A stretch of 64,000 nt of DNA from a virus. The notes beneath the pieces were generated by a model. That model searched no databases. It was given only the letters and a program-made list of their open reading frames with translations, and was not told where the DNA came from. The DNA lies in IMG/VR virus record IMGVR_UViG_3300046170_000162, positions 117,946 to 181,945 of that record. One strand, given 5' to 3'. A program made the translations under genes and the position numbers. Shown here one piece after another: positions 1 through 64,000 of the stretch. The stretch's first letter is position 1; every line of letters starts with the position of its first letter.

Positions 1-2686
1 CGCGAAGAATTCTCCTCTGTCAATACTTTCAGGTGGGTTGTTGCTGCTGTCGCAAACAACTAAGAAATCGATGATGCCTCTGCGAGACTGAACCGATCTG
101 AGGAAAGGTTCCACAATGTTCTTGAATGAAGCACGAGTAAACTCGTCATTCAATTCAAAGAGTTGTGTCTTTGCTGCTACTGAGATTGCATCTTCAAGAA
201 CCAAGAACAAGCGACGAACGTTGATTCTGTCGAATGCAGATTGGTAAGAAAGTGCAGTCTTATCTCCGAAAAGGACGATGCCTTGTCCAGGGAATGCAAC
301 CACAGGGTTTACACGTGCAGCATATAGTCTGTCCCTGTGATCCTTAAGAGGTGAGTAAGCAAGTTTAATTGCATTTCTCAATTGTCCTCTGTTGAATCCA
401 GCAGGTGAGAACCACGCTTCTGAATTAAGAGTTGCGCTAAGTGTTAGACCTGCAAGGTCAGCGTTACAAGGAATGTAACGGTACTTATCGTTGTACTTAT
501 CGTAAATGTACTTATAGTTGTTATCGAAGACAGCGTATGATGTGCTAGAGAGTTTATTGAAATAATCAATACATCTGTTAACAATCACGTTGGTATCGCT
601 AAGACCGATCACGTCGTTACGTGAAGGTGAAACGTATGCCAAGCAATCCTTACGGGTTGCAGCGATGTCGATGATCTTCTGTGCTTTAGCAATTGTATCG
701 CTAGTGTCTGCCATTGAAGGACCCATCAAGATGTAATCTACATCGATGGTTTCTTTGTCAGCAACTAGATCGTATGAACCAAGGATCTCAGATCTTGAAA
801 GTGTGTAACCGTCAGTACCACCTTGAAGTGAGTATCTGAGAGTTGAACCCTTTGCAGTACCGATGATCTCACGACCAAGGGCAGTTTCTGTAGTCTTGAT
901 TGCAGCAACTTGCTTGATCAAGTCGAAGTGTCTTGAAACACCAGATCCACCAAAGTCACCGTTAGCACCAGAGTCAATATCATAGATGCTGCCAGTCTCG
1001 TGTGATCCCCAATAAACGTAGGATGAGATGTTTTTAATAACGTCTCTGTAGAACACAGTCTCGCCCTGAACGCCTTTTGCGTCAGATGACTTAGACACGA
1101 AGAGGAACTTCTCTAGAACCGCACCAGGTGTACCAGTGAGTTTGCCATCTCCATCAAGGACAAGGATGTGCATTTGGTCTTTAGAACCACCACGATCCGC
1201 AACCCAAGGTGAAGTGCTTGGTCTAGGAGCAACGTTTGACCACTTCTGTGAACCACCGAAATATCTTTCGTCGTATTCTGATCTTACAGAAGCAACGTTC
1301 ACATTAGGTGAACCTGCAACGTTGTCGTCAGATACAGTATAGTTTGCTTCGAATGCTTCGCTAGATGCATTAGTAATAGTAAGAAGTTGTCTTTCGACTG
1401 CATCTACTTTACCTTTGTCACCAGTTCTGGATCCACCAGACTCAGCACTCCAAAGAGCGATTACGTCACCAACTTCAAGAACGTCAGATGAGAGTGAGTA
1501 GTTAACATCAATCTCGACCTTTCTTGTAAGAGGATCGTAAGCAACAATTTGACCTTGAACAGGAATACTTACAGGTGAGGCAGCATCAGTTTCTGCTCTC
1601 CAGTATTGTCCGTTTTCAAAGTCGCCTGCGATGGATGCAGAATCCAATGTGACTACGACTCTGTAACCGTAAATCTTAGCACCTGCGTTAGCACCAGTGT
1701 AAGTTACGCTAGTTGTAGTTTGGAATTCCCATTCAGCAGTAGTAGGTTGTGCAAGAGAAAGGATCTGGTCAGGACCAGCGTCAGTCATTACAACTCTTAC
1801 AGAGTTACCGTAAAGACCAGGGTGTCTAGCAGCGAACTTCCAGTTATTAGAAGCGCCTTCAACATTACCTTCATACTCTTCAAGATTTCTAACCAAAGGA
1901 GCAGACACACCAGTTGAGGTCTGTTCGTTGATTGTAGTCTTACCTGCTGTAACAACAAGTCTCTTAACTGTTTGTCCGTCTGTCTGTGCAGCAGCAGTTG
2001 TTTCCAACTTACCACGCTCAACAGTTAGATCGTTACCAACAATCGCTGTAACCTTGACAATCTCGTCAGAGACCAAAAGGTGATCGTTGATAGAAACAGC
2101 AAGTGATGCTGATGAAGTAATAGTCAGTGTAGTACCACCAGCAGCAAGGGTTCCACCTTGGTTCATTGTGGTGCTGTTACCCTGACTCTTCGATCAAGGT
2201 GATGCTTGCGCCAGCAGCGTGTGAAGTTGCTGCAGTTGCAAGTTGACCACGCTGTACAGTAAGGTCATTACCTGAAACGTTAGTCACTCTAAGAACTTCA
2301 GCGTCGATCAACAGAAGATCGCTTGTCGCGAAGTCTGTCGCTGCTGTTACTGTAAGAGTAGTATCTGCACCAGAGAAAGTAGTGACAACAGTTTGTGCTG
2401 TGTCAATAGCGTTCTTAAGTGAAGAACTGTTCGCACGAATAACCTTAAGTGTACCACCGTACAGTAAGAATTGTGCTGCTGAATACCAGTATTCGTAGTT
2501 GTAGTCGTTAGGACGACCGAAGACTGCTAGGAGTTCCTTCTCGCTAGTTACGTCTACAATCTTATTAACGGGACCCTTTTCAAAGGAACCGACTATCACT
2601 GCCACATTATCTAGAGTTGCGTTAGCAACCGTAGTCAGATCCTTTTCAAGTACCACGACCCCTGGCGAAAGTTGGGTAGATGCCAT
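1..2686 (-). CDS. 18: Contractile tail sheath protein gp18, 3' end beyond window, one apparent frameshift
   Basis: Forms the contractile sheath around the tail tube of T4-like phages. The start at 2686 has a good Shine-Dalgarno (AGGAG) and a late promoter at 2725. The first 169 codons match the sheath N-terminus (SPGVVVLEKDLTTV) and stop at TAA 2177-2179. The frame one base away is open without a stop from there to position 1 and ends in the sheath C-terminal signature SRRGIIDFLVVCD. Dropping one G of the GGG at 2180-2182 joins the two parts smoothly. About 895 residues are visible, well above the 659 of T4 gp18. Part of the excess is a tandem beta-domain insertion at residues about 107-240, and the break lies between its two copies. 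Roughly 60 C-terminal residues should lie outside. The identity is secure; the cause of the frameshift is not. Confidence 0.93.
1957..2371 (-). repeat. Tandem duplicated beta domain inside the sheath gene
   Basis: Two roughly 60-residue copies lie side by side. Each has a TTLTV/TTLTI start, a central GNDLTVQRG or GNDLTVERG motif and a T/A-rich end. Copy 1 covers about 2192-2371 and copy 2 about 1957-2145. The copies are diverged at protein level, so the duplication is old. This is inserted relative to T4 gp18, probably in a surface-exposed region. Confidence 0.75.
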
Positions 2687-2724
2687 TGGTTAGCTCCTGA
2701 AAAAATCTCAATCTATGCTGATAT

Positions 2725-2731
2725 TATTTAG
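2725..2731 (-). promoter_or_regulatory. Late promoter (CTAAATA) of gp18
   Basis: ACTAAATAA lies in the 84-base gap upstream of gp18, about 40 bases before the ATG. It matches the T4-type late promoter (TATAAATA) in its cyanophage form CTAAATA. Nothing else is evident in this gap. Confidence 0.65.
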
Positions 2732-2770
2732 TAAAAGGTACTGTTCAAGCGGGGAAACGGAACGTGAACA

Positions 2771-3004
2771 TTACCAGTCGGGATAGTCAAACTCCTTACG
2801 CTGCTTTGGTTTTGAATTTCTAGTCTTACTTATTCTTTTCTTTGTACAGTATTTGCATTCATACGAATATGCAGAGGGGTTTTGTCCTCTGTCTTTTCTA
2901 GTCTTATAAAAATTATCAGTGAGCGAGAGAGTTCTCAGGCATTTTCTACATTGCCTATCAACAAAGAGGAACTGCTCTAGACCCAGTTCGTCTTCTATAC
3001 TCAC
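2771..3004 (-). CDS. Small Cys4 zinc-finger-like protein
   Basis: A 77-residue protein with two CxxC pairs (CRKC near residue 19 and CKYC near residue 50), the arrangement of a small zinc finger or treble clef. The rest is basic (many Lys/Arg) with an acidic, aromatic tail (EFDYPDW), so nucleic-acid binding is plausible. The GTG start overlaps the stop of the preceding 36-codon gene (GTGA), which implies translational coupling. It sits between the large terminase and sheath genes. The metal-binding role is inferred from the cysteines only, and no specific function is recognised. Confidence 0.75.
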   Translation of the reverse strand: MSIEDELGLEQFLFVDRQCRKCLRTLSLTDNFYKTRKDRGQNPSAYSYECKYCTKKRISKTRNSKPKQRKEFDYPDW

Positions 3005-3111
3005 TGTTCCTCACTCTTCCTTGCTGCGTAACCTAGTACGAATCCAAAAGAAAACAACACTAAGGTTATTAGTGCTGTTGCTAGGTTAAGTAAAATGCCT
3101 TCCGTACTCAT
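3001..3111 (-). CDS. Tiny single-pass membrane protein (36 aa)
   Basis: A 36-residue reading frame whose ATG overlaps the terminase stop (ATGA at 3108-3111) and whose TGA overlaps the next gene's GTG. Residues about 5-30 form one hydrophobic helix (ILLNLATALITLVLFSFGFV), followed by a short charged tail ending RKSEEQ. The two overlapping junctions and the clean membrane-protein composition argue that it is real despite its length. Role unknown; it is one of several single-helix proteins clustered around the terminase gene. Confidence 0.7.
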   Translation of the reverse strand: MSTEGILLNLATALITLVLFSFGFVLGYAARKSEEQ

Positions 3112-4754
3112 TTGTAATCCCACATATAGGAGCGATCGCCATATTCATCGGTATGCCAGACTTGTCCTTCGGGGTCTACGAATGATTCGTTAGTGAGACC
3201 ATCATCCATAAATCCAAAGGGTGCCATATCCGCTTCAATTGCTTCGCGTTGTTCTTGATACATTCTAGCACGAATGTCGTTATCGTGGAGTTCTTTAAAA
3301 TAATCCTGTACTGCCAACCAAGAGAACATCACAAGACACATAGCAAGGTCATCGTTGCAACCTTCTTCTGCTGCCCACGACTGCCCTTTTTGAATGAAGG
3401 TAGTTAGTTCAGAGATAATATCATAATCACATAGAACTAACTTATCATCTTCTAGCAACTGCTTCAGGTTAGAACAACCAATCTTTTTAACAGAGGTTGA
3501 CATCTTGACACCCAGTTGTACCTTACCACCAGAGAATCCTTGACCGACAACTTGTCCTGCTCTACCACGCATTGCTGCCATTAGTAGATTGTCATACTCA
3601 AGATCATACTGTATAATATCTGCAACCTGACCACCAATGTCATTTATTTCTACAAGAATGTAAGCGTGGTTATATGCTCTTGCAACCTGACAAATAATAT
3701 CAGGGAATAACATAGGTTTAACTTCATTATTTCTATACTTAGCAACTAACTTATATGGAACGGTAGTTGTATCGAACAGTGTGAATGCACTGTAGTCTCC
3801 ATCAATACCTCTTGCTACGTCCACTGTCATCGTATAATTATGTTCCGCTTCTGGTTTACTGAATACATCAAGACCATTTTGTTTTTCTATTGGTTCGTCA
3901 TATGTCATCACTCTCAACTTACTGGGAGAGATCAGAGTATCTACAGATCCAAGGAACTCACATTCAAACTCAACACGGAACTGTTGTTCACTTGTGTTAC
4001 GGATTGTTTGTGCTTTCCAATCAGCATCTCTTCCTGGTACCTGAGACCAGTGAACTTCTGTAGGGATATATTCATTAGTACCACGCTCTGCATCGTGCCA
4101 GAGTTTGTAGTACATATTCATCCCGTGAGGGGTAGAGATGATAATAACCTTAGTGGATTTACCAGAAGAAATAGTAGGATAGACAGAACTAAAAAACTGA
4201 TCTGCAATGTTATTCGGAACGAACGCGAATTCGTCCAGAAATATGACGTTAAAAGACATACCCCTGACGGCACTAGCGCTAGTAGATGCAGCAAGGAGTT
4301 TACTTCCGTTCTCCAATTCCACTGACCCTTTGTTCCAACCAATAATACCTTGCTGCATCCATTTAGGAAGATTCTCATAACTGAGTTGTAAACGTCCAAG
4401 CATTTCTCGTGCAGTTGCTGCTTTGTTTGCGAGGATTGCGACATTGACGTTATCGTTAAAGATTACATACCATAATAGATATGCGGTAACAACCGTTGAC
4501 TTACCACTTTGTCTTGGTAACTTAGCAATATTAAATCTATTCTCGTGGAATCTATCTACCATCTCCTCTTGGAAATCGTACAGATTAAATGGGATGACAC
4601 CCTCATCCAGCGACACAATTTTAATGTATGTCTTAATAAAGTAAATAGGATCACCCGCACATTTAATAAACTCCTTCACCTGTTTGGGTGTGAAGTTAGT
4701 ATGTACGTTTGCCTTCTTTAAATTGGGGTTGCCTAGATATGCATCAAGACCCAT
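3108..4754 (-). CDS. 17: Terminase large subunit gp17
   Basis: ATP-driven DNA packaging motor and headful nuclease, which docks on the portal during head filling. The N-terminal ATPase has Walker A RQSGKST (residues 81-87), Walker B VIFLDE (170-175) and a coupling motif IISTPHG (about 205-211). The C-terminal RNase H-like nuclease has acidic residues D312 (TVDVARG), E369 (LVEIND) and D468/D469 (GCNDDLA). At 548 residues it is slightly shorter than T4 gp17 (610). It overlaps a membrane-protein gene at the start and a 36-codon gene at the stop. In T4 it directly follows gene 16; here an islet of about 4 kb separates them. Confidence 0.97.
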   Translation of the reverse strand: MGLDAYLGNPNLKKANVHTNFTPKQVKEFIKCAGDPIYFIKTYIKIVSLDEGVIPFNLYDFQEEMVDRFHENRFNIAKLPRQSGKSTVVTAYLLWYVIFNDNVNVAILANKAATAREMLGRLQLSYENLPKWMQQGIIGWNKGSVELENGSKLLAASTSASAVRGMSFNVIFLDEFAFVPNNIADQFFSSVYPTISSGKSTKVIIISTPHGMNMYYKLWHDAERGTNEYIPTEVHWSQVPGRDADWKAQTIRNTSEQQFRVEFECEFLGSVDTLISPSKLRVMTYDEPIEKQNGLDVFSKPEAEHNYTMTVDVARGIDGDYSAFTLFDTTTVPYKLVAKYRNNEVKPMLFPDIICQVARAYNHAYILVEINDIGGQVADIIQYDLEYDNLLMAAMRGRAGQVVGQGFSGGKVQLGVKMSTSVKKIGCSNLKQLLEDDKLVLCDYDIISELTTFIQKGQSWAAEEGCNDDLAMCLVMFSWLAVQDYFKELHDNDIRARMYQEQREAIEADMAPFGFMDDGLTNESFVDPEGQVWHTDEYGDRSYMWDYK

Positions 4755-5013
4755 CTTCTTCCTTCTCTTTCAAACTATCTATACGCTTCTTCAGTTCTTG
4801 ATACCCGTCGTACTCTTCCTCAGAAACCTCGATCTCTCTAAACCTTACAGACATTAGTTCTTCACCTGGTTGGGGTGCTTCAGGATGCTTTGGTGTGGGA
4901 GGTTTACTCATCTCTATATTAATAGATTGAATATTACTCCACATCATTGCAAACGCAGCACCACCAATAGCGACTAAACATCCAAGATAAAGAAATGCTT
5001 CAAAGTTGTTCAT
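4744..5013 (-). CDS. N-terminally anchored membrane protein upstream of gp17
   Basis: An 89-residue protein with one N-terminal hydrophobic helix (about residues 5-26), a Pro-rich linker (KPPTPKHPEAP) and a charged Glu/Lys-rich C-terminus that could form a helix or coiled coil. It overlaps the gp17 start by 11 bases, suggesting coupled translation. Its ATG directly abuts the stop of the preceding gene. I recognise the type from cyanophage terminase neighbourhoods but know no function. Confidence 0.8.
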   Translation of the reverse strand: MNNFEAFLYLGCLVAIGGAAFAMMWSNIQSINIEMSKPPTPKHPEAPQPGEELMSVRFREIEVSEEEYDGYQELKKRIDSLKEKEEDGS

Positions 5014-5217
5014 TTAGTTTTCGATATACTTTTCTAGTACCTCTAGTTGATCGTGATAATGTGAGATTTGATCTAGTTCACTTTCAATCGCTGCCATAAT
5101 ATCTGGATGCTCTCCGATACCAACAGGATTGGTAAGATAAACTTCGACGTTCATCTTATGCTTTTCAATGTTCCCTAGGGCGTGCAGTTTAACTGCTTCA
5201 ATTAGTTTCTGTTTCAT
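5014..5217 (-). CDS. Conserved small protein, function unknown
   Basis: A 67-residue acidic protein, probably helical (EKHKMNVEVYLTNPVGIGE in the middle, HYHDQLEVLEKYIEN at the end), with no membrane segment or cysteine. It sits four bases after the nuclease gene and is directly followed by the next gene's ATG, so it is part of the same operon. The spacing of charged and hydrophobic residues suggests a short helical hairpin. No function recognised. Confidence 0.75.
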   Translation of the reverse strand: MKQKLIEAVKLHALGNIEKHKMNVEVYLTNPVGIGEHPDIMAAIESELDQISHYHDQLEVLEKYIEN

Positions 5218-5221
5218 TAGA

Positions 5222-5683
5222 TTATTCAGTAAGTGTGCCTCGTGCTCTACGAAGTTGTCTTAATTCTTCAAAGTCTTTTTGTTTTGTGCCGCCATCATAT
5301 GGCCAAGCATAACCCTCACCAATCATTTCTTCGTTGATTGACACTGACTCGTCCCCAATATATAACCATCCAAGAAGACGCCCATACTTACCGACACCAC
5401 CAACAAGTTCAGTCCTAATAAACAACTGATCATCACCAGCAATGGTTGATTCAAGTTTACCTTTGAGCCAATTTGTTGCATCGATACCAAGTGCTTTCTC
5501 TTCTAGATTACGGGTTCTTTTCTCAGGAGTATCGACTCCTGCAATTCTTACCCGTTCTTTTTTATATAGTTCGAAACCAAGATCGATTGTTACGTCAATA
5601 GTGTCCCCGTCAAGGACTCTGTTGATCTCCGTCACTCGGAAGTTGTAACAACTCTTCCTGCTCGGGGGCACCATTTCTGCCAT
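5222..5683 (-). CDS. Staphylococcal nuclease-like (SNase/thermonuclease) endonuclease
   Basis: A Ca-dependent phosphodiesterase fold, 153 residues. The SNase catalytic set appears intact: D25/D27 in the DGDTID motif, R46, D51 and E54 in VRIAGVDTPE, and R102 in KYGR. No secretion signal is present. The start at 5683 has AAGGAG nine bases upstream. This start lies inside the end of the preceding membrane-protein gene (74-base overlap in another frame). Possible roles are host-DNA degradation or DNA processing near packaging; the sequence does not decide between them. Confidence 0.88.
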   Translation of the reverse strand: MAEMVPPSRKSCYNFRVTEINRVLDGDTIDVTIDLGFELYKKERVRIAGVDTPEKRTRNLEEKALGIDATNWLKGKLESTIAGDDQLFIRTELVGGVGKYGRLLGWLYIGDESVSINEEMIGEGYAWPYDGGTKQKDFEELRQLRRARGTLTE

Positions 5684-5819
5684 CGTTCATCTCCTTGAAT
5701 GATCCTTTCAATATGTAGTAGATATACCAACTTACTATTATGAGAAGGATTGCAACCATCCAGATAACACCCCATACGGGGTCACCGTAATTTTCGTGAG
5801 TCCTAAGAACTAGTTCCAT
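5610..5819 (-). CDS. Small single-pass membrane protein
   Basis: A 69-residue protein with one strong hydrophobic helix (WGVIWMVAILLIIVSWYIYY, about residues 16-35) and a polar, acidic C-terminus. Its ATG follows the preceding TAG without a gap (TAGATG), typical of coupled translation. The last 74 bases overlap the nuclease gene in a different frame. Both are retained because each has its own initiation context. The topology resembles many small phage membrane proteins, including some holins or spanins, but nothing proves such a role. Confidence 0.72.
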   Translation of the reverse strand: MELVLRTHENYGDPVWGVIWMVAILLIIVSWYIYYILKGSFKEMNDGRNGAPEQEELLQLPSDGDQQSP

Positions 5820-6164
5820 CTAACCCATTATGTTTACATCTATTCCTAAGAATGGTGCGATCTTTCCAATGACTCTCAGAAAACCATCGACAAACGCACC
5901 AAGGAATGCGAATCCAAGCAACATACTAATAAGTGAAGCATTACGATTATGCCTACGAATCTTATCTTCAATCATTTCATCCACTTCATCACGTGTTGGA
6001 TGGTTGGGTAGAATTTCTTTAAAACGATTTGTCATTGGTTCGTCTCCAAGTTCGGGTAGATGGAAATCGAAGTCTATAATATCTTCGGATGCCCAAAAAT
6101 CTTCCCAATCTTTTGGTGAATCGGTTACGTCTTTTATCTCTGGTTTTTCTGGTGTTTGAGTCAT
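5820..6164 (-). CDS. C-terminally anchored membrane protein
   Basis: A 114-residue protein with an acidic N-terminal half (DWEDFWASEDIIDFDFHLPE), a basic stretch (KIRRHNRN) and a C-terminal hydrophobic region about residues 78-108 that could form one long or two short membrane helices. It is followed directly by another membrane protein and preceded by plastocyanin with a one-base gap. No family recognised. Confidence 0.75.
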   Translation of the reverse strand: MTQTPEKPEIKDVTDSPKDWEDFWASEDIIDFDFHLPELGDEPMTNRFKEILPNHPTRDEVDEMIEDKIRRHNRNASLISMLLGFAFLGAFVDGFLRVIGKIAPFLGIDVNIMG

Positions 6165-6165
6165 T

Positions 6166-6489
6166 TTAGTTTACGTGAATTGTTCCAGTCATTCCTGCTC
6201 CTTGATGTGGACCACAAAAGAATTCGTAGTCTCCAGCATCAGCAAAAAGGATGTCTTGAGATTCACCAGGGGAGAACATAAGAGACTCTCTGGATAAATC
6301 TGCTCGACCTTCTACAATGATATTATGTGGAGGCAACATATTATTCACAAAGTGAACAGTATCACCTGCAGATATGGTAATATCGTTAGGTTCGAAAACT
6401 AGGTTTCCATTGCTTCCCATAGTTACATCAACAGCATACACAGGGAATGCAAAGAACAACGTAGCAACGAATGCTAAAATGAACTTCAT
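6166..6489 (-). CDS. petE: Plastocyanin (type-1 copper electron carrier)
   Basis: A luminal copper protein that carries electrons from cytochrome b6f to photosystem I, known as an auxiliary metabolic gene in cyanophages. A signal peptide (MKFILAFVATLFFAFPVYA) is followed by an 88-residue cupredoxin domain with all four copper ligands: H55 (PPHNI), C92, H95 and M100 (FFCGPHQGAGM). The ATG at 6489 is chosen because it begins a clean signal peptide; a TTG five codons upstream is less likely. It is presumably exported to the thylakoid lumen to keep photosynthetic electron flow going during infection. A sigma70-like promoter lies upstream of the preceding gene. Confidence 0.93.
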   Translation of the reverse strand: MKFILAFVATLFFAFPVYAVDVTMGSNGNLVFEPNDITISAGDTVHFVNNMLPPHNIIVEGRADLSRESLMFSPGESQDILFADAGDYEFFCGPHQGAGMTGTIHVN

Positions 6490-6546
6490 ACTTAAGTTTA
6501 TCAACTAGAAGTATTTAACTGTGTACAAAAATGAGTTTATGGTTAG

Positions 6547-6804
6547 TCAGGAATCCCTGTTTTTACCAAACACACTGATTGCACCGTCAACAAAACCACG
6601 TCGATAATCCCAAGTATCACCACCTATTTGCCCTCTCTTAGGGTTGATGCACTTGTCGTAATCTGGATCGGTATCACTAATATTATTGCATACTAATCCT
6701 GCTAAGTCTAGTTCGTTACCTTTAGCGCCAGTACCAGTCCAACGGTGTTCACCGTTTAACCAAGTAGCACCACATTTGTCACAAACCTTTTGCTCAAATT
6801 GCAT
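6547..6804 (-). CDS. Small Cys-rich (zinc-ribbon-like) conserved protein
   Basis: An 85-residue protein starting MQFEQKVCDKCGATW, with a CxxC pair at residues 8-11 and further cysteines near residues 39 and 52, giving four possible zinc ligands. The second half has the motif GGDTWDYRRGFVDGA. It is the first gene after a sigma70-like promoter at 6832-6860 and lies immediately upstream of plastocyanin. This makes the pair a candidate transcriptional unit. Function unknown. Confidence 0.75.
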   Translation of the reverse strand: MQFEQKVCDKCGATWLNGEHRWTGTGAKGNELDLAGLVCNNISDTDPDYDKCINPKRGQIGGDTWDYRRGFVDGAISVFGKNRDS

Positions 6805-6831
6805 TGGTGGTCTCCCACAGGTTACTAGAAG

Positions 6832-6860
6832 AATTTAGGATAATAAATGATATATGTCAA
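6832..6860 (-). promoter_or_regulatory. Sigma70-like promoter of the plastocyanin cassette
   Basis: On the minus strand, TTGACA (6855-6860, perfect -35) is followed after 17 bases by TAAATT (6832-6837, four of six matches to -10). It sits in a 121-base gap that otherwise contains only a weak hairpin (CTCTT-CGCA-AAGAG, 6865-6878). Host-like promoters are unexpected inside a late structural region, so this suggests separate or earlier expression of the downstream genes. Confidence 0.6.
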
Positions 6861-6925
6861 GAAACTCTTTGCGAAGAGATCCGTTACCGCAAGGTGAAAC
6901 TTTGCTCTACCAATATTTTTATCCA

Positions 6926-7462
6926 TTAGCACTTCCACTTGCGTAATGCTAATGCTTTACGAGTGGGTTTACCTTTCTCATCTTTCATCGGTCCTTTGAC
7001 TCCACCCATTCTAGCGCAGAAAGATCTTTTCCTAGGACCCCCTTCAGGTTGAGGTGCTTTAAGATCAGACCCAGGATTTTCTCTCTCATAAGATTTTCTG
7101 CCCTTTTCGTTGAGTCCACCTTCTTTATTCTTTCCTTCCTTTCTTTGCCAAGCACTTTCATTTACGTCCTTGTCCTGTAGGAAGGAGACAGGAGATTTTT
7201 CTGGTTTCTTTTTCTTCTTACTATCCTTACCACCAAGTGCTGCCTTAGCAACTTTACCTGCTGAGTATGGATTATCTTTCTCTTTATTTCTCTTCGTATC
7301 ATTACGAATCTCTCTCATCTTTAATGCGTGAGAGATCTTTCTTCTGGCAGAAGGTCTACCAATAGGAGGATTAGTTTTATCAATTGCTCGCGCTACAGAG
7401 AGTCCCACACCTTCTTCGATGGGGTCATCTTTAGTGTCTTGGAATTCTCTGAACGATTTCAT
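6926..7462 (-). CDS. Lys/Arg-rich DUF6321-like protein, probable internal head protein
   Basis: 178 residues, strongly basic. The C-terminal part (about 103-178: SAWQRKEGKNKEGG, NPGSDLKAPQPEGGPRKRSF, CARMGGVKGPM) matches what I know as DUF6321, found in cyanophage proteins. The N-terminus MKSFREFQ resembles the T4 capsid-targeting peptide (MKTYQEF), and PIEE-GVG at residues 14-20 fits the gp21 prohead protease consensus (I/L)xE before a small residue. Directly after that site comes SVARAIDK, similar to a motif in the gene at 7595-8278. I infer packaging inside the head with maturation cleavage. Start overlaps the upstream stop (ATGA). Confidence 0.8.
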   Translation of the reverse strand: MKSFREFQDTKDDPIEEGVGLSVARAIDKTNPPIGRPSARRKISHALKMREIRNDTKRNKEKDNPYSAGKVAKAALGGKDSKKKKKPEKSPVSFLQDKDVNESAWQRKEGKNKEGGLNEKGRKSYERENPGSDLKAPQPEGGPRKRSFCARMGGVKGPMKDEKGKPTRKALALRKWKC

Positions 7463-7602
7463 TTTTCCTTGTTGTTTTTAGGGTTGGATGCACAATTTGC
7501 TTCGTGCTTTTCGATCCAGGTTTTAGGACGCCAATGTCCTTGGGGTGAAGTTAATCCACAATACTGGCATACCCACTGTGCGTTGTCGTTTTGATCAGCC
7601 AT
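7459..7602 (-). CDS. Tiny zinc-finger protein (47 aa)
   Basis: Starts MADQNDNAQWVCQYCG. Cys12 and Cys15, then H21, H31 and C35, give a plausible C2HC-type zinc site. The ATG overlaps the stop of the preceding gene (ATGGCTGA) and the TGA overlaps the next ATG, so it is translationally coupled on both sides. A longer upstream extension of the frame merely overlaps the preceding gene and lacks support. Probably nucleic-acid or protein binding; specific role unknown. Confidence 0.78.
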   Translation of the reverse strand: MADQNDNAQWVCQYCGLTSPQGHWRPKTWIEKHEANCASNPKNNKEK

Positions 7603-8278
7603 AATGAAACTTTCTGTCCTTAGATTTAGATGGTAGTTTGCCTGAACGCACCTTAGTGGATGATGTTTCACCATATCCTGCAGGGTGCTTTCCTGCTTTT
7701 GTTTTGCCAACGCTGTCAGACTTTGCCTTACTTCCCTTATCTGTGTAGTGAAGTTTAGCAGACTTGTCCTTGTCTTTAGTAATCACAGATTCTTGTCCGT
7801 GCTTACGACCCAGACGGCGCATCACTTTGCCGAATCTACGTTTCGACATTTTATCGGGTTTGGTAGTGTGGTACGAAACCTCACGACCTGTCTCACCTGA
7901 ATCATATTTATATTCTCCAACACCTTTCTTGTGACCAATACCGTGCTTCTTCAGACCTTTCTCAAGATCTTTTCTTTTACCACGGTTCTTCTTTTCATCA
8001 GAACCACGGTCAGCACTGATATGTCCAGTCACTTTGGTTTTGGATTTATCCATAGCACGGGCGAGACCACCCTCGGAGATAAACTCTCCGAATCCCATTA
8101 TAGCATACGATTGTGTTTGTAGGTGCATATCGGTAGAACCCTTTTGCTGAACAGACTTTCTTTGGAGTTGCAACTTCCTAAGGTTGATCATAAGTTGCCT
8201 GCGGTCTAGAAGTTGTTTGGTCTTCTTGATCGCCTGATTCTTTGGATCTTTAACTTCTTTGTTGGGTTGCGCTTCCAT
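7595..8278 (-). CDS. Lys-rich protein with likely prohead-protease site
   Basis: 227 residues, very basic, with no Cys and no membrane segment. The start at ATG 8278 follows the preceding stop by one base. Residues about 60-80 read MGFGEFISE-GGLARAMDK; FISE-GG fits the gp21 cleavage consensus (I/L)xE before G. The downstream domain (HISADRGS, GREVSYHT, MRRLGRKHGQESVI, LHYT) is one I have seen in cyanophage genomes without a known role. The post-cleavage motif is shared with the protein at 6926-7462. A packaged, DNA-associated head protein is the best inference. The roughly 60-residue N-terminal part would be removed if cleavage occurs. Confidence 0.75.
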   Translation of the reverse strand: MEAQPNKEVKDPKNQAIKKTKQLLDRRQLMINLRKLQLQRKSVQQKGSTDMHLQTQSYAIMGFGEFISEGGLARAMDKSKTKVTGHISADRGSDEKKNRGKRKDLEKGLKKHGIGHKKGVGEYKYDSGETGREVSYHTTKPDKMSKRRFGKVMRRLGRKHGQESVITKDKDKSAKLHYTDKGSKAKSDSVGKTKAGKHPAGYGETSSTKVRSGKLPSKSKDRKFHYG

Positions 8279-8279
8279 A

Positions 8280-8831
8280 TTAACCACCAATTACTTGGAC
8301 TTGCTCGACAACAACATCGGCACTACCAGCAGTGAGTTTCACAGTTCTCTTGATCATAGGAACAGTGTTTGCAACGATGTCTGCATCGCTTAAGACATAT
8401 GCAGAACCTGCACCAGATGCATCAATATCAGTTGTGATTGTCTGGTCAGTTACAGCAGTTACCTTCTTACCACCTGAAGCGGCAGATTCAAAGTCTGTTC
8501 CAAAACCATTTGTATCACCACCATCAACTGTTTCGATATAGTCACCGACTGAGAATGTATGTCTTCCCCCTGCTCCTGTACCGTTGCCCGCTCCACCAAC
8601 GCTGAAAACTGCTGTGGCAGCATTAGTAGCGGCGTGGACGCTAATGTTTTTTGATTTCCCACAGGAAAGTAATACTGCTTCACCTGCTGCAAGTGTGATT
8701 GCAGGACCAGCATTGAATTTAATGGTTGAAGCGGAAGCAGCATACGCCCGTACAACACCAGTTTTAACGACAATATAAGCGGTACCTGATCCACTCACTG
8801 TCGTAGTATCTAATACATTTAATACAGACAT
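8280..8831 (-). CDS. Probable virion structural protein, beta-rich
   Basis: 183 residues, rich in Gly, Ala, Thr and Val with alternating beta-strand pattern and low Lys content. It starts MSVLNVLDTTTVSGSG and includes a glycine run (GGAGNGTGAGG) at about residues 79-89. Its own late promoter (8856-8863) lies just upstream, implying high late expression. Composition and position next to the neck and terminase genes suggest a small head or tail decoration protein. No exact family recognised. Confidence 0.78.
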   Translation of the reverse strand: MSVLNVLDTTTVSGSGTAYIVVKTGVVRAYAASASTIKFNAGPAITLAAGEAVLLSCGKSKNISVHAATNAATAVFSVGGAGNGTGAGGRHTFSVGDYIETVDGGDTNGFGTDFESAASGGKKVTAVTDQTITTDIDASGAGSAYVLSDADIVANTVPMIKRTVKLTAGSADVVVEQVQVIGG

Positions 8832-8854
8832 CGACTTTTTAATACTTGTTTTTA

Positions 8855-9304
8855 CTATTTATCAGATTTTTGTTGCTTCAGGAACTTTGCGAGTTCCGCT
8901 GTTGAACCAACGAACATTGTATTGTTAGTAACGTTCTGTGCTGCTTTGTTCTTCGGTCCTTCTTCAATCTCCATCATTTTCTTATGAAGGTCCGCTAACT
9001 TATCCGCAGTATCGGCAACGTTCTTAATTAAATTACCAGCAACTTCGTATGCTCTAGGTGAGTCAGACTCTTGTGCCAACTCAAGAATACCATCAACTGC
9101 CTCCTGACCTTTCTCGATCAGTGCGTAAAAGTTTCCACGAGAATACTCATAGTCCTTGACCTGATGATCAGTGACATTTGGTACAATTGAATTATTCTTT
9201 TGTGGTTTACCTTGTTCTACCAAGGATGTTTCCACATCAAGAGCATCTTCAATACCGTCGTATTTACTCGTCTGCCCCTGTGACTGGGTTTCTTGATTTG
9301 CCAT
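8855..9304 (-). CDS. 16: Terminase small subunit gp16
   Basis: A DNA-recognition partner of gp17 in packaging. The helical core (about residues 60-115: YALIEKGQEAVDGILELAQE, then VADTADKLADLHKKMMEIEE) and the C-terminal motif TNNTMFVGSTAELAKFLK match the gp16 family. The ATG at 9304 (MANQETQ) is preferred; a start at 9346 would add 14 residues and lengthen the overlap with gp15. Even so, it overlaps the gp15 end by 41 bases. Length (149 residues) is close to T4 gp16 (164). Confidence 0.88.
   Translation of the reverse strand: MANQETQSQGQTSKYDGIEDALDVETSLVEQGKPQKNNSIVPNVTDHQVKDYEYSRGNFYALIEKGQEAVDGILELAQESDSPRAYEVAGNLIKNVADTADKLADLHKKMMEIEEGPKNKAAQNVTNNTMFVGSTAELAKFLKQQKSDK
8856..8863 (-). 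promoter_or_regulatory. Late promoter (GATAAATA) of the 8280-8831 gene
   Basis: GATAAATA on the minus strand, about 25 bases before the ATG at 8831, overlapping the stop codon of gp16. It matches the T4-type late promoter in seven of eight positions. Confidence 0.65.
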
Positions 9305-10061
9305 CTGAGAATTCACTATAGAGTTCATTAAATCCGAAGTTATCATCTGGATCTGCAGTGAGAGGATCAGGTTGAACTGTGTACCTCATCTCGCGTGCTG
9401 CAGTTGTCTTGGAATCCAGTGCAGTATCCACGATCGATTTCTTAATAAGTTTATTGGTAACGTCAGAGACAGGACCATAAACATATGTTTTAGCAGAGAA
9501 CGAAAGTGTATAGATTAGAGTTCTACGTGTGGTGTAATCACCTTCATAGTCATCTTCATAAACAACTGAGTTCAATGTGACTGGAAAGTCTTTAACTTCG
9601 CCGATCGCTTCCTGAAGATTCAGGGTTATGTTGAACATCGGTTGAAAGAATGGTAAGATCTGTTCAAGAATCTGGAGACCATCATCTTGGTTCTTTGCCA
9701 TAATCGATAGTTCAAAGTCCACATTGTATGGGACTGGCATAAACGATTTTCTAGTCTTGCTGTCAGTACCCGTATAACGAATCACCTGTGTGGGTGATAC
9801 TTTTCTGGTAGCATCATAAGCAAAACCAGAGATCTCAAAAGAGATTCTAGGTAGTGTGATCTGTACAGCATCTTTAGTTGTAAGATCTCCTACTTGCTTA
9901 AGACGTGCAAGGAACTTATCTTTAGGACCATATGCCAAGGGTACTTTCATAACCTCACTTCTACTACCTTCCGTACGCTTGATTTCAATATTATTGAACA
10001 GTGTACCGAAAGCAATAACAGTCTTTCTAAAAATTTCGTTGTAAGAATAGGTTCCTAACAT
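9264..10061 (-). CDS. 15: Tail sheath stabiliser gp15
   Basis: A 265-residue protein that caps the head-proximal end of the tail and joins it to the neck. It starts MLGTYSYNEIFRKTVIAFGT, which together with RISFEISGFAYDATRK, VPYNVDFELSIMAKNQDDGL and LQEAIGEVKDFPVTLNSV is characteristic of the gp15 family. It abuts gp14 (shared base at 10061), keeping the T4 order 13-14-15-16. Length is about that of T4 gp15 (272). Confidence 0.95.
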   Translation of the reverse strand: MLGTYSYNEIFRKTVIAFGTLFNNIEIKRTEGSRSEVMKVPLAYGPKDKFLARLKQVGDLTTKDAVQITLPRISFEISGFAYDATRKVSPTQVIRYTGTDSKTRKSFMPVPYNVDFELSIMAKNQDDGLQILEQILPFFQPMFNITLNLQEAIGEVKDFPVTLNSVVYEDDYEGDYTTRRTLIYTLSFSAKTYVYGPVSDVTNKLIKKSIVDTALDSKTTAAREMRYTVQPDPLTADPDDNFGFNELYSEFSDGKSRNPVTGADE

Positions 10062-10927
10062 TACTGAGCGCCTCCAATTTCACCAAAAGGGTTACCTTCA
10101 CTAAAGTCAATTAGAGCGTCCCCAAGAGTCTCAAAGGATGAATTCGCTTCAAACTCTGAGTTCGTATTATTTAGTGTATTGTAACTTGCAGTAGTCCAGG
10201 CAGCACCTGAAGTTTGACCAGTTACTGTTTCAGGAATGGTGAAAATACCAGACCTGTTGTACACTTGTAGTTGTCTATTAGTTGAATCCCAAGACTTAAC
10301 TTCGGCAGTAACATTAGATGTACCACCTGCGATCTCTTCACCAACTGTAAATGTACCAGTACCACCAGTAGCAAAGTTGACAGTGATAGTCTGTGCAAGG
10401 TTTCTCTCGATAACATCGATTGCTTCGACGCCAGTATCGAGGTCCTCTCCACTGTATTCGAAGAGTTCACACTTGAGACCCCATACGTGGATCTTATTTA
10501 ATTGATAGAATGGTTGTTCGTGCTCAACATATTGAATAGAAAATAACTTATTAGCAAGAGGGAAGTAAATCAAATCTCCTTCATTTGGTCTACCTTCTAC
10601 AACCAGTGTTGTATTATCATCTACTAGATCTTGAAATCTTTTACGTGCAATAATAAAGTTAACTTGATCAGCAATCCTTACACCAAATTTACTGAACAGA
10701 TCTCCATCTCCACCAAACCCCTGTACGTTTTCTAGGTATCCTTCGATTTGATATGCAGAGTCAAATGAATTCAAAGAATCTTCTCCAAGAACTGTATCCT
10801 CAGAAACCAATGTCTTAGGGATGTAGTAAAGTTCTACACCAAACATTTTAATTTGTTCTACGACAAGATCTTCAACGAGTTGTTGCTCGCCGCTTGTCCC
10901 TTGTGTGAAGTAAGAATTAGTAGGCAT
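10061..10927 (-). CDS. 14: Neck protein gp14 with an inserted beta module
   Basis: Closes the filled head and helps tail attachment together with gp13. The N-terminal half (EDLVVEQIKMFGVELYYIPK, FSKFGVRIADQVNFIIARKR, EGDLIYFPLANKLFSI) matches gp14. Residues about 190-250 (TGTFTVGEEIAGGTSNVTAE, SWDSTNRQLQVYNRSGIF) carry a beta module that also occurs in several other proteins of this window. The C-terminus (FSEGNPFGEIGGA) is again gp14-like. T4 gp14 is 256 residues, so the extra length fits the insertion. A CTAAATA at 10168 lies within coding sequence and is doubtful as a promoter. Confidence 0.94.
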   Translation of the reverse strand: MPTNSYFTQGTSGEQQLVEDLVVEQIKMFGVELYYIPKTLVSEDTVLGEDSLNSFDSAYQIEGYLENVQGFGGDGDLFSKFGVRIADQVNFIIARKRFQDLVDDNTTLVVEGRPNEGDLIYFPLANKLFSIQYVEHEQPFYQLNKIHVWGLKCELFEYSGEDLDTGVEAIDVIERNLAQTITVNFATGGTGTFTVGEEIAGGTSNVTAEVKSWDSTNRQLQVYNRSGIFTIPETVTGQTSGAAWTTASYNTLNNTNSEFEANSSFETLGDALIDFSEGNPFGEIGGAQ

Positions 10928-11745
10928 TACCCGATCATATCTAGAGGTGGCATTTCGTATGTGCTACGGAGTTTTTCATCTAGTTGTTCTAGTTCAGTAA
11001 TCGCATCACTGTAAATCTTTTCTCCGTTCAAGGTGACACCACCAGGAAGTTGCACGTTCTGGAACTTCGTAAGGTTCTGTCCCCAATACTTTTTAATCAT
11101 TGCTGTAGTATAATCTTTCACCCAAAGTGTTCCATAAATCTTGCTCCAGTTCAAAGGATCAAGAGCACGAACACAATCAATAACAACATACGAACCCTCG
11201 TGAGCATCAGTCTTAGTATCAAAATCAATGAAAAGACGACCTTGTGTGGCATTAAACCTAGTAGGTTTCATACCTTCCAACAAGAAGTTGATTGTTTCAA
11301 GGTGGGTCTGAATCATATAGTAGTGATAGAACTGTGTTGATGTAAAATCAAACAGGTCATTCAATCTCATTTGATAACGAATATCAAACATATTACGAGT
11401 GCCTTTATCAGTAAAGGTAAAAATACCATTCACTGCCAAGACGTGTTCTGGCAAAATCAAGTAATTGCTCTGTGTCTTAAACACAGTTCCTGTGTTACCT
11501 GCCTGTAAAGTATCAGTACCAGTCTCAGATTCATCTGCTTGGAATCTTGTAATATCCTCAGCAGTGAACTGATGCTTTAAAAATACTTTTTCCGATCCTC
11601 CATAATGAAATTCTTGAAACGTTTCGATTGTATAATCGATAGCGTCATCAATTTGATCGTCAGATACGTTCACCTCCAAGACTGGTTTACCAAGTCTACG
11701 GAGTGCGTATTCTTTTAATTCTGCTTTGGAGGTGGGATTTGCCAT
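10927..11745 (-). CDS. 13: Neck protein gp13
   Basis: 272 residues; head-completion/neck connector protein. Family signatures include ELKEYALRRLGKPVLEVNVS, DDAIDYTIETFQEFHYGG, ILPEHVLAVNGIFTF and FDIRYQMRLNDLFDF. Its ATG overlaps the stop of the secreted-protein gene upstream (TAATG) and it ends one base into gp14. Slightly shorter than T4 gp13 (309). No unusual insertion seen. Confidence 0.95.
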   Translation of the reverse strand: MANPTSKAELKEYALRRLGKPVLEVNVSDDQIDDAIDYTIETFQEFHYGGSEKVFLKHQFTAEDITRFQADESETGTDTLQAGNTGTVFKTQSNYLILPEHVLAVNGIFTFTDKGTRNMFDIRYQMRLNDLFDFTSTQFYHYYMIQTHLETINFLLEGMKPTRFNATQGRLFIDFDTKTDAHEGSYVVIDCVRALDPLNWSKIYGTLWVKDYTTAMIKKYWGQNLTKFQNVQLPGGVTLNGEKIYSDAITELEQLDEKLRSTYEMPPLDMIG

Positions 11746-12071
11746 TACTTTCGATTTTGTAGTTGTTGAACAACAGATTCTTTGCCCATAGGAGCAATGT
11801 CTCTAAGACCATTAGCATCAAACCAAGGAGCAGTCTCCCAGTTGAAACCTTCACCAAATGTATTATCAGGTGCTACGACATACCAATGACATTTAGAGTC
11901 AGGTATATCAACAGCACACACTGCCCAGTCATCTGCCCACTGAGGTACTTGCACATACATCACTGGTAAGTGATCAGCAAATACAGGTCCCACACTTACA
12001 AAGAGTGAAACTAAGCAAGAGAACACAAATAACAGTGGAACGAATTTAAGTGGGAATGGTGTCTTATTCAT
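11745..12071 (-). CDS. Small secreted protein, function unknown
   Basis: 108 residues with a clear signal peptide: basic start, hydrophobic core (FVPLLFVFSCLVSLFVSV) and a likely cleavage site after VFA before DHLP. The mature part of about 75 residues is Trp-rich (QWADDWAVC, HWYV, FNWETAPWFD) with two cysteines about nine residues apart that could form a disulfide. It lies between the long fiber gene and gp13, with a TAATG overlap to gp13, so it is late-expressed. Export to the periplasm is likely; the reason for it is unknown. Confidence 0.75.
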   Translation of the reverse strand: MNKTPFPLKFVPLLFVFSCLVSLFVSVGPVFADHLPVMYVQVPQWADDWAVCAVDIPDSKCHWYVVAPDNTFGEGFNWETAPWFDANGLRDIAPMGKESVVQQLQNRK

Positions 12072-12073
12072 TT

Positions 12074-15000
12074 TTATAAGGCAGCGATTGCCGCTTGGAA
12101 TGCAGCATAAGTAGCGGAGTTTGCAGCAGCAGTTTTGAGTGCCGCTAGTGTAATTGTCTCTGCCTGTAATGCAGAGTCAGCAGTTGCACCTTGTGCAGCA
12201 GTAGCGTATGCAGTAGATGCAGTCGCAGCAGCAGTTCCTAATGTAGGTTTGCCAGTTAGATCTGCGTATGCACCAGAGAATAGTGTAGGCAGGTTACTAA
12301 GATCATTATAAGATCCACTGGTTGCAACTGTGGCAAGGTCTCCTGGTTGTGTAGCAGAAGCAGCAAGTGTACCCTGTGCAGAAGTTGCATATGCAGTTGC
12401 CGCAGTGGTAGCAGCAGTGCCAAGACCAAGAGTTGTTCTTGCAGCAGCAGCGTCAGCATCATCAATCAGGGTTCCACCGAAGGTGCTGACATCAGATGCG
12501 TCAAGTTTTCCAGTGATACCAGCAACAACACGAGCATCAGCACGTGCGTTTGTGTAGTATAGATTTGTGCCTTCACTTAAATTACTTGTTGACTTACTGG
12601 ATAGGTCTAAGTTTGCACCTGTCTGTAAGTTAACTCTTGCATCAGCACGAGCATTGGTGTAGTAAAGGTTAGTGCCTTCAGCAAGATCAGCAGTATCGTG
12701 GTTAGATATAGATGCAATCGTTGTTGGAATTGTGTATGAGATAACACCAGTGCCACTGTTGTATCCTAGATCTCCACTGACTGAGATGTGTCCACGAGTT
12801 CTGGCAGCAGTAGTAAAGAGATTGGTTGATCCCTCAGTAATGTTGTCAGTATTAATGTCTGCTTGAGTTGCACTCAAAGTCAGTAGGTTACCTGCGTCAT
12901 CGTATGATGCAGTAATACCTGTACCACCAGAGATAAGAGCAGCAACGCGATCATCAACTCTCTCATCAGTGAAGTAAAGGTTAGTTGAACCCTCAGCAAG
13001 AGCGTTAGTATTATGGTTCGCGATAGAACCAACCTGTGACTGACCGAAAGTAATAGTTCCAGTAATGTTCAAGTTACCCTGAACCTCAAAGTTCGTTGTA
13101 GAAACGAAGTTAGTAACACTCAGAGTGTTAGAGAATGGGTTGTATGTAAGGTTGGCAGAGTCAACAAACATTCCTGTATGCCCTGTGTTAGAGGAAGAGA
13201 ATGTTGGATAGAATGTAGTATTATTATTTGTATTGTTAACGTCAATATTATTTGCGTTCGTTGCAGTTCCTGTAACATCACCAGTCAAGTTACCAGTAAT
13301 CTGTCCAGTAACACCCAAGGTGTTGCCCATTGTGACAGCATCGGTAAATGAACCAGTACCAGAAGTAACCAAGTTACCCGCCATAGTGACGTGTCCAGTT
13401 GTGGATTCAAGAGTAATCTTGTCCTGACTGTTACCGTTCTGTAGTTTCAGTGTCTTAGTAGCACCTCTGATAACCACATTATCTTTGAACAGTGAAGTGC
13501 TGTTCTGAGTAAGAGCATCATTAAGTGTGGTTGTACCATCAACATTCAGTGTGCTATCAAAGTCAACACCCTGAGTCACATTCAATGTGTCATCAATAAC
13601 AGTTGCACCAAGAATATCAAGTGAACCGTCGATGTCAGTGTTACCGTTGGAAGAGTTAACGTTGAACTTGTTAGAACCAATCGCGAGGTTACCACCGATC
13701 GTTACAGTAGACTGAAGATCAGCAATACCAGATGCAGTGATAGTTGAAACGTTAGTAGCAGCAGTAACACCAAGTGTACCTACGATTAGAGTATTACCTG
13801 TAGGTCCGTCAACAGTAAAGTTACCGTTACCAACATTAAGATCATCGCCAATATATGCTTTCTTAGATACCGCCAAACCACCAGCAGTGAATACTGAAGC
13901 GACATTGTTGGATGCACTAACAGCATCTGCAGTATCATTGAATCTTACATTCTCAGCGTAAGTCTGAATACTTGCGTAACTTACAGTTCCATCAATTACT
14001 GAGTTACCATAGAGACGAACATCACCTGAAACAACCAAGTTGTTTCCGATTGATGCACCACCCGTAACTCTAAGAGCACCGTTTCCTGAATAAGATCCAG
14101 TCGTGGTTGCTACTGAGTTATTTGTAATTGATGTAACACCTGTTACACCTAGAGTGTTTGTAATGTTTGTAGCATTCGTTACATCCAGTGTTCCACCGAT
14201 TGTGGTATTGGATGTCACGTCAAGGGTGCTAGAAAGCGTTGTAGCGTTCGTAACTCCCAAAGTACCACCGATAGTGGTATTGCTGGTTACTGCCAGTGTA
14301 GAGGACAGCGTAGCGGCACCTGAGGAACCGAATGTACCTGCTACTTGTGTATCACCTGTTCCTGCATCTACAGTAAACTTATTATTATTGACTGCTAGAT
14401 CATTAGTAACATCAAATGTTCCTGTTACTGAAAGGTTACCACCGAAGGATCCATCATCTGTAACAACGAGATCGTCGCCGACATAAAGATCCATACCGAT
14501 GCCAGCACCGCCACCAACGATAAGAGCACCAGACCCTGAGTTAGTTGCGTTGGTTGTATCGAATAGTTTGACTGATCCCTGCATCGATGCCTGATCTGGT
14601 TCCTGCGAATGCTTCACTTGAGTTTGTTGCATCGTGATAAAGAGCGAATCTGGAAGCGGAGTTATCCCAACCGAAGAATCCAATTTTACCAGATCCATCG
14701 TAATATCTGAACTCAACACCACGATCCTTAGTATCTGATGACTGAGGAACAGTGTCTCCACCCAGTGTAATAACTGGATCATCAAGTTGTGTTGTGGTTG
14801 AGTTAACAGTTGTTGTAGTTCCGTTAACAGTCAAGTTACCTTCGATCAAGGTATTTGAATTGACTGTCAAGTCACCATCAACAGTTACGTTGTCAGTAAA
14901 CTGAGAGACTGCATTAACTGTCAAGACATCAGTATTTGCATCACCAATAGTGGTCAGAGGACCATTGATTGTAACGTGACGGTTGAATGTGCTATCACCG

Positions 15001-17993
15001 TGAACAGTGAAAGTACCGACAGTGCTTGAACCCTGTCCAGTTCTACCAATCTCAGTGTTACCTGATTCACCAAGTACACTAAACTCAACAGTATCATTAG
15101 AGTTAAGTTTACCGATGTATAGATCATCACCAATGTGAAGGTCAGTAGCAATACCTGCACCACCATAGACTCTCAAGTTAGAGTTGTTATGTGTAGCGTA
15201 GGAAGGAGTATATGCAATAGATGTACCAGTTCTAAACTTATATCGTACTCTCAAATAGTTCTGTGTACTGAATGTTTCAGTCGTAGTACCTTGGTCTTTC
15301 TGGTTGATAGCACCGTTGATATAGAGGTCATTATTGAATAGAGTATCTCCTTCAATATAACCACCACCATCAAATCTAAATGCACCGTAGTCAGCACCAC
15401 TGATAACAAAGTTATTATTACCGTCAGTAGAGATTGTAGGTGTATCGGTATCCTCAAGATATACAAACTGAGCAACGTTTAGAGTTCCTTCAATATCAGT
15501 GTTACCATTTGTGCTAGTAACTTGGAACTTATTGACTGAACCATTTGTAATGGTCAGTGTCTTAGCAGTTGTATCAAGAAGAATGTTGTTGTGGAAAGTT
15601 GAATTGCCGTCAACATCCAGTTCAGCATTCAATGTTGTGTTCTGATCAACATCAAGAGTGCTATTAAATGTTACGCCACTATCTACATCTAATGTGCCGT
15701 CTGTGTGTGTATTACCATTATCTGTGTCTACATCAAATACACTTACACCTGCAGCAGTTTGAATATCAAATTTCTTATTGTCTGCTTGAACGATCAAGTT
15801 ATCAGTAACTGTGGTCTCTAGTTGTACATCAAGAGTACCTTCGATAACTGTGTTACCTGTGTCAGTATCAACTGTAAACTTATCTACACCTGCTGCAGTT
15901 TGAATCTTGAAGTCTTCGTTATCAGACTTGATGATAACAGTGTCATTAATTTCTGTCTGACCCGCGATGGTTACTTCACCACCGATATGTGCATTCTCAG
16001 AAAGACCCAAACCACCAGTTACAACAAGCGTACCTGTAGTAGTTGAGGTAGAACCAGTATTTGTAGTTAGAGAAAGACCACCTGCTTTGATGTAAGCATC
16101 AGTTCCAGTAAATGTCTCGCTACTATTTGTTGCATCATAAAGGAATGCATAACCACCAGTACCAGAATCAAGACGTGTTAGATCTTCATCCCATCCGAAG
16201 AAACCAACTCTTGCCTGCGAATCGTAATATTTAAACTCAATACCACGATCTAGTCCATCATCAGACCCAGGTGCAGTGTCTCCACCAAGGGTAAAGATAG
16301 GGTCATCAATAGTAACAGTCGTGCTGTTAACAGTTGTTGTTGTTCCATCGACTTGGAAATCTCCGTGAACTCTGACAGTACCTGTGATTGCTCTGTCATC
16401 ACCAGGGTCAAGGTGAAGAGTTGAGTCAGTCGTAGCAATGTAGTTCTCTTGAATTCTTACATCTTCGACCCAAATTTTACCTGCAGCATCAGATGCACTG
16501 ATCTGTACTGTATCTTCTGCTGTAATGATTACATTAGAAGTTCCTGATCCTGCGTTAGTAGCAAGGATACTTAAGTTTCTATTAGATGTACTATTTTGTG
16601 TAGTCTGAAATATTAGGTTACCATCGCCAGTCTTATCCAGTGTCTGAGCAACTGTTCCATCAAGAGTAATATCAGGATCAGAAAAATAGGAACGGACGTT
16701 AACATCAAACTCACCAGCGCCACCATCGCCTGTATTATTAGCGCCAACAAGTAAGTTGCCGCTTGTATCATTAACTTTAACATAGTTGAGATAATTAAAT
16801 CCTCTATAACCTGATGTAGCAGTTAGTTCGTTATCAAGTTCAAATGTTTCAACAGTATTTCCGTCTGCAAATCCAAGTACATTATTCTGAAGTTGTGTAT
16901 TATCTACTGCTGCGGCGGCAATGGTGACGTGCCCGCCACTGTCAACGTCGAAATCTTCCTGTGCAAATGATGCCAGTCCCTTCTGCTCCGTCGCCTCAGC
17001 CGCGAGGTAGCGCCAACTTCCAGTATCGCCAGTGGTATGAGTAGGAGCACCAAGACCACTACCAATGTCCGCAATTGCTTGGTAAACTTTTGAGGCATTC
17101 TTGATGATGTCATATCTGCTGTATGCTGTACCTGCATCATAGTCTGGCATCTTTGTGCCTTCAGTTGCAGTAGCAATAGGCACAGTTAAGGCAGCGCCTA
17201 AGCGACCATACCTGTCTACACTAAATTTAGTTGCATTGACAGTTTCACTAGACCCATTTCCAGTGACAGATGTCAGGGATTCCGTATTATAATTACCAAC
17301 AACCACTGCAGTATCTGCAAGGTCGATGAATGGGTTTTGAGATGTTCCGTCAGGAACTGTGAACACAATTCGTCCACCACCACCAGTTAACTGTCTGGTT
17401 AAAATATTTCCTTGAGATGCACGAACAAGAATACCAACGTTCGTAAGTTGAGCAAGTGAGGTTAGGTCATCATCCAATGCCTGAGCATCAGAGATACCAT
17501 AGTCAGCAAGTGTAGATGCAAGTTCAGCACCAACCACACGACCTTGTGAGTTAACTCTAACCCTTGTGTAGAGTGCTTCAGCAGTAGGGTTAGCAGGATC
17601 GTAGTGAGGCAAACTCGTCATAAGTGACAAGTCGGTGTTCAATGTAAGGTTAGAAGAACCGTCGAATGAACCAGAACCTGTTACCTGACCTGATAATTGT
17701 ATTTGACGTGCGTTTGATAATCTAGTGGCAGTTGAGGCATTACCGATAAGAGTCGCAGTGACAGCACCCGCTTGGAAGTTACCGTCAGCGTCTCTCTTTA
17801 CAAGAGTATTTGCAGCGTTTGATTCTGTTTCTAGTGGTCGCTCATATTTCAGCGAGTTCCACGGGGTAACACCGTCACCAATCTTGATACGTGAAGTATC
17901 AATTTCGATTCCAAGTTCACCCTGTGCCAGGATTGGATTGATGTTTGCCCATTGCTGAGCACCATCACGTCTTAATTGTAGTCTATTTGCCAT
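12074..17993 (-). CDS. Long tail fiber-like structural protein, one apparent frameshift
   Basis: Two frames that I join: 17993-14541 and its continuation from about 14580 to 12074, about 1972 residues. The N-terminus MANRLQLRRDGAQQWANINP with GELGIEIDT is the fiber attachment motif common in cyanophages. The first frame runs off into nonsense after GTRSGIDAG, while the next frame resumes SVKLFDTTNATNSG as expected from an earlier internal repeat (YDATNSSETFTGT). Dropping one C of CCC 14577-14579 (plus strand) restores it. The body is repeats of the type GGTLDVTNAT, TNLYYTNARADARV and LTGKPTLGTAA, predicting a long beta-fibrous shaft for host recognition. It has its own late promoter and no downstream homing gene. 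Confidence 0.88.
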
Positions 17994-18041
17994 TGGTTAA
18001 CACACGTGGTATCCGTTAACGGAGATAATCTGCCTCTCAGA

Positions 18042-18049
18042 TATTTATA
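18042..18049 (-). promoter_or_regulatory. Late promoter (TATAAATA) of the long fiber
   Basis: A perfect TATAAATA on the minus strand, 49 bases upstream of the fiber ATG at 17993 and immediately downstream of a terminator. This is the clearest late promoter in the window. Confidence 0.8.
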
Positions 18050-18052
18050 CAG

Positions 18053-18080
18053 CAAATAAAAAGGACCCTTTCGGGTCCAA
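18053..18080 (-). terminator. Rho-independent terminator after the 18084-18311 gene
   Basis: On the minus strand, GGACCC-GAAA-GGGTCC (six-pair stem with a GAAA tetraloop, 18063-18078) is followed by TTTTTATTT. It lies right after the stop of the 75-residue gene and ends the baseplate transcript, just before a new late promoter. Confidence 0.88.
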
Positions 18081-18083
18081 AGG

Positions 18084-18311
18084 TTATGCAGCGTCTACGT
18101 TATCCACTTCTGGAGCAGGTTCCGCTTCATTCTCTGTACCGAGGCAGTATTCTAGAGTCTCAATAGCACCTTGTAATTTAAGTGCTTGCTGTTCATTGCC
18201 GCGAATCATCTTCGCCATTCTTTGATTGTCTTCAATAAGACGCTTGTAGCGATCTTTGAAATCACCAAGAAGTTTATCTTGGTCAATTACTTCAGGTTGG
18301 TCTGCAGGCAT
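18084..18311 (-). CDS. Small coiled-coil protein
   Basis: 75 residues, charged and helical (LLGDFKDRYKRLIEDNQRMA, QQALKLQGAIETLEYCLGTE), with an acidic Ala/Pro-rich tail. It shares a base with the upstream stop and is the last gene before the terminator. The pattern looks like a short coiled coil, possibly a chaperone or assembly factor for a neighbouring tail protein, but that is only inference from position. Confidence 0.75.
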   Translation of the reverse strand: MPADQPEVIDQDKLLGDFKDRYKRLIEDNQRMAKMIRGNEQQALKLQGAIETLEYCLGTENEAEPAPEVDNVDAA

Positions 18312-18532
18312 TAATTTTTCTCCAATAATGTTTTCAGTAAGGATTTGATTTCCGACATATCTGATTTTAACACATCTACGTCAGATTTCAAGTTATCGAG
18401 GGTTTCAGCACTCATTTTACGCTTCTTAGCAGCGTTCCCAGGAGGTGTGGGTTTCATATTTAGGACAGCGTTGGTATCGGAATCCCGAACTAAATCGGGA
18501 TGTCCTTTAACGGGAATGTAATCAGAGGTCAC
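18311..18532 (-). CDS. Small protein with conserved N-terminus and coiled-coil C-terminus
   Basis: 73 residues. The start MTSDYIPVKGHPDLVRDSDT is a motif I recognise from cyanophage small proteins; it is followed by a basic linker (NAAKKRKMS) and a heptad-rich end (LKSDVDVLKSDMSEIKSLLK). It overlaps the end of the DUF4815 gene (11 bases) and the next gene's start, so it is translationally coupled. Function unknown. Confidence 0.8.
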   Translation of the reverse strand: MTSDYIPVKGHPDLVRDSDTNAVLNMKPTPPGNAAKKRKMSAETLDNLKSDVDVLKSDMSEIKSLLKTLLEKN

Positions 18533-21500
18533 TTAATGCCATAACACGAAGGTTTTTGAGTTCAGGAACGTATGCTTGGTTCCTAGAGGTCATAATAATT
18601 TTGATCTGTGCAGAACTAAACTCGGTTCCTTCGAACGTATATTCGAGGTCACGATATAGAATGCCTTCTGTCTTAGCGACAGTTTTGTCTTCTTTACCGT
18701 TTCCGTTAAAATATGTATAACCGATCTCATCAAACGTTAATGATGTACCAACAGGCATTGTCCTGTACATCACGTGGATCTCGGTATCTGGGTGTCTCCA
18801 CGCTTCAAATGAAACTCTCAAGGAGTTGGCAGGTTGAAGCAGGTTCATAACCTTAGAAATATACACTGCTGAGTTTAGATCACCTGTTCTATCTTCAGCA
18901 TTAGAATTAGAAGCAGCAATCTGATTAATTCTATTAGATGTTGTAATGAGTGAACAACGATCACGGTCAACGATTGGTGACAAGTTTTTGTTAGTTGTAC
19001 TCATCAACAACTGGAAGTTGAGTGACTTAGAACCAGATAGTTTGGCATCTTCATTAACTTGTGAACAAACCATCTTGGGGAATCCAAGGTAGTTGTCTTC
19101 GTTAGCAATACAGTCGATATAAACACCATCATTAATGAATGATGCTTCGTTTGTATTGTTACCATCCAAGAGAGAAGTTGCAGATACAACGTTAATTCTA
19201 GGATCAACATCAGTCTCAGGATAAACAGTCATCTGAATTTGAGGATAGAACTGTTCAAACTGTATATTCTGTGTTGATGTAACTCTTGATCCACCATTTC
19301 TAATACCATTGCTAGAAACAGATGTAACTGCAATCTTGTAAGTATCAAGTGTGGGTGAACCAATCTGGGTATGAAGTTTGTTGATTTCTACTAATGGAAT
19401 ACCATCAAGGTTGTAACATTCAACAATCGTGCTGGCATTGTGAACCAGAGCAGCAGTTCCTGCTTGACCACGAGAACCAGAAGGTAGAGTTAGAATCTTA
19501 CCATCTGAAGAGATGCCATTGTATTGGACAATCTCAAAATGTTTCTGTCCAATTTCAGGATCACGAAGAATGATATATCCAGGGTTACTAGTAGAAACTG
19601 CAGAACCATTGATAAGTGGGTGGAATGCAGATGCATCAGCAACGTGTAACTGGAATGTACCAGACACACCGTCAGAGGCAGTGATACCGTTTGTATGGTA
19701 TGCAGAGTCAATAATTGTAGGAGCAACTTCTGAGATACATCCTTCAATCTTCACGTTGTTAGCAACGTCGTGCATACAGTGGTTAGCGTGATGAATAGTA
19801 ACCTCAGTTGCTTTGTTGAAGTATGAGATAGGAGCAGAAGCATAATCATTGATGTCATCACCACTTGATGCCACACCACCAGAACCAATCGTACCAGAAC
19901 CAGTTGTCTGAGAGGCGATTGTTTGAGTGATAGGATCAGCAGGAGCAAATGTACCCGTGACAGACTTAACTGTTAAGAGTCCTGAACCTGCGTTCCAAGC
20001 GGTAACCATACCAGATGCACCAGTACCATTAACGATTGGTTCGTTAACTGTGAATGTACCTGTTACACCAGTCAGAGTGATGTTAGCAATAGATCTAGAT
20101 GAAACCAATCTATAGATGTAATTTGCACCAGATGCAACACCTTCTCTAAATTCACCCTGAACATCATCAACAATAATATAAGAGTTAGATGAACCTGAGA
20201 TACCTTGAACAACTTCTCTAACGATCGCAGAAGGAACTGGGTTAGTATCAGTCTGAGTAATTTCAGCACCGATAGTAAAGTTAGCAACGTGATCAGAAAG
20301 AATAATCTTAAGTTGTGGTTTCAGTGTTTCAATAGGATTGTGACGCAATCTGCTAATACCACCATTACCAATAGCAAGTTGAGAGTTATTGAATACAGCA
20401 GTACCAGTTGAGTTTGCTGTAAACTCTGCCTTATGAAGGATAAACTTAAGATCCTCATACTGGTCAGCAGTCCAAGTAGAAGCGTTCTGTGATTTAAAGA
20501 GCACACCTGCATATGGTTGCTCAGAGATCGTTCTATCGTTTGTAATATCATCTTCACCCATTCTGGAAATCCAGAGTTTATATTCGTTGGAGTCAGAAAG
20601 AACAACCAAACAATATTCTCTATTCTCTGTCACATAGATTGGTGACGAGAATGTAAATCTAGTAGAAACTGTTCCGTTTTCAGATAGATTAATCTGTGAA
20701 GGAAGAAGTGTAACATCAGAGAATGCAAGAACTTTAGTGGTTGGATAACCATTTGCCATCTCTCTAACCTGTACAGATACTGGGATTCTCTCATCCTTAG
20801 TATTAAAGTACAAGTCAGCACCAGTTATAAATGCACCACCTTTAGACTCAACCAAGAAGGACTGAGCAAGAGGGTCGTACCAACCTGTGTCTCTTGTTGA
20901 TGTACTTGAACTGTTAACGGTTCTACCTTGAGTAACAGTATCTCTAACAACATCGGCGTTTCTAACAGCAAGAATAGTTGTCTGCTTAGTCTCGATGACA
21001 CCAGATGCAACGTAGTTAGCAGATGCAGCAGAGTCAACCTGACCAGGAACTCTAGAGTCAGTTGATGAAGTTGTAAGACGGATAACACGTGTACCTGTAG
21101 CAAATCTTGGGTTGGTGTCAACACCAGGATTAGGAATCCACATAATACCTTCAAGGTCACCGTTGGTGTTAGCAACAAGACGCTTAGTCTTAACAACAGC
21201 ACGAGCACCAGATGTTTGACCGACAAGGATCTCACCCTCTAGAGGGTTACCATAGTAAGCACCTGCAACTGTCTCCGACATAATTTTAGTGTCGATATTA
21301 AGGAGAGGTGTAGTTGATGCATAGGAACTAGGAAGTTCACTAGAATCAAATGGGTTTAGATCATCATCAAAACCAGTGTTAGGATCCATCAACTTGAGAT
21401 GACAATCAGATGACTGACCAACTACTGTCTCTCCAACAACGAAAGGTGTATTGTTTGTTCTTGTATCATCAATAGGATTCTTAATAACTTCAATCAATCG

Positions 21501-24500
21501 AGGCGTTGTGTAGAAATTAACATTAACGTTATCGATGAAAGCATAGAATCTGGTGTTTGGTTTCAGACGCTGGATCTTAAATGCAATATTTCTTGATCTA
21601 ATGAAAGGAATAACTGTACGCTCAATAACTCTATCACCAAGAGATTGGCGATCAATTCTAGGAACAACGTTAGTTCTAAGACCAGATCTAGATTGGTTAC
21701 TAACAGTATTTGTGGTGTTAGTGTTAATTCTTCTGATAAACGGCCAAGAACCTCTTCTCATAAACTGAGATGAAGAAGAACTGTTACTGGAAGACCAGTT
21801 AGTTCTCCAAGAGTTCCACTGTGTAGGAACAAAACCTGTGTTGGTGTCACCACCAAGTGCTTGAACCTGTGCAGTAAAGTCACCTTCAATGTTCACAACT
21901 CTATCTGGTTCTCTCTCTTCTGCTACCCAGTCGTCAGATGATGGGAATAGATCCAATCTACCGATGTAAGCAAACACGTTGAATGGGTTTACATTCTCAA
22001 CTCGTGATGCATAAGGTTGAACAATAAACTGAATTTCGTTATATGGGAGAGTCAGTGTACCAACACTATGGTTAGTAACAGCATTAGATGCAACTTCGTT
22101 ATACTCAAGAGCAACGTTTGTTGTATAATGAGACGCTCTCAAGATACCTTCAGAGAAGTCCAGAGCACAAGCAAAGTCTTCGTGTCTAGTTTGAGCAGAA
22201 TCGAATGATGTAAAGTTATCAACTAAGAATCCATTCTTGAATTTATCAAAACCATCAGCATCCTTAACAGAGAATGATGCAGTTTCCATCTCAAGAAGGT
22301 TTAGAGATGTGTAATACTCAAGGTTATCAACTCTCTTTTCAATTCTACCGATGTCACGCATTGTGAAACGTCGGTTGTTTTCTCTAGAAATTCTTACATC
22401 TGCAGGACTATAACCATATGGTTTATGGAAGAATGTTGCCATTAGCATTGCATTATCCATATCACCTGGAAGTTCTTGGTTCTCACCAGAAATACCTCTG
22501 GCAATCTTAAACTCTTGCTGGTCAGTTAGGAATAATTTGTCAACTCTACCAAGGTAGTAGTCATAGTCACAACGAAAATCTGACTCAGGTTTTGGAATAT
22601 CAATGACCGTAGCATTATTTGCAACACCACCAGAAGAGAATCCTCTATCTTTAAAGTCGAGTGATGCACAGTTTACATAGTATGGTGAACCTACAGTACC
22701 AGATCCTGAAAGAACAGGAGTAACGGCAGGTCTAAAGTCAAGAACATCTCTAAGTTCTCTTGTTTCACCGTCAAGAGTTACAGAAGGAATCCTACCATAG
22801 TCAATACCAACATAAGATTGAGCAGCAAAATAGTCACCCGTTGCTTCGTGAGTGAATCTATCAAACACAATCATCAACTTTCTAAGAGGTTTAGTTGATG
22901 ATGCATACCTAACAAGTTTAGAAATATCGTAGAAGTGACCTTTCTGGTTAGCATCAAGGAAGAAATCTGTAGTAATATTTCTAGAACCATTATCGATAGA
23001 TCCTTCTGCATCATTTGAAAGACCAGAGATAACTTCATCGTTAGCATCAAAACCACGAATAGTTTCACCTAACTGGAAGAATGTATCGTTTTCATATACA
23101 AAATGGCAGACGTATGAAACAGCGTTGAAGTTTACAACACGCCCTTTTGCTTTAGATGTCTGACCTTCAATAATAGTACCTTCTTTGAAGATGGTTGCAT
23201 CTTGCATTTGAAGGTTAGGAATTATAGCAGCATTATCGTCTGATGATTCATAGATGGCGTGAACGTTATAAACGTCAGTAGATCCAAGTGAAATCTCTTC
23301 GTCTTCAATACGAGTTCCAAACAATGAACCATATGTAAGACCATACTTAACAGCATCAGATGAGTTAGTGGTTCTCTCAACCTTCATAACTTCCATCTGA
23401 GTAGCATTCTTCAACTTCTTCTCTGCTTGGTTTTTAGAGATAGAAGCAATCAAACGACAAGATGTAACACCAGTTAAACCAGAAACAGTCAATGATGTTC
23501 TTGGAGTACCAGTTGTGTTAAATGCAAGATTTGATTCGATGTCAATCAGTGTACCTGGGGTAGGTGCAAGAGATACTAACTGATAGTGATCCTTATCATA
23601 TGCAAGGAACTGTTCATCAGCAGGTAAAGAAATCGTAAAGTCATTAGCACCAGTAACTGTGATGTCGTCAAAAGAACGTGCAACAATAGCAGATTCATCA
23701 CTAATATTATTGATCGATTCTTTTGGCATCTCGATCATAAGATCAGCAGTCTCTCTATCATAAATCTGAGGACGCAATCTAACTAAGAATCCATAATCCC
23801 CTGCTGGAATATTGTTACCAGAGTAGGTAGCAGTAGTAGCAGTTGTAATCTTATTATCGATATTACCTGAAACAGTGCTAATTCTATCAGCGAACAGAGC
23901 GTTTACTCCGTTCTGAGTAAAGATGTCATTTGGTCTGATGTCTAATGTGAAGTTAGATTGTGTACCAGTTAACGTACCAGTAGCACCCGCAGAACTTACA
24001 TTAAAGTTTGTACCAAGAATAACAACCTGAGCATCGTTGATGAGGTCTCCAGCAAATCTAATGTTGTTTGTATCTGGATCTCTACCGATCATTGAACGTG
24101 CATCGGTAACTTGGAATGAGAAATGGTCGTTTAGAGTACCGATTTCAATACCATCACGCTCAAGAATCTCCCCATTTCGGAATGAACCATAAACTTGGTA
24201 AACGTTGAATACTGAACCACCTGATACATCGCCTTCAACAAATGCTTTTGCCCTAGAAGTTCTACCTCTAATAACGTGTCCTTGAGTAAGTGTGACTGCA
24301 GCATCTGTTTTAAAGATTGTTAGAGGTTGTAAGTCAAAAATATATGCTTTAAAAACTGTTGCTGTAGAAGTTACATTAGTACCACTATGATATTCATATG
24401 CAGCAATACGACCAAGTGCAACAATCTGACCATTACTGGAAAGGTTATTACTTTGTGCTTGATCTCTAAACTCAATAACTTGATAGTTGGCAGTAATATT

Positions 24501-25733
24501 ATTACCGTTGATGATAGGGGACCCCTGTACATTATTCATCAACATATACTGACCCAACTCAAACGGGATGATTGAGTTCTGTAATGCAAGAGTTTCTCTT
24601 GGTTTGATCAAGTCAATGAAACTAGGAACCAGAGTTTCTGATTCGTAACCCTTAACGTATGCTTTACCAGGTCCAATCTCTACAGCATAGTGTGCAGTAG
24701 ATGCATTATTACCTTGAGGTGAAGTCTCTCCAGGAAGATATACACCACCATTAGAACCATCATTATAATGTTCTCTAACTCTTACATCAAAATCACGAAC
24801 AGTATAATCACCAGACTCGTCAAATGTTCTTCTAGCAAGTTCTTTTGCAAGTTCGTTATATGCAGATCTTTCTACAAAACTTTCAATCTGAGATTTATTA
24901 ATTCTTAAAAGTTCGATGAAGTTTTTATCAGTATCATCATCGATAACTTTTTTAACTAGACTGGTTCTGATCCTAAATCTGTGAGCACCAGGAGCAGAAT
25001 AGTTGGAAGTACCAGTAGCATTATCGTTTAGATTTGGATCATCTTCTGGAGTAACAATAGATTCGAAAATTTCTAGACCAATCCTATAAGAAGGATTGTT
25101 TGCATATTGATCAAGAATGATAGTCTGTTCAAGAACATCTACAAAGTGTCCTCTAATAAAGTAAACACCATTAGCAATACTAGCAGTAGAACCTACAGCA
25201 GTAGAGTTAGTAGGAAGCAACTGAGAGAAAGGAGTGCCGATCTCAATCAGAGAGTTACCATAAGTAATCTCAGAAGCACAAATCAACTGTTCGTTATCAA
25301 CAAACTCTCTTGTATCTGAATCTGAACCACCAGATGTTAGATACTTAACGTATAATGTAATATAACCACGCTCAGATGTAGTAGAAGAAATACTGAATAT
25401 AACTTTTGCTTTGATACCAGTGGTAAGACCTTCAATAATTTTACCAGTAATTTGTTGTCTATATTGTTCAACGTCTGCACCCAAGAATGATCCTTGGAGG
25501 ATAACTGCTTTAGCATCAAGGTCATAACCAATCTGACCAGGGATGACCATACTGCCATCCTTAAACATATGCGTACCAAACGACTCAACCTGATTTTGCA
25601 TCAGAGATTGAAGCGTCGTTAGTTCACGAGCTTGGATAGGGTACCCAGGGCGGAACAGCACTCGGTAAAAATTATTCGCCTTATCGAAATCATCGAAATA
25701 AGGAGCGATATTCAGATTGGTATTCTGAGGCAT
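18522..25733 (-). CDS. Large DUF4815-type virion structural protein
   Basis: 2403 residues. The N-terminus (NLNIAPYFDDFDKANNFYRV, LFRPGYPIQARELTTLQSLM) is the DUF4815 signature of cyanophage tail proteins. The rest is beta-rich with repeated blocks of the form GTFTVNEPIVNGTGASGMV and IIEGQTSKAKGRV spread along the chain, and a C-terminal domain containing FEAWRHPDTEIHVMYRTMP and an all-beta end (IKIIMTSRNQAYVPELKNLR). It follows gp8, which is where T4 carries genes 9-10, so a baseplate or fiber-connector role is likely. No frameshift despite its 7.2 kb. Confidence 0.88.
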   Translation of the reverse strand: MPQNTNLNIAPYFDDFDKANNFYRVLFRPGYPIQARELTTLQSLMQNQVESFGTHMFKDGSMVIPGQIGYDLDAKAVILQGSFLGADVEQYRQQITGKIIEGLTTGIKAKVIFSISSTTSERGYITLYVKYLTSGGSDSDTREFVDNEQLICASEITYGNSLIEIGTPFSQLLPTNSTAVGSTASIANGVYFIRGHFVDVLEQTIILDQYANNPSYRIGLEIFESIVTPEDDPNLNDNATGTSNYSAPGAHRFRIRTSLVKKVIDDDTDKNFIELLRINKSQIESFVERSAYNELAKELARRTFDESGDYTVRDFDVRVREHYNDGSNGGVYLPGETSPQGNNASTAHYAVEIGPGKAYVKGYESETLVPSFIDLIKPRETLALQNSIIPFELGQYMLMNNVQGSPIINGNNITANYQVIEFRDQAQSNNLSSNGQIVALGRIAAYEYHSGTNVTSTATVFKAYIFDLQPLTIFKTDAAVTLTQGHVIRGRTSRAKAFVEGDVSGGSVFNVYQVYGSFRNGEILERDGIEIGTLNDHFSFQVTDARSMIGRDPDTNNIRFAGDLINDAQVVILGTNFNVSSAGATGTLTGTQSNFTLDIRPNDIFTQNGVNALFADRISTVSGNIDNKITTATTATYSGNNIPAGDYGFLVRLRPQIYDRETADLMIEMPKESINNISDESAIVARSFDDITVTGANDFTISLPADEQFLAYDKDHYQLVSLAPTPGTLIDIESNLAFNTTGTPRTSLTVSGLTGVTSCRLIASISKNQAEKKLKNATQMEVMKVERTTNSSDAVKYGLTYGSLFGTRIEDEEISLGSTDVYNVHAIYESSDDNAAIIPNLQMQDATIFKEGTIIEGQTSKAKGRVVNFNAVSYVCHFVYENDTFFQLGETIRGFDANDEVISGLSNDAEGSIDNGSRNITTDFFLDANQKGHFYDISKLVRYASSTKPLRKLMIVFDRFTHEATGDYFAAQSYVGIDYGRIPSVTLDGETRELRDVLDFRPAVTPVLSGSGTVGSPYYVNCASLDFKDRGFSSGGVANNATVIDIPKPESDFRCDYDYYLGRVDKLFLTDQQEFKIARGISGENQELPGDMDNAMLMATFFHKPYGYSPADVRISRENNRRFTMRDIGRIEKRVDNLEYYTSLNLLEMETASFSVKDADGFDKFKNGFLVDNFTSFDSAQTRHEDFACALDFSEGILRASHYTTNVALEYNEVASNAVTNHSVGTLTLPYNEIQFIVQPYASRVENVNPFNVFAYIGRLDLFPSSDDWVAEEREPDRVVNIEGDFTAQVQALGGDTNTGFVPTQWNSWRTNWSSSNSSSSSQFMRRGSWPFIRRINTNTTNTVSNQSRSGLRTNVVPRIDRQSLGDRVIERTVIPFIRSRNIAFKIQRLKPNTRFYAFIDNVNVNFYTTPRLIEVIKNPIDDTRTNNTPFVVGETVVGQSSDCHLKLMDPNTGFDDDLNPFDSSELPSSYASTTPLLNIDTKIMSETVAGAYYGNPLEGEILVGQTSGARAVVKTKRLVANTNGDLEGIMWIPNPGVDTNPRFATGTRVIRLTTSSTDSRVPGQVDSAASANYVASGVIETKQTTILAVRNADVVRDTVTQGRTVNSSSTSTRDTGWYDPLAQSFLVESKGGAFITGADLYFNTKDERIPVSVQVREMANGYPTTKVLAFSDVTLLPSQINLSENGTVSTRFTFSSPIYVTENREYCLVVLSDSNEYKLWISRMGEDDITNDRTISEQPYAGVLFKSQNASTWTADQYEDLKFILHKAEFTANSTGTAVFNNSQLAIGNGGISRLRHNPIETLKPQLKIILSDHVANFTIGAEITQTDTNPVPSAIVREVVQGISGSSNSYIIVDDVQGEFREGVASGANYIYRLVSSRSIANITLTGVTGTFTVNEPIVNGTGASGMVTAWNAGSGLLTVKSVTGTFAPADPITQTIASQTTGSGTIGSGGVASSGDDINDYASAPISYFNKATEVTIHHANHCMHDVANNVKIEGCISEVAPTIIDSAYHTNGITASDGVSGTFQLHVADASAFHPLINGSAVSTSNPGYIILRDPEIGQKHFEIVQYNGISSDGKILTLPSGSRGQAGTAALVHNASTIVECYNLDGIPLVEINKLHTQIGSPTLDTYKIAVTSVSSNGIRNGGSRVTSTQNIQFEQFYPQIQMTVYPETDVDPRINVVSATSLLDGNNTNEASFINDGVYIDCIANEDNYLGFPKMVCSQVNEDAKLSGSKSLNFQLLMSTTNKNLSPIVDRDRCSLITTSNRINQIAASNSNAEDRTGDLNSAVYISKVMNLLQPANSLRVSFEAWRHPDTEIHVMYRTMPVGTSLTFDEIGYTYFNGNGKEDKTVAKTEGILYRDLEYTFEGTEFSSAQIKIIMTSRNQAYVPELKNLRVMALSDL

Positions 25734-25737
25734 TGGT

Positions 25738-27274
25738 TTAGAACTCTACTACGATCTTAATGTCTTCAATTTGGTCGCCAGCACGGGAGATTGCTCTCCT
25801 ATTGTCTATGTAGATGACTTTTCCAGAGTCCTTTTTCACCTCGGATTTGGCGTAACCAGAAGTGAAAGACATACCTAAGTCATACTCAGTGTTATTAATA
25901 ACACGAGTTGCTTCACCAGGTACGATAGGGGAAGTTAATATCAGGGTCGGCAGAAGTACCAGAACCTGAACCAACAACGGTGTTACCACCATCAAAGACT
26001 GTTTTATTACCAGAGATTTCAGGGAAGATACCGTCAACTCTGTTTTGGTAATACTTAAGAACTTTTGTTGTTGAGTTCCAAGATACAACTCGACCTCTAG
26101 CAGTCACTTGTTGACCACCAACAGTACGAGTTTGAGTAATAATTTCGTCAGTATTAAATGAACCTGTGAAATCTGGCGCGAAAATCACAGCGTTAGTAGC
26201 AGACAAAGTAATAGCGTCTGCCAATTCTTCAGTACCATACTTCAGAGGATTCAGAACCAAACCGATACGTCTGTAATCGTTATCAGTTGGGAAATCTCCA
26301 GAACCTTCATCGTATGTGAACTTAGTGTTGATCATAGTACGGAACCCACCCAATTCAATTTGGGGACCTGAACCGTGTCCACCTTTCGGAGGAATGATAA
26401 CGTCGATAGCACCACCAGATCCAGTACCAGCACCGATACCGTTAATCTCATCAATGATGACTTTACCAAAGGAATAGTTGGCACCACCAGAAGTTACAGT
26501 AGCAGAGACGATACGACCACCGTCAACCACAACAGATATTCTTCCACCAGTTCCATCACCTTTGATTGGGATGTTCTCGTATGTACCGTTGTTATATCCA
26601 GAACCTGCAGATTGGATAACAACAGTGTCAATCTCACCACCAACAGCGTCAGACACAACAGCAGTATCAATCAACACAGGCATATAATCACCTGAGAAGA
26701 ATTTCAGTACCTGACCCACAGGGATCGTGTACATATACTTCCAACGATAACCGTCAGCAGTTGTGATAATAGATGTAGATGTACCTGTCGGTTCAACCGT
26801 TGATGGTTTACCGTTAGGATCACTTGGTGATGTTCCATTGTAAATGCACTTATACGTTTGATAAGATGAGTTAACAACGTAGAAGTCAGCATCATACAGT
26901 TTGGTAGCACCAGACGATGCAGTCTTACTGGATGAATAATCGTGACGATACATATCGTACACATAACCCAAACCACCAGTGGTTTGCTCGGGTGGGATCC
27001 AGTCAATACGACGAATAACCTGAACAGCGTCGTTCGCAAGAACACGCTTCATCGAGATCATATCATCGAATGAATCAGAAAACTCTTGGAAAGAGTCAAC
27101 GGGGGTCGGAGGGTTATTCTCGTTATCCCATTCCTGAGGACGCCCAATGTACACATACAGACGATCTCTGTTTGCACCAGCAGCTATGTCACTCTGGTTC
27201 TTGTCAGGACCTTCCAGTGATTTGATGAATTTTTCCGCAGTAAAAATTCTAAATTGGTCAGTGAGTAGTGCCAT
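25738..27274 (-). CDS. 8: Baseplate wedge protein gp8, one apparent frameshift and an insertion
   Basis: The N-terminal part (MALLTDQFRIFTAEKF, LYVYIGRPQEWDNENNPP, VIRRIDW, DGYRWKYMYTIPVGQ) matches gp8. The first frame ends early at 25913 after INFP, and the next frame continues IVPGEATRV to the typical gp8 end (SGKVIYIDNRRAISRAGDQI, EDIKIVVEF). Dropping one G of GGGG 25928-25931 (plus strand) restores it, giving about 511 residues. T4 gp8 is 334. The difference comes mostly from an inserted Gly-rich module at about residues 210-330 that also occurs in the giant protein, plus a later beta module. Acts in the baseplate wedge with gp6. Confidence 0.9.
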
Positions 27275-27296
27275 TGGACAGTTTCTACCTTCTCTT

Positions 27297-27304
27297 TATT
27301 TATA
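27297..27304 (-). promoter_or_regulatory. Late promoter (TATAAATA) of gp8
   Basis: A perfect TATAAATA on the minus strand, 23 bases before the gp8 ATG at 27274, in the short gap after the upstream gene. Confidence 0.78.
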
Positions 27305-27308
27305 GGGG

Positions 27309-29183
27309 TTAGTCTGGTTCGTTTCTAATGTATGAAAGATATTCAATTTTCAAGGGTGTACCAACTACTCCTGTCGAACCGCCAGTGAGAGTTTCGTTAG
27401 CATTCCAAAGATAGTTTCCAGCGTTTGCAACAACTGTTTTAACTACCAAAGTTTTGGATGCATTATCCCAAGATTTCACAGTCGCAGTAATACCTGTGAT
27501 GGATCCCGTAACAGTTTCATCAACTGTAAAGTTACCATTAACAGGGTCAGTGCTACGCATTTTAAATTGCACCTCAGCAGGGTGCAAATCACCATCTCCT
27601 AGTTCTCCAGCAATGGAAACTGTAGGAGATAATGGAGGACTGGAACCATCAGTCATTTGGTCTCCAATCGCAAACAGAGTAGTATTGGTACCACCAACGG
27701 TTTCCTCAATACCATAAAGTGATGATGCAATACCACCATCAAGACTTATCTCTCCTTGGAAGTCAGTGTTTGTATTGATCAAATCGGGAATACCATCCCC
27801 GAGACCACCAACTTCATCATCATCTTCGAATGCTTTATCTTGAATGTAACTAATAGGAACAGTCAAGGTAATGATTCTAGAATCTGCAAGGTCAATCAGA
27901 ACGTGAGGTTCAACACCAGTGGAAGTTGCTGAAGCAACACCACCACTGAAGTCAATCACCTGTGATTTAACTTGAGAAGATCCACCATCAATGAAAGCAA
28001 GTTCATCAACCTCGAAGACGAGGTAGAGCGCTCTCTCAGATGGGACCCAATCATATACTCTCGCAATCTTATTACTGGAACTTTCTGTTGTTCTAGTAAC
28101 CCTGTCTCCCACGTTAAAGGTATATCCTGAGACACCGTTAGAATCATTTGCTAATGAATCTATCAGAACCTTTTGATCGTATCGGAAGTTAAGAGCACGG
28201 TCGCAACCAGTGAATGAGGTAAGTGTTTTACCTGTATATCTAATAACCTCTCTACCGATAAGAATCTTACCTGAACCAGGATAAGGAGTAGTCGTCTGTA
28301 CATAGATTGTTTGATCGTTCTCATCTACATCTGCAAGTAGACCAGATATGTTATATAGATTTGAATTATAAGATTGACGGTTACGTGCCTGTTTAGTAAG
28401 GTCGGTATTCCTCGTGAATAACACTTGAGGAGCAGATGAATAACCGCCTCCAGGATTAACAACATCAATAGTTGTAATAGAACCTAAATTGATATTTGCT
28501 TTTGCAGTACCACCAGATCCACCACCTCCATTAAGCAAGATCGTAGGTGCAGTTTCATAGAACTCACCGACGTTAGAAACATCGACAGATTTGATAACAC
28601 CAAATTCATCGACTTCTGCAACACCAGTTGCACCTTGACCCCCGCCACCAGAGACAACTAAATTGATGTCTCCCAACTCATAGTTTGCACCAGGAACTTC
28701 TAGTGACAAACCAGTAACAAGACCAACAACGGGACGGAGTTCAGCACCTGATCCACCACCACCTTTTACTTCGGCAGTTGTGGGAGATGAGAAATACTCG
28801 TCACCGTTAGACAAAACTTGTATGTATTGAATAGATCCAGCAGGAGCAATGATAGTACCATCAGGTGCAACTTCATCCTGCTCATACAGGATTGCCTTTG
28901 CTACTGCACCGTTACCTACACCAGTTGTTTCTAATTCAATTCTAAATGGATCGTACCCTTCACCAGGATCCAAAACTCTTACTGAAGCAATCTGACCATT
29001 TGAAACTACTGGTTGTAAGACTGCATCTCTAATTGGGGTACCACAGTTACCGATTTTAAGTTGAGGAGGATCGGAAGAATTATATCCAGTTCCACCATCC
29101 ACCACATAAACCTCTCTAACCCCAAATATGGAGTTAAAGATAGGTTCAATAATAGCGCCGCTTCCTGGTACTGTTCTTGGCAT
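27309..29183 (-). CDS. GxGY-repeat virion structural protein
   Basis: 624 residues. The first half has at least five copies of a roughly 35-50-residue unit centred on GGTGY/GEGY/GGGY followed by a Gly/Ala-rich turn (VVDGGTGYNSSDPPQLKI, DPGEGYDPFRIELE, NPGGGYSSAPQVLF). This suggests a beta-solenoid or repeated beta-sandwich. Later it carries a module (NGNFTVDETVTGSITGITAT, VKSWDNASKTLVV) shared with gp14 and gp8. It lies between a cupredoxin-containing fiber and gp8, so a tail or baseplate component is likely. No T4 counterpart recognised. Confidence 0.82.
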   Translation of the reverse strand: MPRTVPGSGAIIEPIFNSIFGVREVYVVDGGTGYNSSDPPQLKIGNCGTPIRDAVLQPVVSNGQIASVRVLDPGEGYDPFRIELETTGVGNGAVAKAILYEQDEVAPDGTIIAPAGSIQYIQVLSNGDEYFSSPTTAEVKGGGGSGAELRPVVGLVTGLSLEVPGANYELGDINLVVSGGGGQGATGVAEVDEFGVIKSVDVSNVGEFYETAPTILLNGGGGSGGTAKANINLGSITTIDVVNPGGGYSSAPQVLFTRNTDLTKQARNRQSYNSNLYNISGLLADVDENDQTIYVQTTTPYPGSGKILIGREVIRYTGKTLTSFTGCDRALNFRYDQKVLIDSLANDSNGVSGYTFNVGDRVTRTTESSSNKIARVYDWVPSERALYLVFEVDELAFIDGGSSQVKSQVIDFSGGVASATSTGVEPHVLIDLADSRIITLTVPISYIQDKAFEDDDEVGGLGDGIPDLINTNTDFQGEISLDGGIASSLYGIEETVGGTNTTLFAIGDQMTDGSSPPLSPTVSIAGELGDGDLHPAEVQFKMRSTDPVNGNFTVDETVTGSITGITATVKSWDNASKTLVVKTVVANAGNYLWNANETLTGGSTGVVGTPLKIEYLSYIRNEPD

Positions 29184-29187
29184 TTAC

Positions 29188-30861
29188 TTAACGAATATCG
29201 AGGGTTCCTAGCATTCCACTATGGATTGTGCACTGGTAATACAATGTACTAGGTGCATCCATAGGAACTGTGAATGATTGCATACCTGTATTTGAACCAG
29301 TAATACCTGTGGTATATGCAGATCCACCTGATGCAGTTCTAATTGCTAGTGGATGTGCTCCTCCTGCTTGGTTGTGGAGATCATATGTAAATCCACGATA
29401 GAGAACAACAGTAGGACTACTGGTTCCACCTGATGCAGGAAATCCTGGTCCTGATACTGTGTAACTGCTGCTGCCAGCAGCAGTAAATCTGAACAGGATA
29501 CAAGGAGAGGGTTTATGAATTGTGGCGTTATTATATCCCTTAATAATTGATGCACCTGCAGGAGCATTATTGATCTGAGATTGGAATCCTCCACCAATTT
29601 CATTGAAGGTAGTACCATCGTTTGCAACTTCCAACTCACCATTGGAACCAATTTTCATTCTCTTGGTTCCAATTTTGATCTCAGTATCAGTAGGAAGTTC
29701 TAAGTTATTAGAAGCATCAAACTTTAGTTTCTTAGTTCCACCAGATCCGAAACGAATTTCTGCAGTATCTGGAACTTCAAGGTTACCACTTCCATCAAAT
29801 TTGATTGATTTAGCAGCATCACCGCCAAAACGGATGTCAGTACCAGTAGGAAGATCCAAATTACCACTACTGTCCATAGCAATGACTTTCGTAGACCCAC
29901 TATCACCAAAACGAATAGAACTGTTTGAAGGAAGTTCAAGGATGTCATTACTAAATTTAAGTTCTTTACCTGCAGCGAACTTCAGTGATTGTCCACCCAA
30001 CTCAATGTTGCCTCCTTCATCCTCAGAAACCATACGGTTGTAGGATGTAATCTTGACAGCACTAGAGACAGATAATTCTTGTGACTGATCAGCACCTGCA
30101 GCAGTTGTTGTTATATAGCCACGTGCTCCACCATTCTCAGCAACGAAGGAAGCAAACATAACTGTTGCCTTAGCACCAGTTGCATCTTCAATGTTGAGTT
30201 TAGTACCAACTTTCATTAATGAGAATCTAAGTCTAAACTTCTCTTCTTGAGTAGAATCTTCAGAAGCAAGTTTTGATGCAATAGTTCTGGTAGCACCAGT
30301 GTCAATACTATTAACAGTATGCTCTTGTCTCTTTCTACGATTTAATTCTTGTGTTACTGTGTCAGTAGAAATACCAGTATCTCCCATCCAAATGGTGGAT
30401 GTATCAAGGTACAAGTCTCTGAATTTCAGTGAGGGTGAACCTAGATCATAGGTTGCATCCGAGTTTGGTAGAAAATGAGTGTCAATAACAACGTTACCCG
30501 ATCCGTTGTTAGAAAGATTAGTGATCGAAGAACCACCGCCTCCACCACCTTGTAGATCATCACCTGCTTGCCAACGAGCATTTGCCTCGTTCCACTTCAG
30601 AACTTGACCGTTACTGACACCGCTAACATCAATATCGGTAAGATTGGAAACAGAAAGTTGACCTTCAGTGAATACTGAACCATTCCATTTTAGAACCTGA
30701 TTAGTTGACGGACTTCCGACACTAATTTGCAGATTAGTATTGTCTCCAAGATAGGTGTATAACTCATTAATAACATTGTTGAGTTTAATAGCACCATCTC
30801 TTAAGGTATCACCAGTGCCATCGTTTGCCGATACACCAATGTTAAGATTTTGCTTAGCCAT
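29188..30861 (-). CDS. Fiber-like structural protein with C-terminal cupredoxin-like domain
   Basis: 557 residues. The N-terminus NLNIGVSANDGTGDTLRDGA is a cyanophage tail-fiber motif. Residues about 300-420 are five near-identical roughly 22-residue repeats (LDLPTGTDIRFGGDAAKSIK, LEVPDTAEIRFGSGGTKKLK), a beta-helix-like shaft. The C-terminal 110 residues look like a type-1 copper domain: H503 (GAHPLAI) and YYQCTIHSGM with C544, H547 and M550 in the correct spacing. Whether it binds copper is unknown. It has its own late promoter. The neighbouring upstream gene carries a similar domain. Confidence 0.82.
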   Translation of the reverse strand: MAKQNLNIGVSANDGTGDTLRDGAIKLNNVINELYTYLGDNTNLQISVGSPSTNQVLKWNGSVFTEGQLSVSNLTDIDVSGVSNGQVLKWNEANARWQAGDDLQGGGGGGSSITNLSNNGSGNVVIDTHFLPNSDATYDLGSPSLKFRDLYLDTSTIWMGDTGISTDTVTQELNRRKRQEHTVNSIDTGATRTIASKLASEDSTQEEKFRLRFSLMKVGTKLNIEDATGAKATVMFASFVAENGGARGYITTTAAGADQSQELSVSSAVKITSYNRMVSEDEGGNIELGGQSLKFAAGKELKFSNDILELPSNSSIRFGDSGSTKVIAMDSSGNLDLPTGTDIRFGGDAAKSIKFDGSGNLEVPDTAEIRFGSGGTKKLKFDASNNLELPTDTEIKIGTKRMKIGSNGELEVANDGTTFNEIGGGFQSQINNAPAGASIIKGYNNATIHKPSPCILFRFTAAGSSSYTVSGPGFPASGGTSSPTVVLYRGFTYDLHNQAGGAHPLAIRTASGGSAYTTGITGSNTGMQSFTVPMDAPSTLYYQCTIHSGMLGTLDIR

Positions 30862-30885
30862 AGCGGTGGGGTTTTTCTACAGTTT

Positions 30886-30892
30886 TATTTAT
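30886..30892 (-). promoter_or_regulatory. Late promoter (ATAAATA) of the 29188-30861 gene
   Basis: CATAAATAA on the minus strand, about 25 bases upstream of the ATG at 30861, in a 27-base gap between genes. Confidence 0.68.
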
Positions 30893-32628
30893 GTGAGGTC
30901 GAACTCAAAATTAGTCAAGTCAAATCTAACGTTCGATGTAGTGAAGTCGGGATTGTTATTATCCCTATCAAAAGGAACGGCGGTCATATCGTATCGTCCT
31001 ATATTACTATCCCATTTTAAAACACCTGATGTATCTGTACCACTGGTTCCACCAGTGACAGTTAAGATACTCAGATTAGATGCTAGAGGTGAGTTTAGTG
31101 CCTGTTGAGATTCACCAACAGGACCTATTAGCACTACTCTATATCTATAACCAGTCATATAAGATAGTGCTACCAAAGTGTAAGTATTTGAAGTAGCACC
31201 AGTAATATTAGACCAAGCAAACCCACCATCAGTAGAGACCTGCCACTGATAATTTATAATTCCTGCTTGCGGTTGGACTTCTGCCAGAACAGTGAATGTT
31301 TGTGATCCACCGTTAGCAATAGTTGCATTGGTCGGTTGACTGTTAATAATAATATTGGGTGGTTCAGTATCATCACCACCACCTGAATCTCCTCCTCCAC
31401 TAGATGACTCTTGTTGGATACCTTGGTTTGCAGGAACATTAACCTGCTGTTTTGATACTAAACCAAAGATGAATGGAAATTTAGGTTCATAACTCATATC
31501 TGCGATCACAGTACCGATCGCATTGTTCGCCATACCTGAGTGATTCAGGCAATAGTAATATAGATTTGCAGGTGCATCTTGGGGTACTGTAATTACAGTT
31601 TTAGCACCCGCCTGCCCAGGAGTTCCAAAATATGTTACTCCTGAATTGTATTCTGTACCTAGGTTCCAAGGTCCGTTCAAGGTTGCTGAGATACGAATAT
31701 TGTGTGAAGCGTTTGAGGGATCTGACTGATCAAATGTATAGGTAGAACCTTTGGTAAAGGTTATGTCAGGATATAAAACGCCATCAAGTCTGTATTTGTT
31801 GCCATCACTTTCTGCACTAACAGTGACAACATAAGTCTTATCATCCGAAAGATCGTCGTGAATCGACATAAAGTACGCAAAGGTACCATTCGGAAACTCG
31901 GGAGTATGACAATAACGCCCGTTATATGCATCAAGATTTCTTCCAGTTATATCAGCATTGTATTCATAGTCTTGAATAAATGCACCTTTAGGGTATGTTG
32001 AATCATATGCAGGTCTATTGACAGCAATCTGATCACGCATCTTATACCCTGTGACCATAATTTTAACCGCTGATGTATTATCAGTCGGGTTATCATATCC
32101 ATATGGTCCGTAAATAGGATACCCGTCAAAGCAAAAACCGATGATCTTAGAGTGACCATCAGGGTGACGCATATTGTCACTTTGATATTGAGTAGAACCG
32201 TAGTAATCATTATAGTTTGACATTACCTGATTTGCTTTCCAGCAGTTCAAGAAATGCGAATCACGATAATGATATTGTCCTGTGGTTTCAGGATAACCTC
32301 CACAGTTGTCTTCACCAAAGTCAACAGCAGTGTTTGTTGCTGATCCAACCCAGTTAAAACCCTGTGGTGGAGTGCCATCTGGACCACCTGAGGCATTGTA
32401 GATAGCAACACCGTTAGCACTGATACCAACGATCCCTACAGGAAGTGTTCCTGAAGCAACTGTGTCATCTCCACCTCTATATGTAAAATTATGTGAGAAA
32501 GTATATGATGTAATTGTATTAGAATTATCACTATTCGGGAAAGTACCAGAAAGCACAGGCGTTGGAAGACCATTACCTGTGATAGTCAGAACATCTGTTA
32601 CTGCGTTGTACTGTCCGTTTGCTGCCAT
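30889..32628 (-). CDS. YHYH-domain, cupredoxin-like and Ig-like virion protein
   Basis: 579 residues with three recognisable domains. Residues about 60-260 form a YHYH domain (GQYHYRDSH, with Y119-H120-Y121; GFCFDGYPIYGPYGY; NGRYCHTPEFPNGTFAYF). Residues about 285-378 form a cupredoxin-like domain with candidate copper ligands H309 (ASHNI), C360, H363 and M366 (YYYCLNHSGM). Residues about 435-540 form an Ig-like domain (NYQWQVSTDGG) close in sequence to one at the end of the giant protein. It ends by sharing a base with the preceding 65-residue gene. Likely a virion surface or tail protein; the copper-binding idea is inference. Confidence 0.85.
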   Translation of the reverse strand: MAANGQYNAVTDVLTITGNGLPTPVLSGTFPNSDNSNTITSYTFSHNFTYRGGDDTVASGTLPVGIVGISANGVAIYNASGGPDGTPPQGFNWVGSATNTAVDFGEDNCGGYPETTGQYHYRDSHFLNCWKANQVMSNYNDYYGSTQYQSDNMRHPDGHSKIIGFCFDGYPIYGPYGYDNPTDNTSAVKIMVTGYKMRDQIAVNRPAYDSTYPKGAFIQDYEYNADITGRNLDAYNGRYCHTPEFPNGTFAYFMSIHDDLSDDKTYVVTVSAESDGNKYRLDGVLYPDITFTKGSTYTFDQSDPSNASHNIRISATLNGPWNLGTEYNSGVTYFGTPGQAGAKTVITVPQDAPANLYYYCLNHSGMANNAIGTVIADMSYEPKFPFIFGLVSKQQVNVPANQGIQQESSSGGGDSGGGDDTEPPNIIINSQPTNATIANGGSQTFTVLAEVQPQAGIINYQWQVSTDGGFAWSNITGATSNTYTLVALSYMTGYRYRVVLIGPVGESQQALNSPLASNLSILTVTGGTSGTDTSGVLKWDSNIGRYDMTAVPFDRDNNNPDFTTSNVRFDLTNFEFDLT

Positions 32629-32825
32629 TAGTCTATTTCAGAAAGGTTATATTCACAAATCATCGCAAAAGTTTGCTTCTTTAATGAATCCAGAAACAAT
32701 TGCTCCTCAGCGGGACGAGCAGGTGATCCTGGCCACATTCTTATCGAGTAATCTAAATGGGAGTAGAGCATCCGAAGAGCGTCTATTCCCATCTTTAACT
32801 CGCAATAGAATCCTTCATCTTCCAT
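32628..32825 (-). CDS. Small conserved protein between giant gene and YHYH gene
   Basis: 65 residues, starts MEDEGFYCELKMGIDALRML and continues SIRMWPGSPARPAEEQLFLD. Helical, with two tryptophan/proline-rich turns. It sits three bases after the giant gene's stop and overlaps the next ATG, so it is translated as part of the late baseplate operon. I recognise the type from cyanophage structural regions, but no function is known. An assembly chaperone is one possibility. Confidence 0.8.
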   Translation of the reverse strand: MEDEGFYCELKMGIDALRMLYSHLDYSIRMWPGSPARPAEEQLFLDSLKKQTFAMICEYNLSEID

Positions 32826-32828
32826 TAT

Positions 32829-35800
32829 TTAGTTATCGTCGAAGATTTGGTCTGGTGTGAAGTTGTCAACAGTAGTTGCTCCTATGTTAATTGTAAGAAT
32901 TGCAGCGTTAGAAAGTGTTGGTGTTGCTCCAGCAGCGGTGAGTCCACATCTGAATTCATCTCCACCATCTGCCTGTGTAGTAGCAGGAGAAGTGAATGTA
33001 GGAGATGTAGCACCATTGACGTTATTCCAGTCACTCTCACCGTAGTTCTTCTTCTGCCACTGATAGGTTATTGATCCACCAGCAGGATTAGTAGACGCGA
33101 TCACGGTGAAGGATGCCACCTGACCTTGGTTAACGGTTGTGTTAACTGGTTGTGATTCAATGACGATTGCTTGCTCACCCTGTGCCTGATCTTGACCTGG
33201 AGGAACGTAGTTTGGATCATAGATGTCGATACCACCGTTGACTCCAACACCTGAAGGTGCGAAGAAGTTATCAGGAACAGTGGTGTTCACATTGATTGTT
33301 GGTTGTGCATAACCTTGACCTGCGTTCTTCACGTCAACACGTGCAAGACCAACAAGTGCCTTGATGCGTGCACCAAAACCTGAGGATGAAATCACATCCA
33401 CGTTAGGACGTGAATCGTAACCATCACCAGAGTTTGTAAGGATTGCTTCTGTAACACGTCCTTTCTCGATGATTGCAAGAGCGTCTCCATTACGTCCCTT
33501 AACAGCACCCGAATATTCGAATGTGATTAGTGAGTTAGAAGATTCAATTAGAGCAACCTCTCTAGTCTCGTCCTCACCTTCGATCTGTAGGATGTCACCT
33601 GATTCGATTGGAGGAACAACGGTTGCCGCGATAACGTCAACGTCAGAACCAATGTAAGAGAAGGCGACGAAGGTTGAACCTGCACGAGGAACTTCAGAGA
33701 AGATGATTCTAGAACCAACGATCTCGAAACCAATTCCAGGTTCCTGAATAACACCGTTCAACTGACAGATGATATTGTTTTCAGGGAGGATAGTGTTGGA
33801 CTGTACACCATCAGTTAGTGTAAGTGAGTAGAACACACCACCAAGTTTCAAGTTGAAGGAGTTCCTCAAGGAGTCAAAGTCGAATGAGATGTCATCCAAC
33901 TGTCTCAACTTACCGACGTACACACCGTGGAATGTAGATCCAACAGCAGGTGCTTCAGTGAATTGGATGTTGTCAGAGAATGCTGTGTAAGCGTTGTTAC
34001 CACCAGGAGGTTGGAGGATACCATTCACGAAGATCATCATATGACCTGCTGGATCTGGGAAGTATGCAGTACCGTTTTCTTGTGTTAACTTGAAGTTCTG
34101 CTGAACACCATCAAATCCTCTGAAGAATCTCTTCACACGCCCGCGTAGGGTCTTAGCGACTGAACACGCTGCTCTGAATCCTGCATCACCAATGATCTGA
34201 GCATTCTTGAGGAATGTACCAGAAGTATCACCAAGGTGAATAATCAAGCGAAGACCGATTTGTTGGATCTTCTCAATCTTACCGTAGGCAGATGTTGTGG
34301 TGATATTGACCTGTGTAATACCAGATGTATAAACAGATGGGAAGTTAGATCCAGGTGGAATCTTAGCAAGTTGATATGCTGAGTCGTTTGCGATAGATGA
34401 AAGGTTATCACCGATACTTACGAAACGTCCAGTCTCATTTGCTAGGAAGATTGTATTGTTATCAAGGTCGTGTTCAGTAACAACGAATGTGTGACCAACA
34501 GACTGACCTGAGTTTTGGAGTTGTAGAACATCACCAACTTGGAATGTATCAGTAACACCAGTGTCAGTAATCAATCCTGCGTACACGAAGGAAGTAATTT
34601 CAGTGGAGTGGATGTATTCACCAAATCCAGGAAGGAGTGTGAATGCTTCAACTTCGATAATCTGATCGGTAACAGAACCGTAGATAACATCGTTAGGAGC
34701 AAATTCTCCAACAACAGTTTCAATGTCGTAGGTAATTCTACCTGATTGGTTATCGACTAGAGAACCATCATTGTTTCTAACGATAAGGGCGTTTGCTTTA
34801 CCTGTATCTTCCTTAGAATAAAGGATGTCAGTAGCAATAAACTCACCTTGCTTGAAGTTGACCAGTGCTCTATCGTGAATTCCTGCATTCACAGTTGCAG
34901 TTGCACCTGTTGTGATTCCTTCGATATTGTCAGAAGCGATGAAATCACCACCTGTCATCTCTACCTTGATGTAAGTTGAGTTGTCAGTTGCGATAATTTT
35001 ACCAGTGTTTGCTGAAGCACCAGTCTTAACAATCATCTCTCCGTTAGTGAATGGAGTTCCACTACTTGTAACGGTGATAGGAAGGTACTTAACCTTGTAG
35101 TTAACAGCAGCGAGGTTATCTTGAATTCTGATAACTTCAGCATATGCACCTGATGATGTTCCGTAGAATATATCAGCAGGTTCAATACCACCAGATGTAG
35201 GTGTAGGAATAATACGATCGCCATATGTGGTTGGAATCCTATTGATACCAGTCTCTCTCGCGATTGCAAGTGTATGAATTTCTCCTGGAAGTCCAGGTGT
35301 TAGAGATGTAAGTTTGTCTCCATCAATGTATTCTGCCAAGTAGATTTTGGAAGAAGTAGTGTCTGGGTGGATGTAGTACGACTCCCTGTCAAGTTCCACA
35401 ATATTTGTACCCAAGACAGTGTAATTAACTCGGTCATATGCTTCGAATGGATGATTGTTTTTAGAGATAGAACCGTCAGAGTTTACATCAACACCAACGT
35501 CAATTGTTTGTTTGAGGTAAACAGTTGGCAACTTCGATTCTGCAAGAGCAGTATATACCAAATGCCACAACTGCTGAATCTTATGTACAGCAGTCATCGT
35601 AGGACGCATCTCTCTATCTTTGTAGAGAGGTTCGAAGTTGTAAGTTCCAGGTTCGGGAGCAGTACCAGAAAGGATATGTGTGATCATATCTGTGGTTGCT
35701 GTCGCGTGGAAGATTAGATAGGTTCTAAAGATATTAGGGAATGCGACGAAATTACCCTCGGCATCAAACCAAGTATTAATTAGTTCGATTGTTTTAGCGT

Positions 35801-38800
35801 TACTATCAGTCAACAAGTCATAAATGTACGCTTTTCTGATTATATCGCCAAATGTTTGATCACCAGTGTATCCAGAATACTGGTTCACTGTCTTATAATA
35901 TGCTTCTCTATTAATATAGAGATCATTGATTGAAAGTATGCGTGATGCCTGACGATACATTTCAGGAGCAGATCCTAATGTATCCTCAAGAAGATCAAAC
36001 AGAATGTTGGAAGCAGATGTTACGTTGTAGCAAACACCACCACCAAACAGTAGAGTGTTGTTTAATACAGGTGCGTTTCTACTAATGCCTTGGTTAGTGA
36101 AGTAACTACCATTTCCAGCAGCAGCATCTTTAACAATACCAATAACGATGTCGAATAGAGAACTGATAGTTGAGGATTCAACATTACAAGCACCAGATCC
36201 TGCCTGATCATATGTGATAGTGAGATCACGAACAGCGGCACGTTCACCTGTCAGTGGCCACTCGCCTGGTAGCGTACGTGAGATGCCATCTATGTAATTT
36301 TGTGGGTTACTTGTACCACTGTTGAACAGATCTACAGTGATTCCCATCAATGTTGTGATAGCAGATGCTTGAGTAGCACATCTTGTTGCTCCACCACCAC
36401 CTGTGATCCAACTGATTGAATTAGTTGTAGAACTAACGAACGTGTGGTTATAGTTACCACCACCCTGTACAGCATTAGATACAGCGGATACGAATGTATG
36501 AGGATACTGTTCACTAGAAGGTGAAGGGTTAACATTAACCTTGATTCGACCATTCTTAAACTTGATTCCGTTTGCAACTGCACTGGTAAATGTGTGAGTG
36601 TAGTTACCACCAGCAGAGATTGCGTTAGGTGTAGCACTTACAAATGTATGAGAAGTTGTGTTGGTTGAAGGAGTTCTGCCAGAAGCAAGAACGTTGACTG
36701 TGACTGTAGTTGCAGTTGCAGCAGTAACTTCAAGAGGAACATCGTATGCTCTATCCTTCTTCCAAGTAACACCACCAGATGTTGCTGAAACAAAGGTGTG
36801 TGCAGTAACGTTAGTTGAAGGAATACCATCAGAAAGGAGAACCTGAACTTTAAAGGTATTGGCAGTTACGTTAGAGATTTCCAACCAAGATCCTGATGCA
36901 GGGTCACTGCTTCTTGGATATGCGTGGTTAGATCCATCACCATCTTGAGCACAAGTAAATGTAACTCCATTATCAGCAATCTTAATTTGATCACCATTAG
37001 AGAACCCGTGCTGAGGAATAGTCAGCGTCATAATACCAGATGTGCCATTGTAAGCAGCATCAGTAACTGTATGAGTTGTAGTTGTAGTTCTAGGATACGA
37101 ATGGTTGGTTGCGTTATCGTCTTCCTCACAAGTAAATGTAAGTGAATTGGGTTGAATCTTAAGATGTGAACCAGTAACAAGACCGTGACCATTACCAAGG
37201 GTCAAGATCATCAATCCTGTAACGGGATTGTATGCAACGTTTGAAGGCGTGAAGTTAACTGTGCCTGTAGTACCAACGTTTACAGTAAATGTATTTGTAG
37301 CAACGTTTCCAATAGGAAGGTACTTGTTAGCAGCAGGATCAGATACACGAGGATATGAATGAACAGTATAGTTGTTGTCCATATCACAAGTGAAGTTCAG
37401 GGAGTTGCTAACAATCTGAACGTTGTCCCCGTTGGCGAACCCGTGGTTAGGAACCGTAAGAGTTAGAACACCAGTTGCAGGAACATATGCTGCATTAGTT
37501 GCAGTAAATTCAGAATCACCAATCTCAAGAACAGTTAGAGATTTACCTGATGCATAGTCAGTGGCACGAGGATATGAATGGTTAGTAGCATTACCATCCT
37601 TAGTACAAGTAAATGTAACTGCATTGTCAGGTAACTTGACGTGTCTACCAACATCCAAGGTGTTGGAACCGATGTCAAGGAACATATCACCAGTTGTTTC
37701 ATTGTATATTGCGTTCGTTACATCGTAGTTAACGTTACTAGTTGTACCAACATTGACTGTAAATGTAGAAGAATTAGAAGATGTGACTGGAAGAAGAGCA
37801 CCGTTTGAAGGATCAAGAGGTCTTGGATAAGTATGCTCTGATTGATTACTGTCAAAGTCACAAGTAAACTTCAATGCATAAGTTGCAATCTGAACAGCGT
37901 CACCTGTCACCAGACCGTGACCAGTCTTAGTTAAGACCAAATCACCTGTTGCTGCATTATAAGTTGCGTTTGTAGGAGTTAACTGACCAGTTGTTGAACT
38001 GCTAGAGTCAATAGTAATACCATTATCATATTGAGGATAACCTTCAGTGTAACCATTAACATTAACTAACTGCTGTCTCATCACCTCAATAGCGATGTCA
38101 CGTGCCTGTTCGAAGATGTACTTAACTTCAGTAGCCTGTGAATTGATGTGCTGGATAGCGTTTGCATCAGTGATATAGAACTCAGTTGCATACCAGACCT
38201 TATTATTACCACCGTGCTTGAGGTTCCACGCCATTGCTTCAAGGATGTCAATAACATCATCGATACAAGACTGGTAACCATAACCACCAAATGTAAGGTT
38301 AGGGTATTGAGCATATCCACGTCCTACAGCAGTAGAAGCGATGAATCTCATATTATTGAGGATCTCATTACCTGCGTCGTAGTCCTTATTAGTAGTAGCG
38401 TTACTATCATAATCACCACGTGGAACTCCACCACCAATAGCATTTCCACCGCCACCACCAGCACTGACATCTTCGAAGGGAGTAAACCCAAGTTTATTGC
38501 GGATCGCGAGAACTGACATATCTCTCGCCATCTTATAAGCGTAGATTGTCTCTTGTGATTGACCAGTGACGTGACTGAGACCCATATCTGTATTCAGATA
38601 GAGTGCTGCAGCATCATATACTTCACTGTTAGAAGAGAATCTCAAATCGTGAGCAACAGAGTTGATGAAATCAACGATGTCATCCTCACAATGAACCTTA
38701 CCACCAGGAACTCTGAAGTTGTAATGCTTGAATGCTGATGTCTTAGTTACAATGTCAACTGCTTCAGCAGCAATAGTACGAGCATTTCTTTCAATGATGT

Positions 38801-41800
38801 TTGCAGAATCAAGTGCTCTATGTGATCCTTGGAAGATCTTAGGATCGGGAGGATAGAATGTGCTTTCGGTAATTACTGATCCAGTTAGATCGTAGTTGAC
38901 AGTAGCATCATATTCTTTTCTGTATGCAGTCAGGTCACTATACTGAAGTTGATAGAAATCATCGATAGTATTAGGAGTTGTACCTACAATATTAGCAATG
39001 TTCTCGTTTCTACCTACCAAGAGGTTCTGAAGTGCTTTATTTGCAAGGAACTTGACGTGCTCAAGAGCATCAAGCATTGCAAGCAATTCGTGCTCAATAT
39101 AGTTAATATTACTCTGTGAATCAAGATAAGAATCAATCATACCCTGAATATTAGAGTTACCACCAGTGATCAAGTCACCTGCAACAGCGGGTACGATGTG
39201 ATCTCTAATGTCTCTAACACACTTCTCTCTGCTAGGAATGTCAATCTTATCAATCTGGATAAAGTTGACCATAACGTTCCATTCTTGCTCCATCATAGAG
39301 ACTGCTTCATCAGCAATCACACCACGGTTGAAGTAAAGAAGATCAGCACCATCTCTAAATCTATGTCCTGTTGGAGACATAACTTCCAACATATTGTCAA
39401 TCAAGTCAGAGATGAAACCTGTAATTGTAGATGCTGCAGGAGATGCGAAATAATTAGGAACTCTAATTCTGTTTGTGTACTCGCCAGTCAGATCAGTTGC
39501 ATCTTTAGTGATGATGTCATTACAGATCTTACCAACTTCACGCCAAGTGTAGATTGACTGTAGAAGTTCACCGTTGATATGCTTCAGAGCACCAGATCCT
39601 TCCAAGTATCCTCTACCTGCAACGATTGTGTGATAGTTACCACCCAACTTAAGGTCATCGATAATAGCAGGGATTATAAAGGAATGAGTATCGCGAATAC
39701 ACTTATCAGTACCTTGAGTTGAAGTACCTGTGTCACCTGGAATATTAAATGCAGGATATTTCGCCTTCATTCTACCAACTGCTTCTTCAGCGATCCAATA
39801 ACGGTTCTTATAGATGATGTCACCACAGTCTCTATAAGCATCACGAGAAACATCAACTTCCTCTGTCATAATCTCTTCACGCCAGAGTTCTACTCCATCG
39901 GCATTAGCAGAAGAGATGATAGTCTGTTCATATGTCGCGTAGACAGCAGAGAGTTCTATTGGGAATGGTGCTTCTCCGTTGAAACCAAACGAGATGTCAA
40001 GAGCACGGAAATCATAAACGGTGGGGGGTATAAACCCACTAGAATAGCTGGCGGTTCCTTTTCTGATAATAAGGTTATCCATATTACCTGTGAAAGTCTC
40101 ACCATTGTTCCAAGATGCACCAACACTGATAGGACTATTACCATAGTCTGAAGCGTCAGTGTAATCTGATCCAACCTGTTGTCCCGCAACGAACAGTTTG
40201 GTCACATTAGATGCTCTGGAAATAGCAATGTGATACCACTGATTTGCATTAGGAATAGCACCTGCAGCAGTGATATGGTCAGTTGTGGCAATACCAAACT
40301 TCAGTGATGTACCCTGTAAGAAGATTGAACCAGCACTGCTGCTGGATGCAGTTCTGAAATCAATAAGTCTTTGTGTTCCAGATACAGTTGTAGGATAGAT
40401 CCACATCTCGATCGTATAATCACCAGTGCCAAAAGCAAAGGCGGCATTAGAAGCGTGGTTGATTCTAGAAGATGTACCAGAGAAATCTAGTGATCCTGTA
40501 CCAGTTCCAGGGTTCAACTTATCAACAGTAACGTTGTTATAAGTGATTGTGGAGTTTGTGATGTACTCAGCAGTGGTGAATGCACCAGTAACACCTTTTG
40601 TATATGCCCATTTAGAACCAGCGTTGGTTCCGATGATCTCTGCAACAGCACCTGAAGATATACCTTTCAGTGTTTGACCGAAGTTGAAGAATCCACCAGA
40701 TGATTTGTCCTTATAAGAATGCTTGATAGAACGGATTGTCTCACCTTCAGTGAAGGTGTACGCTGGTGCAATTCTAGGAACATTACTAATAGACCACTGA
40801 TAAGTTGCAGGATTAGCACCAGTAGGATCTTGTAAGGTGTCAGTAACAATTTTGAAGAAGTTTGCAACAGCAGATGTTTGAGCAACACAAGCATTTACAT
40901 TAGGAATTGTAGTTCTACCTTGTGAGTAGTCTGCCTGAGGTGCAGTTGATGTAACTGCTGCTTGGAATGCCGCTCTAGTGCCTGGAGATGCAGTTGTACC
41001 AAGGTTTGTAATCAGAATGTCCATCAGTGTAGTGATGGCAGCAGCAACCGCCTGACAGGTCGGAGACGCAGTGTCAGCAGTGATAGAAATAGTTACTTGG
41101 TTCCAACCGTGTGATCCTACCTTAGTGACAGCAATATTTCTCATAATATCGAGAGACATTGCCTTTGCCTTAGTAAAGGAGTTGACAATAGTGTCTCTAT
41201 CACCAGATGTCACACCATAATGAAGGATTCTGTCTGTTGCTTCCCAGATGAAATCGTTACCACCGTGTGCAACGTTATAAGCAAGTGCTTCAATAACATC
41301 AACGATGTCTGATAGACAATGCTCATCTCCACCAGATACGTTATATCCTGGGTTCTGAGTCTTAGCATAATGAAGTGCTTCGTAAGCAATGTACCATTTG
41401 TTAGCAAGTAACAAGGTTCTAGCGTCACCGTGACTGTTGCTTACAACTTCATATTCTGGAGTGATGGTAAGATCTTTCCACTGAGACAACGTTGTGTGCT
41501 CTGTGGTGATGTTAACCATATTAATACACTGGTTAGCGAGGTCTCTCGCAGCATTCATTGCATATACAGTCTGTGCTTCCTGTCCACCAACGTGATAGAC
41601 AGTATTATTCTGAACATAGAAGTTTGCAGCATCCCAGACTTCAGAGTTACCATCGTGCTCAAGTTGCCAAGCAATTAGGTTGAGCATATCAACGATGTCA
41701 TCCTCACAATTAGCACTGCCTGTAGGAATGGTAAAGGAGGGGTAGAAAGCCAACATTCTGCCCACCGCTTCTTCAGCGATGAAGCGATTATTCTTCACAA

Positions 41801-44800
41801 TCGCTTCAGCAGCGTTATTAGCACGAGTATCGTGTACTGTTCTGATAGAAGAGTTACCGAAGTAGATCTTCTTAAGTCTGATATTTGTTCCAGGTGCAAA
41901 GTCATTACCAGTTAGACTGTCGTAACGAATCTCTTGGTTTCTAACTGCTTCGAAATCTAGGAAGTCTTGGTTGTTAGTTGTCTCAGGATCGTATAGTTCA
42001 GTTGGGTTAATAACAGTTTCACCGATGTCATCAAGAATGACGTTCGGGAATGTGATTGAAGGAACTCTCTGGAAGACAAGAGCAAAGAAACTAGATGAAG
42101 GTGAAAGGTCAACAGTATCGATAATCTGATTAGATATTTCATCCTGATAAGGTGAGATAGCAGAAACAGTTGCTGCAATGTTAGATCTTGCAGAGTAGAT
42201 TATGTCATTGAACTTGATCTCAAATTCACCAGTTTCAAACTTAGAAGTACCAGATGTTCTAGAAACAACCAGAGAGGTATTGATGTTACCTTCATCAAGG
42301 TTGTTCTCCTCAATGATTGCAAACTTACCAGATAAGTTAGTAACTCTCTCACCCTGTTCAAAGATTGTCTTAGATGAAACTGGGAAGATACCACCAGTTC
42401 CTTCTCCAGAATCACCGATTCTAGAGTTAAATCCAGTAGCACTGTTAAGAATAAATTCGCCCTCTTGGAATCCTCCGCTTGGTCCGTTCTCAATATTAAG
42501 AAGGTCAATGTAGTCAGTACCAGAATCCACAACAATACCAGTTGCTTCAGAGATAATACCTCTGACCCTGTTACCAACTAAGGGGAAGATACCACCGAGT
42601 TCAGAGAACTGAACACGAGTAATTAAAAGTTGAGTGAATGTAATATTTCTGAACTTAATTCTAGAAGGTGCCTTTGGAGGTTCAGAGAATACAATAGAAG
42701 GACCTGCTGTAGAGAATGAATCTCCAGGTGCCTGTGCGACACCATTAAGAAGAACAAACATCTGATCTTCAGTCGCAGTAATAGAACCACCCTCAACATT
42801 CAGTGGGAATTGAGTTCTGATACCATCAAAGTCTTCGGAAATGTTATCAATCTTCTTAACGATAGAAGTTAGAATTTCCTCAGAGTTAGTAAGTCTCTTC
42901 TGTCTGAATAGGACTTCAGTGTTATTAAATTGTGTGTATATTGGTTGTGCGTTAGCAAATGATGTAATCTGGTTAATATTAGTGAATGCGTTGATATTAA
43001 CTTCTTTAACAAGATCAGATACAACCTTTCTTCCAGAAATATCCTTACCACCAGTGATTGATAGTTCACCAAATAGGTTGAATCCAACAGGGTGGTTTGT
43101 TTCTAGTACAGGTTTTCTCCACTGGTTGATAGGTGTTTCAGACTTAATAACGTAGGAGAAGTTCTGATAGAAGTAACTATCTTGAATTTTCTGAACGATT
43201 TCAGATGGTTTACCAACGTCATCGATAAACTGACCTGGAGTATTAGTTAGTGAGTCAATATTAAGAGTACCACGAGCGATTGAAAGGTTATCAATCAAAC
43301 CAGAAGCACGAGAAACTTCACCAGTTACACGCTCACCTGGGGTCCAAACACCGTCATAGTTCTCAAGTTTAAGGATTCTAGGTCCAATCTGCCAACCTTG
43401 GTTAGTAGAAACATAACCTGTAGCAGATGCAAGTTCAAGTGAAGAACCTTGATAAACAAGTTCACCTTCTAAGAAACGAGATGTTTCAACGATAGCAGTT
43501 GCTTGACCACCAAACACTTCGGTTAAGAGAATCTGTCTACCTTCACCTTGTGTCAAGAATGTGATGTAAGAACCAGATTCAGCGTCAAGTTTAGTAAGTG
43601 AGATTCTAAGTTGGTCAGATTCAAGACCATTTGCCTCTCCAGCAATAGCATAGTAAGTCTGAGTAGAAGATAGACTGACCAAACCAGCAGAACTTGGTTT
43701 TGGTAGAATACCAACTGTAGATCCAAGATCTTCTGCTCTCAACTGGATTTCAGCACCAGTCGTAATACCGTGTGGGAAGTTAAACTGTAGGTAACCGAGG
43801 TCAATGTTAACAACGTAGTTAAATTCTGACTTAAGTGTGACTGAAGGTTCAGAACTGTATCCTGCACCAGGATCTTTGATGATAACTTCACTAAGACGAT
43901 TATTCTTAACGATCGCTTCAGCAGCAGCACCTGATCCACCACCACCAGAAATAACAACAGCAGGTGTAGAGGTGTAACCAGAACCAGGGTTTGTGATCTT
44001 GATTTCTGCAAGAATAGCGGTATTAAACAACTGAAGGTTCACTGGGAAAGTGATTTCAGGTCTCAAAGTATAGTCGTGAGAATAACCGAAACCAAATTCG
44101 TTGTTCTTAAGTTTCTTGATACGTCCGATACTCTTACCTTGTAGGAATACAGAAGCACCTGAACCTTCAGAAGGAATCACAACATCAAGAATACCACCTG
44201 AACCAGCAAGTAGAGGTCCAAGAATTCCAGAAATAGAGTCAATATCTATAGATGCTGTTGTATATCCTTTACCAGCAGAGGTTAAAACAACGCTAGTGAT
44301 AACACCAGTGAAGTCTCCATCATCAGTAACAGTGATATTACAACTTGCACCTTCTCCATCTCCTGAAATAGGTACGTTATAGTACACACCATTAACATAT
44401 TCAGTACCACCATTGGTGATACGAACCTTTTCAATCTCTCTGTTAGACGCAATATCAGTAACGATAGGTAATTTCTGATAGAATCCACCTGGATTCACCA
44501 ATTTAATGGTTGAAATAGGTCCAATTGCCTTAATTGATGTTGTAGAGTAGATAGAACGTGGAAGTCCAAACTCATTATTGCCTACAGGAGCGTTAGATTT
44601 CTCTGGTTCAACAAGAAGTGGGAAGTCAAACTCCAATCCATCACTAGAAACGTTAGAAATAGTGAATGTTCCTGCATAAGGAGACTGAATAACGTCAATA
44701 AATGATCCCTCACCAACAGGAGAGTTGTCTGCTGAGGTTCTAGATGGGTCAAAGTAGTATGAGATGTTAGTAATATCTTCATTGATGATAAATTTAACCA

Positions 44801-47800
44801 ACGGAGTCGGTGAATCATCATCAGTAAATCCAGGTGTACCCTCTCTAATGATGTTAATGAATGGATATTCCAGTTTATACTGGTTATCTCTAGAGAATGA
44901 CAGGAAGTATCCAAGGTTAGAAGGATCGTCAAGGTCAAAGAGATACTGATGTCCTCTAACAAATAGGAACTTAGGATGCTTAGCGTAGATATTAATGTTA
45001 GAAACAGAAGAACCTGTACCTGAGAAGGTAGGATCCTGAACAGCAGTGCTTCTTATACGGAATGTGAAGTCTCTACTAGTAAATATTTCCTCAACAAAGA
45101 ATGAACCGTTATATTCATTAGTAGCGAATCTCTCAGTAAAGATAATATCATTTACTTCATAGTTGTGTCTGCTAGTAGCAGAGCAGTAAACAAGGTCAGT
45201 ATTTGTTAGTGCTTGTGAAGGAACAACGTCTTTATTGAGTTTTGCCTGAAGATTGAATTGTTTAACACCAACAAGACCACCAAATGTTGCAATCTTACCA
45301 GTTGCATCTACAGCAAATGTCAAGTTAACAGCATCAGCATCAATGGTGTCTCCTTTAATAAAGGTGGAGTCAGCATAGATCTGTTGAATTCTAATAGTAT
45401 AGTCAGCAGAATTGAAAGGTTTCCAAGATGCAAATGCTGCAAGAGTACCAGATCCGTGAACACTGTTCGCCAAATCTACTTGGAATGAACCTGCAGTCGA
45501 TGTGAATGCCCAGTTGATATTACCATCAGAGACAGTACCTGATGTGTGTACAGGAGCAACAGCACCTGCAGTAGCAGTTGTACCAGATGTATAGATCTTA
45601 CCGTTACTATAAACAACATCACCAACTGTATAGTTCTGATTTTCCTCCCAAACAGGAGTTGTGGTAAGAACGGTGAACTCTTTGTCCATCTCGTTCACAT
45701 CACCAACAGTTGATTTTAGAAGTTTAGAGGTATCAAACGTACCAATAATCTTACCGATCTTACAAGAACTTGTTCCAACCTCAACGACAGTACCGTATGC
45801 AGATACAACATCATTACCACCAATCACAGAATACTGTTGAAGTATTGACCCTTTAGTAAAGGTAGCATTCTGATTGAATGTGAGTGTCTTAACAAGGTCA
45901 ATAGTAGAGTATTTTGCATCTCTAATATAGAACTTAGGAATAACCTTAGTAGTAAGAAGCAATTTCTTACCACCCTGTGTAGGAATAGTTGCAGTTCTAG
46001 TTGCGTATGACTGGTCAGTAGATGTAACTGTATAAACTCCAGGGACGTGGGTTGATACAACATCTGAGTAATCAAGGATCTGAATACCAGCAGGACCTAT
46101 TAACCAGGGGTTAACAGCAACCGACTGGGTATTAAACGTATAACTGCTGCTGGCGGCGACGTTTATGGTATGTCCTGTCTCTACATCATTCAGGGTGAAT
46201 GAACCAAGTTTTGTCTTATCTTTGTCAATCTTATAAATGAATGCTTTATCAACTGAGTTTGTTCCAGTAACAAGACCAGCAGTGAATGCATCTATGTACT
46301 TAGCAGAAGGTGTAACAACAAAGTTGTCAATCCAACCGATCCAGTTGTTAGTAGAACTTGGAGTTGAGATAGGACCAAGTGTTGCCTGCATCATATTAAC
46401 GTCAACAGTAGCACTGTTAACTGAATGTGCTTCTACACCATTAATGTAGATACGATAGATGTAAGAACCAACTCCAGGGCGTTGCTTAGAAATAGCAACG
46501 TGAACCCACGCTTCAGAGTTAAATGTAGTCCAGAATGTTGTACCAGTAGAATATGAGGTAGATCCATTAAGATCAAGGAAGATCTTACCGAAATTAGCAC
46601 TACCTGAAGTACCATCGACACCAACCTTGACTTCTTGACTTAACTGAGAGACAATACCGAAGAATTCTGGGTTAGATGCCTGTGCAGCATATTGAGTATT
46701 GCCAAGAGCAAACCAACCTTCCATTGTCCACTCAACACTAATATCAGCAGTTGTACCATACTGAAGGAGCATTGAGTTAGAAGCATCAAGTTTCAGTGAA
46801 GATGCACCATTGTAGAACTTAGTATTATCAATAACAGCGTTGCCTGTGGCAGCCCACTGCTTGTTTGTACCAGTTCTTAGAGTGTCATTGTATGTTTCAT
46901 CAAAGATGTTGTCTGCAGTGTTCCAGTTGAAGATAGCAAGTTGATCTGCCTCAACTTTATTACCAGCAATCAAAGTATCGCCAGAGTTGTCATTTGCAAC
47001 ACAAGTGGCGTGATAACCAATACCATTTGTCTCCGATACTTCAGCAGCAGAGAGAACAGAACTAGTATTCCAAGAAATCTTGACACTAATTGATTGAACA
47101 GCGTTGAAATCTCTTTCAACAACTGCACTGAGGTCAATATTACCAAATACATCAAAAGTGACCCCTGCATTCTTGATAGAAGTGTAAGTTCCAGTAGGAA
47201 CGTAAATTTTAGCAGTTGCTACTTGTGTATAGTCTGCATTATCAAATTTAGCGTAAAGAACACCGTAGTTCTTAGCATTTGTATCAATAGCAGTTGCAGT
47301 TACATAAACTGAACCATATTCATCAATAGCAAATGTAGGATCAGCAAACTGATAAGCACCAGATTCGATTTGCTTAGACCACTGTACTTCAATAGTAGCA
47401 GTATCGTAGTATGTCTCACCAATAATGATATTGGCGGCACCTGCAGGATCAGAGATACCACAGAAGAGGAATGTATCATTGGTTCTCCACTCAATCTGAT
47501 GAAGATGCTCACTTGCAGCGGCAGAAGCGATCTTACGCTTCTCCATAACAGATCCATCAATATCCATCAATGCAACCCACATATCGTCAGGTGCAGTGGA
47601 GTTTGAGTCAGTATGACCAGCAATCATCACACGACCATCTTGGTCGAGTCTGATATTAGAAGCATAGTCTCTTCTGGTAGATCCAGAGATACCAGCAATG
47701 TCACGCTGCCACTGAATAAGACCATCAGGATTGTTGGCATTGTCAAAACCTGACTGATACTTAGCAACAACAATGTCAGGGTTGTGAGTTAGGTTACTAA

Positions 47801-50800
47801 TATTTGGAACAGTCTCACCGACAACATAGATGTTATGAGGATTAGAGTTCTCAATATGAAGTGACTTCCACTGCAATGACTTATCATCAGTTGCAGGAAC
47901 GGTAGGAATTAGAGTACGCTTCCAAAGCAATCTACCATCGCTATTAAACTTAGCAAGAACACCTGCTGTATCGCCACCTACAACTGTTGTCTTACCACAG
48001 ACATAGAAAGTACGATCATCAGCAACTTTGATGTCATTGATAGTAAGAGTAGAACCTGCTTCTTCAAGGAATGCTAAGAAGTAAGTTGCTTTCTTGAATC
48101 TCTGAGGATGAGAAACACGAATCTGTGGAGGATTAGTTTCAGAGTATCCTGAACCAGAGTTAATAATACTTACAGTTCTTACAGCACCACCTTCATCTCT
48201 ATTGATGTCAATATTGAAATCTTGACCAGAGTCAGTAATGATCTCATATGTTGGAGGAATGTCCTCAGAATATCCAAGACCTTCCTGATCAACAGTAACT
48301 CTTTCAACACCATCGATCACTTTCACTCTGAAAGTCTTATTGGTGTCATCAAGAATAGGTGTGGAGTTAATAATGATCTGATCATCTACACGCAGTTCGT
48401 GCTCAGTTGCAGTAGTGATACGTCCATATGGGCGATCATTTGAGATATAAGAGTTGAAACCTGCAATATCTAAACCTTTAACCGCTTCAACTTTTGCGGA
48501 GGCTCCGAAACCATCAGTTCCCTCGTTATCAAAGTATAGTTTATCATTGACTTTATATGATATACCTGGGTTCTCAACCACGAATCCGTCAACTTTAGCG
48601 TCTTCGAACTTGGTCGTAGTCTCAATATCAATATCAACAACTGATCTTGTAGAAACTTTAGGGTAGTAATCAAATAATTGTAGTACGGGTTCTTCAGTGA
48701 TCTGAATAGGTGTGGTGTCTTCAAGGTTATTGATAAGACCATCTCTATTAGTATCTTCAATTTCGAAGATAAGATCCTCACCAAGTTCAGTAACAAGAGT
48801 ATCAGTTGCTTGGTTAGGTGTACGATCAATATCAATATCCACATCCTCATAAGGATCACGGAATCTAACCACATCAGCAGGGATATTGGTCTGTACAGCA
48901 TCTTGAGAGAAGTTCCACTCATCAGGTGATGAATACAACTGAGGTCCACAAATGTATGGGAATATAGGATTACCAGCATCAGTTGCGTCGATTGCTACGA
49001 AATAAGCGTAAACACCCTCAGGGAACTGAGGAGTCTTACAGAAACGACCGTTATACTGGTCTAAATCACCCTCTTGGAAAACATATTCATAATCATCAAT
49101 GAATGATCCTGCAATATAATTGCTAAGAAGAGGACCATCTGCGCGAATTGGGGTAGGGTTAGTATCAACATCGTACAGAAGTACAGGTTTAATTCTATAA
49201 GATGAACGAATTCTTCTAACACCAGATGACTGGTCAGTAGCATCAATGTAACCGTAAGGTCCGTAGATAGGGTTACCATCGAAAGCCCAACCCAAAATAG
49301 GAGAGTGTTGGTATCCAGTCGAAAGTTCTTGTAATTGCTGTGTTGACTGATTCTTGAATACGTTATCACCAAGAACATATCTTAGTTGCTTAGGATCTGA
49401 AAGGTGTGCATATTCACCACCATATTGTGTATTATATCCTGCAAACACATAACCACGTGCTGTATCAAAGTTTGCTCCAAGTTCATCCTGAAGGTTTCTA
49501 GTCCACTCAAATACAGTTGCAGTAAATGCTGCTAGTTCACCAACCGCTCCCAAGCGAATAGTAGTATTACCAGTAGTATAACCAATACCTCTGTTTATAA
49601 CAGTAACACCAATAACTTTACCTCTATCCTCACCAACAGTACCGATAGTTGCTCTTGCAATGGCACCGTAACCGTCTCCATTGATTACAATCTCAGGAGC
49701 AGTTGTGTATCCTCTACCTGCAGCAATGATAGCGATAGAAACGATTCTACCGTTAATGATGATTGATTGAGCAACAGCACCTTCACCAGAGTTCAACTTA
49801 ATAGTAGGAGAGGCAGTGTAAGTGGAACCTGTGTTATCAATACTTACAGATTGAATAGGACCACGTACCTGCGCGGTAGCAGTACATCCAGTACCACCCC
49901 CACCAGAGATGGAAACATCAGGTTGTGATGTATATCCTTGACCTGGGGTCTCAACAAGGATCTTAGATACTATACCATTGGTAATAACAGCGGTAGCAGT
50001 AGCACCGAATCCACCACCACCCACGATAGAAACAAGAGGACTAGAAGTGTAACCAGTACCCCCGCTAGAAACTGAGATCTCACTTAATGCACCGTTAACA
50101 ACAACACTTGCGCTGGCACCACTACCGCCACCACCATTGATTTCAATAACAGGAGGATTAGCAGCATCATACCCAGTACCAGGGTTATCAATAGTTATAC
50201 CAGTCAATCCACCAAACTTAATCTTAGTCTGTGACTTATAAGACCAAGTAGATACACCGTTTACCCAAGCACCAATAGGACCAAAGGATGTGTCTGTACG
50301 TCTAGAGATTGTATTGATAACTCTAGGAATACGGATCAATTTACGCTGGTTTCCAGGAAGTAGCGCAGATCCTAAGAAAGGACCAACCTGATAGTTTGGA
50401 ATACCAGAGGATGCAATGTATGCATACTGATCATTGAAGAATGTATTCTGTACGTTGGTAGTAAAGTCTCTGATAGCAACGCTAATACCCTCTTCAGGTG
50501 ACTTACCTTTGTTGAGGTCAACAGAAAGAAGGATATTACCCTGTGGTGAGTTAGGGGCAGGGGCAGGAATATTATATTCAAACAGTGTATTACTAATACG
50601 GGAGGTTACAAAGAAGGTACCGTTAAACACAGTTGGGTTTGCACCGTAGATTGTAACAGTGTCACCAACCAGTAGACCGTGGTTATTAGAGCAAGTAACC
50701 GTCGCAGTCTGATTATTAAGACCACCAGGGACGATATTGGCAATATTGATTAGTTTTTTAACGTTGTACAACCAAGAAGTGACTCTTTGGTCATTAGAAG

Positions 50801-53609
50801 TCGAACCAAGTGATGCAACGTTTAGTTTGTCACCAGGAAGATAGTATGAACCATTGTCAGACAATACAGTGGATTCTGCATCAGCAATACCAAGAACACG
50901 TAGTTTACACTCAGTTTCAGTGCCACGGTTTACATAAACGAAGATGTCAGAGTAAACAATAGTACCAGCATCCCAATCTTCAACCACACCGTTCTTAGAA
51001 CGAGTACATTCGATGAACTGGTTTAGTGTTTTCTCTTTATACTGTACAACTTCATCGTCATTGATACGGATTGTACCGTTTCTTTCTGGCCAACCGATAG
51101 TAGAGTCAACTGTAATAATGGACTCAGTAGTAGAAAGTTCCTCAACAAGGAGTGTTCTGTATGGGATAGTAAAAGAACCCTGCAGTGTTTCCTCAGAAAT
51201 TGCAAGTTCATATACAGTACCAACACCAGTATCGATGGCAATAACGTTCTCAATCAGTGCAGATGCACCTTTTACACCAGTATCAACAGGATCAACATAC
51301 TGAATCAACTGTGAATCGAGTAGATTCTCAAGTGAACCTTCCAAAAGTTCTGCTCTGAGAACGGTATCTACGTTCCAAGTTGCAGCAGATGGTTTGATAA
51401 TCTCATCTTTAGGATAAGAAACATCAACATTTTCAGAGTAAAGTATCTTAAAGAGGTACTGTGTGGAGATTTTCGTACCTTTCGATGCGTAAAAATCACC
51501 AATAGTCTTAATAATCTGCGGAGCATTAACTTTATTGTAGTCAATTTCCGCGTTTGGAAGATATTGATTTACGAATCTTCTGTATAATTCCTTAGCAAAA
51601 AGATTATCTAGATTACTAATAGTGCTTCCAACAGCGTGAGAAGACTGTTGTAGATCGGATTCTTTGCTGTATATCTGATGACCTGCTTGGTCAAAGGAAG
51701 TAACGGCAGATACTCCGCGTTTTACGTTGACGAATGCTGATGGTTCGTATCCTACTCCAGAACTATGGATAGTAAAACCTGTAATCTCTCCAAAACCAAC
51801 GTCACAAGACGCTTCTGGTGCAGGAGGAGCAGCGATAAAGACCTTAGGAGGTTCTGTATCAGAGTATCCAGTACCAAAGTCAGTGATATTAATGTCAGTG
51901 ATTTCACCGTTGAAGATGGTAGCAACTGCTGTTGCACCAGTACCACCAATAGGTTGATTGTTAGAATCCTTTCTATTATCAACGATATACACAGATGGAG
52001 CATCGGTATAACCCTTACCACCTGTCAATAGTTCAATATTAGTAACTCTACCACCAGTACAAGATACATCAAGGATCTGTGCACCAACAGGGTCAATAAT
52101 CTTTGCCCTGATGTTACCTTCATATCCTTGACCTGAAGAAATAAGATTAATGCTTGTTACTCTACCGTCAGCATCAAGAATTGCCTGAGCAGTTGCATTA
52201 ATAGCATTATCTCCAGTAGGAGGATCCATATACACCAAAGGTGCAGTTGTGTATCCTGAACCATTGTCTACGACTGAGATTGATCCTGCAACGATTGATC
52301 CGTTTTCGACTGTAGGATTGGTGCAAGTAGCACCACCAGGATTAACAAACTTAATTGAAGGAATGCGGTCATATCCACTTCCTGAAGAAGTAACACGCAG
52401 TTCTGTAACACCTTCGATTTCATCAGATACAATTGCTGTAATAGTTGCTCTACTGCCTTCTGCATCAGAAGGTGCATCCACAATTACCACAGGAGGATTG
52501 TTAGATGAATAACCTTGACCAGCAAATAGAAGTTGAGTGTTCTTGATACCATTTACAAGTGCTTCGGCAGTAGCACCAGAACCAGGACCTTTATTTGACT
52601 GAATAGTGATCTTGGGAGCAAAACTTACTCTGTAACCACTACCACCATTTCTAACAAGGATGTCATTAACTGATGCATTTACGATTTGGGAGACTGCTGA
52701 CGCACCTGAACCAAATTCAGGAGCAATCAGTTCAACAGATCTTACGTCAATTGTAGCATTTTGTGAAACAGGTTGCTTGAAGATGATCTTATCTTCAAAA
52801 ATTGTGAATTCTTCGAACGGTCTCTTCTCTGTTCTGTTGACAACAACGATCGCTGCCACAGTAGAAAGAGGACTGTATGCTTGAGTGTTGAGTTTTAGTG
52901 CAAACTCAGTAGCATCAACAGCAACTGTAATGGTGTCCAGAGAACGGACTGGAACGCTTGTGTAACCAATCAGATAACGAATGGTATTGACTGCACCTGT
53001 CAACACCCCTGTAGTCGGTGCTGGAGGGTTTACAAAGCGTATCTTGTCTCCTTCAACGAAGTAATCCCTGTCAGGGAACATAAAATCGTTATTTACGATC
53101 ACCAAAAGGTGATTTGAAGACTGAGGTGAAACTGGTTTACCTAACTGTCTTAAATTAAATTCTGTCTTTGCACTATCAAACTGAGTATTGATAGGTTCAA
53201 ATTCTTGTACTTTTCTATCAAATTCTTGTTTATTGACCCCTGGAGTGAAAACAATGTCAGGAGAATGTGTTACAGACTCGTAATATAGAACTTCATTGTC
53301 AATTTTTATAGTACCATCTTTCTCTAAGAAGTAGTTTACATTCTCAGCAATAATTTTATTCTCTGTAGCATCAACCGCTTCTAGTACAGCAGATTCAGAC
53401 GACAAGAAATTTGGATCGAATTCACCCGACCCAATGTCAACATATGAAAGTATATTGTTTAAAATGTCGTAAGGACGACCTGATTTCTCCTGCGACTTGT
53501 AGTATTCTGTCAACAAGTTCACGAACTGGTCGTGATCCTCCTTGATAAACGCAGGAATCTGACTACTCAGTCTTTGAGAGACCTTAATTGCTGTGTTGTG
53601 TGCAACCAT
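32829..53609 (-). CDS. Giant 6926-residue modular virion protein at the gene 7 position
   Basis: One uninterrupted frame, estimated at about 0.74 MDa. The N-terminus (VSQRLSSQIPAFIKEDHDQF) is conserved in cyanophage tail proteins. By rough residue: GSGY beta repeats 320-630 and 1140-1345; YHYH domain (FDGNPIYGPYGY) 1375-1555; beta-propeller-like repeats 1850-2230; LamG-like domain 2260-2440; a module shared with gp8 near 3050-3130; six helical modules 3930-5170 interrupted by a second LamG-like domain 4375-4530; five FTC-D-H-YPR repeats 5200-5595; HTFVSA repeats 5605-5740; Ig-like domain 6825-6910. It lies between gp6 and gp8, where T4 has gene 7 (1032 residues). Probably a baseplate/fiber scaffold. 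No signal peptide or catalytic motif seen. Confidence 0.9.
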   Translation of the reverse strand: MVAHNTAIKVSQRLSSQIPAFIKEDHDQFVNLLTEYYKSQEKSGRPYDILNNILSYVDIGSGEFDPNFLSSESAVLEAVDATENKIIAENVNYFLEKDGTIKIDNEVLYYESVTHSPDIVFTPGVNKQEFDRKVQEFEPINTQFDSAKTEFNLRQLGKPVSPQSSNHLLVIVNNDFMFPDRDYFVEGDKIRFVNPPAPTTGVLTGAVNTIRYLIGYTSVPVRSLDTITVAVDATEFALKLNTQAYSPLSTVAAIVVVNRTEKRPFEEFTIFEDKIIFKQPVSQNATIDVRSVELIAPEFGSGASAVSQIVNASVNDILVRNGGSGYRVSFAPKITIQSNKGPGSGATAEALVNGIKNTQLLFAGQGYSSNNPPVVIVDAPSDAEGSRATITAIVSDEIEGVTELRVTSSGSGYDRIPSIKFVNPGGATCTNPTVENGSIVAGSISVVDNGSGYTTAPLVYMDPPTGDNAINATAQAILDADGRVTSINLISSGQGYEGNIRAKIIDPVGAQILDVSCTGGRVTNIELLTGGKGYTDAPSVYIVDNRKDSNNQPIGGTGATAVATIFNGEITDINITDFGTGYSDTEPPKVFIAAPPAPEASCDVGFGEITGFTIHSSGVGYEPSAFVNVKRGVSAVTSFDQAGHQIYSKESDLQQSSHAVGSTISNLDNLFAKELYRRFVNQYLPNAEIDYNKVNAPQIIKTIGDFYASKGTKISTQYLFKILYSENVDVSYPKDEIIKPSAATWNVDTVLRAELLEGSLENLLDSQLIQYVDPVDTGVKGASALIENVIAIDTGVGTVYELAISEETLQGSFTIPYRTLLVEELSTTESIITVDSTIGWPERNGTIRINDDEVVQYKEKTLNQFIECTRSKNGVVEDWDAGTIVYSDIFVYVNRGTETECKLRVLGIADAESTVLSDNGSYYLPGDKLNVASLGSTSNDQRVTSWLYNVKKLINIANIVPGGLNNQTATVTCSNNHGLLVGDTVTIYGANPTVFNGTFFVTSRISNTLFEYNIPAPAPNSPQGNILLSVDLNKGKSPEEGISVAIRDFTTNVQNTFFNDQYAYIASSGIPNYQVGPFLGSALLPGNQRKLIRIPRVINTISRRTDTSFGPIGAWVNGVSTWSYKSQTKIKFGGLTGITIDNPGTGYDAANPPVIEINGGGGSGASASVVVNGALSEISVSSGGTGYTSSPLVSIVGGGGFGATATAVITNGIVSKILVETPGQGYTSQPDVSISGGGGTGCTATAQVRGPIQSVSIDNTGSTYTASPTIKLNSGEGAVAQSIIINGRIVSIAIIAAGRGYTTAPEIVINGDGYGAIARATIGTVGEDRGKVIGVTVINRGIGYTTGNTTIRLGAVGELAAFTATVFEWTRNLQDELGANFDTARGYVFAGYNTQYGGEYAHLSDPKQLRYVLGDNVFKNQSTQQLQELSTGYQHSPILGWAFDGNPIYGPYGYIDATDQSSGVRRIRSSYRIKPVLLYDVDTNPTPIRADGPLLSNYIAGSFIDDYEYVFQEGDLDQYNGRFCKTPQFPEGVYAYFVAIDATDAGNPIFPYICGPQLYSSPDEWNFSQDAVQTNIPADVVRFRDPYEDVDIDIDRTPNQATDTLVTELGEDLIFEIEDTNRDGLINNLEDTTPIQITEEPVLQLFDYYPKVSTRSVVDIDIETTTKFEDAKVDGFVVENPGISYKVNDKLYFDNEGTDGFGASAKVEAVKGLDIAGFNSYISNDRPYGRITTATEHELRVDDQIIINSTPILDDTNKTFRVKVIDGVERVTVDQEGLGYSEDIPPTYEIITDSGQDFNIDINRDEGGAVRTVSIINSGSGYSETNPPQIRVSHPQRFKKATYFLAFLEEAGSTLTINDIKVADDRTFYVCGKTTVVGGDTAGVLAKFNSDGRLLWKRTLIPTVPATDDKSLQWKSLHIENSNPHNIYVVGETVPNISNLTHNPDIVVAKYQSGFDNANNPDGLIQWQRDIAGISGSTRRDYASNIRLDQDGRVMIAGHTDSNSTAPDDMWVALMDIDGSVMEKRKIASAAASEHLHQIEWRTNDTFLFCGISDPAGAANIIIGETYYDTATIEVQWSKQIESGAYQFADPTFAIDEYGSVYVTATAIDTNAKNYGVLYAKFDNADYTQVATAKIYVPTGTYTSIKNAGVTFDVFGNIDLSAVVERDFNAVQSISVKISWNTSSVLSAAEVSETNGIGYHATCVANDNSGDTLIAGNKVEADQLAIFNWNTADNIFDETYNDTLRTGTNKQWAATGNAVIDNTKFYNGASSLKLDASNSMLLQYGTTADISVEWTMEGWFALGNTQYAAQASNPEFFGIVSQLSQEVKVGVDGTSGSANFGKIFLDLNGSTSYSTGTTFWTTFNSEAWVHVAISKQRPGVGSYIYRIYINGVEAHSVNSATVDVNMMQATLGPISTPSSTNNWIGWIDNFVVTPSAKYIDAFTAGLVTGTNSVDKAFIYKIDKDKTKLGSFTLNDVETGHTINVAASSSYTFNTQSVAVNPWLIGPAGIQILDYSDVVSTHVPGVYTVTSTDQSYATRTATIPTQGGKKLLLTTKVIPKFYIRDAKYSTIDLVKTLTFNQNATFTKGSILQQYSVIGGNDVVSAYGTVVEVGTSSCKIGKIIGTFDTSKLLKSTVGDVNEMDKEFTVLTTTPVWEENQNYTVGDVVYSNGKIYTSGTTATAGAVAPVHTSGTVSDGNINWAFTSTAGSFQVDLANSVHGSGTLAAFASWKPFNSADYTIRIQQIYADSTFIKGDTIDADAVNLTFAVDATGKIATFGGLVGVKQFNLQAKLNKDVVPSQALTNTDLVYCSATSRHNYEVNDIIFTERFATNEYNGSFFVEEIFTSRDFTFRIRSTAVQDPTFSGTGSSVSNINIYAKHPKFLFVRGHQYLFDLDDPSNLGYFLSFSRDNQYKLEYPFINIIREGTPGFTDDDSPTPLVKFIINEDITNISYYFDPSRTSADNSPVGEGSFIDVIQSPYAGTFTISNVSSDGLEFDFPLLVEPEKSNAPVGNNEFGLPRSIYSTTSIKAIGPISTIKLVNPGGFYQKLPIVTDIASNREIEKVRITNGGTEYVNGVYYNVPISGDGEGASCNITVTDDGDFTGVITSVVLTSAGKGYTTASIDIDSISGILGPLLAGSGGILDVVIPSEGSGASVFLQGKSIGRIKKLKNNEFGFGYSHDYTLRPEITFPVNLQLFNTAILAEIKITNPGSGYTSTPAVVISGGGGSGAAAEAIVKNNRLSEVIIKDPGAGYSSEPSVTLKSEFNYVVNIDLGYLQFNFPHGITTGAEIQLRAEDLGSTVGILPKPSSAGLVSLSSTQTYYAIAGEANGLESDQLRISLTKLDAESGSYITFLTQGEGRQILLTEVFGGQATAIVETSRFLEGELVYQGSSLELASATGYVSTNQGWQIGPRILKLENYDGVWTPGERVTGEVSRASGLIDNLSIARGTLNIDSLTNTPGQFIDDVGKPSEIVQKIQDSYFYQNFSYVIKSETPINQWRKPVLETNHPVGFNLFGELSITGGKDISGRKVVSDLVKEVNINAFTNINQITSFANAQPIYTQFNNTEVLFRQKRLTNSEEILTSIVKKIDNISEDFDGIRTQFPLNVEGGSITATEDQMFVLLNGVAQAPGDSFSTAGPSIVFSEPPKAPSRIKFRNITFTQLLITRVQFSELGGIFPLVGNRVRGIISEATGIVVDSGTDYIDLLNIENGPSGGFQEGEFILNSATGFNSRIGDSGEGTGGIFPVSSKTIFEQGERVTNLSGKFAIIEENNLDEGNINTSLVVSRTSGTSKFETGEFEIKFNDIIYSARSNIAATVSAISPYQDEISNQIIDTVDLSPSSSFFALVFQRVPSITFPNVILDDIGETVINPTELYDPETTNNQDFLDFEAVRNQEIRYDSLTGNDFAPGTNIRLKKIYFGNSSIRTVHDTRANNAAEAIVKNNRFIAEEAVGRMLAFYPSFTIPTGSANCEDDIVDMLNLIAWQLEHDGNSEVWDAANFYVQNNTVYHVGGQEAQTVYAMNAARDLANQCINMVNITTEHTTLSQWKDLTITPEYEVVSNSHGDARTLLLANKWYIAYEALHYAKTQNPGYNVSGGDEHCLSDIVDVIEALAYNVAHGGNDFIWEATDRILHYGVTSGDRDTIVNSFTKAKAMSLDIMRNIAVTKVGSHGWNQVTISITADTASPTCQAVAAAITTLMDILITNLGTTASPGTRAAFQAAVTSTAPQADYSQGRTTIPNVNACVAQTSAVANFFKIVTDTLQDPTGANPATYQWSISNVPRIAPAYTFTEGETIRSIKHSYKDKSSGGFFNFGQTLKGISSGAVAEIIGTNAGSKWAYTKGVTGAFTTAEYITNSTITYNNVTVDKLNPGTGTGSLDFSGTSSRINHASNAAFAFGTGDYTIEMWIYPTTVSGTQRLIDFRTASSSSAGSIFLQGTSLKFGIATTDHITAAGAIPNANQWYHIAISRASNVTKLFVAGQQVGSDYTDASDYGNSPISVGASWNNGETFTGNMDNLIIRKGTASYSSGFIPPTVYDFRALDISFGFNGEAPFPIELSAVYATYEQTIISSANADGVELWREEIMTEEVDVSRDAYRDCGDIIYKNRYWIAEEAVGRMKAKYPAFNIPGDTGTSTQGTDKCIRDTHSFIIPAIIDDLKLGGNYHTIVAGRGYLEGSGALKHINGELLQSIYTWREVGKICNDIITKDATDLTGEYTNRIRVPNYFASPAASTITGFISDLIDNMLEVMSPTGHRFRDGADLLYFNRGVIADEAVSMMEQEWNVMVNFIQIDKIDIPSREKCVRDIRDHIVPAVAGDLITGGNSNIQGMIDSYLDSQSNINYIEHELLAMLDALEHVKFLANKALQNLLVGRNENIANIVGTTPNTIDDFYQLQYSDLTAYRKEYDATVNYDLTGSVITESTFYPPDPKIFQGSHRALDSANIIERNARTIAAEAVDIVTKTSAFKHYNFRVPGGKVHCEDDIVDFINSVAHDLRFSSNSEVYDAAALYLNTDMGLSHVTGQSQETIYAYKMARDMSVLAIRNKLGFTPFEDVSAGGGGGNAIGGGVPRGDYDSNATTNKDYDAGNEILNNMRFIASTAVGRGYAQYPNLTFGGYGYQSCIDDVIDILEAMAWNLKHGGNNKVWYATEFYITDANAIQHINSQATEVKYIFEQARDIAIEVMRQQLVNVNGYTEGYPQYDNGITIDSSSSTTGQLTPTNATYNAATGDLVLTKTGHGLVTGDAVQIATYALKFTCDFDSNQSEHTYPRPLDPSNGALLPVTSSNSSTFTVNVGTTSNVNYDVTNAIYNETTGDMFLDIGSNTLDVGRHVKLPDNAVTFTCTKDGNATNHSYPRATDYASGKSLTVLEIGDSEFTATNAAYVPATGVLTLTVPNHGFANGDNVQIVSNSLNFTCDMDNNYTVHSYPRVSDPAANKYLPIGNVATNTFTVNVGTTGTVNFTPSNVAYNPVTGLMILTLGNGHGLVTGSHLKIQPNSLTFTCEEDDNATNHSYPRTTTTTHTVTDAAYNGTSGIMTLTIPQHGFSNGDQIKIADNGVTFTCAQDGDGSNHAYPRSSDPASGSWLEISNVTANTFKVQVLLSDGIPSTNVTAHTFVSATSGGVTWKKDRAYDVPLEVTAATATTVTVNVLASGRTPSTNTTSHTFVSATPNAISAGGNYTHTFTSAVANGIKFKNGRIKVNVNPSPSSEQYPHTFVSAVSNAVQGGGNYNHTFVSSTTNSISWITGGGGATRCATQASAITTLMGITVDLFNSGTSNPQNYIDGISRTLPGEWPLTGERAAVRDLTITYDQAGSGACNVESSTISSLFDIVIGIVKDAAAGNGSYFTNQGISRNAPVLNNTLLFGGGVCYNVTSASNILFDLLEDTLGSAPEMYRQASRILSINDLYINREAYYKTVNQYSGYTGDQTFGDIIRKAYIYDLLTDSNAKTIELINTWFDAEGNFVAFPNIFRTYLIFHATATTDMITHILSGTAPEPGTYNFEPLYKDREMRPTMTAVHKIQQLWHLVYTALAESKLPTVYLKQTIDVGVDVNSDGSISKNNHPFEAYDRVNYTVLGTNIVELDRESYYIHPDTTSSKIYLAEYIDGDKLTSLTPGLPGEIHTLAIARETGINRIPTTYGDRIIPTPTSGGIEPADIFYGTSSGAYAEVIRIQDNLAAVNYKVKYLPITVTSSGTPFTNGEMIVKTGASANTGKIIATDNSTYIKVEMTGGDFIASDNIEGITTGATATVNAGIHDRALVNFKQGEFIATDILYSKEDTGKANALIVRNNDGSLVDNQSGRITYDIETVVGEFAPNDVIYGSVTDQIIEVEAFTLLPGFGEYIHSTEITSFVYAGLITDTGVTDTFQVGDVLQLQNSGQSVGHTFVVTEHDLDNNTIFLANETGRFVSIGDNLSSIANDSAYQLAKIPPGSNFPSVYTSGITQVNITTTSAYGKIEKIQQIGLRLIIHLGDTSGTFLKNAQIIGDAGFRAACSVAKTLRGRVKRFFRGFDGVQQNFKLTQENGTAYFPDPAGHMMIFVNGILQPPGGNNAYTAFSDNIQFTEAPAVGSTFHGVYVGKLRQLDDISFDFDSLRNSFNLKLGGVFYSLTLTDGVQSNTILPENNIICQLNGVIQEPGIGFEIVGSRIIFSEVPRAGSTFVAFSYIGSDVDVIAATVVPPIESGDILQIEGEDETREVALIESSNSLITFEYSGAVKGRNGDALAIIEKGRVTEAILTNSGDGYDSRPNVDVISSSGFGARIKALVGLARVDVKNAGQGYAQPTINVNTTVPDNFFAPSGVGVNGGIDIYDPNYVPPGQDQAQGEQAIVIESQPVNTTVNQGQVASFTVIASTNPAGGSITYQWQKKNYGESDWNNVNGATSPTFTSPATTQADGGDEFRCGLTAAGATPTLSNAAILTINIGATTVDNFTPDQIFDDN
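36400..36800 (-). repeat. HTFVSA short repeats in the giant gene
   Basis: At least six units containing HTFVSA or HTFTSA separated by Asn/Gly-rich turns (GGNYTHTF, GGGNYNHTF). They follow directly on the FTC repeats and share the strand pattern of those repeats' ends, as if derived from partial copies of them. Confidence 0.7.
36830..38010 (-). repeat. Five tandem FTC-D-H-YPR repeats in the giant gene
   Basis: Five units of about 75-85 residues, each with a beta segment (YNPVTGLMILTL), a GLVTGDAVQI-like turn and the signature FTCxxDxNxxxHxYPR. The invariant Cys, Asp and His are unusual in an otherwise aliphatic protein and could form a metal site or disulfides. Confidence 0.8.
38110..41830 (-). 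repeat. Six dispersed helical modules in the giant gene
   Basis: Six homologous segments of about 60-70 residues, e.g. NNRFIAEEAVGRMLAFYPSF, followed by a conserved Cys, DDIVD-like acidic helix and GGN or DGNSEVWDA. Copies are at about 41830, 41400, 39810, 39330, 38790 and 38360. All are predicted helical, in contrast with the beta-rich remainder. Confidence 0.78.
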
Positions 53610-53626
53610 TTTTTCGTATTACGGTC

Positions 53627-55705
53627 TTAGAAACAGGAGTTAAACTCGGGAAGTTCAAATACTGTTGTTGGATAATCAATGATATTTAGTGGAGTTCCGT
53701 CAAAGTTAATTGCAGTAAAGTCATATGGATCAAATGCTCCAATGTTACTGCCATCAATTGTGTAATCAACTGTTGTGACAATCGGGTTAAAGATTGATGG
53801 GTCAACACCAGAACCAATGTTGATATTTGGTGATTTTGGAATCACAGTAACTGGAATACGATTTGTTCCGTCAGGAGTAGAATGTACATCTACAGGACCG
53901 ACACAAACGATTCCATTCTTGTAATCTACAGTTCCCACTGAAGATTGAAGTGTAACTTCTTTTTCATCCTGTTTTGTAACCATAATGAGGTTGCCATAAC
54001 CGTCATCACGGATATTTACAGGTAAAAGTGCCGAAGTATCATTATCAATGAACGATGTTGATGAAATTGAGTTGGAATCTGTACCTTGAATGGCAATAAG
54101 GTTCTCTGTGTATCCAGTAGCATAGAATGTGCCAGTTTTTACACTGGAATACTTGGGTAAACAAGTTCCGTCACCACCACCATTACCTTTAGTTCCTCCA
54201 GAGAGGTCATTGGGATTCTCAATCTCATTTTCAAAGTCAACACACTTGGAGAATGTTTGACCAAATTCAAATCCATCAATGTTCATACCAAGTGTCATAT
54301 GAGTGATGTTACCGCTAATAGCAGGATCTGAATCATCAATCATTCTCTGATAAGCAGAGATGTCAATACGACCACTGAATCTGGATGAAGAACCCTGCTG
54401 ATTGTACTGATCTACAGATCCAAGGATAGTTGTTGCAACTTCGTTGTTAGACAGGTTAGTCTTAGTGCCATCAAAGAACGCCCAAGTCTTAGGTCTGATA
54501 TAAAGTGAAATAGGATCAATAATTACTGGTTCAATAGCAGCAATCGCATATTTCTGTAAATCATTCTTGATACGCTTCTTCGTAGTGGTGTTTAGTGCAG
54601 CACCAGACTTAGTACGGATAGCAACGTACACCTTTCCGTACACAGGAGGATTAAGACGCTCTCCACCATATGCAGTCACTGATCTTGCAGGAGGATATAC
54701 TTTCTTAGTGATATATTCGTAATCAGACTCAGTAACTGCTCTATTCTGACTGTTAAACGCCCTAGGAGCGTTGTATTTGATGGATAGGGTATTCTCTAAC
54801 GCTTCACCGTCTTGAGACCCGTCTATGGTCACCAGAGAGATGCCTGCATTGTTGATAAAACGCCCTTCACTGTCCTGAACTCTACCAATGAAGTTAAATC
54901 GCTTACATCCGTTTGCATCAGGACCATCAGTGCGAATATACTTCATACGGATGACTTCACCAGAAATCAACCTACGACAAATAACACCATCACCAAAGAT
55001 GACGTTATAACGTAGATCATCAGTCTCTTCTAAGAAATAACCACGAGTTGTACCGTCTACATCAACAATATTCTGTACAAGATTGTAAGTATCGATTTCT
55101 GTTGACTGTGCATTAGGAGAAATTGACACAAACAGCAAAGAAGTATCAACACTCTCTGCAGGAACTAGGTATTCTCTTTTGTTAACGTCATCAACTGTGT
55201 AAGAGAACTCAAGAGTGTTTCCTTGATAGATGATAACCTTATCAAACGTCGCAACACCATCAGATTGATTAACAGTTGCTCTGATCTCGTTAGGGAGAGT
55301 GAACGTGAATGGATCACCATTAGTAGTAGATACAAAAACATCTCCTGCTTGGAGAGAGACTTGCGTCGGATATGAGGTACCATCACCAAGTGCTGCGGTT
55401 TGAACACTGAATCTAACACACGCTTTACTTGCTTTGATTGATCTTGGGGTATAGTTTAGTTGCTTTGCGACCTTGACAACGTTGTCTCTAACAGTTGCAC
55501 TCTCAAGGAACGCCTCATTCATCGCCATATTAGCGTTGAAGGCAGCATAGTATGTGTTATATGATAATACGTCCAATAGATATGACGCAGAACTACCATC
55601 AAAGTCATAGTCCGTGAACTCGTTTCTCGTTCGCAGATATGATCTAATAGATTCTCTGATTTCTGTAAAATCTAATGAGGTTAAATTTGAGGGAATTGCT
55701 GCCAT
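53627..55705 (-). CDS. 6: Baseplate wedge protein gp6
   Basis: 692 residues (T4 gp6: 660). Forms the ring that joins the wedges of the baseplate and triggers sheath contraction. The N-terminus (IPSNLTSLDFTEIRESIRSY, DVLSYNTYYAAFNANMAMNE) and the core (YNVIFGDGVICRRLISGEVI, SDYEYITKKVYPPARSVTAY) are gp6 family motifs. It follows gp25 by two bases, as in many T4-like phages, and is followed by the giant gene after 17 bases. Confidence 0.95.
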   Translation of the reverse strand: MAAIPSNLTSLDFTEIRESIRSYLRTRNEFTDYDFDGSSASYLLDVLSYNTYYAAFNANMAMNEAFLESATVRDNVVKVAKQLNYTPRSIKASKACVRFSVQTAALGDGTSYPTQVSLQAGDVFVSTTNGDPFTFTLPNEIRATVNQSDGVATFDKVIIYQGNTLEFSYTVDDVNKREYLVPAESVDTSLLFVSISPNAQSTEIDTYNLVQNIVDVDGTTRGYFLEETDDLRYNVIFGDGVICRRLISGEVIRMKYIRTDGPDANGCKRFNFIGRVQDSEGRFINNAGISLVTIDGSQDGEALENTLSIKYNAPRAFNSQNRAVTESDYEYITKKVYPPARSVTAYGGERLNPPVYGKVYVAIRTKSGAALNTTTKKRIKNDLQKYAIAAIEPVIIDPISLYIRPKTWAFFDGTKTNLSNNEVATTILGSVDQYNQQGSSSRFSGRIDISAYQRMIDDSDPAISGNITHMTLGMNIDGFEFGQTFSKCVDFENEIENPNDLSGGTKGNGGGDGTCLPKYSSVKTGTFYATGYTENLIAIQGTDSNSISSTSFIDNDTSALLPVNIRDDGYGNLIMVTKQDEKEVTLQSSVGTVDYKNGIVCVGPVDVHSTPDGTNRIPVTVIPKSPNINIGSGVDPSIFNPIVTTVDYTIDGSNIGAFDPYDFTAINFDGTPLNIIDYPTTVFELPEFNSCF
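53683..53689 (-). promoter_or_regulatory. Candidate late promoter (CTAAATA) of the giant gene
   Basis: CTAAATATC on the minus strand inside the gp6 3' end, 74 bases before the giant gene's ATG. It also encodes residues of gp6, so chance occurrence cannot be excluded. Confidence 0.45.
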
Positions 55706-55707
55706 TT

Positions 55708-56115
55708 TTACGCCTTCTCTAAGAGGAAGTCAATAGTTTGAACTAGTTGTTCACCGATGATTGTGTAATCAATCTCAACTTGTAGTTCATTGTCGTTATC
55801 AACATTACAACGAACATCATTAACTATCACTCTTGGTTCTAAACGCTTTAGGGTATTCCTAATTTCGTCATTTAGACCTTCAATCATAAAAATATCGAAG
55901 TTCTCAAACAACATTGATCTAACACGAGAACCTGTGGTTGGTTGGAACGGTCTTTCACCGAACTCTGTCAACAACAGGTTCTTCATAGATTGTTTGATTG
56001 CGTTCTCGTTCTTAACCACAGAAAAATCTTCAGTATTGGGATTTGATTTCATCCCAATACCTAAATCTCTAAACTGTCTGCTTAGATTCCTGTCTGCTTT
56101 GAACCTGTACGCCAC
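55708..56115 (-). CDS. 25: Baseplate wedge protein gp25 (lysozyme-like fold)
   Basis: 135 residues, the size of T4 gp25 (132). The motifs SRQFRDLGIGMKSNPNTEDF, KNENAIKQSMKNLLLTEFGE and RPFQPTTGSRVRSMLFENFD match the conserved gp25/TssE core that initiates sheath assembly with gp6 and gp53. It overlaps the end of a small upstream gene and has a GATAAATA late promoter motif at 56136. Confidence 0.96.
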   Translation of the reverse strand: MAYRFKADRNLSRQFRDLGIGMKSNPNTEDFSVVKNENAIKQSMKNLLLTEFGERPFQPTTGSRVRSMLFENFDIFMIEGLNDEIRNTLKRLEPRVIVNDVRCNVDNDNELQVEIDYTIIGEQLVQTIDFLLEKA

Positions 56116-56212
56116 GATCTGATACTTGTTTTAAGTATTTATCAGCTCTAGGATCAGTTACTAAACATCTGCCCGATCGGATGAACCAATCTGCTTGATC
56201 AACCTTAACCAT
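56069..56212 (-). CDS. Small conserved protein upstream of gp25 (47 aa)
   Basis: Starts MVKVDQADWFIRSGRCLVTD and ends with a Gln-rich tail. The ATG at 56212 has GGAG eight bases upstream; a GTG 16 codons earlier is less likely. It overlaps the gp25 start by 47 bases. Mixed charge, no membrane segment. I recognise the type from cyanophages, but no function is known. Confidence 0.7.
   Translation of the reverse strand: MVKVDQADWFIRSGRCLVTDPRADKYLKQVSDRGVQVQSRQESKQTV
56136..56143 (-). promoter_or_regulatory. Late promoter (GATAAATA) of gp25
   Basis: GATAAATA on the minus strand, 21 bases upstream of the gp25 ATG at 56115, inside the preceding small gene. Confidence 0.6.
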
Positions 56213-56268
56213 TTTGTTCTCCGTTTTTAAGTGAAGAACTTTTATAGTGGTTCCTATCACTGGTCATT

Positions 56269-56427
56269 TTATTTAGTATCCTTCCAAGTAGGAGGGTGAA
56301 ATGAGCAATATTCGTTGAAGGTGATTTTCATCTCCTTGTCTGTTAGATTACAGTTCTTCGCTGCTTTAGGTAAGTTCCATTTCGCCTCGAATAACATTTC
56401 CATAGATTCTCGGGTTTCTGGTCTCAC
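56269..56427 (-). CDS. Small conserved helical protein (44-52 aa)
   Basis: The core reads EAKWNLPKAAKNCNLTDKEM followed by FNEYCSFHPPTW, which looks like a small helix-turn-helix-type fold and is conserved in cyanophages as far as I recall. Two starts are possible: GTG at 56427, overlapping the upstream stop (GTGA), or ATG at 56403. I give the longer form because the GTGA overlap is typical here. Function unknown. Confidence 0.72.
   Translation of the reverse strand: MRPETRESMEMLFEAKWNLPKAAKNCNLTDKEMKITFNEYCSFHPPTWKDTK
56270..56276 (-). promoter_or_regulatory. Late promoter (CTAAATA) upstream of the 56069-56212 gene and gp25
   Basis: ACTAAATAA on the minus strand at the end of the preceding small gene, about 58 bases before the ATG at 56212. 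Could drive the gp25-gp6 transcript together with the motif at 56136. Confidence 0.5.
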
Positions 56428-56570
56428 TTACCCTGACCCCTATACCTCTTGGTCTTACCATTCCGAGAGGTTGCTGTATATTTTGTGTGCCTTCCATTTC
56501 CTTGACGAGTCTTTTTAGGATTTGACTCAATAAAGACGCCTCCAGAGAGACCTGTTTTTGAACGTGCCAT
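56424..56570 (-). CDS. Small basic MARSK-type protein (48 aa)
   Basis: Sequence begins MARSKTGLSGGVFIESNPKK and ends KRYRGQGK; Lys/Arg-rich, of a size and motif pattern common in cyanophage genomes. Ends in a GTGA overlap with the next gene. It has an extended -10 promoter 24 bases upstream of the ATG. Its basic character suggests nucleic-acid binding, but the function is unknown. Confidence 0.82.
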   Translation of the reverse strand: MARSKTGLSGGVFIESNPKKTRQGNGRHTKYTATSRNGKTKRYRGQGK

Positions 56571-56593
56571 ACGTGTTTTGAAACTACTCTAGA

Positions 56594-56602
56594 ATTATAG
56601 CA
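56594..56602 (-). promoter_or_regulatory. Extended -10 sigma70-like promoter
   Basis: On the minus strand TGCTATAAT (perfect TATAAT with an extended TGN) lies in the 35-base gap between the PAAR-like gene and the small basic gene. No good -35 is present, as is common for extended -10 promoters. Confidence 0.5.
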
Positions 56603-56605
56603 CAA

Positions 56606-57148
56606 TTATCCTGCTAGGACATTAGGAGATCCATAAGCGATCTTAGACATACACGGATACCCTATGCTGACGGGCGGCAGACTGCCTTTACCTAAGTTAT
56701 CACCCAATCTACCGATGGGTATCTTAAACGCCCTTACAGACTGATAGAACCCAGTATCAAGAACTCTAGGGTGACCACCTGCAAGATCCTCTGCAGTCAG
56801 AAGTGAACACACTGTTGGAGTTGGAATAATACAAGTCGCTTTACCACAAGGACACAAATAGTTAATAATATTCGTTGTTGGTGACAAATGAGGTGTAAAA
56901 GCGTCACCCAAAACCATAATAGGCAGTCCATTGACAAGAACCATCGCTCTAGCAGGGTTCAGAGCAGTCAAAGGTACCAAAGGAGTTGGTGGCCACAGGC
57001 AAGTCAGGTTTTTCATCACAATTCCTAACCTAACAGGAGGTGATTTACAAGGTTGTGTTGAGTGAATAGTAGCAGGAATTGGAATACCGTGTCCTGTACA
57101 AGGTAATCCATTATGATTTGCTACTGGTTTGTTTAATCCTAGTGCCAT
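56606..57148 (-). CDS. PAAR-like tail tip protein
   Basis: 180 residues, rich in Pro, Gly and Cys. Features such as NGLPCTGHGIPIPATIH, VNGLPIMVLGDAFTPH, LCPCGKATCIIP and GHPRVLDTGF are typical of PAAR/DUF4150-like spike-tip proteins, whose His and Cys ligands bind a metal at the apex of a contractile tail. No long glycosyl or toxin extension. It is flanked by a large structural protein (one-base overlap) and the gp25 region, consistent with tip or hub assembly. The family assignment is by pattern, not by a full match. Confidence 0.68.
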   Translation of the reverse strand: MALGLNKPVANHNGLPCTGHGIPIPATIHSTQPCKSPPVRLGIVMKNLTCLWPPTPLVPLTALNPARAMVLVNGLPIMVLGDAFTPHLSPTTNIINYLCPCGKATCIIPTPTVCSLLTAEDLAGGHPRVLDTGFYQSVRAFKIPIGRLGDNLGKGSLPPVSIGYPCMSKIAYGSPNVLAG

Positions 57149-60100
57149 TAGTAACTTCCTAGATCACATTCGTCGAAATAAGGGTTCCCAAATCTATCTA
57201 GTGCCCTATCCATAAGAATAGTTGCACCTGTTAGGTAGTTTGTATAGTTCAATCTACCTCCAATCGGAGCAAGTTGGATGTTATTCTCGTTATCTGAGAT
57301 AGCACCTGGGTCAAAAGAGATGGTTGAGTAGATCACATTTCTTAATGCAGCACAGTTAGTGAAGTAATTACTGAATGGAGCACTAGTACAAAGGTTACTT
57401 GCCCAGTTATCATTCGCATTTCCACTACTATCCCAAGAGTTATAGGTATCCAACACACCATCTACCACAAAATTATGCCAACAGGGTTCTGGGAACTTGC
57501 CTCCAGAGCAACTTGCGAGTTGAATTGTGTTGTATGTAAGGGAGTATGTAGTCTGAGCACCCGTATTTGGGTCAGTAGTAGTGTGTGTAGAGGTGCCTGT
57601 ACCATAAGAACTGAAGTTTCCATTACCTAACCACGTCTCCAACTGCTCTAATTCTGTACCATAGAAGTCAAAAGTGTTCTCATCACCCGAATCTGGGACG
57701 AATGTGTACTGACCTTTACCAGTTTCATAGCATTTACCCTCTACATTTGACCCTCTCTTACAAGAATGCGACTTTCCTTTGCCTGGGGCACCCACAAAAC
57801 GCGGTGCAGTAAGAGTTGGTTTGGGTAAATCCTTCAAAAAGTCAATAAAATCCGTGTTTATTGCCTCCCCTTTCTTCATTACATTACCTTCTACCTCTAA
57901 AGTCACCTTAACTTGTGCGGATTCTCTATCAGAACCACAGTATTTGTACGGAAGGAACCCAAAAGTACGTGAAACACCGTCCGTACCAATCTTTTCTTCG
58001 GGGCAAGGGATGTCAAAGAAGCGTCTGACGCCGTAAAGTGTGCTTTGTGCTACTTCAAGACAGTCTCCACCAAGTATTCCTGTCATACCATTGTTCATTC
58101 TTTGGTTAATTGTTCCAGATGCAGACTGACTTTCAGCAGTAACAGCAGCAAGTCTCTCTTCTTCCTTCTCAAGAGCAGGATTCCATTTCTTTGACTCTCT
58201 GTATATTTCACTTGGATTGATGTAATTTGAAATATTGTGCCAATCACTACCGATACCTGGGTCTAAACATTTGATTGGTAGTACGTCTTTACAGAACTTT
58301 GTCTTTTCAGTATCACTTTTTTCGTGTGCTTTGAGATAAGATGTCACATATGTGGATGTGACGGGTTCATCAAACTCCTGAACTGCATCAGCATACGCTC
58401 TTTTACCATCATCAAACAGTGAAGTGGTCGAAACAGGCACTTCATTACCGTTTTCGTCTGTCATAGAGGTTTGAATATCGACCATTGGCATATCTGGGTC
58501 ATCCCACGTCTTATCAAACTGCTTTGTTGCCTCCTTCATCCCTGCTCCAATGAAATCGTCTTGTCTAGACTCGGTTTCCCTCTCTACAACGTAAACAATA
58601 ACCTTATCACCAGGTGTATATCCTTTTCCCTTCTCAGTAATTGTTGCAGTCTTAACAGCACCAATCTCATTCAGTGTAATACGTGCTTCTGCTTGTTTGA
58701 TCGATTTTGTGAACCCTGCATCAGTCAAAAACTTGTCATTCTTGATTTTACGGGTCAATTTACGTGCAGACTTCGTACTTTGATCAAATTCATCACTTGA
58801 TTCAATGTTCACATTGTATTTTGCGAGTTTCGAGTCTTGAAATGCCTCAACAGTGTTCTCTGCGGTATCTGTGAACCCCTCTTCCTTCAATTCATCGGGA
58901 ATAGACACAATTACATCAGGATTAACGTACCCCCGACCAGCATTTATGATCTCAATGGACCCAACACGCCCTTTTTTGTCAATAGTTGCAGTTAAAATTG
59001 CTTCATCGAGTGTTCTTCTAGGTATTAACGCTCTATTATCAATTTCTACCTTGAAATATGACAATTTCTTCGGAAATTCATAGACTCCGAAGAAAGCACC
59101 GCGATCTTTGATGCCATAACCCGCTAAAACAAGTGCAGTTGCACCATCATTGGCGGTAATGGTCTCATTGTAACTAAAAGTTTGCCCATTTCTTGCTTTT
59201 CTGTGTCTTAAACGCATATAACCGCACTTAAGTTCGTCTCCAAAGTACCTAACTTGACTAATACGCCATCCTTTGACGTTCTCACCCACTAAGAAGGCAC
59301 CTTCAGAAGACGTATAACGGAAAAAGATCATCTCATCATCAGTTCCACAAGTCCAGAACGAATCAGCAATACCATCACCATTAGGTGCAGATACAGTTAA
59401 ACGTGTCTTCTGTGTTTTCCAAGCATCCTCTCTAATCTTATAGTAGATACTCTTATATGTGATAGTGGGTTCTTCCTGCTGATCCCTAGCACCACTAATA
59501 CAAGGAGCATCCGTAGTAGTGAAGTTAATACCAAATACAGGTCCCGCAAATGGATACTCAGTGTTATACAGATAGTACACGAACTGCCCCTCAAAAGCAT
59601 CGTGGAATCCTAAGAACCTAGGCAGTGCACATTTGACTGCTCCGTTCTTACCAAAGTACCATTCAAAGTTTGCATTACTAGATGCAATGTCTGCTGCATT
59701 AGGATCACCCCATCCTTGTTGTGCAGGAGTCAGTGTTTCGTCTTCATATCTCCTTCTACTGTAACTAGTAGTGTAATTATACCAACCAGTACGGTCTACT
59801 TCACCAGTATCGACTGGACCACCAGTATCTACAACAGTTTTCTTCAGTCTAGGGGCAAATGCATTCATTACATACCCATAGATCCCTTGGTAGATATACT
59901 CTTCTTGAAAAGGTTGAGGAGAATTAGGAACTCCTGCCACCTGCTCGATATTAACCTCTTGTGCAGGGTTTATAGTATAAAAATCATCGACATCACCATT
60001 ACTATTCTTCTTATAGTGATACAAAGGTAAAAGAGTTTCACCTGGATTCAGAGTATCCGATGGAGCACTATTACTTGTGTAGATATACCCTAAGAGTTCA

Positions 60101-60576
60101 ACAGCACCAGAACTAGAACTAGAAAAGTAAGAATTATAGTTCGCACTATCATAATGTAGATAAAGAGGTTGTGATCCTGACTGACTGTTCTTACTTAAGT
60201 AGAATGACCAGATACCATTCCTAGGTTCTCTATTATATCTCCTCGGACTCTGGGGAGACTTGTCAGGCATTGATGGTTCGTACCAATAAGTATGATCCTC
60301 TCTTCTCCCGCTATAGAATCTATAAATTTCTCTTCTCTCTGCATCGCAGTTTGCAATACAGTTTTCTTGCTGTAATCCAATATAATATACCTCATCACGA
60401 CCAAAGGCATAGGATCCAGGTCCCATACCCTCAATTGTTATCTGCCCATAAGGACTACCATCCTCGTCAGAACCTGAAAAGGACGGGTGATCATCAGTAG
60501 TGTATTGACGTTGGTAAGAATAAGAATCAATAGGATTCTCATAACTTCTCCCCGTTTCAATTATGAATATGCTCAC
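57148..60576 (-). CDS. Large virion structural protein with DUF5648-like repeats
   Basis: 1142 residues. The N-terminal third has three segments like DUF5648 sugar-associated repeats: IYRFYSGRREDHTYWYEP, LYLHYDSANYNSYF with ELLGYIYTSN, and LYHYKKNSNGDVDDFYTINP with EYIYQGIYGYV. The middle contains GRGYVNPDVIVSI and GKGYTPGDKVIVYV units similar to the GxGY modules elsewhere in this window. The C-terminus is Cys-rich (about ten Cys). A tail or baseplate surface protein, possibly glycan-binding, is a reasonable inference. A late promoter lies in the upstream gene. Confidence 0.8.
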   Translation of the reverse strand: MSIFIIETGRSYENPIDSYSYQRQYTTDDHPSFSGSDEDGSPYGQITIEGMGPGSYAFGRDEVYYIGLQQENCIANCDAERREIYRFYSGRREDHTYWYEPSMPDKSPQSPRRYNREPRNGIWSFYLSKNSQSGSQPLYLHYDSANYNSYFSSSSSGAVELLGYIYTSNSAPSDTLNPGETLLPLYHYKKNSNGDVDDFYTINPAQEVNIEQVAGVPNSPQPFQEEYIYQGIYGYVMNAFAPRLKKTVVDTGGPVDTGEVDRTGWYNYTTSYSRRRYEDETLTPAQQGWGDPNAADIASSNANFEWYFGKNGAVKCALPRFLGFHDAFEGQFVYYLYNTEYPFAGPVFGINFTTTDAPCISGARDQQEEPTITYKSIYYKIREDAWKTQKTRLTVSAPNGDGIADSFWTCGTDDEMIFFRYTSSEGAFLVGENVKGWRISQVRYFGDELKCGYMRLRHRKARNGQTFSYNETITANDGATALVLAGYGIKDRGAFFGVYEFPKKLSYFKVEIDNRALIPRRTLDEAILTATIDKKGRVGSIEIINAGRGYVNPDVIVSIPDELKEEGFTDTAENTVEAFQDSKLAKYNVNIESSDEFDQSTKSARKLTRKIKNDKFLTDAGFTKSIKQAEARITLNEIGAVKTATITEKGKGYTPGDKVIVYVVERETESRQDDFIGAGMKEATKQFDKTWDDPDMPMVDIQTSMTDENGNEVPVSTTSLFDDGKRAYADAVQEFDEPVTSTYVTSYLKAHEKSDTEKTKFCKDVLPIKCLDPGIGSDWHNISNYINPSEIYRESKKWNPALEKEEERLAAVTAESQSASGTINQRMNNGMTGILGGDCLEVAQSTLYGVRRFFDIPCPEEKIGTDGVSRTFGFLPYKYCGSDRESAQVKVTLEVEGNVMKKGEAINTDFIDFLKDLPKPTLTAPRFVGAPGKGKSHSCKRGSNVEGKCYETGKGQYTFVPDSGDENTFDFYGTELEQLETWLGNGNFSSYGTGTSTHTTTDPNTGAQTTYSLTYNTIQLASCSGGKFPEPCWHNFVVDGVLDTYNSWDSSGNANDNWASNLCTSAPFSNYFTNCAALRNVIYSTISFDPGAISDNENNIQLAPIGGRLNYTNYLTGATILMDRALDRFGNPYFDECDLGSY

Positions 60577-60853
60577 TCTTTATTTGGGCAATATCTTCCT
60601 CAATTTTATTTAGTCGATCAAACAGAAGATCAAATAACTCTGCCAAGTTACGATGACTCTCCTCTCCAGGAGGTCTGTATTGAATCATATCAGGACCTTT
60701 CTGTAGAAACCCTTCCACAGTCTGTGATCTTGTCGCAAGATTCTTAATGCTTTCTGCGACCTTCTCAAACCTCCATTCTAGTTCTTGTTGATAATCATCG
60801 AACTCAGGTACTCCTGGGGTGGGTTGGTGGTCTCTGGGAAATTCAATACTCAT
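60557..60853 (-). CDS. Coiled-coil protein, function unknown
   Basis: 98 residues with two helical stretches (QQELEWRFEKVAESIKNLAT and LAELFDLLFDRLNKIEEDIA) and a Pro-rich N-terminus. It overlaps both the HNH gene (ATGA-type) and the structural gene downstream (20 bases). Possibly a chaperone or adaptor for the structural protein; not recognised as a family. Confidence 0.75.
   Translation of the reverse strand: MSIEFPRDHQPTPGVPEFDDYQQELEWRFEKVAESIKNLATRSQTVEGFLQKGPDMIQYRPPGEESHRNLAELFDLLFDRLNKIEEDIAQIKSEHIHN
60607..60613 (-). promoter_or_regulatory. Late promoter (CTAAATA) of the 1142-residue gene
   Basis: ACTAAATAA-like sequence (CGACTAAATAAAA) on the minus strand, 31 bases before the ATG at 60576, embedded in the preceding coding sequence (LNKIEED). 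Confidence 0.55.
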
Positions 60854-61734
60854 TGGAAAAACTCATCTAGTACAGATACTTTGTTACTTACGAATGCATC
60901 TCCTTGACTATTACTATGGTTTCCACCACGTGCAATCAATGACTCGTAATTATTATCAACACCCCTCTTACGTTCAAGGTTGTGCCATCTACTATCATAA
61001 CACTTCTGATTCATATGATCAATCTCAAAAAGTGCTGACATCTTACGTTTGCCCCTCTTGGACATACGGTTCCATCCAATATCCTTAAGGAAATTTTTAT
61101 CCCTACAGTTTGGTGGAACTTCAGTTATATCAATGAATGTAGCAGCAATGATCTGATGGGAACCAATATCCTTACTTCCCTGTTCTGCAGATCCACTTAC
61201 AAATGGAGCATAAGGACCATCCACTCCCTCTGGTAGAAGCAACGGACTGAAGTACCAATTATCACCATCACGATACTTAATCTTATAATGAACCCTATCT
61301 CTCCACTTACCATCGAGACCTTTCTGACTCTTCATCTTACCGAACACTAGACAGTTATAGTCTCTTGACCACGTTTCCTTTGTTTTATACTTCTTCATAA
61401 AGGATGAGTGATGCATATGACTCACCAGTCTCCCCAGATTACTCAAGTGGTAGTAAGGAATGATAACTTCCCGACCAGACTCATAATGACGCAAGCATCT
61501 CCATACCTCACCAGGAAGACAACTAATCTGTTCTCCCTTTCGCACACCTCGTAAACCTAATACTTCAATCAGTTCATTATCTCCCTTTGTTTCCAGTTCC
61601 TCCATTAATTGCTGCCGACGTGGTGCTTGCACATCGTTTCCGTTGTTCTTCGTATTTAATGGTTGGATAAAGTTAGGTAACCAGTTCTGATCCCAGTCCT
61701 TATCATATTTCCACGTATGAAGTTCGTATTTCAT
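60850..61734 (-). CDS. NUMOD4/HNH-type endonuclease (homing-like)
   Basis: 294 residues. A NUMOD4-like segment (GEVWRCLRHYESG, HLSNLGRLVS, about residues 75-104) is followed by HNH-type parts: H193 (SHQIIAATF), D239-H240 (EIDHMNQKC) and N252 (HNLERK). Such proteins are usually free-standing homing endonucleases that spread between related phages. No intron or disrupted gene is visible next to it. It lies between the oxygenase and a coiled-coil gene with a 59-base upstream gap. Active-site assignment is by motif only. Confidence 0.78.
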   Translation of the reverse strand: MKYELHTWKYDKDWDQNWLPNFIQPLNTKNNGNDVQAPRRQQLMEELETKGDNELIEVLGLRGVRKGEQISCLPGEVWRCLRHYESGREVIIPYYHLSNLGRLVSHMHHSSFMKKYKTKETWSRDYNCLVFGKMKSQKGLDGKWRDRVHYKIKYRDGDNWYFSPLLLPEGVDGPYAPFVSGSAEQGSKDIGSHQIIAATFIDITEVPPNCRDKNFLKDIGWNRMSKRGKRKMSALFEIDHMNQKCYDSRWHNLERKRGVDNNYESLIARGGNHSNSQGDAFVSNKVSVLDEFFQ

Positions 61735-61793
61735 AATAGTTATTAGAATAGTTACGACGCTCGCGGGGTAACGTCTTAGTATGTTTAATGCCT

Positions 61794-62363
61794 TTAGAAG
61801 TAATTTAAGTTTAACACAAATCGAAATTTAGTGTCAGTCGTTGATGTTCCTGCGTGTGGAGTATTCACTGGAAAGAAAACAATCCTATTCGCCTTAGATT
61901 GGACTCTGGTCCCGTCCTTGAAGAACGTATAACCATCGTTATCATTTAAGTAGAACACAGCGGTTGTAGCGCCTGCAAAGACGTTATCTTGTCCAAATTC
62001 AGAATACTCTCCACAGTCTGTATGAAAATCGTATTCGATTAGGTTGTCTGTATGATGATTCAAATTCCCCTTGATACGAATTAACGCTCTCGGTTGGATT
62101 CTATTGATTAAAGGTAAAATCATATCCCATTGCTGAGACTGAGGTCTGCCGCCCTCATAGAACTTATGTACCATCTGCCAATTATATATCTCTTTCTTCT
62201 GTAATTCTGGGTCTATCATTCGTGCAACGTGCATTACCTTTGCGTGATTCAGATACCAAGGGAAACACTGATCACCACAAATTTGTTCCTGCATACGCTC
62301 GAATTCTTCCTCTGGTAGGAAATTATCCACTACCCTTTGATGTTGCATCTTATGCTGTGTCAT
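61794..62363 (-). CDS. 2OG-Fe(II) oxygenase (prolyl-4-hydroxylase-like)
   Basis: 189 residues with the full facial triad and 2-oxoglutarate contact: H114 and D116 (DFHTDC), H170 (TPHAGTS) and R181 (KFRFVLNLN). The fold is a double-stranded beta helix. Members of this family are frequent in cyanophages, where they may hydroxylate proteins or modify nucleotides; the substrate here is unknown. The ATG overlaps the preceding stop (ATGA), so it belongs to the small-gene operon starting at 63.9 kb. Confidence 0.88.
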   Translation of the reverse strand: MTQHKMQHQRVVDNFLPEEEFERMQEQICGDQCFPWYLNHAKVMHVARMIDPELQKKEIYNWQMVHKFYEGGRPQSQQWDMILPLINRIQPRALIRIKGNLNHHTDNLIEYDFHTDCGEYSEFGQDNVFAGATTAVFYLNDNDGYTFFKDGTRVQSKANRIVFFPVNTPHAGTSTTDTKFRFVLNLNYF

Positions 62364-62563
62364 ACAAATCCCTCAGTTACTCCTAACTTCTCCCTAAGAG
62401 ATCTATGAATCGCTTGAACTTTTGCAAGTTCCTTGCCACCACACACTTCTGGTTTGTACATCAGTGCCCACGCACCACTATTCACAATGAGTTGACGCTC
62501 TTCTTTCGTCAAAGTAATAGTCCATTCATCAGATGTCGCAGTCTGTGTTGGTCGCAACTTCAT
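62360..62563 (-). CDS. Small conserved protein, function unknown
   Basis: 67 residues, starts MKLRPTQTATSDEWTITLTK and contains GAWALMYKPEVCGGKELAKV. Mixed alpha/beta composition with one Cys. It overlaps the previous gene by 35 bases and the oxygenase start by four. Not recognised; the overlaps suggest coupled translation. Confidence 0.72.
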   Translation of the reverse strand: MKLRPTQTATSDEWTITLTKEERQLIVNSGAWALMYKPEVCGGKELAKVQAIHRSLREKLGVTEGFV

Positions 62564-62723
62564 AACGTTTCAGTGTTCCACATAGGGATGATAAAATTTC
62601 ATCACACTTATTATAGCATTCGCCTTGGTGTGATGTGAGTCTACTGTCTTGATAATACCGTACTGCATCGTAAATAACACGTTTGTGTTCGATACTTAAC
62701 TTTGTCCAGTCTGGTTTGTTCAT
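62529..62723 (-). CDS. Small protein, function unknown
   Basis: 64 residues from ATG 62723 (MNKPDWTKLSIEHKRVIYDA). Helical, with three cysteines (GECYNKCDEILSSLCG). The start overlaps the stop of the AbrB-like gene (TGATG), and the end overlaps the next gene by 35 bases. No family recognised; the repeated Cys pattern hints at a metal site or disulfides. Confidence 0.72.
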   Translation of the reverse strand: MNKPDWTKLSIEHKRVIYDAVRYYQDSRLTSHQGECYNKCDEILSSLCGTLKRYEVATNTDCDI

Positions 62724-62890
62724 CACGGTTCAGTAAATTTTTTTAAGATGATCTTATCATCCTCCATTTCATATTCTAGTTCATCACCATAGTACCAACC
62801 TGCTTCCTCTAGTAAAGTGTCAGGTAAAGTAACATATAGTTCGCCTGTATCGTCGTCCTCATCTATTGTAAGGATATATCTATGAGACAT
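62723..62890 (-). CDS. AbrB/SpoVT-like DNA-binding protein (55 aa)
   Basis: Core TGELYVTLPDTLLEEAGWYY and GDELEYEMEDDKIILKKF match the swapped-hairpin AbrB/MazE fold (beta-turn-beta with PxxLLxxxGW). Small and acidic at the N-terminus (IDEDDD). Both ends overlap neighbours (ATG within the upstream coding end, TGATG downstream). Such domains bind DNA as dimers, so a transcriptional role is plausible; no toxin partner is seen. Common in cyanophage genomes. Confidence 0.8.
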   Translation of the reverse strand: MSHRYILTIDEDDDTGELYVTLPDTLLEEAGWYYGDELEYEMEDDKIILKKFTEP

Positions 62891-63299
62891 TCTTTCGTAT
62901 CACATATAGTGTCTGTCCTATGTAGGGTTTTACCTTTTCTATCCTACTTACATCAAATGCCTTATGGTGAAGGATATACCCATCTCCCAGATATACAGCA
63001 CCGTGATTCAATCGATTACTATCTAAATTCATCAACAGTAGATCGAATTGCTCTAAATCATCGACACTAAACTCTTCGCCCATCTCAGAGACCTTCGTCG
63101 AGGTCCATCCCTCATCTTCCCAGATACTCTTCAAGAAACTTCGATTGTTAAAACTATAGTCTTCCTTACACTCGTGATAACCTGTCTCAATACCGAAATC
63201 AAACAGTAACTTGAAACATCCACCCCCTTTCTGTCCTCCCCATTCCCTTCCGATGAATGATGAATACATCTCCTTGTACTGCTCAACCTTTTTAGTCAT
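62880..63299 (-). CDS. NlpC/P60-like (C40) peptidase or amidase
   Basis: 139 residues. The predicted nucleophile C28 lies in GGQKGGGCFKLLFDFG; H99 lies in LNHGAVYLGDGYIL, the classic NlpC/P60 HxGxYLGDG signature, followed by H111-H112. No signal peptide, so it acts as a tail protein or is released with other lysis factors. In lambda-like phages the equivalent (gpK-type) acts in tail assembly or injection; here it lies outside the late tail cluster, so the role is open. Confidence 0.7.
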   Translation of the reverse strand: MTKKVEQYKEMYSSFIGREWGGQKGGGCFKLLFDFGIETGYHECKEDYSFNNRSFLKSIWEDEGWTSTKVSEMGEEFSVDDLEQFDLLLMNLDSNRLNHGAVYLGDGYILHHKAFDVSRIEKVKPYIGQTLYVIRKNVS

Positions 63300-63303
63300 T
63301 TTT

Positions 63304-63441
63304 TTACCTGAGAAATTTTTTGATATATGGGGGACCCAAAAGGACGATTTCGATAATATACTCGTCCCTATACTGTTGTAGGTTGCTGTAGGGGACCCGT
63401 TTTATATGTCGCTCCCCGTTTAGATTGGCACGTGATAACAT
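63304..63441 (-). CDS. Small basic/aromatic protein (45 aa)
   Basis: Begins MLSRANLNGERHIKRVPYSN and ends LLGPPYIKKFLR. The ATG overlaps the 3' end of the upstream gene in another frame and is preceded by GAAGGG at about six bases. No stop interrupts the 45 codons. Not recognised, but the regular codon pattern and neat end before the next ATG support it. Confidence 0.65.
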   Translation of the reverse strand: MLSRANLNGERHIKRVPYSNLQQYRDEYIIEIVLLGPPYIKKFLR

Positions 63442-63596
63442 AACCCTTCGCTGACCAGATACTGCAATTGTTTCTGATACTTAGTGAAGTGCGGTTGTAT
63501 CTCTGTGTCTAGTATGAATTGACCCCACTCCACTAACTCTAATGGGGGGATTGATTCGGTTTCATACAGTTCACATAGAAATTGAAATCTGTTCAC
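63420..63596 (-). CDS. Small helical protein (58 aa)
   Basis: GTG start overlapping the preceding TGA (GTGA). Starts MNRFQFLCELYETESIPPLE and ends LVSEGLCYHVPI, with alternating hydrophobic and charged residues suggesting a compact helical protein. Function unknown. Confidence 0.7.
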   Translation of the reverse strand: MNRFQFLCELYETESIPPLELVEWGQFILDTEIQPHFTKYQKQLQYLVSEGLCYHVPI

Positions 63597-63727
63597 GATT
63601 GAGTAGTGTAATCAAGATCTAAGTCATTCGATTCATCATCATAGGTTTCATAGTCATATTCTACCATATCCTCATCGGTTTCGTCAAGTAGCACATCGAT
63701 CCAGTCTAGTTTCCTAGGGTCATTCAT
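63593..63727 (-). CDS. Very acidic small protein (44 aa)
   Basis: From ATG 63727: starts MNDPRKLDWIDVLLDETDED and contains repeated D/E and Tyr (EYDYETYDD, NDLDLDY). About one third of residues are acidic. It overlaps the upstream gene's stop and the downstream GTG. DNA-mimic proteins have such composition, but the sequence gives no proof. Confidence 0.65.
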   Translation of the reverse strand: MNDPRKLDWIDVLLDETDEDMVEYDYETYDDESNDLDLDYTTQS

Positions 63728-63884
63728 TTCCATAATCCTCCGATGAATTAAAGCGGTTTTGTTTCTTTGTTCTCCGTTGGTAATTCTTGTTAGTTAGTAC
63801 CTCATTCGGTTTGTTTCTCTTTTCTCGTAATGACTTCGCTCTATTACTCTTGTATGTGTCATTACGTTTGTATGTGCGTCCCAT
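63720..63884 (-). CDS. Small basic protein (54 aa)
   Basis: From ATG 63884 the protein begins MGRTYKRNDTYKSNRAKSLR and is very rich in Lys, Arg and Asn. A longer form starting at 63944 would place the start inside the promoter, so the shorter start is preferred. It is the first gene after the sigma70-like promoter at 63916-63944 and leads an overlapping gene chain. The character suggests nucleic-acid binding. Confidence 0.7.
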   Translation of the reverse strand: MGRTYKRNDTYKSNRAKSLREKRNKPNEVLTNKNYQRRTKKQNRFNSSEDYGNE

Positions 63885-63915
63885 TGAATAGTAGGGGAAA
63901 TTTCTGAACACCTGC

Positions 63916-63944
63916 ATTATATACCAATTTTCTCTATAGGGCAA
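63916..63944 (-). promoter_or_regulatory. Sigma70-like promoter of the right-end small-gene operon
   Basis: On the minus strand TTGCCC (63939-63944, four of six) is followed after 17 bases by a perfect TATAAT (63916-63921). Expected start about 63909, giving a leader of about 25 bases to the ATG at 63884. The remaining 56 bases to the window end show nothing else. Confidence 0.65.
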
Positions 63945-64000
63945 TTATTTCAATTTTCCCATAAAGGTTGACAGATTGATGTCGATATGTTAGGGTCTTA

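Follow-up and report, generated by a model that had tools for sequence, protein, structure and literature searches.

The window analysed here is a 64-kb stretch of a 181,945-base virus record, and positions are given in window coordinates unless they are prefixed C1. The gene order in the window matches that of T4-like cyanophages (Kyanoviridae), and its source is a virus of marine cyanobacteria, a T4-like cyanophage. The minus strand carries a late block comprising gp13, gp14, gp15, gp16, a GC403-type protein, protein 2, a 47-aa ORF and protein 1, with gp17 located beyond it. The relevant features, all on the minus strand, are as follows.

3108..4754, minus: gp17, large terminase (sequence and synteny)
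6926..7462, minus: protein 1, 178 aa, consisting of an IPI-like tag, a GVGLxVARAIDK module and DUF6321
6935..7135, minus: DUF6321 domain (PF19846) of protein 1, spanning residues 110-176 (Pfam 8e-25; 87.7 bits, cut-off 28.5)
7412..7462, minus: targeting sequence of protein 1, MKSFREFQDTKDDPIEE, with a predicted cut after E17 (layout as in T4 IPI; conserved in orthologues)
7459..7602, minus: small ORF between proteins 1 and 2, 47 aa from an inner ATG (ORF list)
7595..8278, minus: protein 2, 227 aa, consisting of a RRQLMINLRKLQLQ module, an internal targeting/cleavage site, a SAM-lyase-family domain and a basic tail
7598..8071, minus: predicted mature protein 2, 158 aa (residues 70-227), with a net charge of +27
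7691..8020, minus: SAM-lyase-family match (PF23780), residues 87-196 of protein 2 (Pfam 1.4e-7; 32 bits, cut-off 28)
8072..8098, minus: internal targeting/cleavage site MGFGEFISE of protein 2, with a predicted cut after E69 (homologue alignment)
8280..8831, minus: neighbour upstream of protein 2, like S-SM1 SSM1_114 (T4-GC 403; place and sequence, by eye)
8855..9346, minus: gp16, small terminase (synteny)

An earlier, sequence-only reading of this DNA had singled out two very basic, Lys-rich ORFs near terminase and neck genes, and in this it was accurate: letters and positions (6926-7462 and 7595-8278, both on the minus strand) are correct, the net charges (K+R minus D+E) are +23 for protein 1 and +33 for protein 2, and the gp13-gp16 and gp17 neighbourhood is as described (cf. 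P-SSM4, P-SSM7 and S-SM1). Both members of the pair are present, and a third small ORF lies between them; the two Cys pairs of this 47-aa product suggest that it may be a zinc-binding peptide. A protein-2 homologue occupies the same place in the annotated genomes of P-SSM4 and P-SSM7, and a DUF6321 protein is found at the equivalent place in that of S-SM1. A plastocyanin-like ORF (6166-6504) and a thermonuclease-like ORF (5222-5683) lie between the pair and gp17; the corresponding interval of S-SM1 contains petE together with a PF00565 gene. The late-promoter-like patterns CTAAATA and MTATAAATA showed no excess over chance, and PADLOC and NCBIfam searches gave no match.

The SAM-lyase-family domain of protein 2

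Phage SAM lyases are trimers with active sites at the subunit interfaces, and they convert SAM to MTA and homoserine lactone. Protein 2, whose family had been missed by the earlier reading along with the identity of protein 1 as a DUF6321 protein, almost certainly belongs to this family, as judged by profile and structure model. The Pfam profile PF23780 (S-AdoMet lyase) scores protein 2 at 32-33 bits against the curated cut-off of 28 and matches 22 of the 22 members of a diverse protein-2 alignment (best 6e-22); at 5e-41 it also picks up the SAM hydrolase of T3 type annotated in Klebsiella phage 31. The two groups are bridged by S-CREM2 gp6, which is connected by tblastn to S-SZBM1 (3e-8) and to Klebsiella phage 31 (6e-4). 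A PF23780 search of the phage's own genome missed protein 2, although a direct scan of the protein places it above the cut-off, and sequence-only PDB searches with protein 2 and with profiles of its domain returned no SAM-lyase match, which counts against the assignment.

A first structure model of protein 2, built from 8 sequences, was too weak (pLDDT 49.6), with SAM lyases merely among many ferredoxin-like matches. The model from 22 sequences, with an overall pLDDT of 67.5 and core blocks mostly at 66-88, shows a beta-alpha-beta-beta-alpha-beta arrangement, i.e. the ferredoxin/PII-like fold of Svi3-3 and T3 SAMase, with the long basic tail modelled at low confidence. In Foldseek searches the only PDB matches at E<=1e-3 were two structures of Svi3-3, 6zm9 (2e-4) and 6znb (4e-4), followed by T3 SAMase (7ock, 5.6e-3), with a probability of 1.00 for all three. 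It has to be noted that the TM-scores are low (0.3-0.5) and the model is moderate, so that the assignment rests on the profile, the fold search and the residues together. In Svi3-3, SAM is contacted by G56, Y58, E69 and Q104 (PMC7877911). Their equivalents in protein 2 are G121, Y123, E133 and Q162, none of which changes in any of the 140 distinct homologues, many of which are closely related and thus not independent; E133 was assigned by its E-x-[ST] motif, the aligner shifting it by one position relative to T3 SAMase. The dN/dS of protein 2 is approximately 0.13-0.19 against relatives at usable distance, indicating purifying selection, and protein 2 may well be active on SAM or SAM-AMP.

An unlikely alternative reading accepts packaging and cutting but treats the SAM-lyase fold as a stable or ligand-binding module, both proteins serving mainly to neutralise and organise the DNA in the head. 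Their strong positive charge, the long basic low-confidence tail of protein 2 and its DUF6321 partner would fit such a role, and non-catalytic ligand binding is common among PII-type folds, PII and CutA proteins being also among the Foldseek matches of the model; a charge neutraliser would, however, not need four SAM-contacting residues, which are unchanged across 140 distinct and partly distant sequences.

Outside phages the PF23780-type domain is nearly absent, with 3 loci in the 84,980 genomes of the scanned collection, and these three are suspected to be phage sequence.

Predicted targeting and cleavage sites

Protein 2 reads ...MGFGEFISE↓GGLARAMDK (the arrow marking a predicted cut), with the SAM-lyase-family domain directly following the site. 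The pattern [ILVMF]xE↓[GSTA] stands directly before the domain in 140 of 140 distinct homologues, as against 0.25% of the other positions in those proteins, which does not amount to 140 independent events because many of the homologues are closely related; the group spans Kyanoviridae to Campylobacter and Alishewanella phages. The full context F/Y..F/Y/W[ILVMF]xE is immediately adjacent to the domain in 90 of the 140. Where protein 2 has its site, homologues read SFGEFISE, SFKQFLAE, TYKEFIAE and similar sequences. Distant homologues start MKTYKEFMQE↓SS and others read TYKEFIAE↓G, near-copies of the start of T4 IPII and IPIII, MKTYQEFIAE↓A. Shuffling either protein yields a bare [IL]xE[AGS] in approximately 21% of copies, so that this pattern is weak evidence on its own, whereas the full F..F[ILFMV]xE context occurs in 0.4% of shuffled copies of protein 2. 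Hypothetical proteins of Campylobacter phage CP220 (L340:2414-3043) and Alishewanella phage Slickus01 (L341:2453-3058), which match the SAM-lyase profile at 5e-18 and 4e-13, also carry xxE↓SSL directly before the domain.

The earlier reading had proposed protease sites of the form (I/L)xE before a small residue in both proteins. The sites are there, IEE↓G in protein 1 and ISE↓G in protein 2; that of protein 1 is near its start, and in protein 2 the site is internal, after residue 69, its tag covering residues 61-69, in contrast to the N-terminal tags of many homologues and of T4, the difference from T4 being a point against the T4-like reading. The position varies across the family, from N-terminal (P-SSM2, L096 and most of L260-L339) through the middle, as in the window, to deep within ORFs of 400-790 aa. 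The possibility that translation generally begins at the internal MGFGEF of protein 2 was rejected, since Met is missing at this position in several homologues (IKSFKQFLAE, IKPFGQFITE) and the part of the protein upstream of the tag is conserved in relatives. The gp21-type protease that the proposal called for elsewhere in the genome is encoded by this record, at a position beyond the window (PF03420, C1:114760-115206, E 5e-37).

Protein 1 begins MKSFREFQDTKDDPIEE↓GVGLSVARAIDK, a layout like that of T4 IPI, MKTFKEFTSTTTPVSTITE↓A, which bears out the T4-like targeting start ascribed to it, and it ends in DUF6321. The canonical F..F[IL]xE site has been lost from protein 1, which depends on IEE↓G instead, a further point against the T4-like reading. 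Its orthologues keep MKSF.[EQ]F and xxE↓GVGL, reading MKSFSQFINE or MKSFSQFVAE and then DE↓GVGLxVARAIDKTNPP, and many other DUF6321 proteins start with a bare tag, e.g. MKSFDEFITE↓DWQKK or MTFDEFITE↓AKSAAWQRK. The T7-like cyanophage S-CBP4 carries a gene matching DUF6321, positioned between its capsid assembly gene and its major capsid gene. The N-terminal part of protein 1 had no match in the phage collection, with relatives existing in viral contigs, and DUF6321 is not named in the literature searched. Protein 1 is probably the DNA-bound DUF6321 partner of protein 2, and both proteins are likely to be packaged and cut.

Links between the proteins and presence of homologues in virions

The sequence-only reading had suggested that the pair may be a new family, with ARAxDK shared after the cut; ARAxDK as the mark of one common family is now very improbable. 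ARAxDK is present in fewer than 0.1% of shuffled copies of either protein, and the suggested search of the record for further copies found AR[AGS]xDK in no other ORF, both of which speak for a shared mark. Against this, the exact motif is kept in only 6 of 140 protein-2 homologues and thus is not the link between the two proteins; in protein 1 it belongs to a separate module, EGVGLxVARAIDKTNPPxGRPS, and the two proteins fall into different Pfam families. What does connect them is the tags, a common RKQLMLN-type module and the existence of ORFs in which both domains are fused. This module, present in protein 2, recurs in 15 ORFs with DUF6321 as well as 3 with both domains, and the SAM-lyase domain and DUF6321 share a single ORF in 4 contigs (7 loci, three contigs being counted twice, L037/L192, L039/L193 and L048/L198, and the fourth being L244). 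The upstream parts of the long versions contain 295 [IL]xE sites as compared with 146 in shuffled copies (53 related proteins, not independent), an approximately 2-fold excess, as would be expected of a cut polyprotein.

In many relatives (L005:3390-5510, L050, L047, L055 and L103) the SAM-lyase domain ends a very basic, polyprotein-like ORF of 550-790 aa, built from recurring modules, one of which resembles DUF3008. Different modules begin alike after the predicted cut, namely E↓GLLSRIVDKVDK, E↓GIGMTMANAL, E↓SSLSRIKSK and E↓GVGLxVARAIDK (L254, a 227-aa ORF; L264, a 291-aa ORF), and a helix following the small residue may play a part in packaging or in ejection.

Homologues of both proteins have been detected in virions of S-CREM2. 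Published mass spectrometry of the purified phage (PMC10665884) lists gp6, the SAM-lyase homologue (19 unique peptides), alongside gp137, which belongs to DUF6321 by profile (4 unique peptides). A T4-like tag within the first 20 residues is present in 4 S-CREM2 proteins, 4/4 of which are in the virion list (p=0.003), and the strict form of the tag in 3/3 (p=0.013), these p-values being merely descriptive because the S-CREM2 N-termini had been seen before the pattern was written; relaxing the tag to F..F, with no Glu required, did not predict detection in the same list (6/18, p=0.23). Tag-like N-termini are also seen in S-CREM2 virion proteins reported as non-structural or hypothetical (L179:838-10332; gp6 and gp12-gp15): FDSFLEE in gp6, RFASFMAE↓A in gp12 (annotated as Cas9-like), LHSFLTE in gp13, FDAFLTE in gp14 (kinase-like) and, further, FSSFLTE↓A in gp154. 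The other convincing tag in the window's own record, MKFSQFITE↓A, starts a cytidylyltransferase-like protein encoded outside the window (C1:78138-79310; L009:18138-19310), with PF01467 just below cut-off, and cytidylyltransferase-like proteins have been reported in virions of S-SM1 and S-CREM2.

These observations also bear on a third reading, in which protein 2 would be an enzyme of the SAM-lyase family, synthesized late for a metabolic role in the infected cell, its presence in virions being incidental and FISE↓GG a chance linker. The late gene position would suit such an enzyme, and T3 SAMase acts as a newly made early protein (PMC8406200). The reading is nonetheless improbable, given a cleavage consensus at the domain border in 140/140 homologues (T4-tag-like in most), the lack of such an extension in the T3-type enzyme of a phage outside the T4-like group, and the 19 peptides of the S-CREM2 homologue in virions. 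As to the earlier proposal of packaged, cleaved head proteins, its core is supported by the consensus, the IPII/IPIII-like tags and the occurrence of homologues of both proteins in the S-CREM2 virion list, and ARAxDK falls away as the family mark.

Proposed delivery and relation to known systems

The favoured interpretation, which we regard as rather likely, is that the two proteins are internal head proteins like those of T4, and that protein 2 releases a SAM-lyase-family domain delivered with the DNA. We infer the cutting, injection, catalytic activity, substrate and target in the scheme that follows. Both proteins would be synthesized late, and a targeting sequence ending in (I/L)xE would bring each into the scaffold core of the prohead, where the phage's gp21-type protease would cut after the Glu. 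The very basic mature proteins would stay in the head, bound to DNA, and enter the host together with it, so that they could act at once. Protein 2 would then most likely remove host S-adenosylmethionine or the SAM-AMP alarm molecule just after DNA entry, and this removal would blunt SAM-dependent defences, e.g. restriction-modification or BREX, both of which are neutralised by phage SAM lyases (PMC12255297). There are precedents in T4 IPI*, an injected anti-restriction protein (PMC3012670), and in the proposal of the S-CREM2 authors that the virion SAM hydrolase is injected against restriction (PMC10665884). The record also encodes a SAM user, a D12-class DNA adenine methylase (PF02086, 3.5e-32; C1:94985-95701, locus L346), outside the window; this enzyme of the phage needs SAM, which counts against the favoured reading and suggests that the removal of SAM would have to be brief or local. 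The wider version of the proposal, more tentative, is that a modular, polyprotein-like head proteome with interchangeable tags cut by gp21 delivers an active SAM or SAM-AMP lyase with the DNA, possibly achieving counter-defence without expression in the host.

The sequence-only reading had suggested a new family, and this needs qualification: the system is not wholly new, a virion SAM hydrolase having been published for S-CREM2, and what is new is the family-wide system. The domain family is known, the targeting principle is known and one virion example is published; their combination as a widespread modular system is new. Beyond the S-CREM2 work, the present analysis extends the family, derives a tag-and-cut rule, finds the active site intact and connects the domain with DUF6321 through shared modules. 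It unites the T4 internal proteins and the phage SAM lyases as one delivery system, and it would assign a function to "hypothetical" proteins in many isolated and uncultured marine phages, e.g. T4-GC 110 of P-SSM2 and P-SSM4. It also provides a simple rule for predicting head-borne cyanophage proteins, F..F[IL]xE before a small residue, and turns the single mass-spectrometry observation of S-CREM2 gp6 into a family-wide, testable hypothesis on cyanophages and SAM-dependent host defences.

Among known systems, the phage SAM lyases (T3 SAMase, 7ock; Svi3-3, 6zm9 and 6znb; PF23780) share with protein 2 a common profile, the predicted fold and the Gly/Tyr/Glu/Gln residues. Protein 2 differs from them in being very basic, in its long basic tail and in its place among late head and tail genes, and its domain follows a T4-type targeting/cleavage site, an extension which T3 SAMase does not have. 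Type III CRISPR systems and phages also have SAM-AMP lyases (PMC12255297), which have their PII-like lyase superfamily and an equivalent Glu and Gln in common with protein 2; they act on SAM-AMP, whereas protein 2 may act on SAM or on SAM-AMP. With the T4 internal proteins IPI, IPII and IPIII, for which likeness was judged at the level of the tag, the pair shares the layout MK[ST][FY].EF...(I/L)xE↓small, the basic character and a gp21-type protease, while the tag of protein 2 is internal and its cargo is an enzyme-family domain. Other DUF6321 (PF19846) proteins, including S-SM1 SSM1_115 and S-CREM2 gp137, contain the same domain as the C-terminus of protein 1, which in turn joins an IPI-like tag and the GVGLxVARAIDK module to it. 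A further counterpart of protein 2 is the virion "SAM hydrolase" gp6 of S-CREM2, a member of the same domain family with 35% identity in the domain. It has a T4-like start, MKDFDSFLEE, and is present in virions, and, unlike protein 2, it is encoded by a separate gene elsewhere in its genome; the sections of the S-CREM2 paper used here report no targeting tag or cleavage site, nor the Kyanoviridae family described above (PMC10665884).
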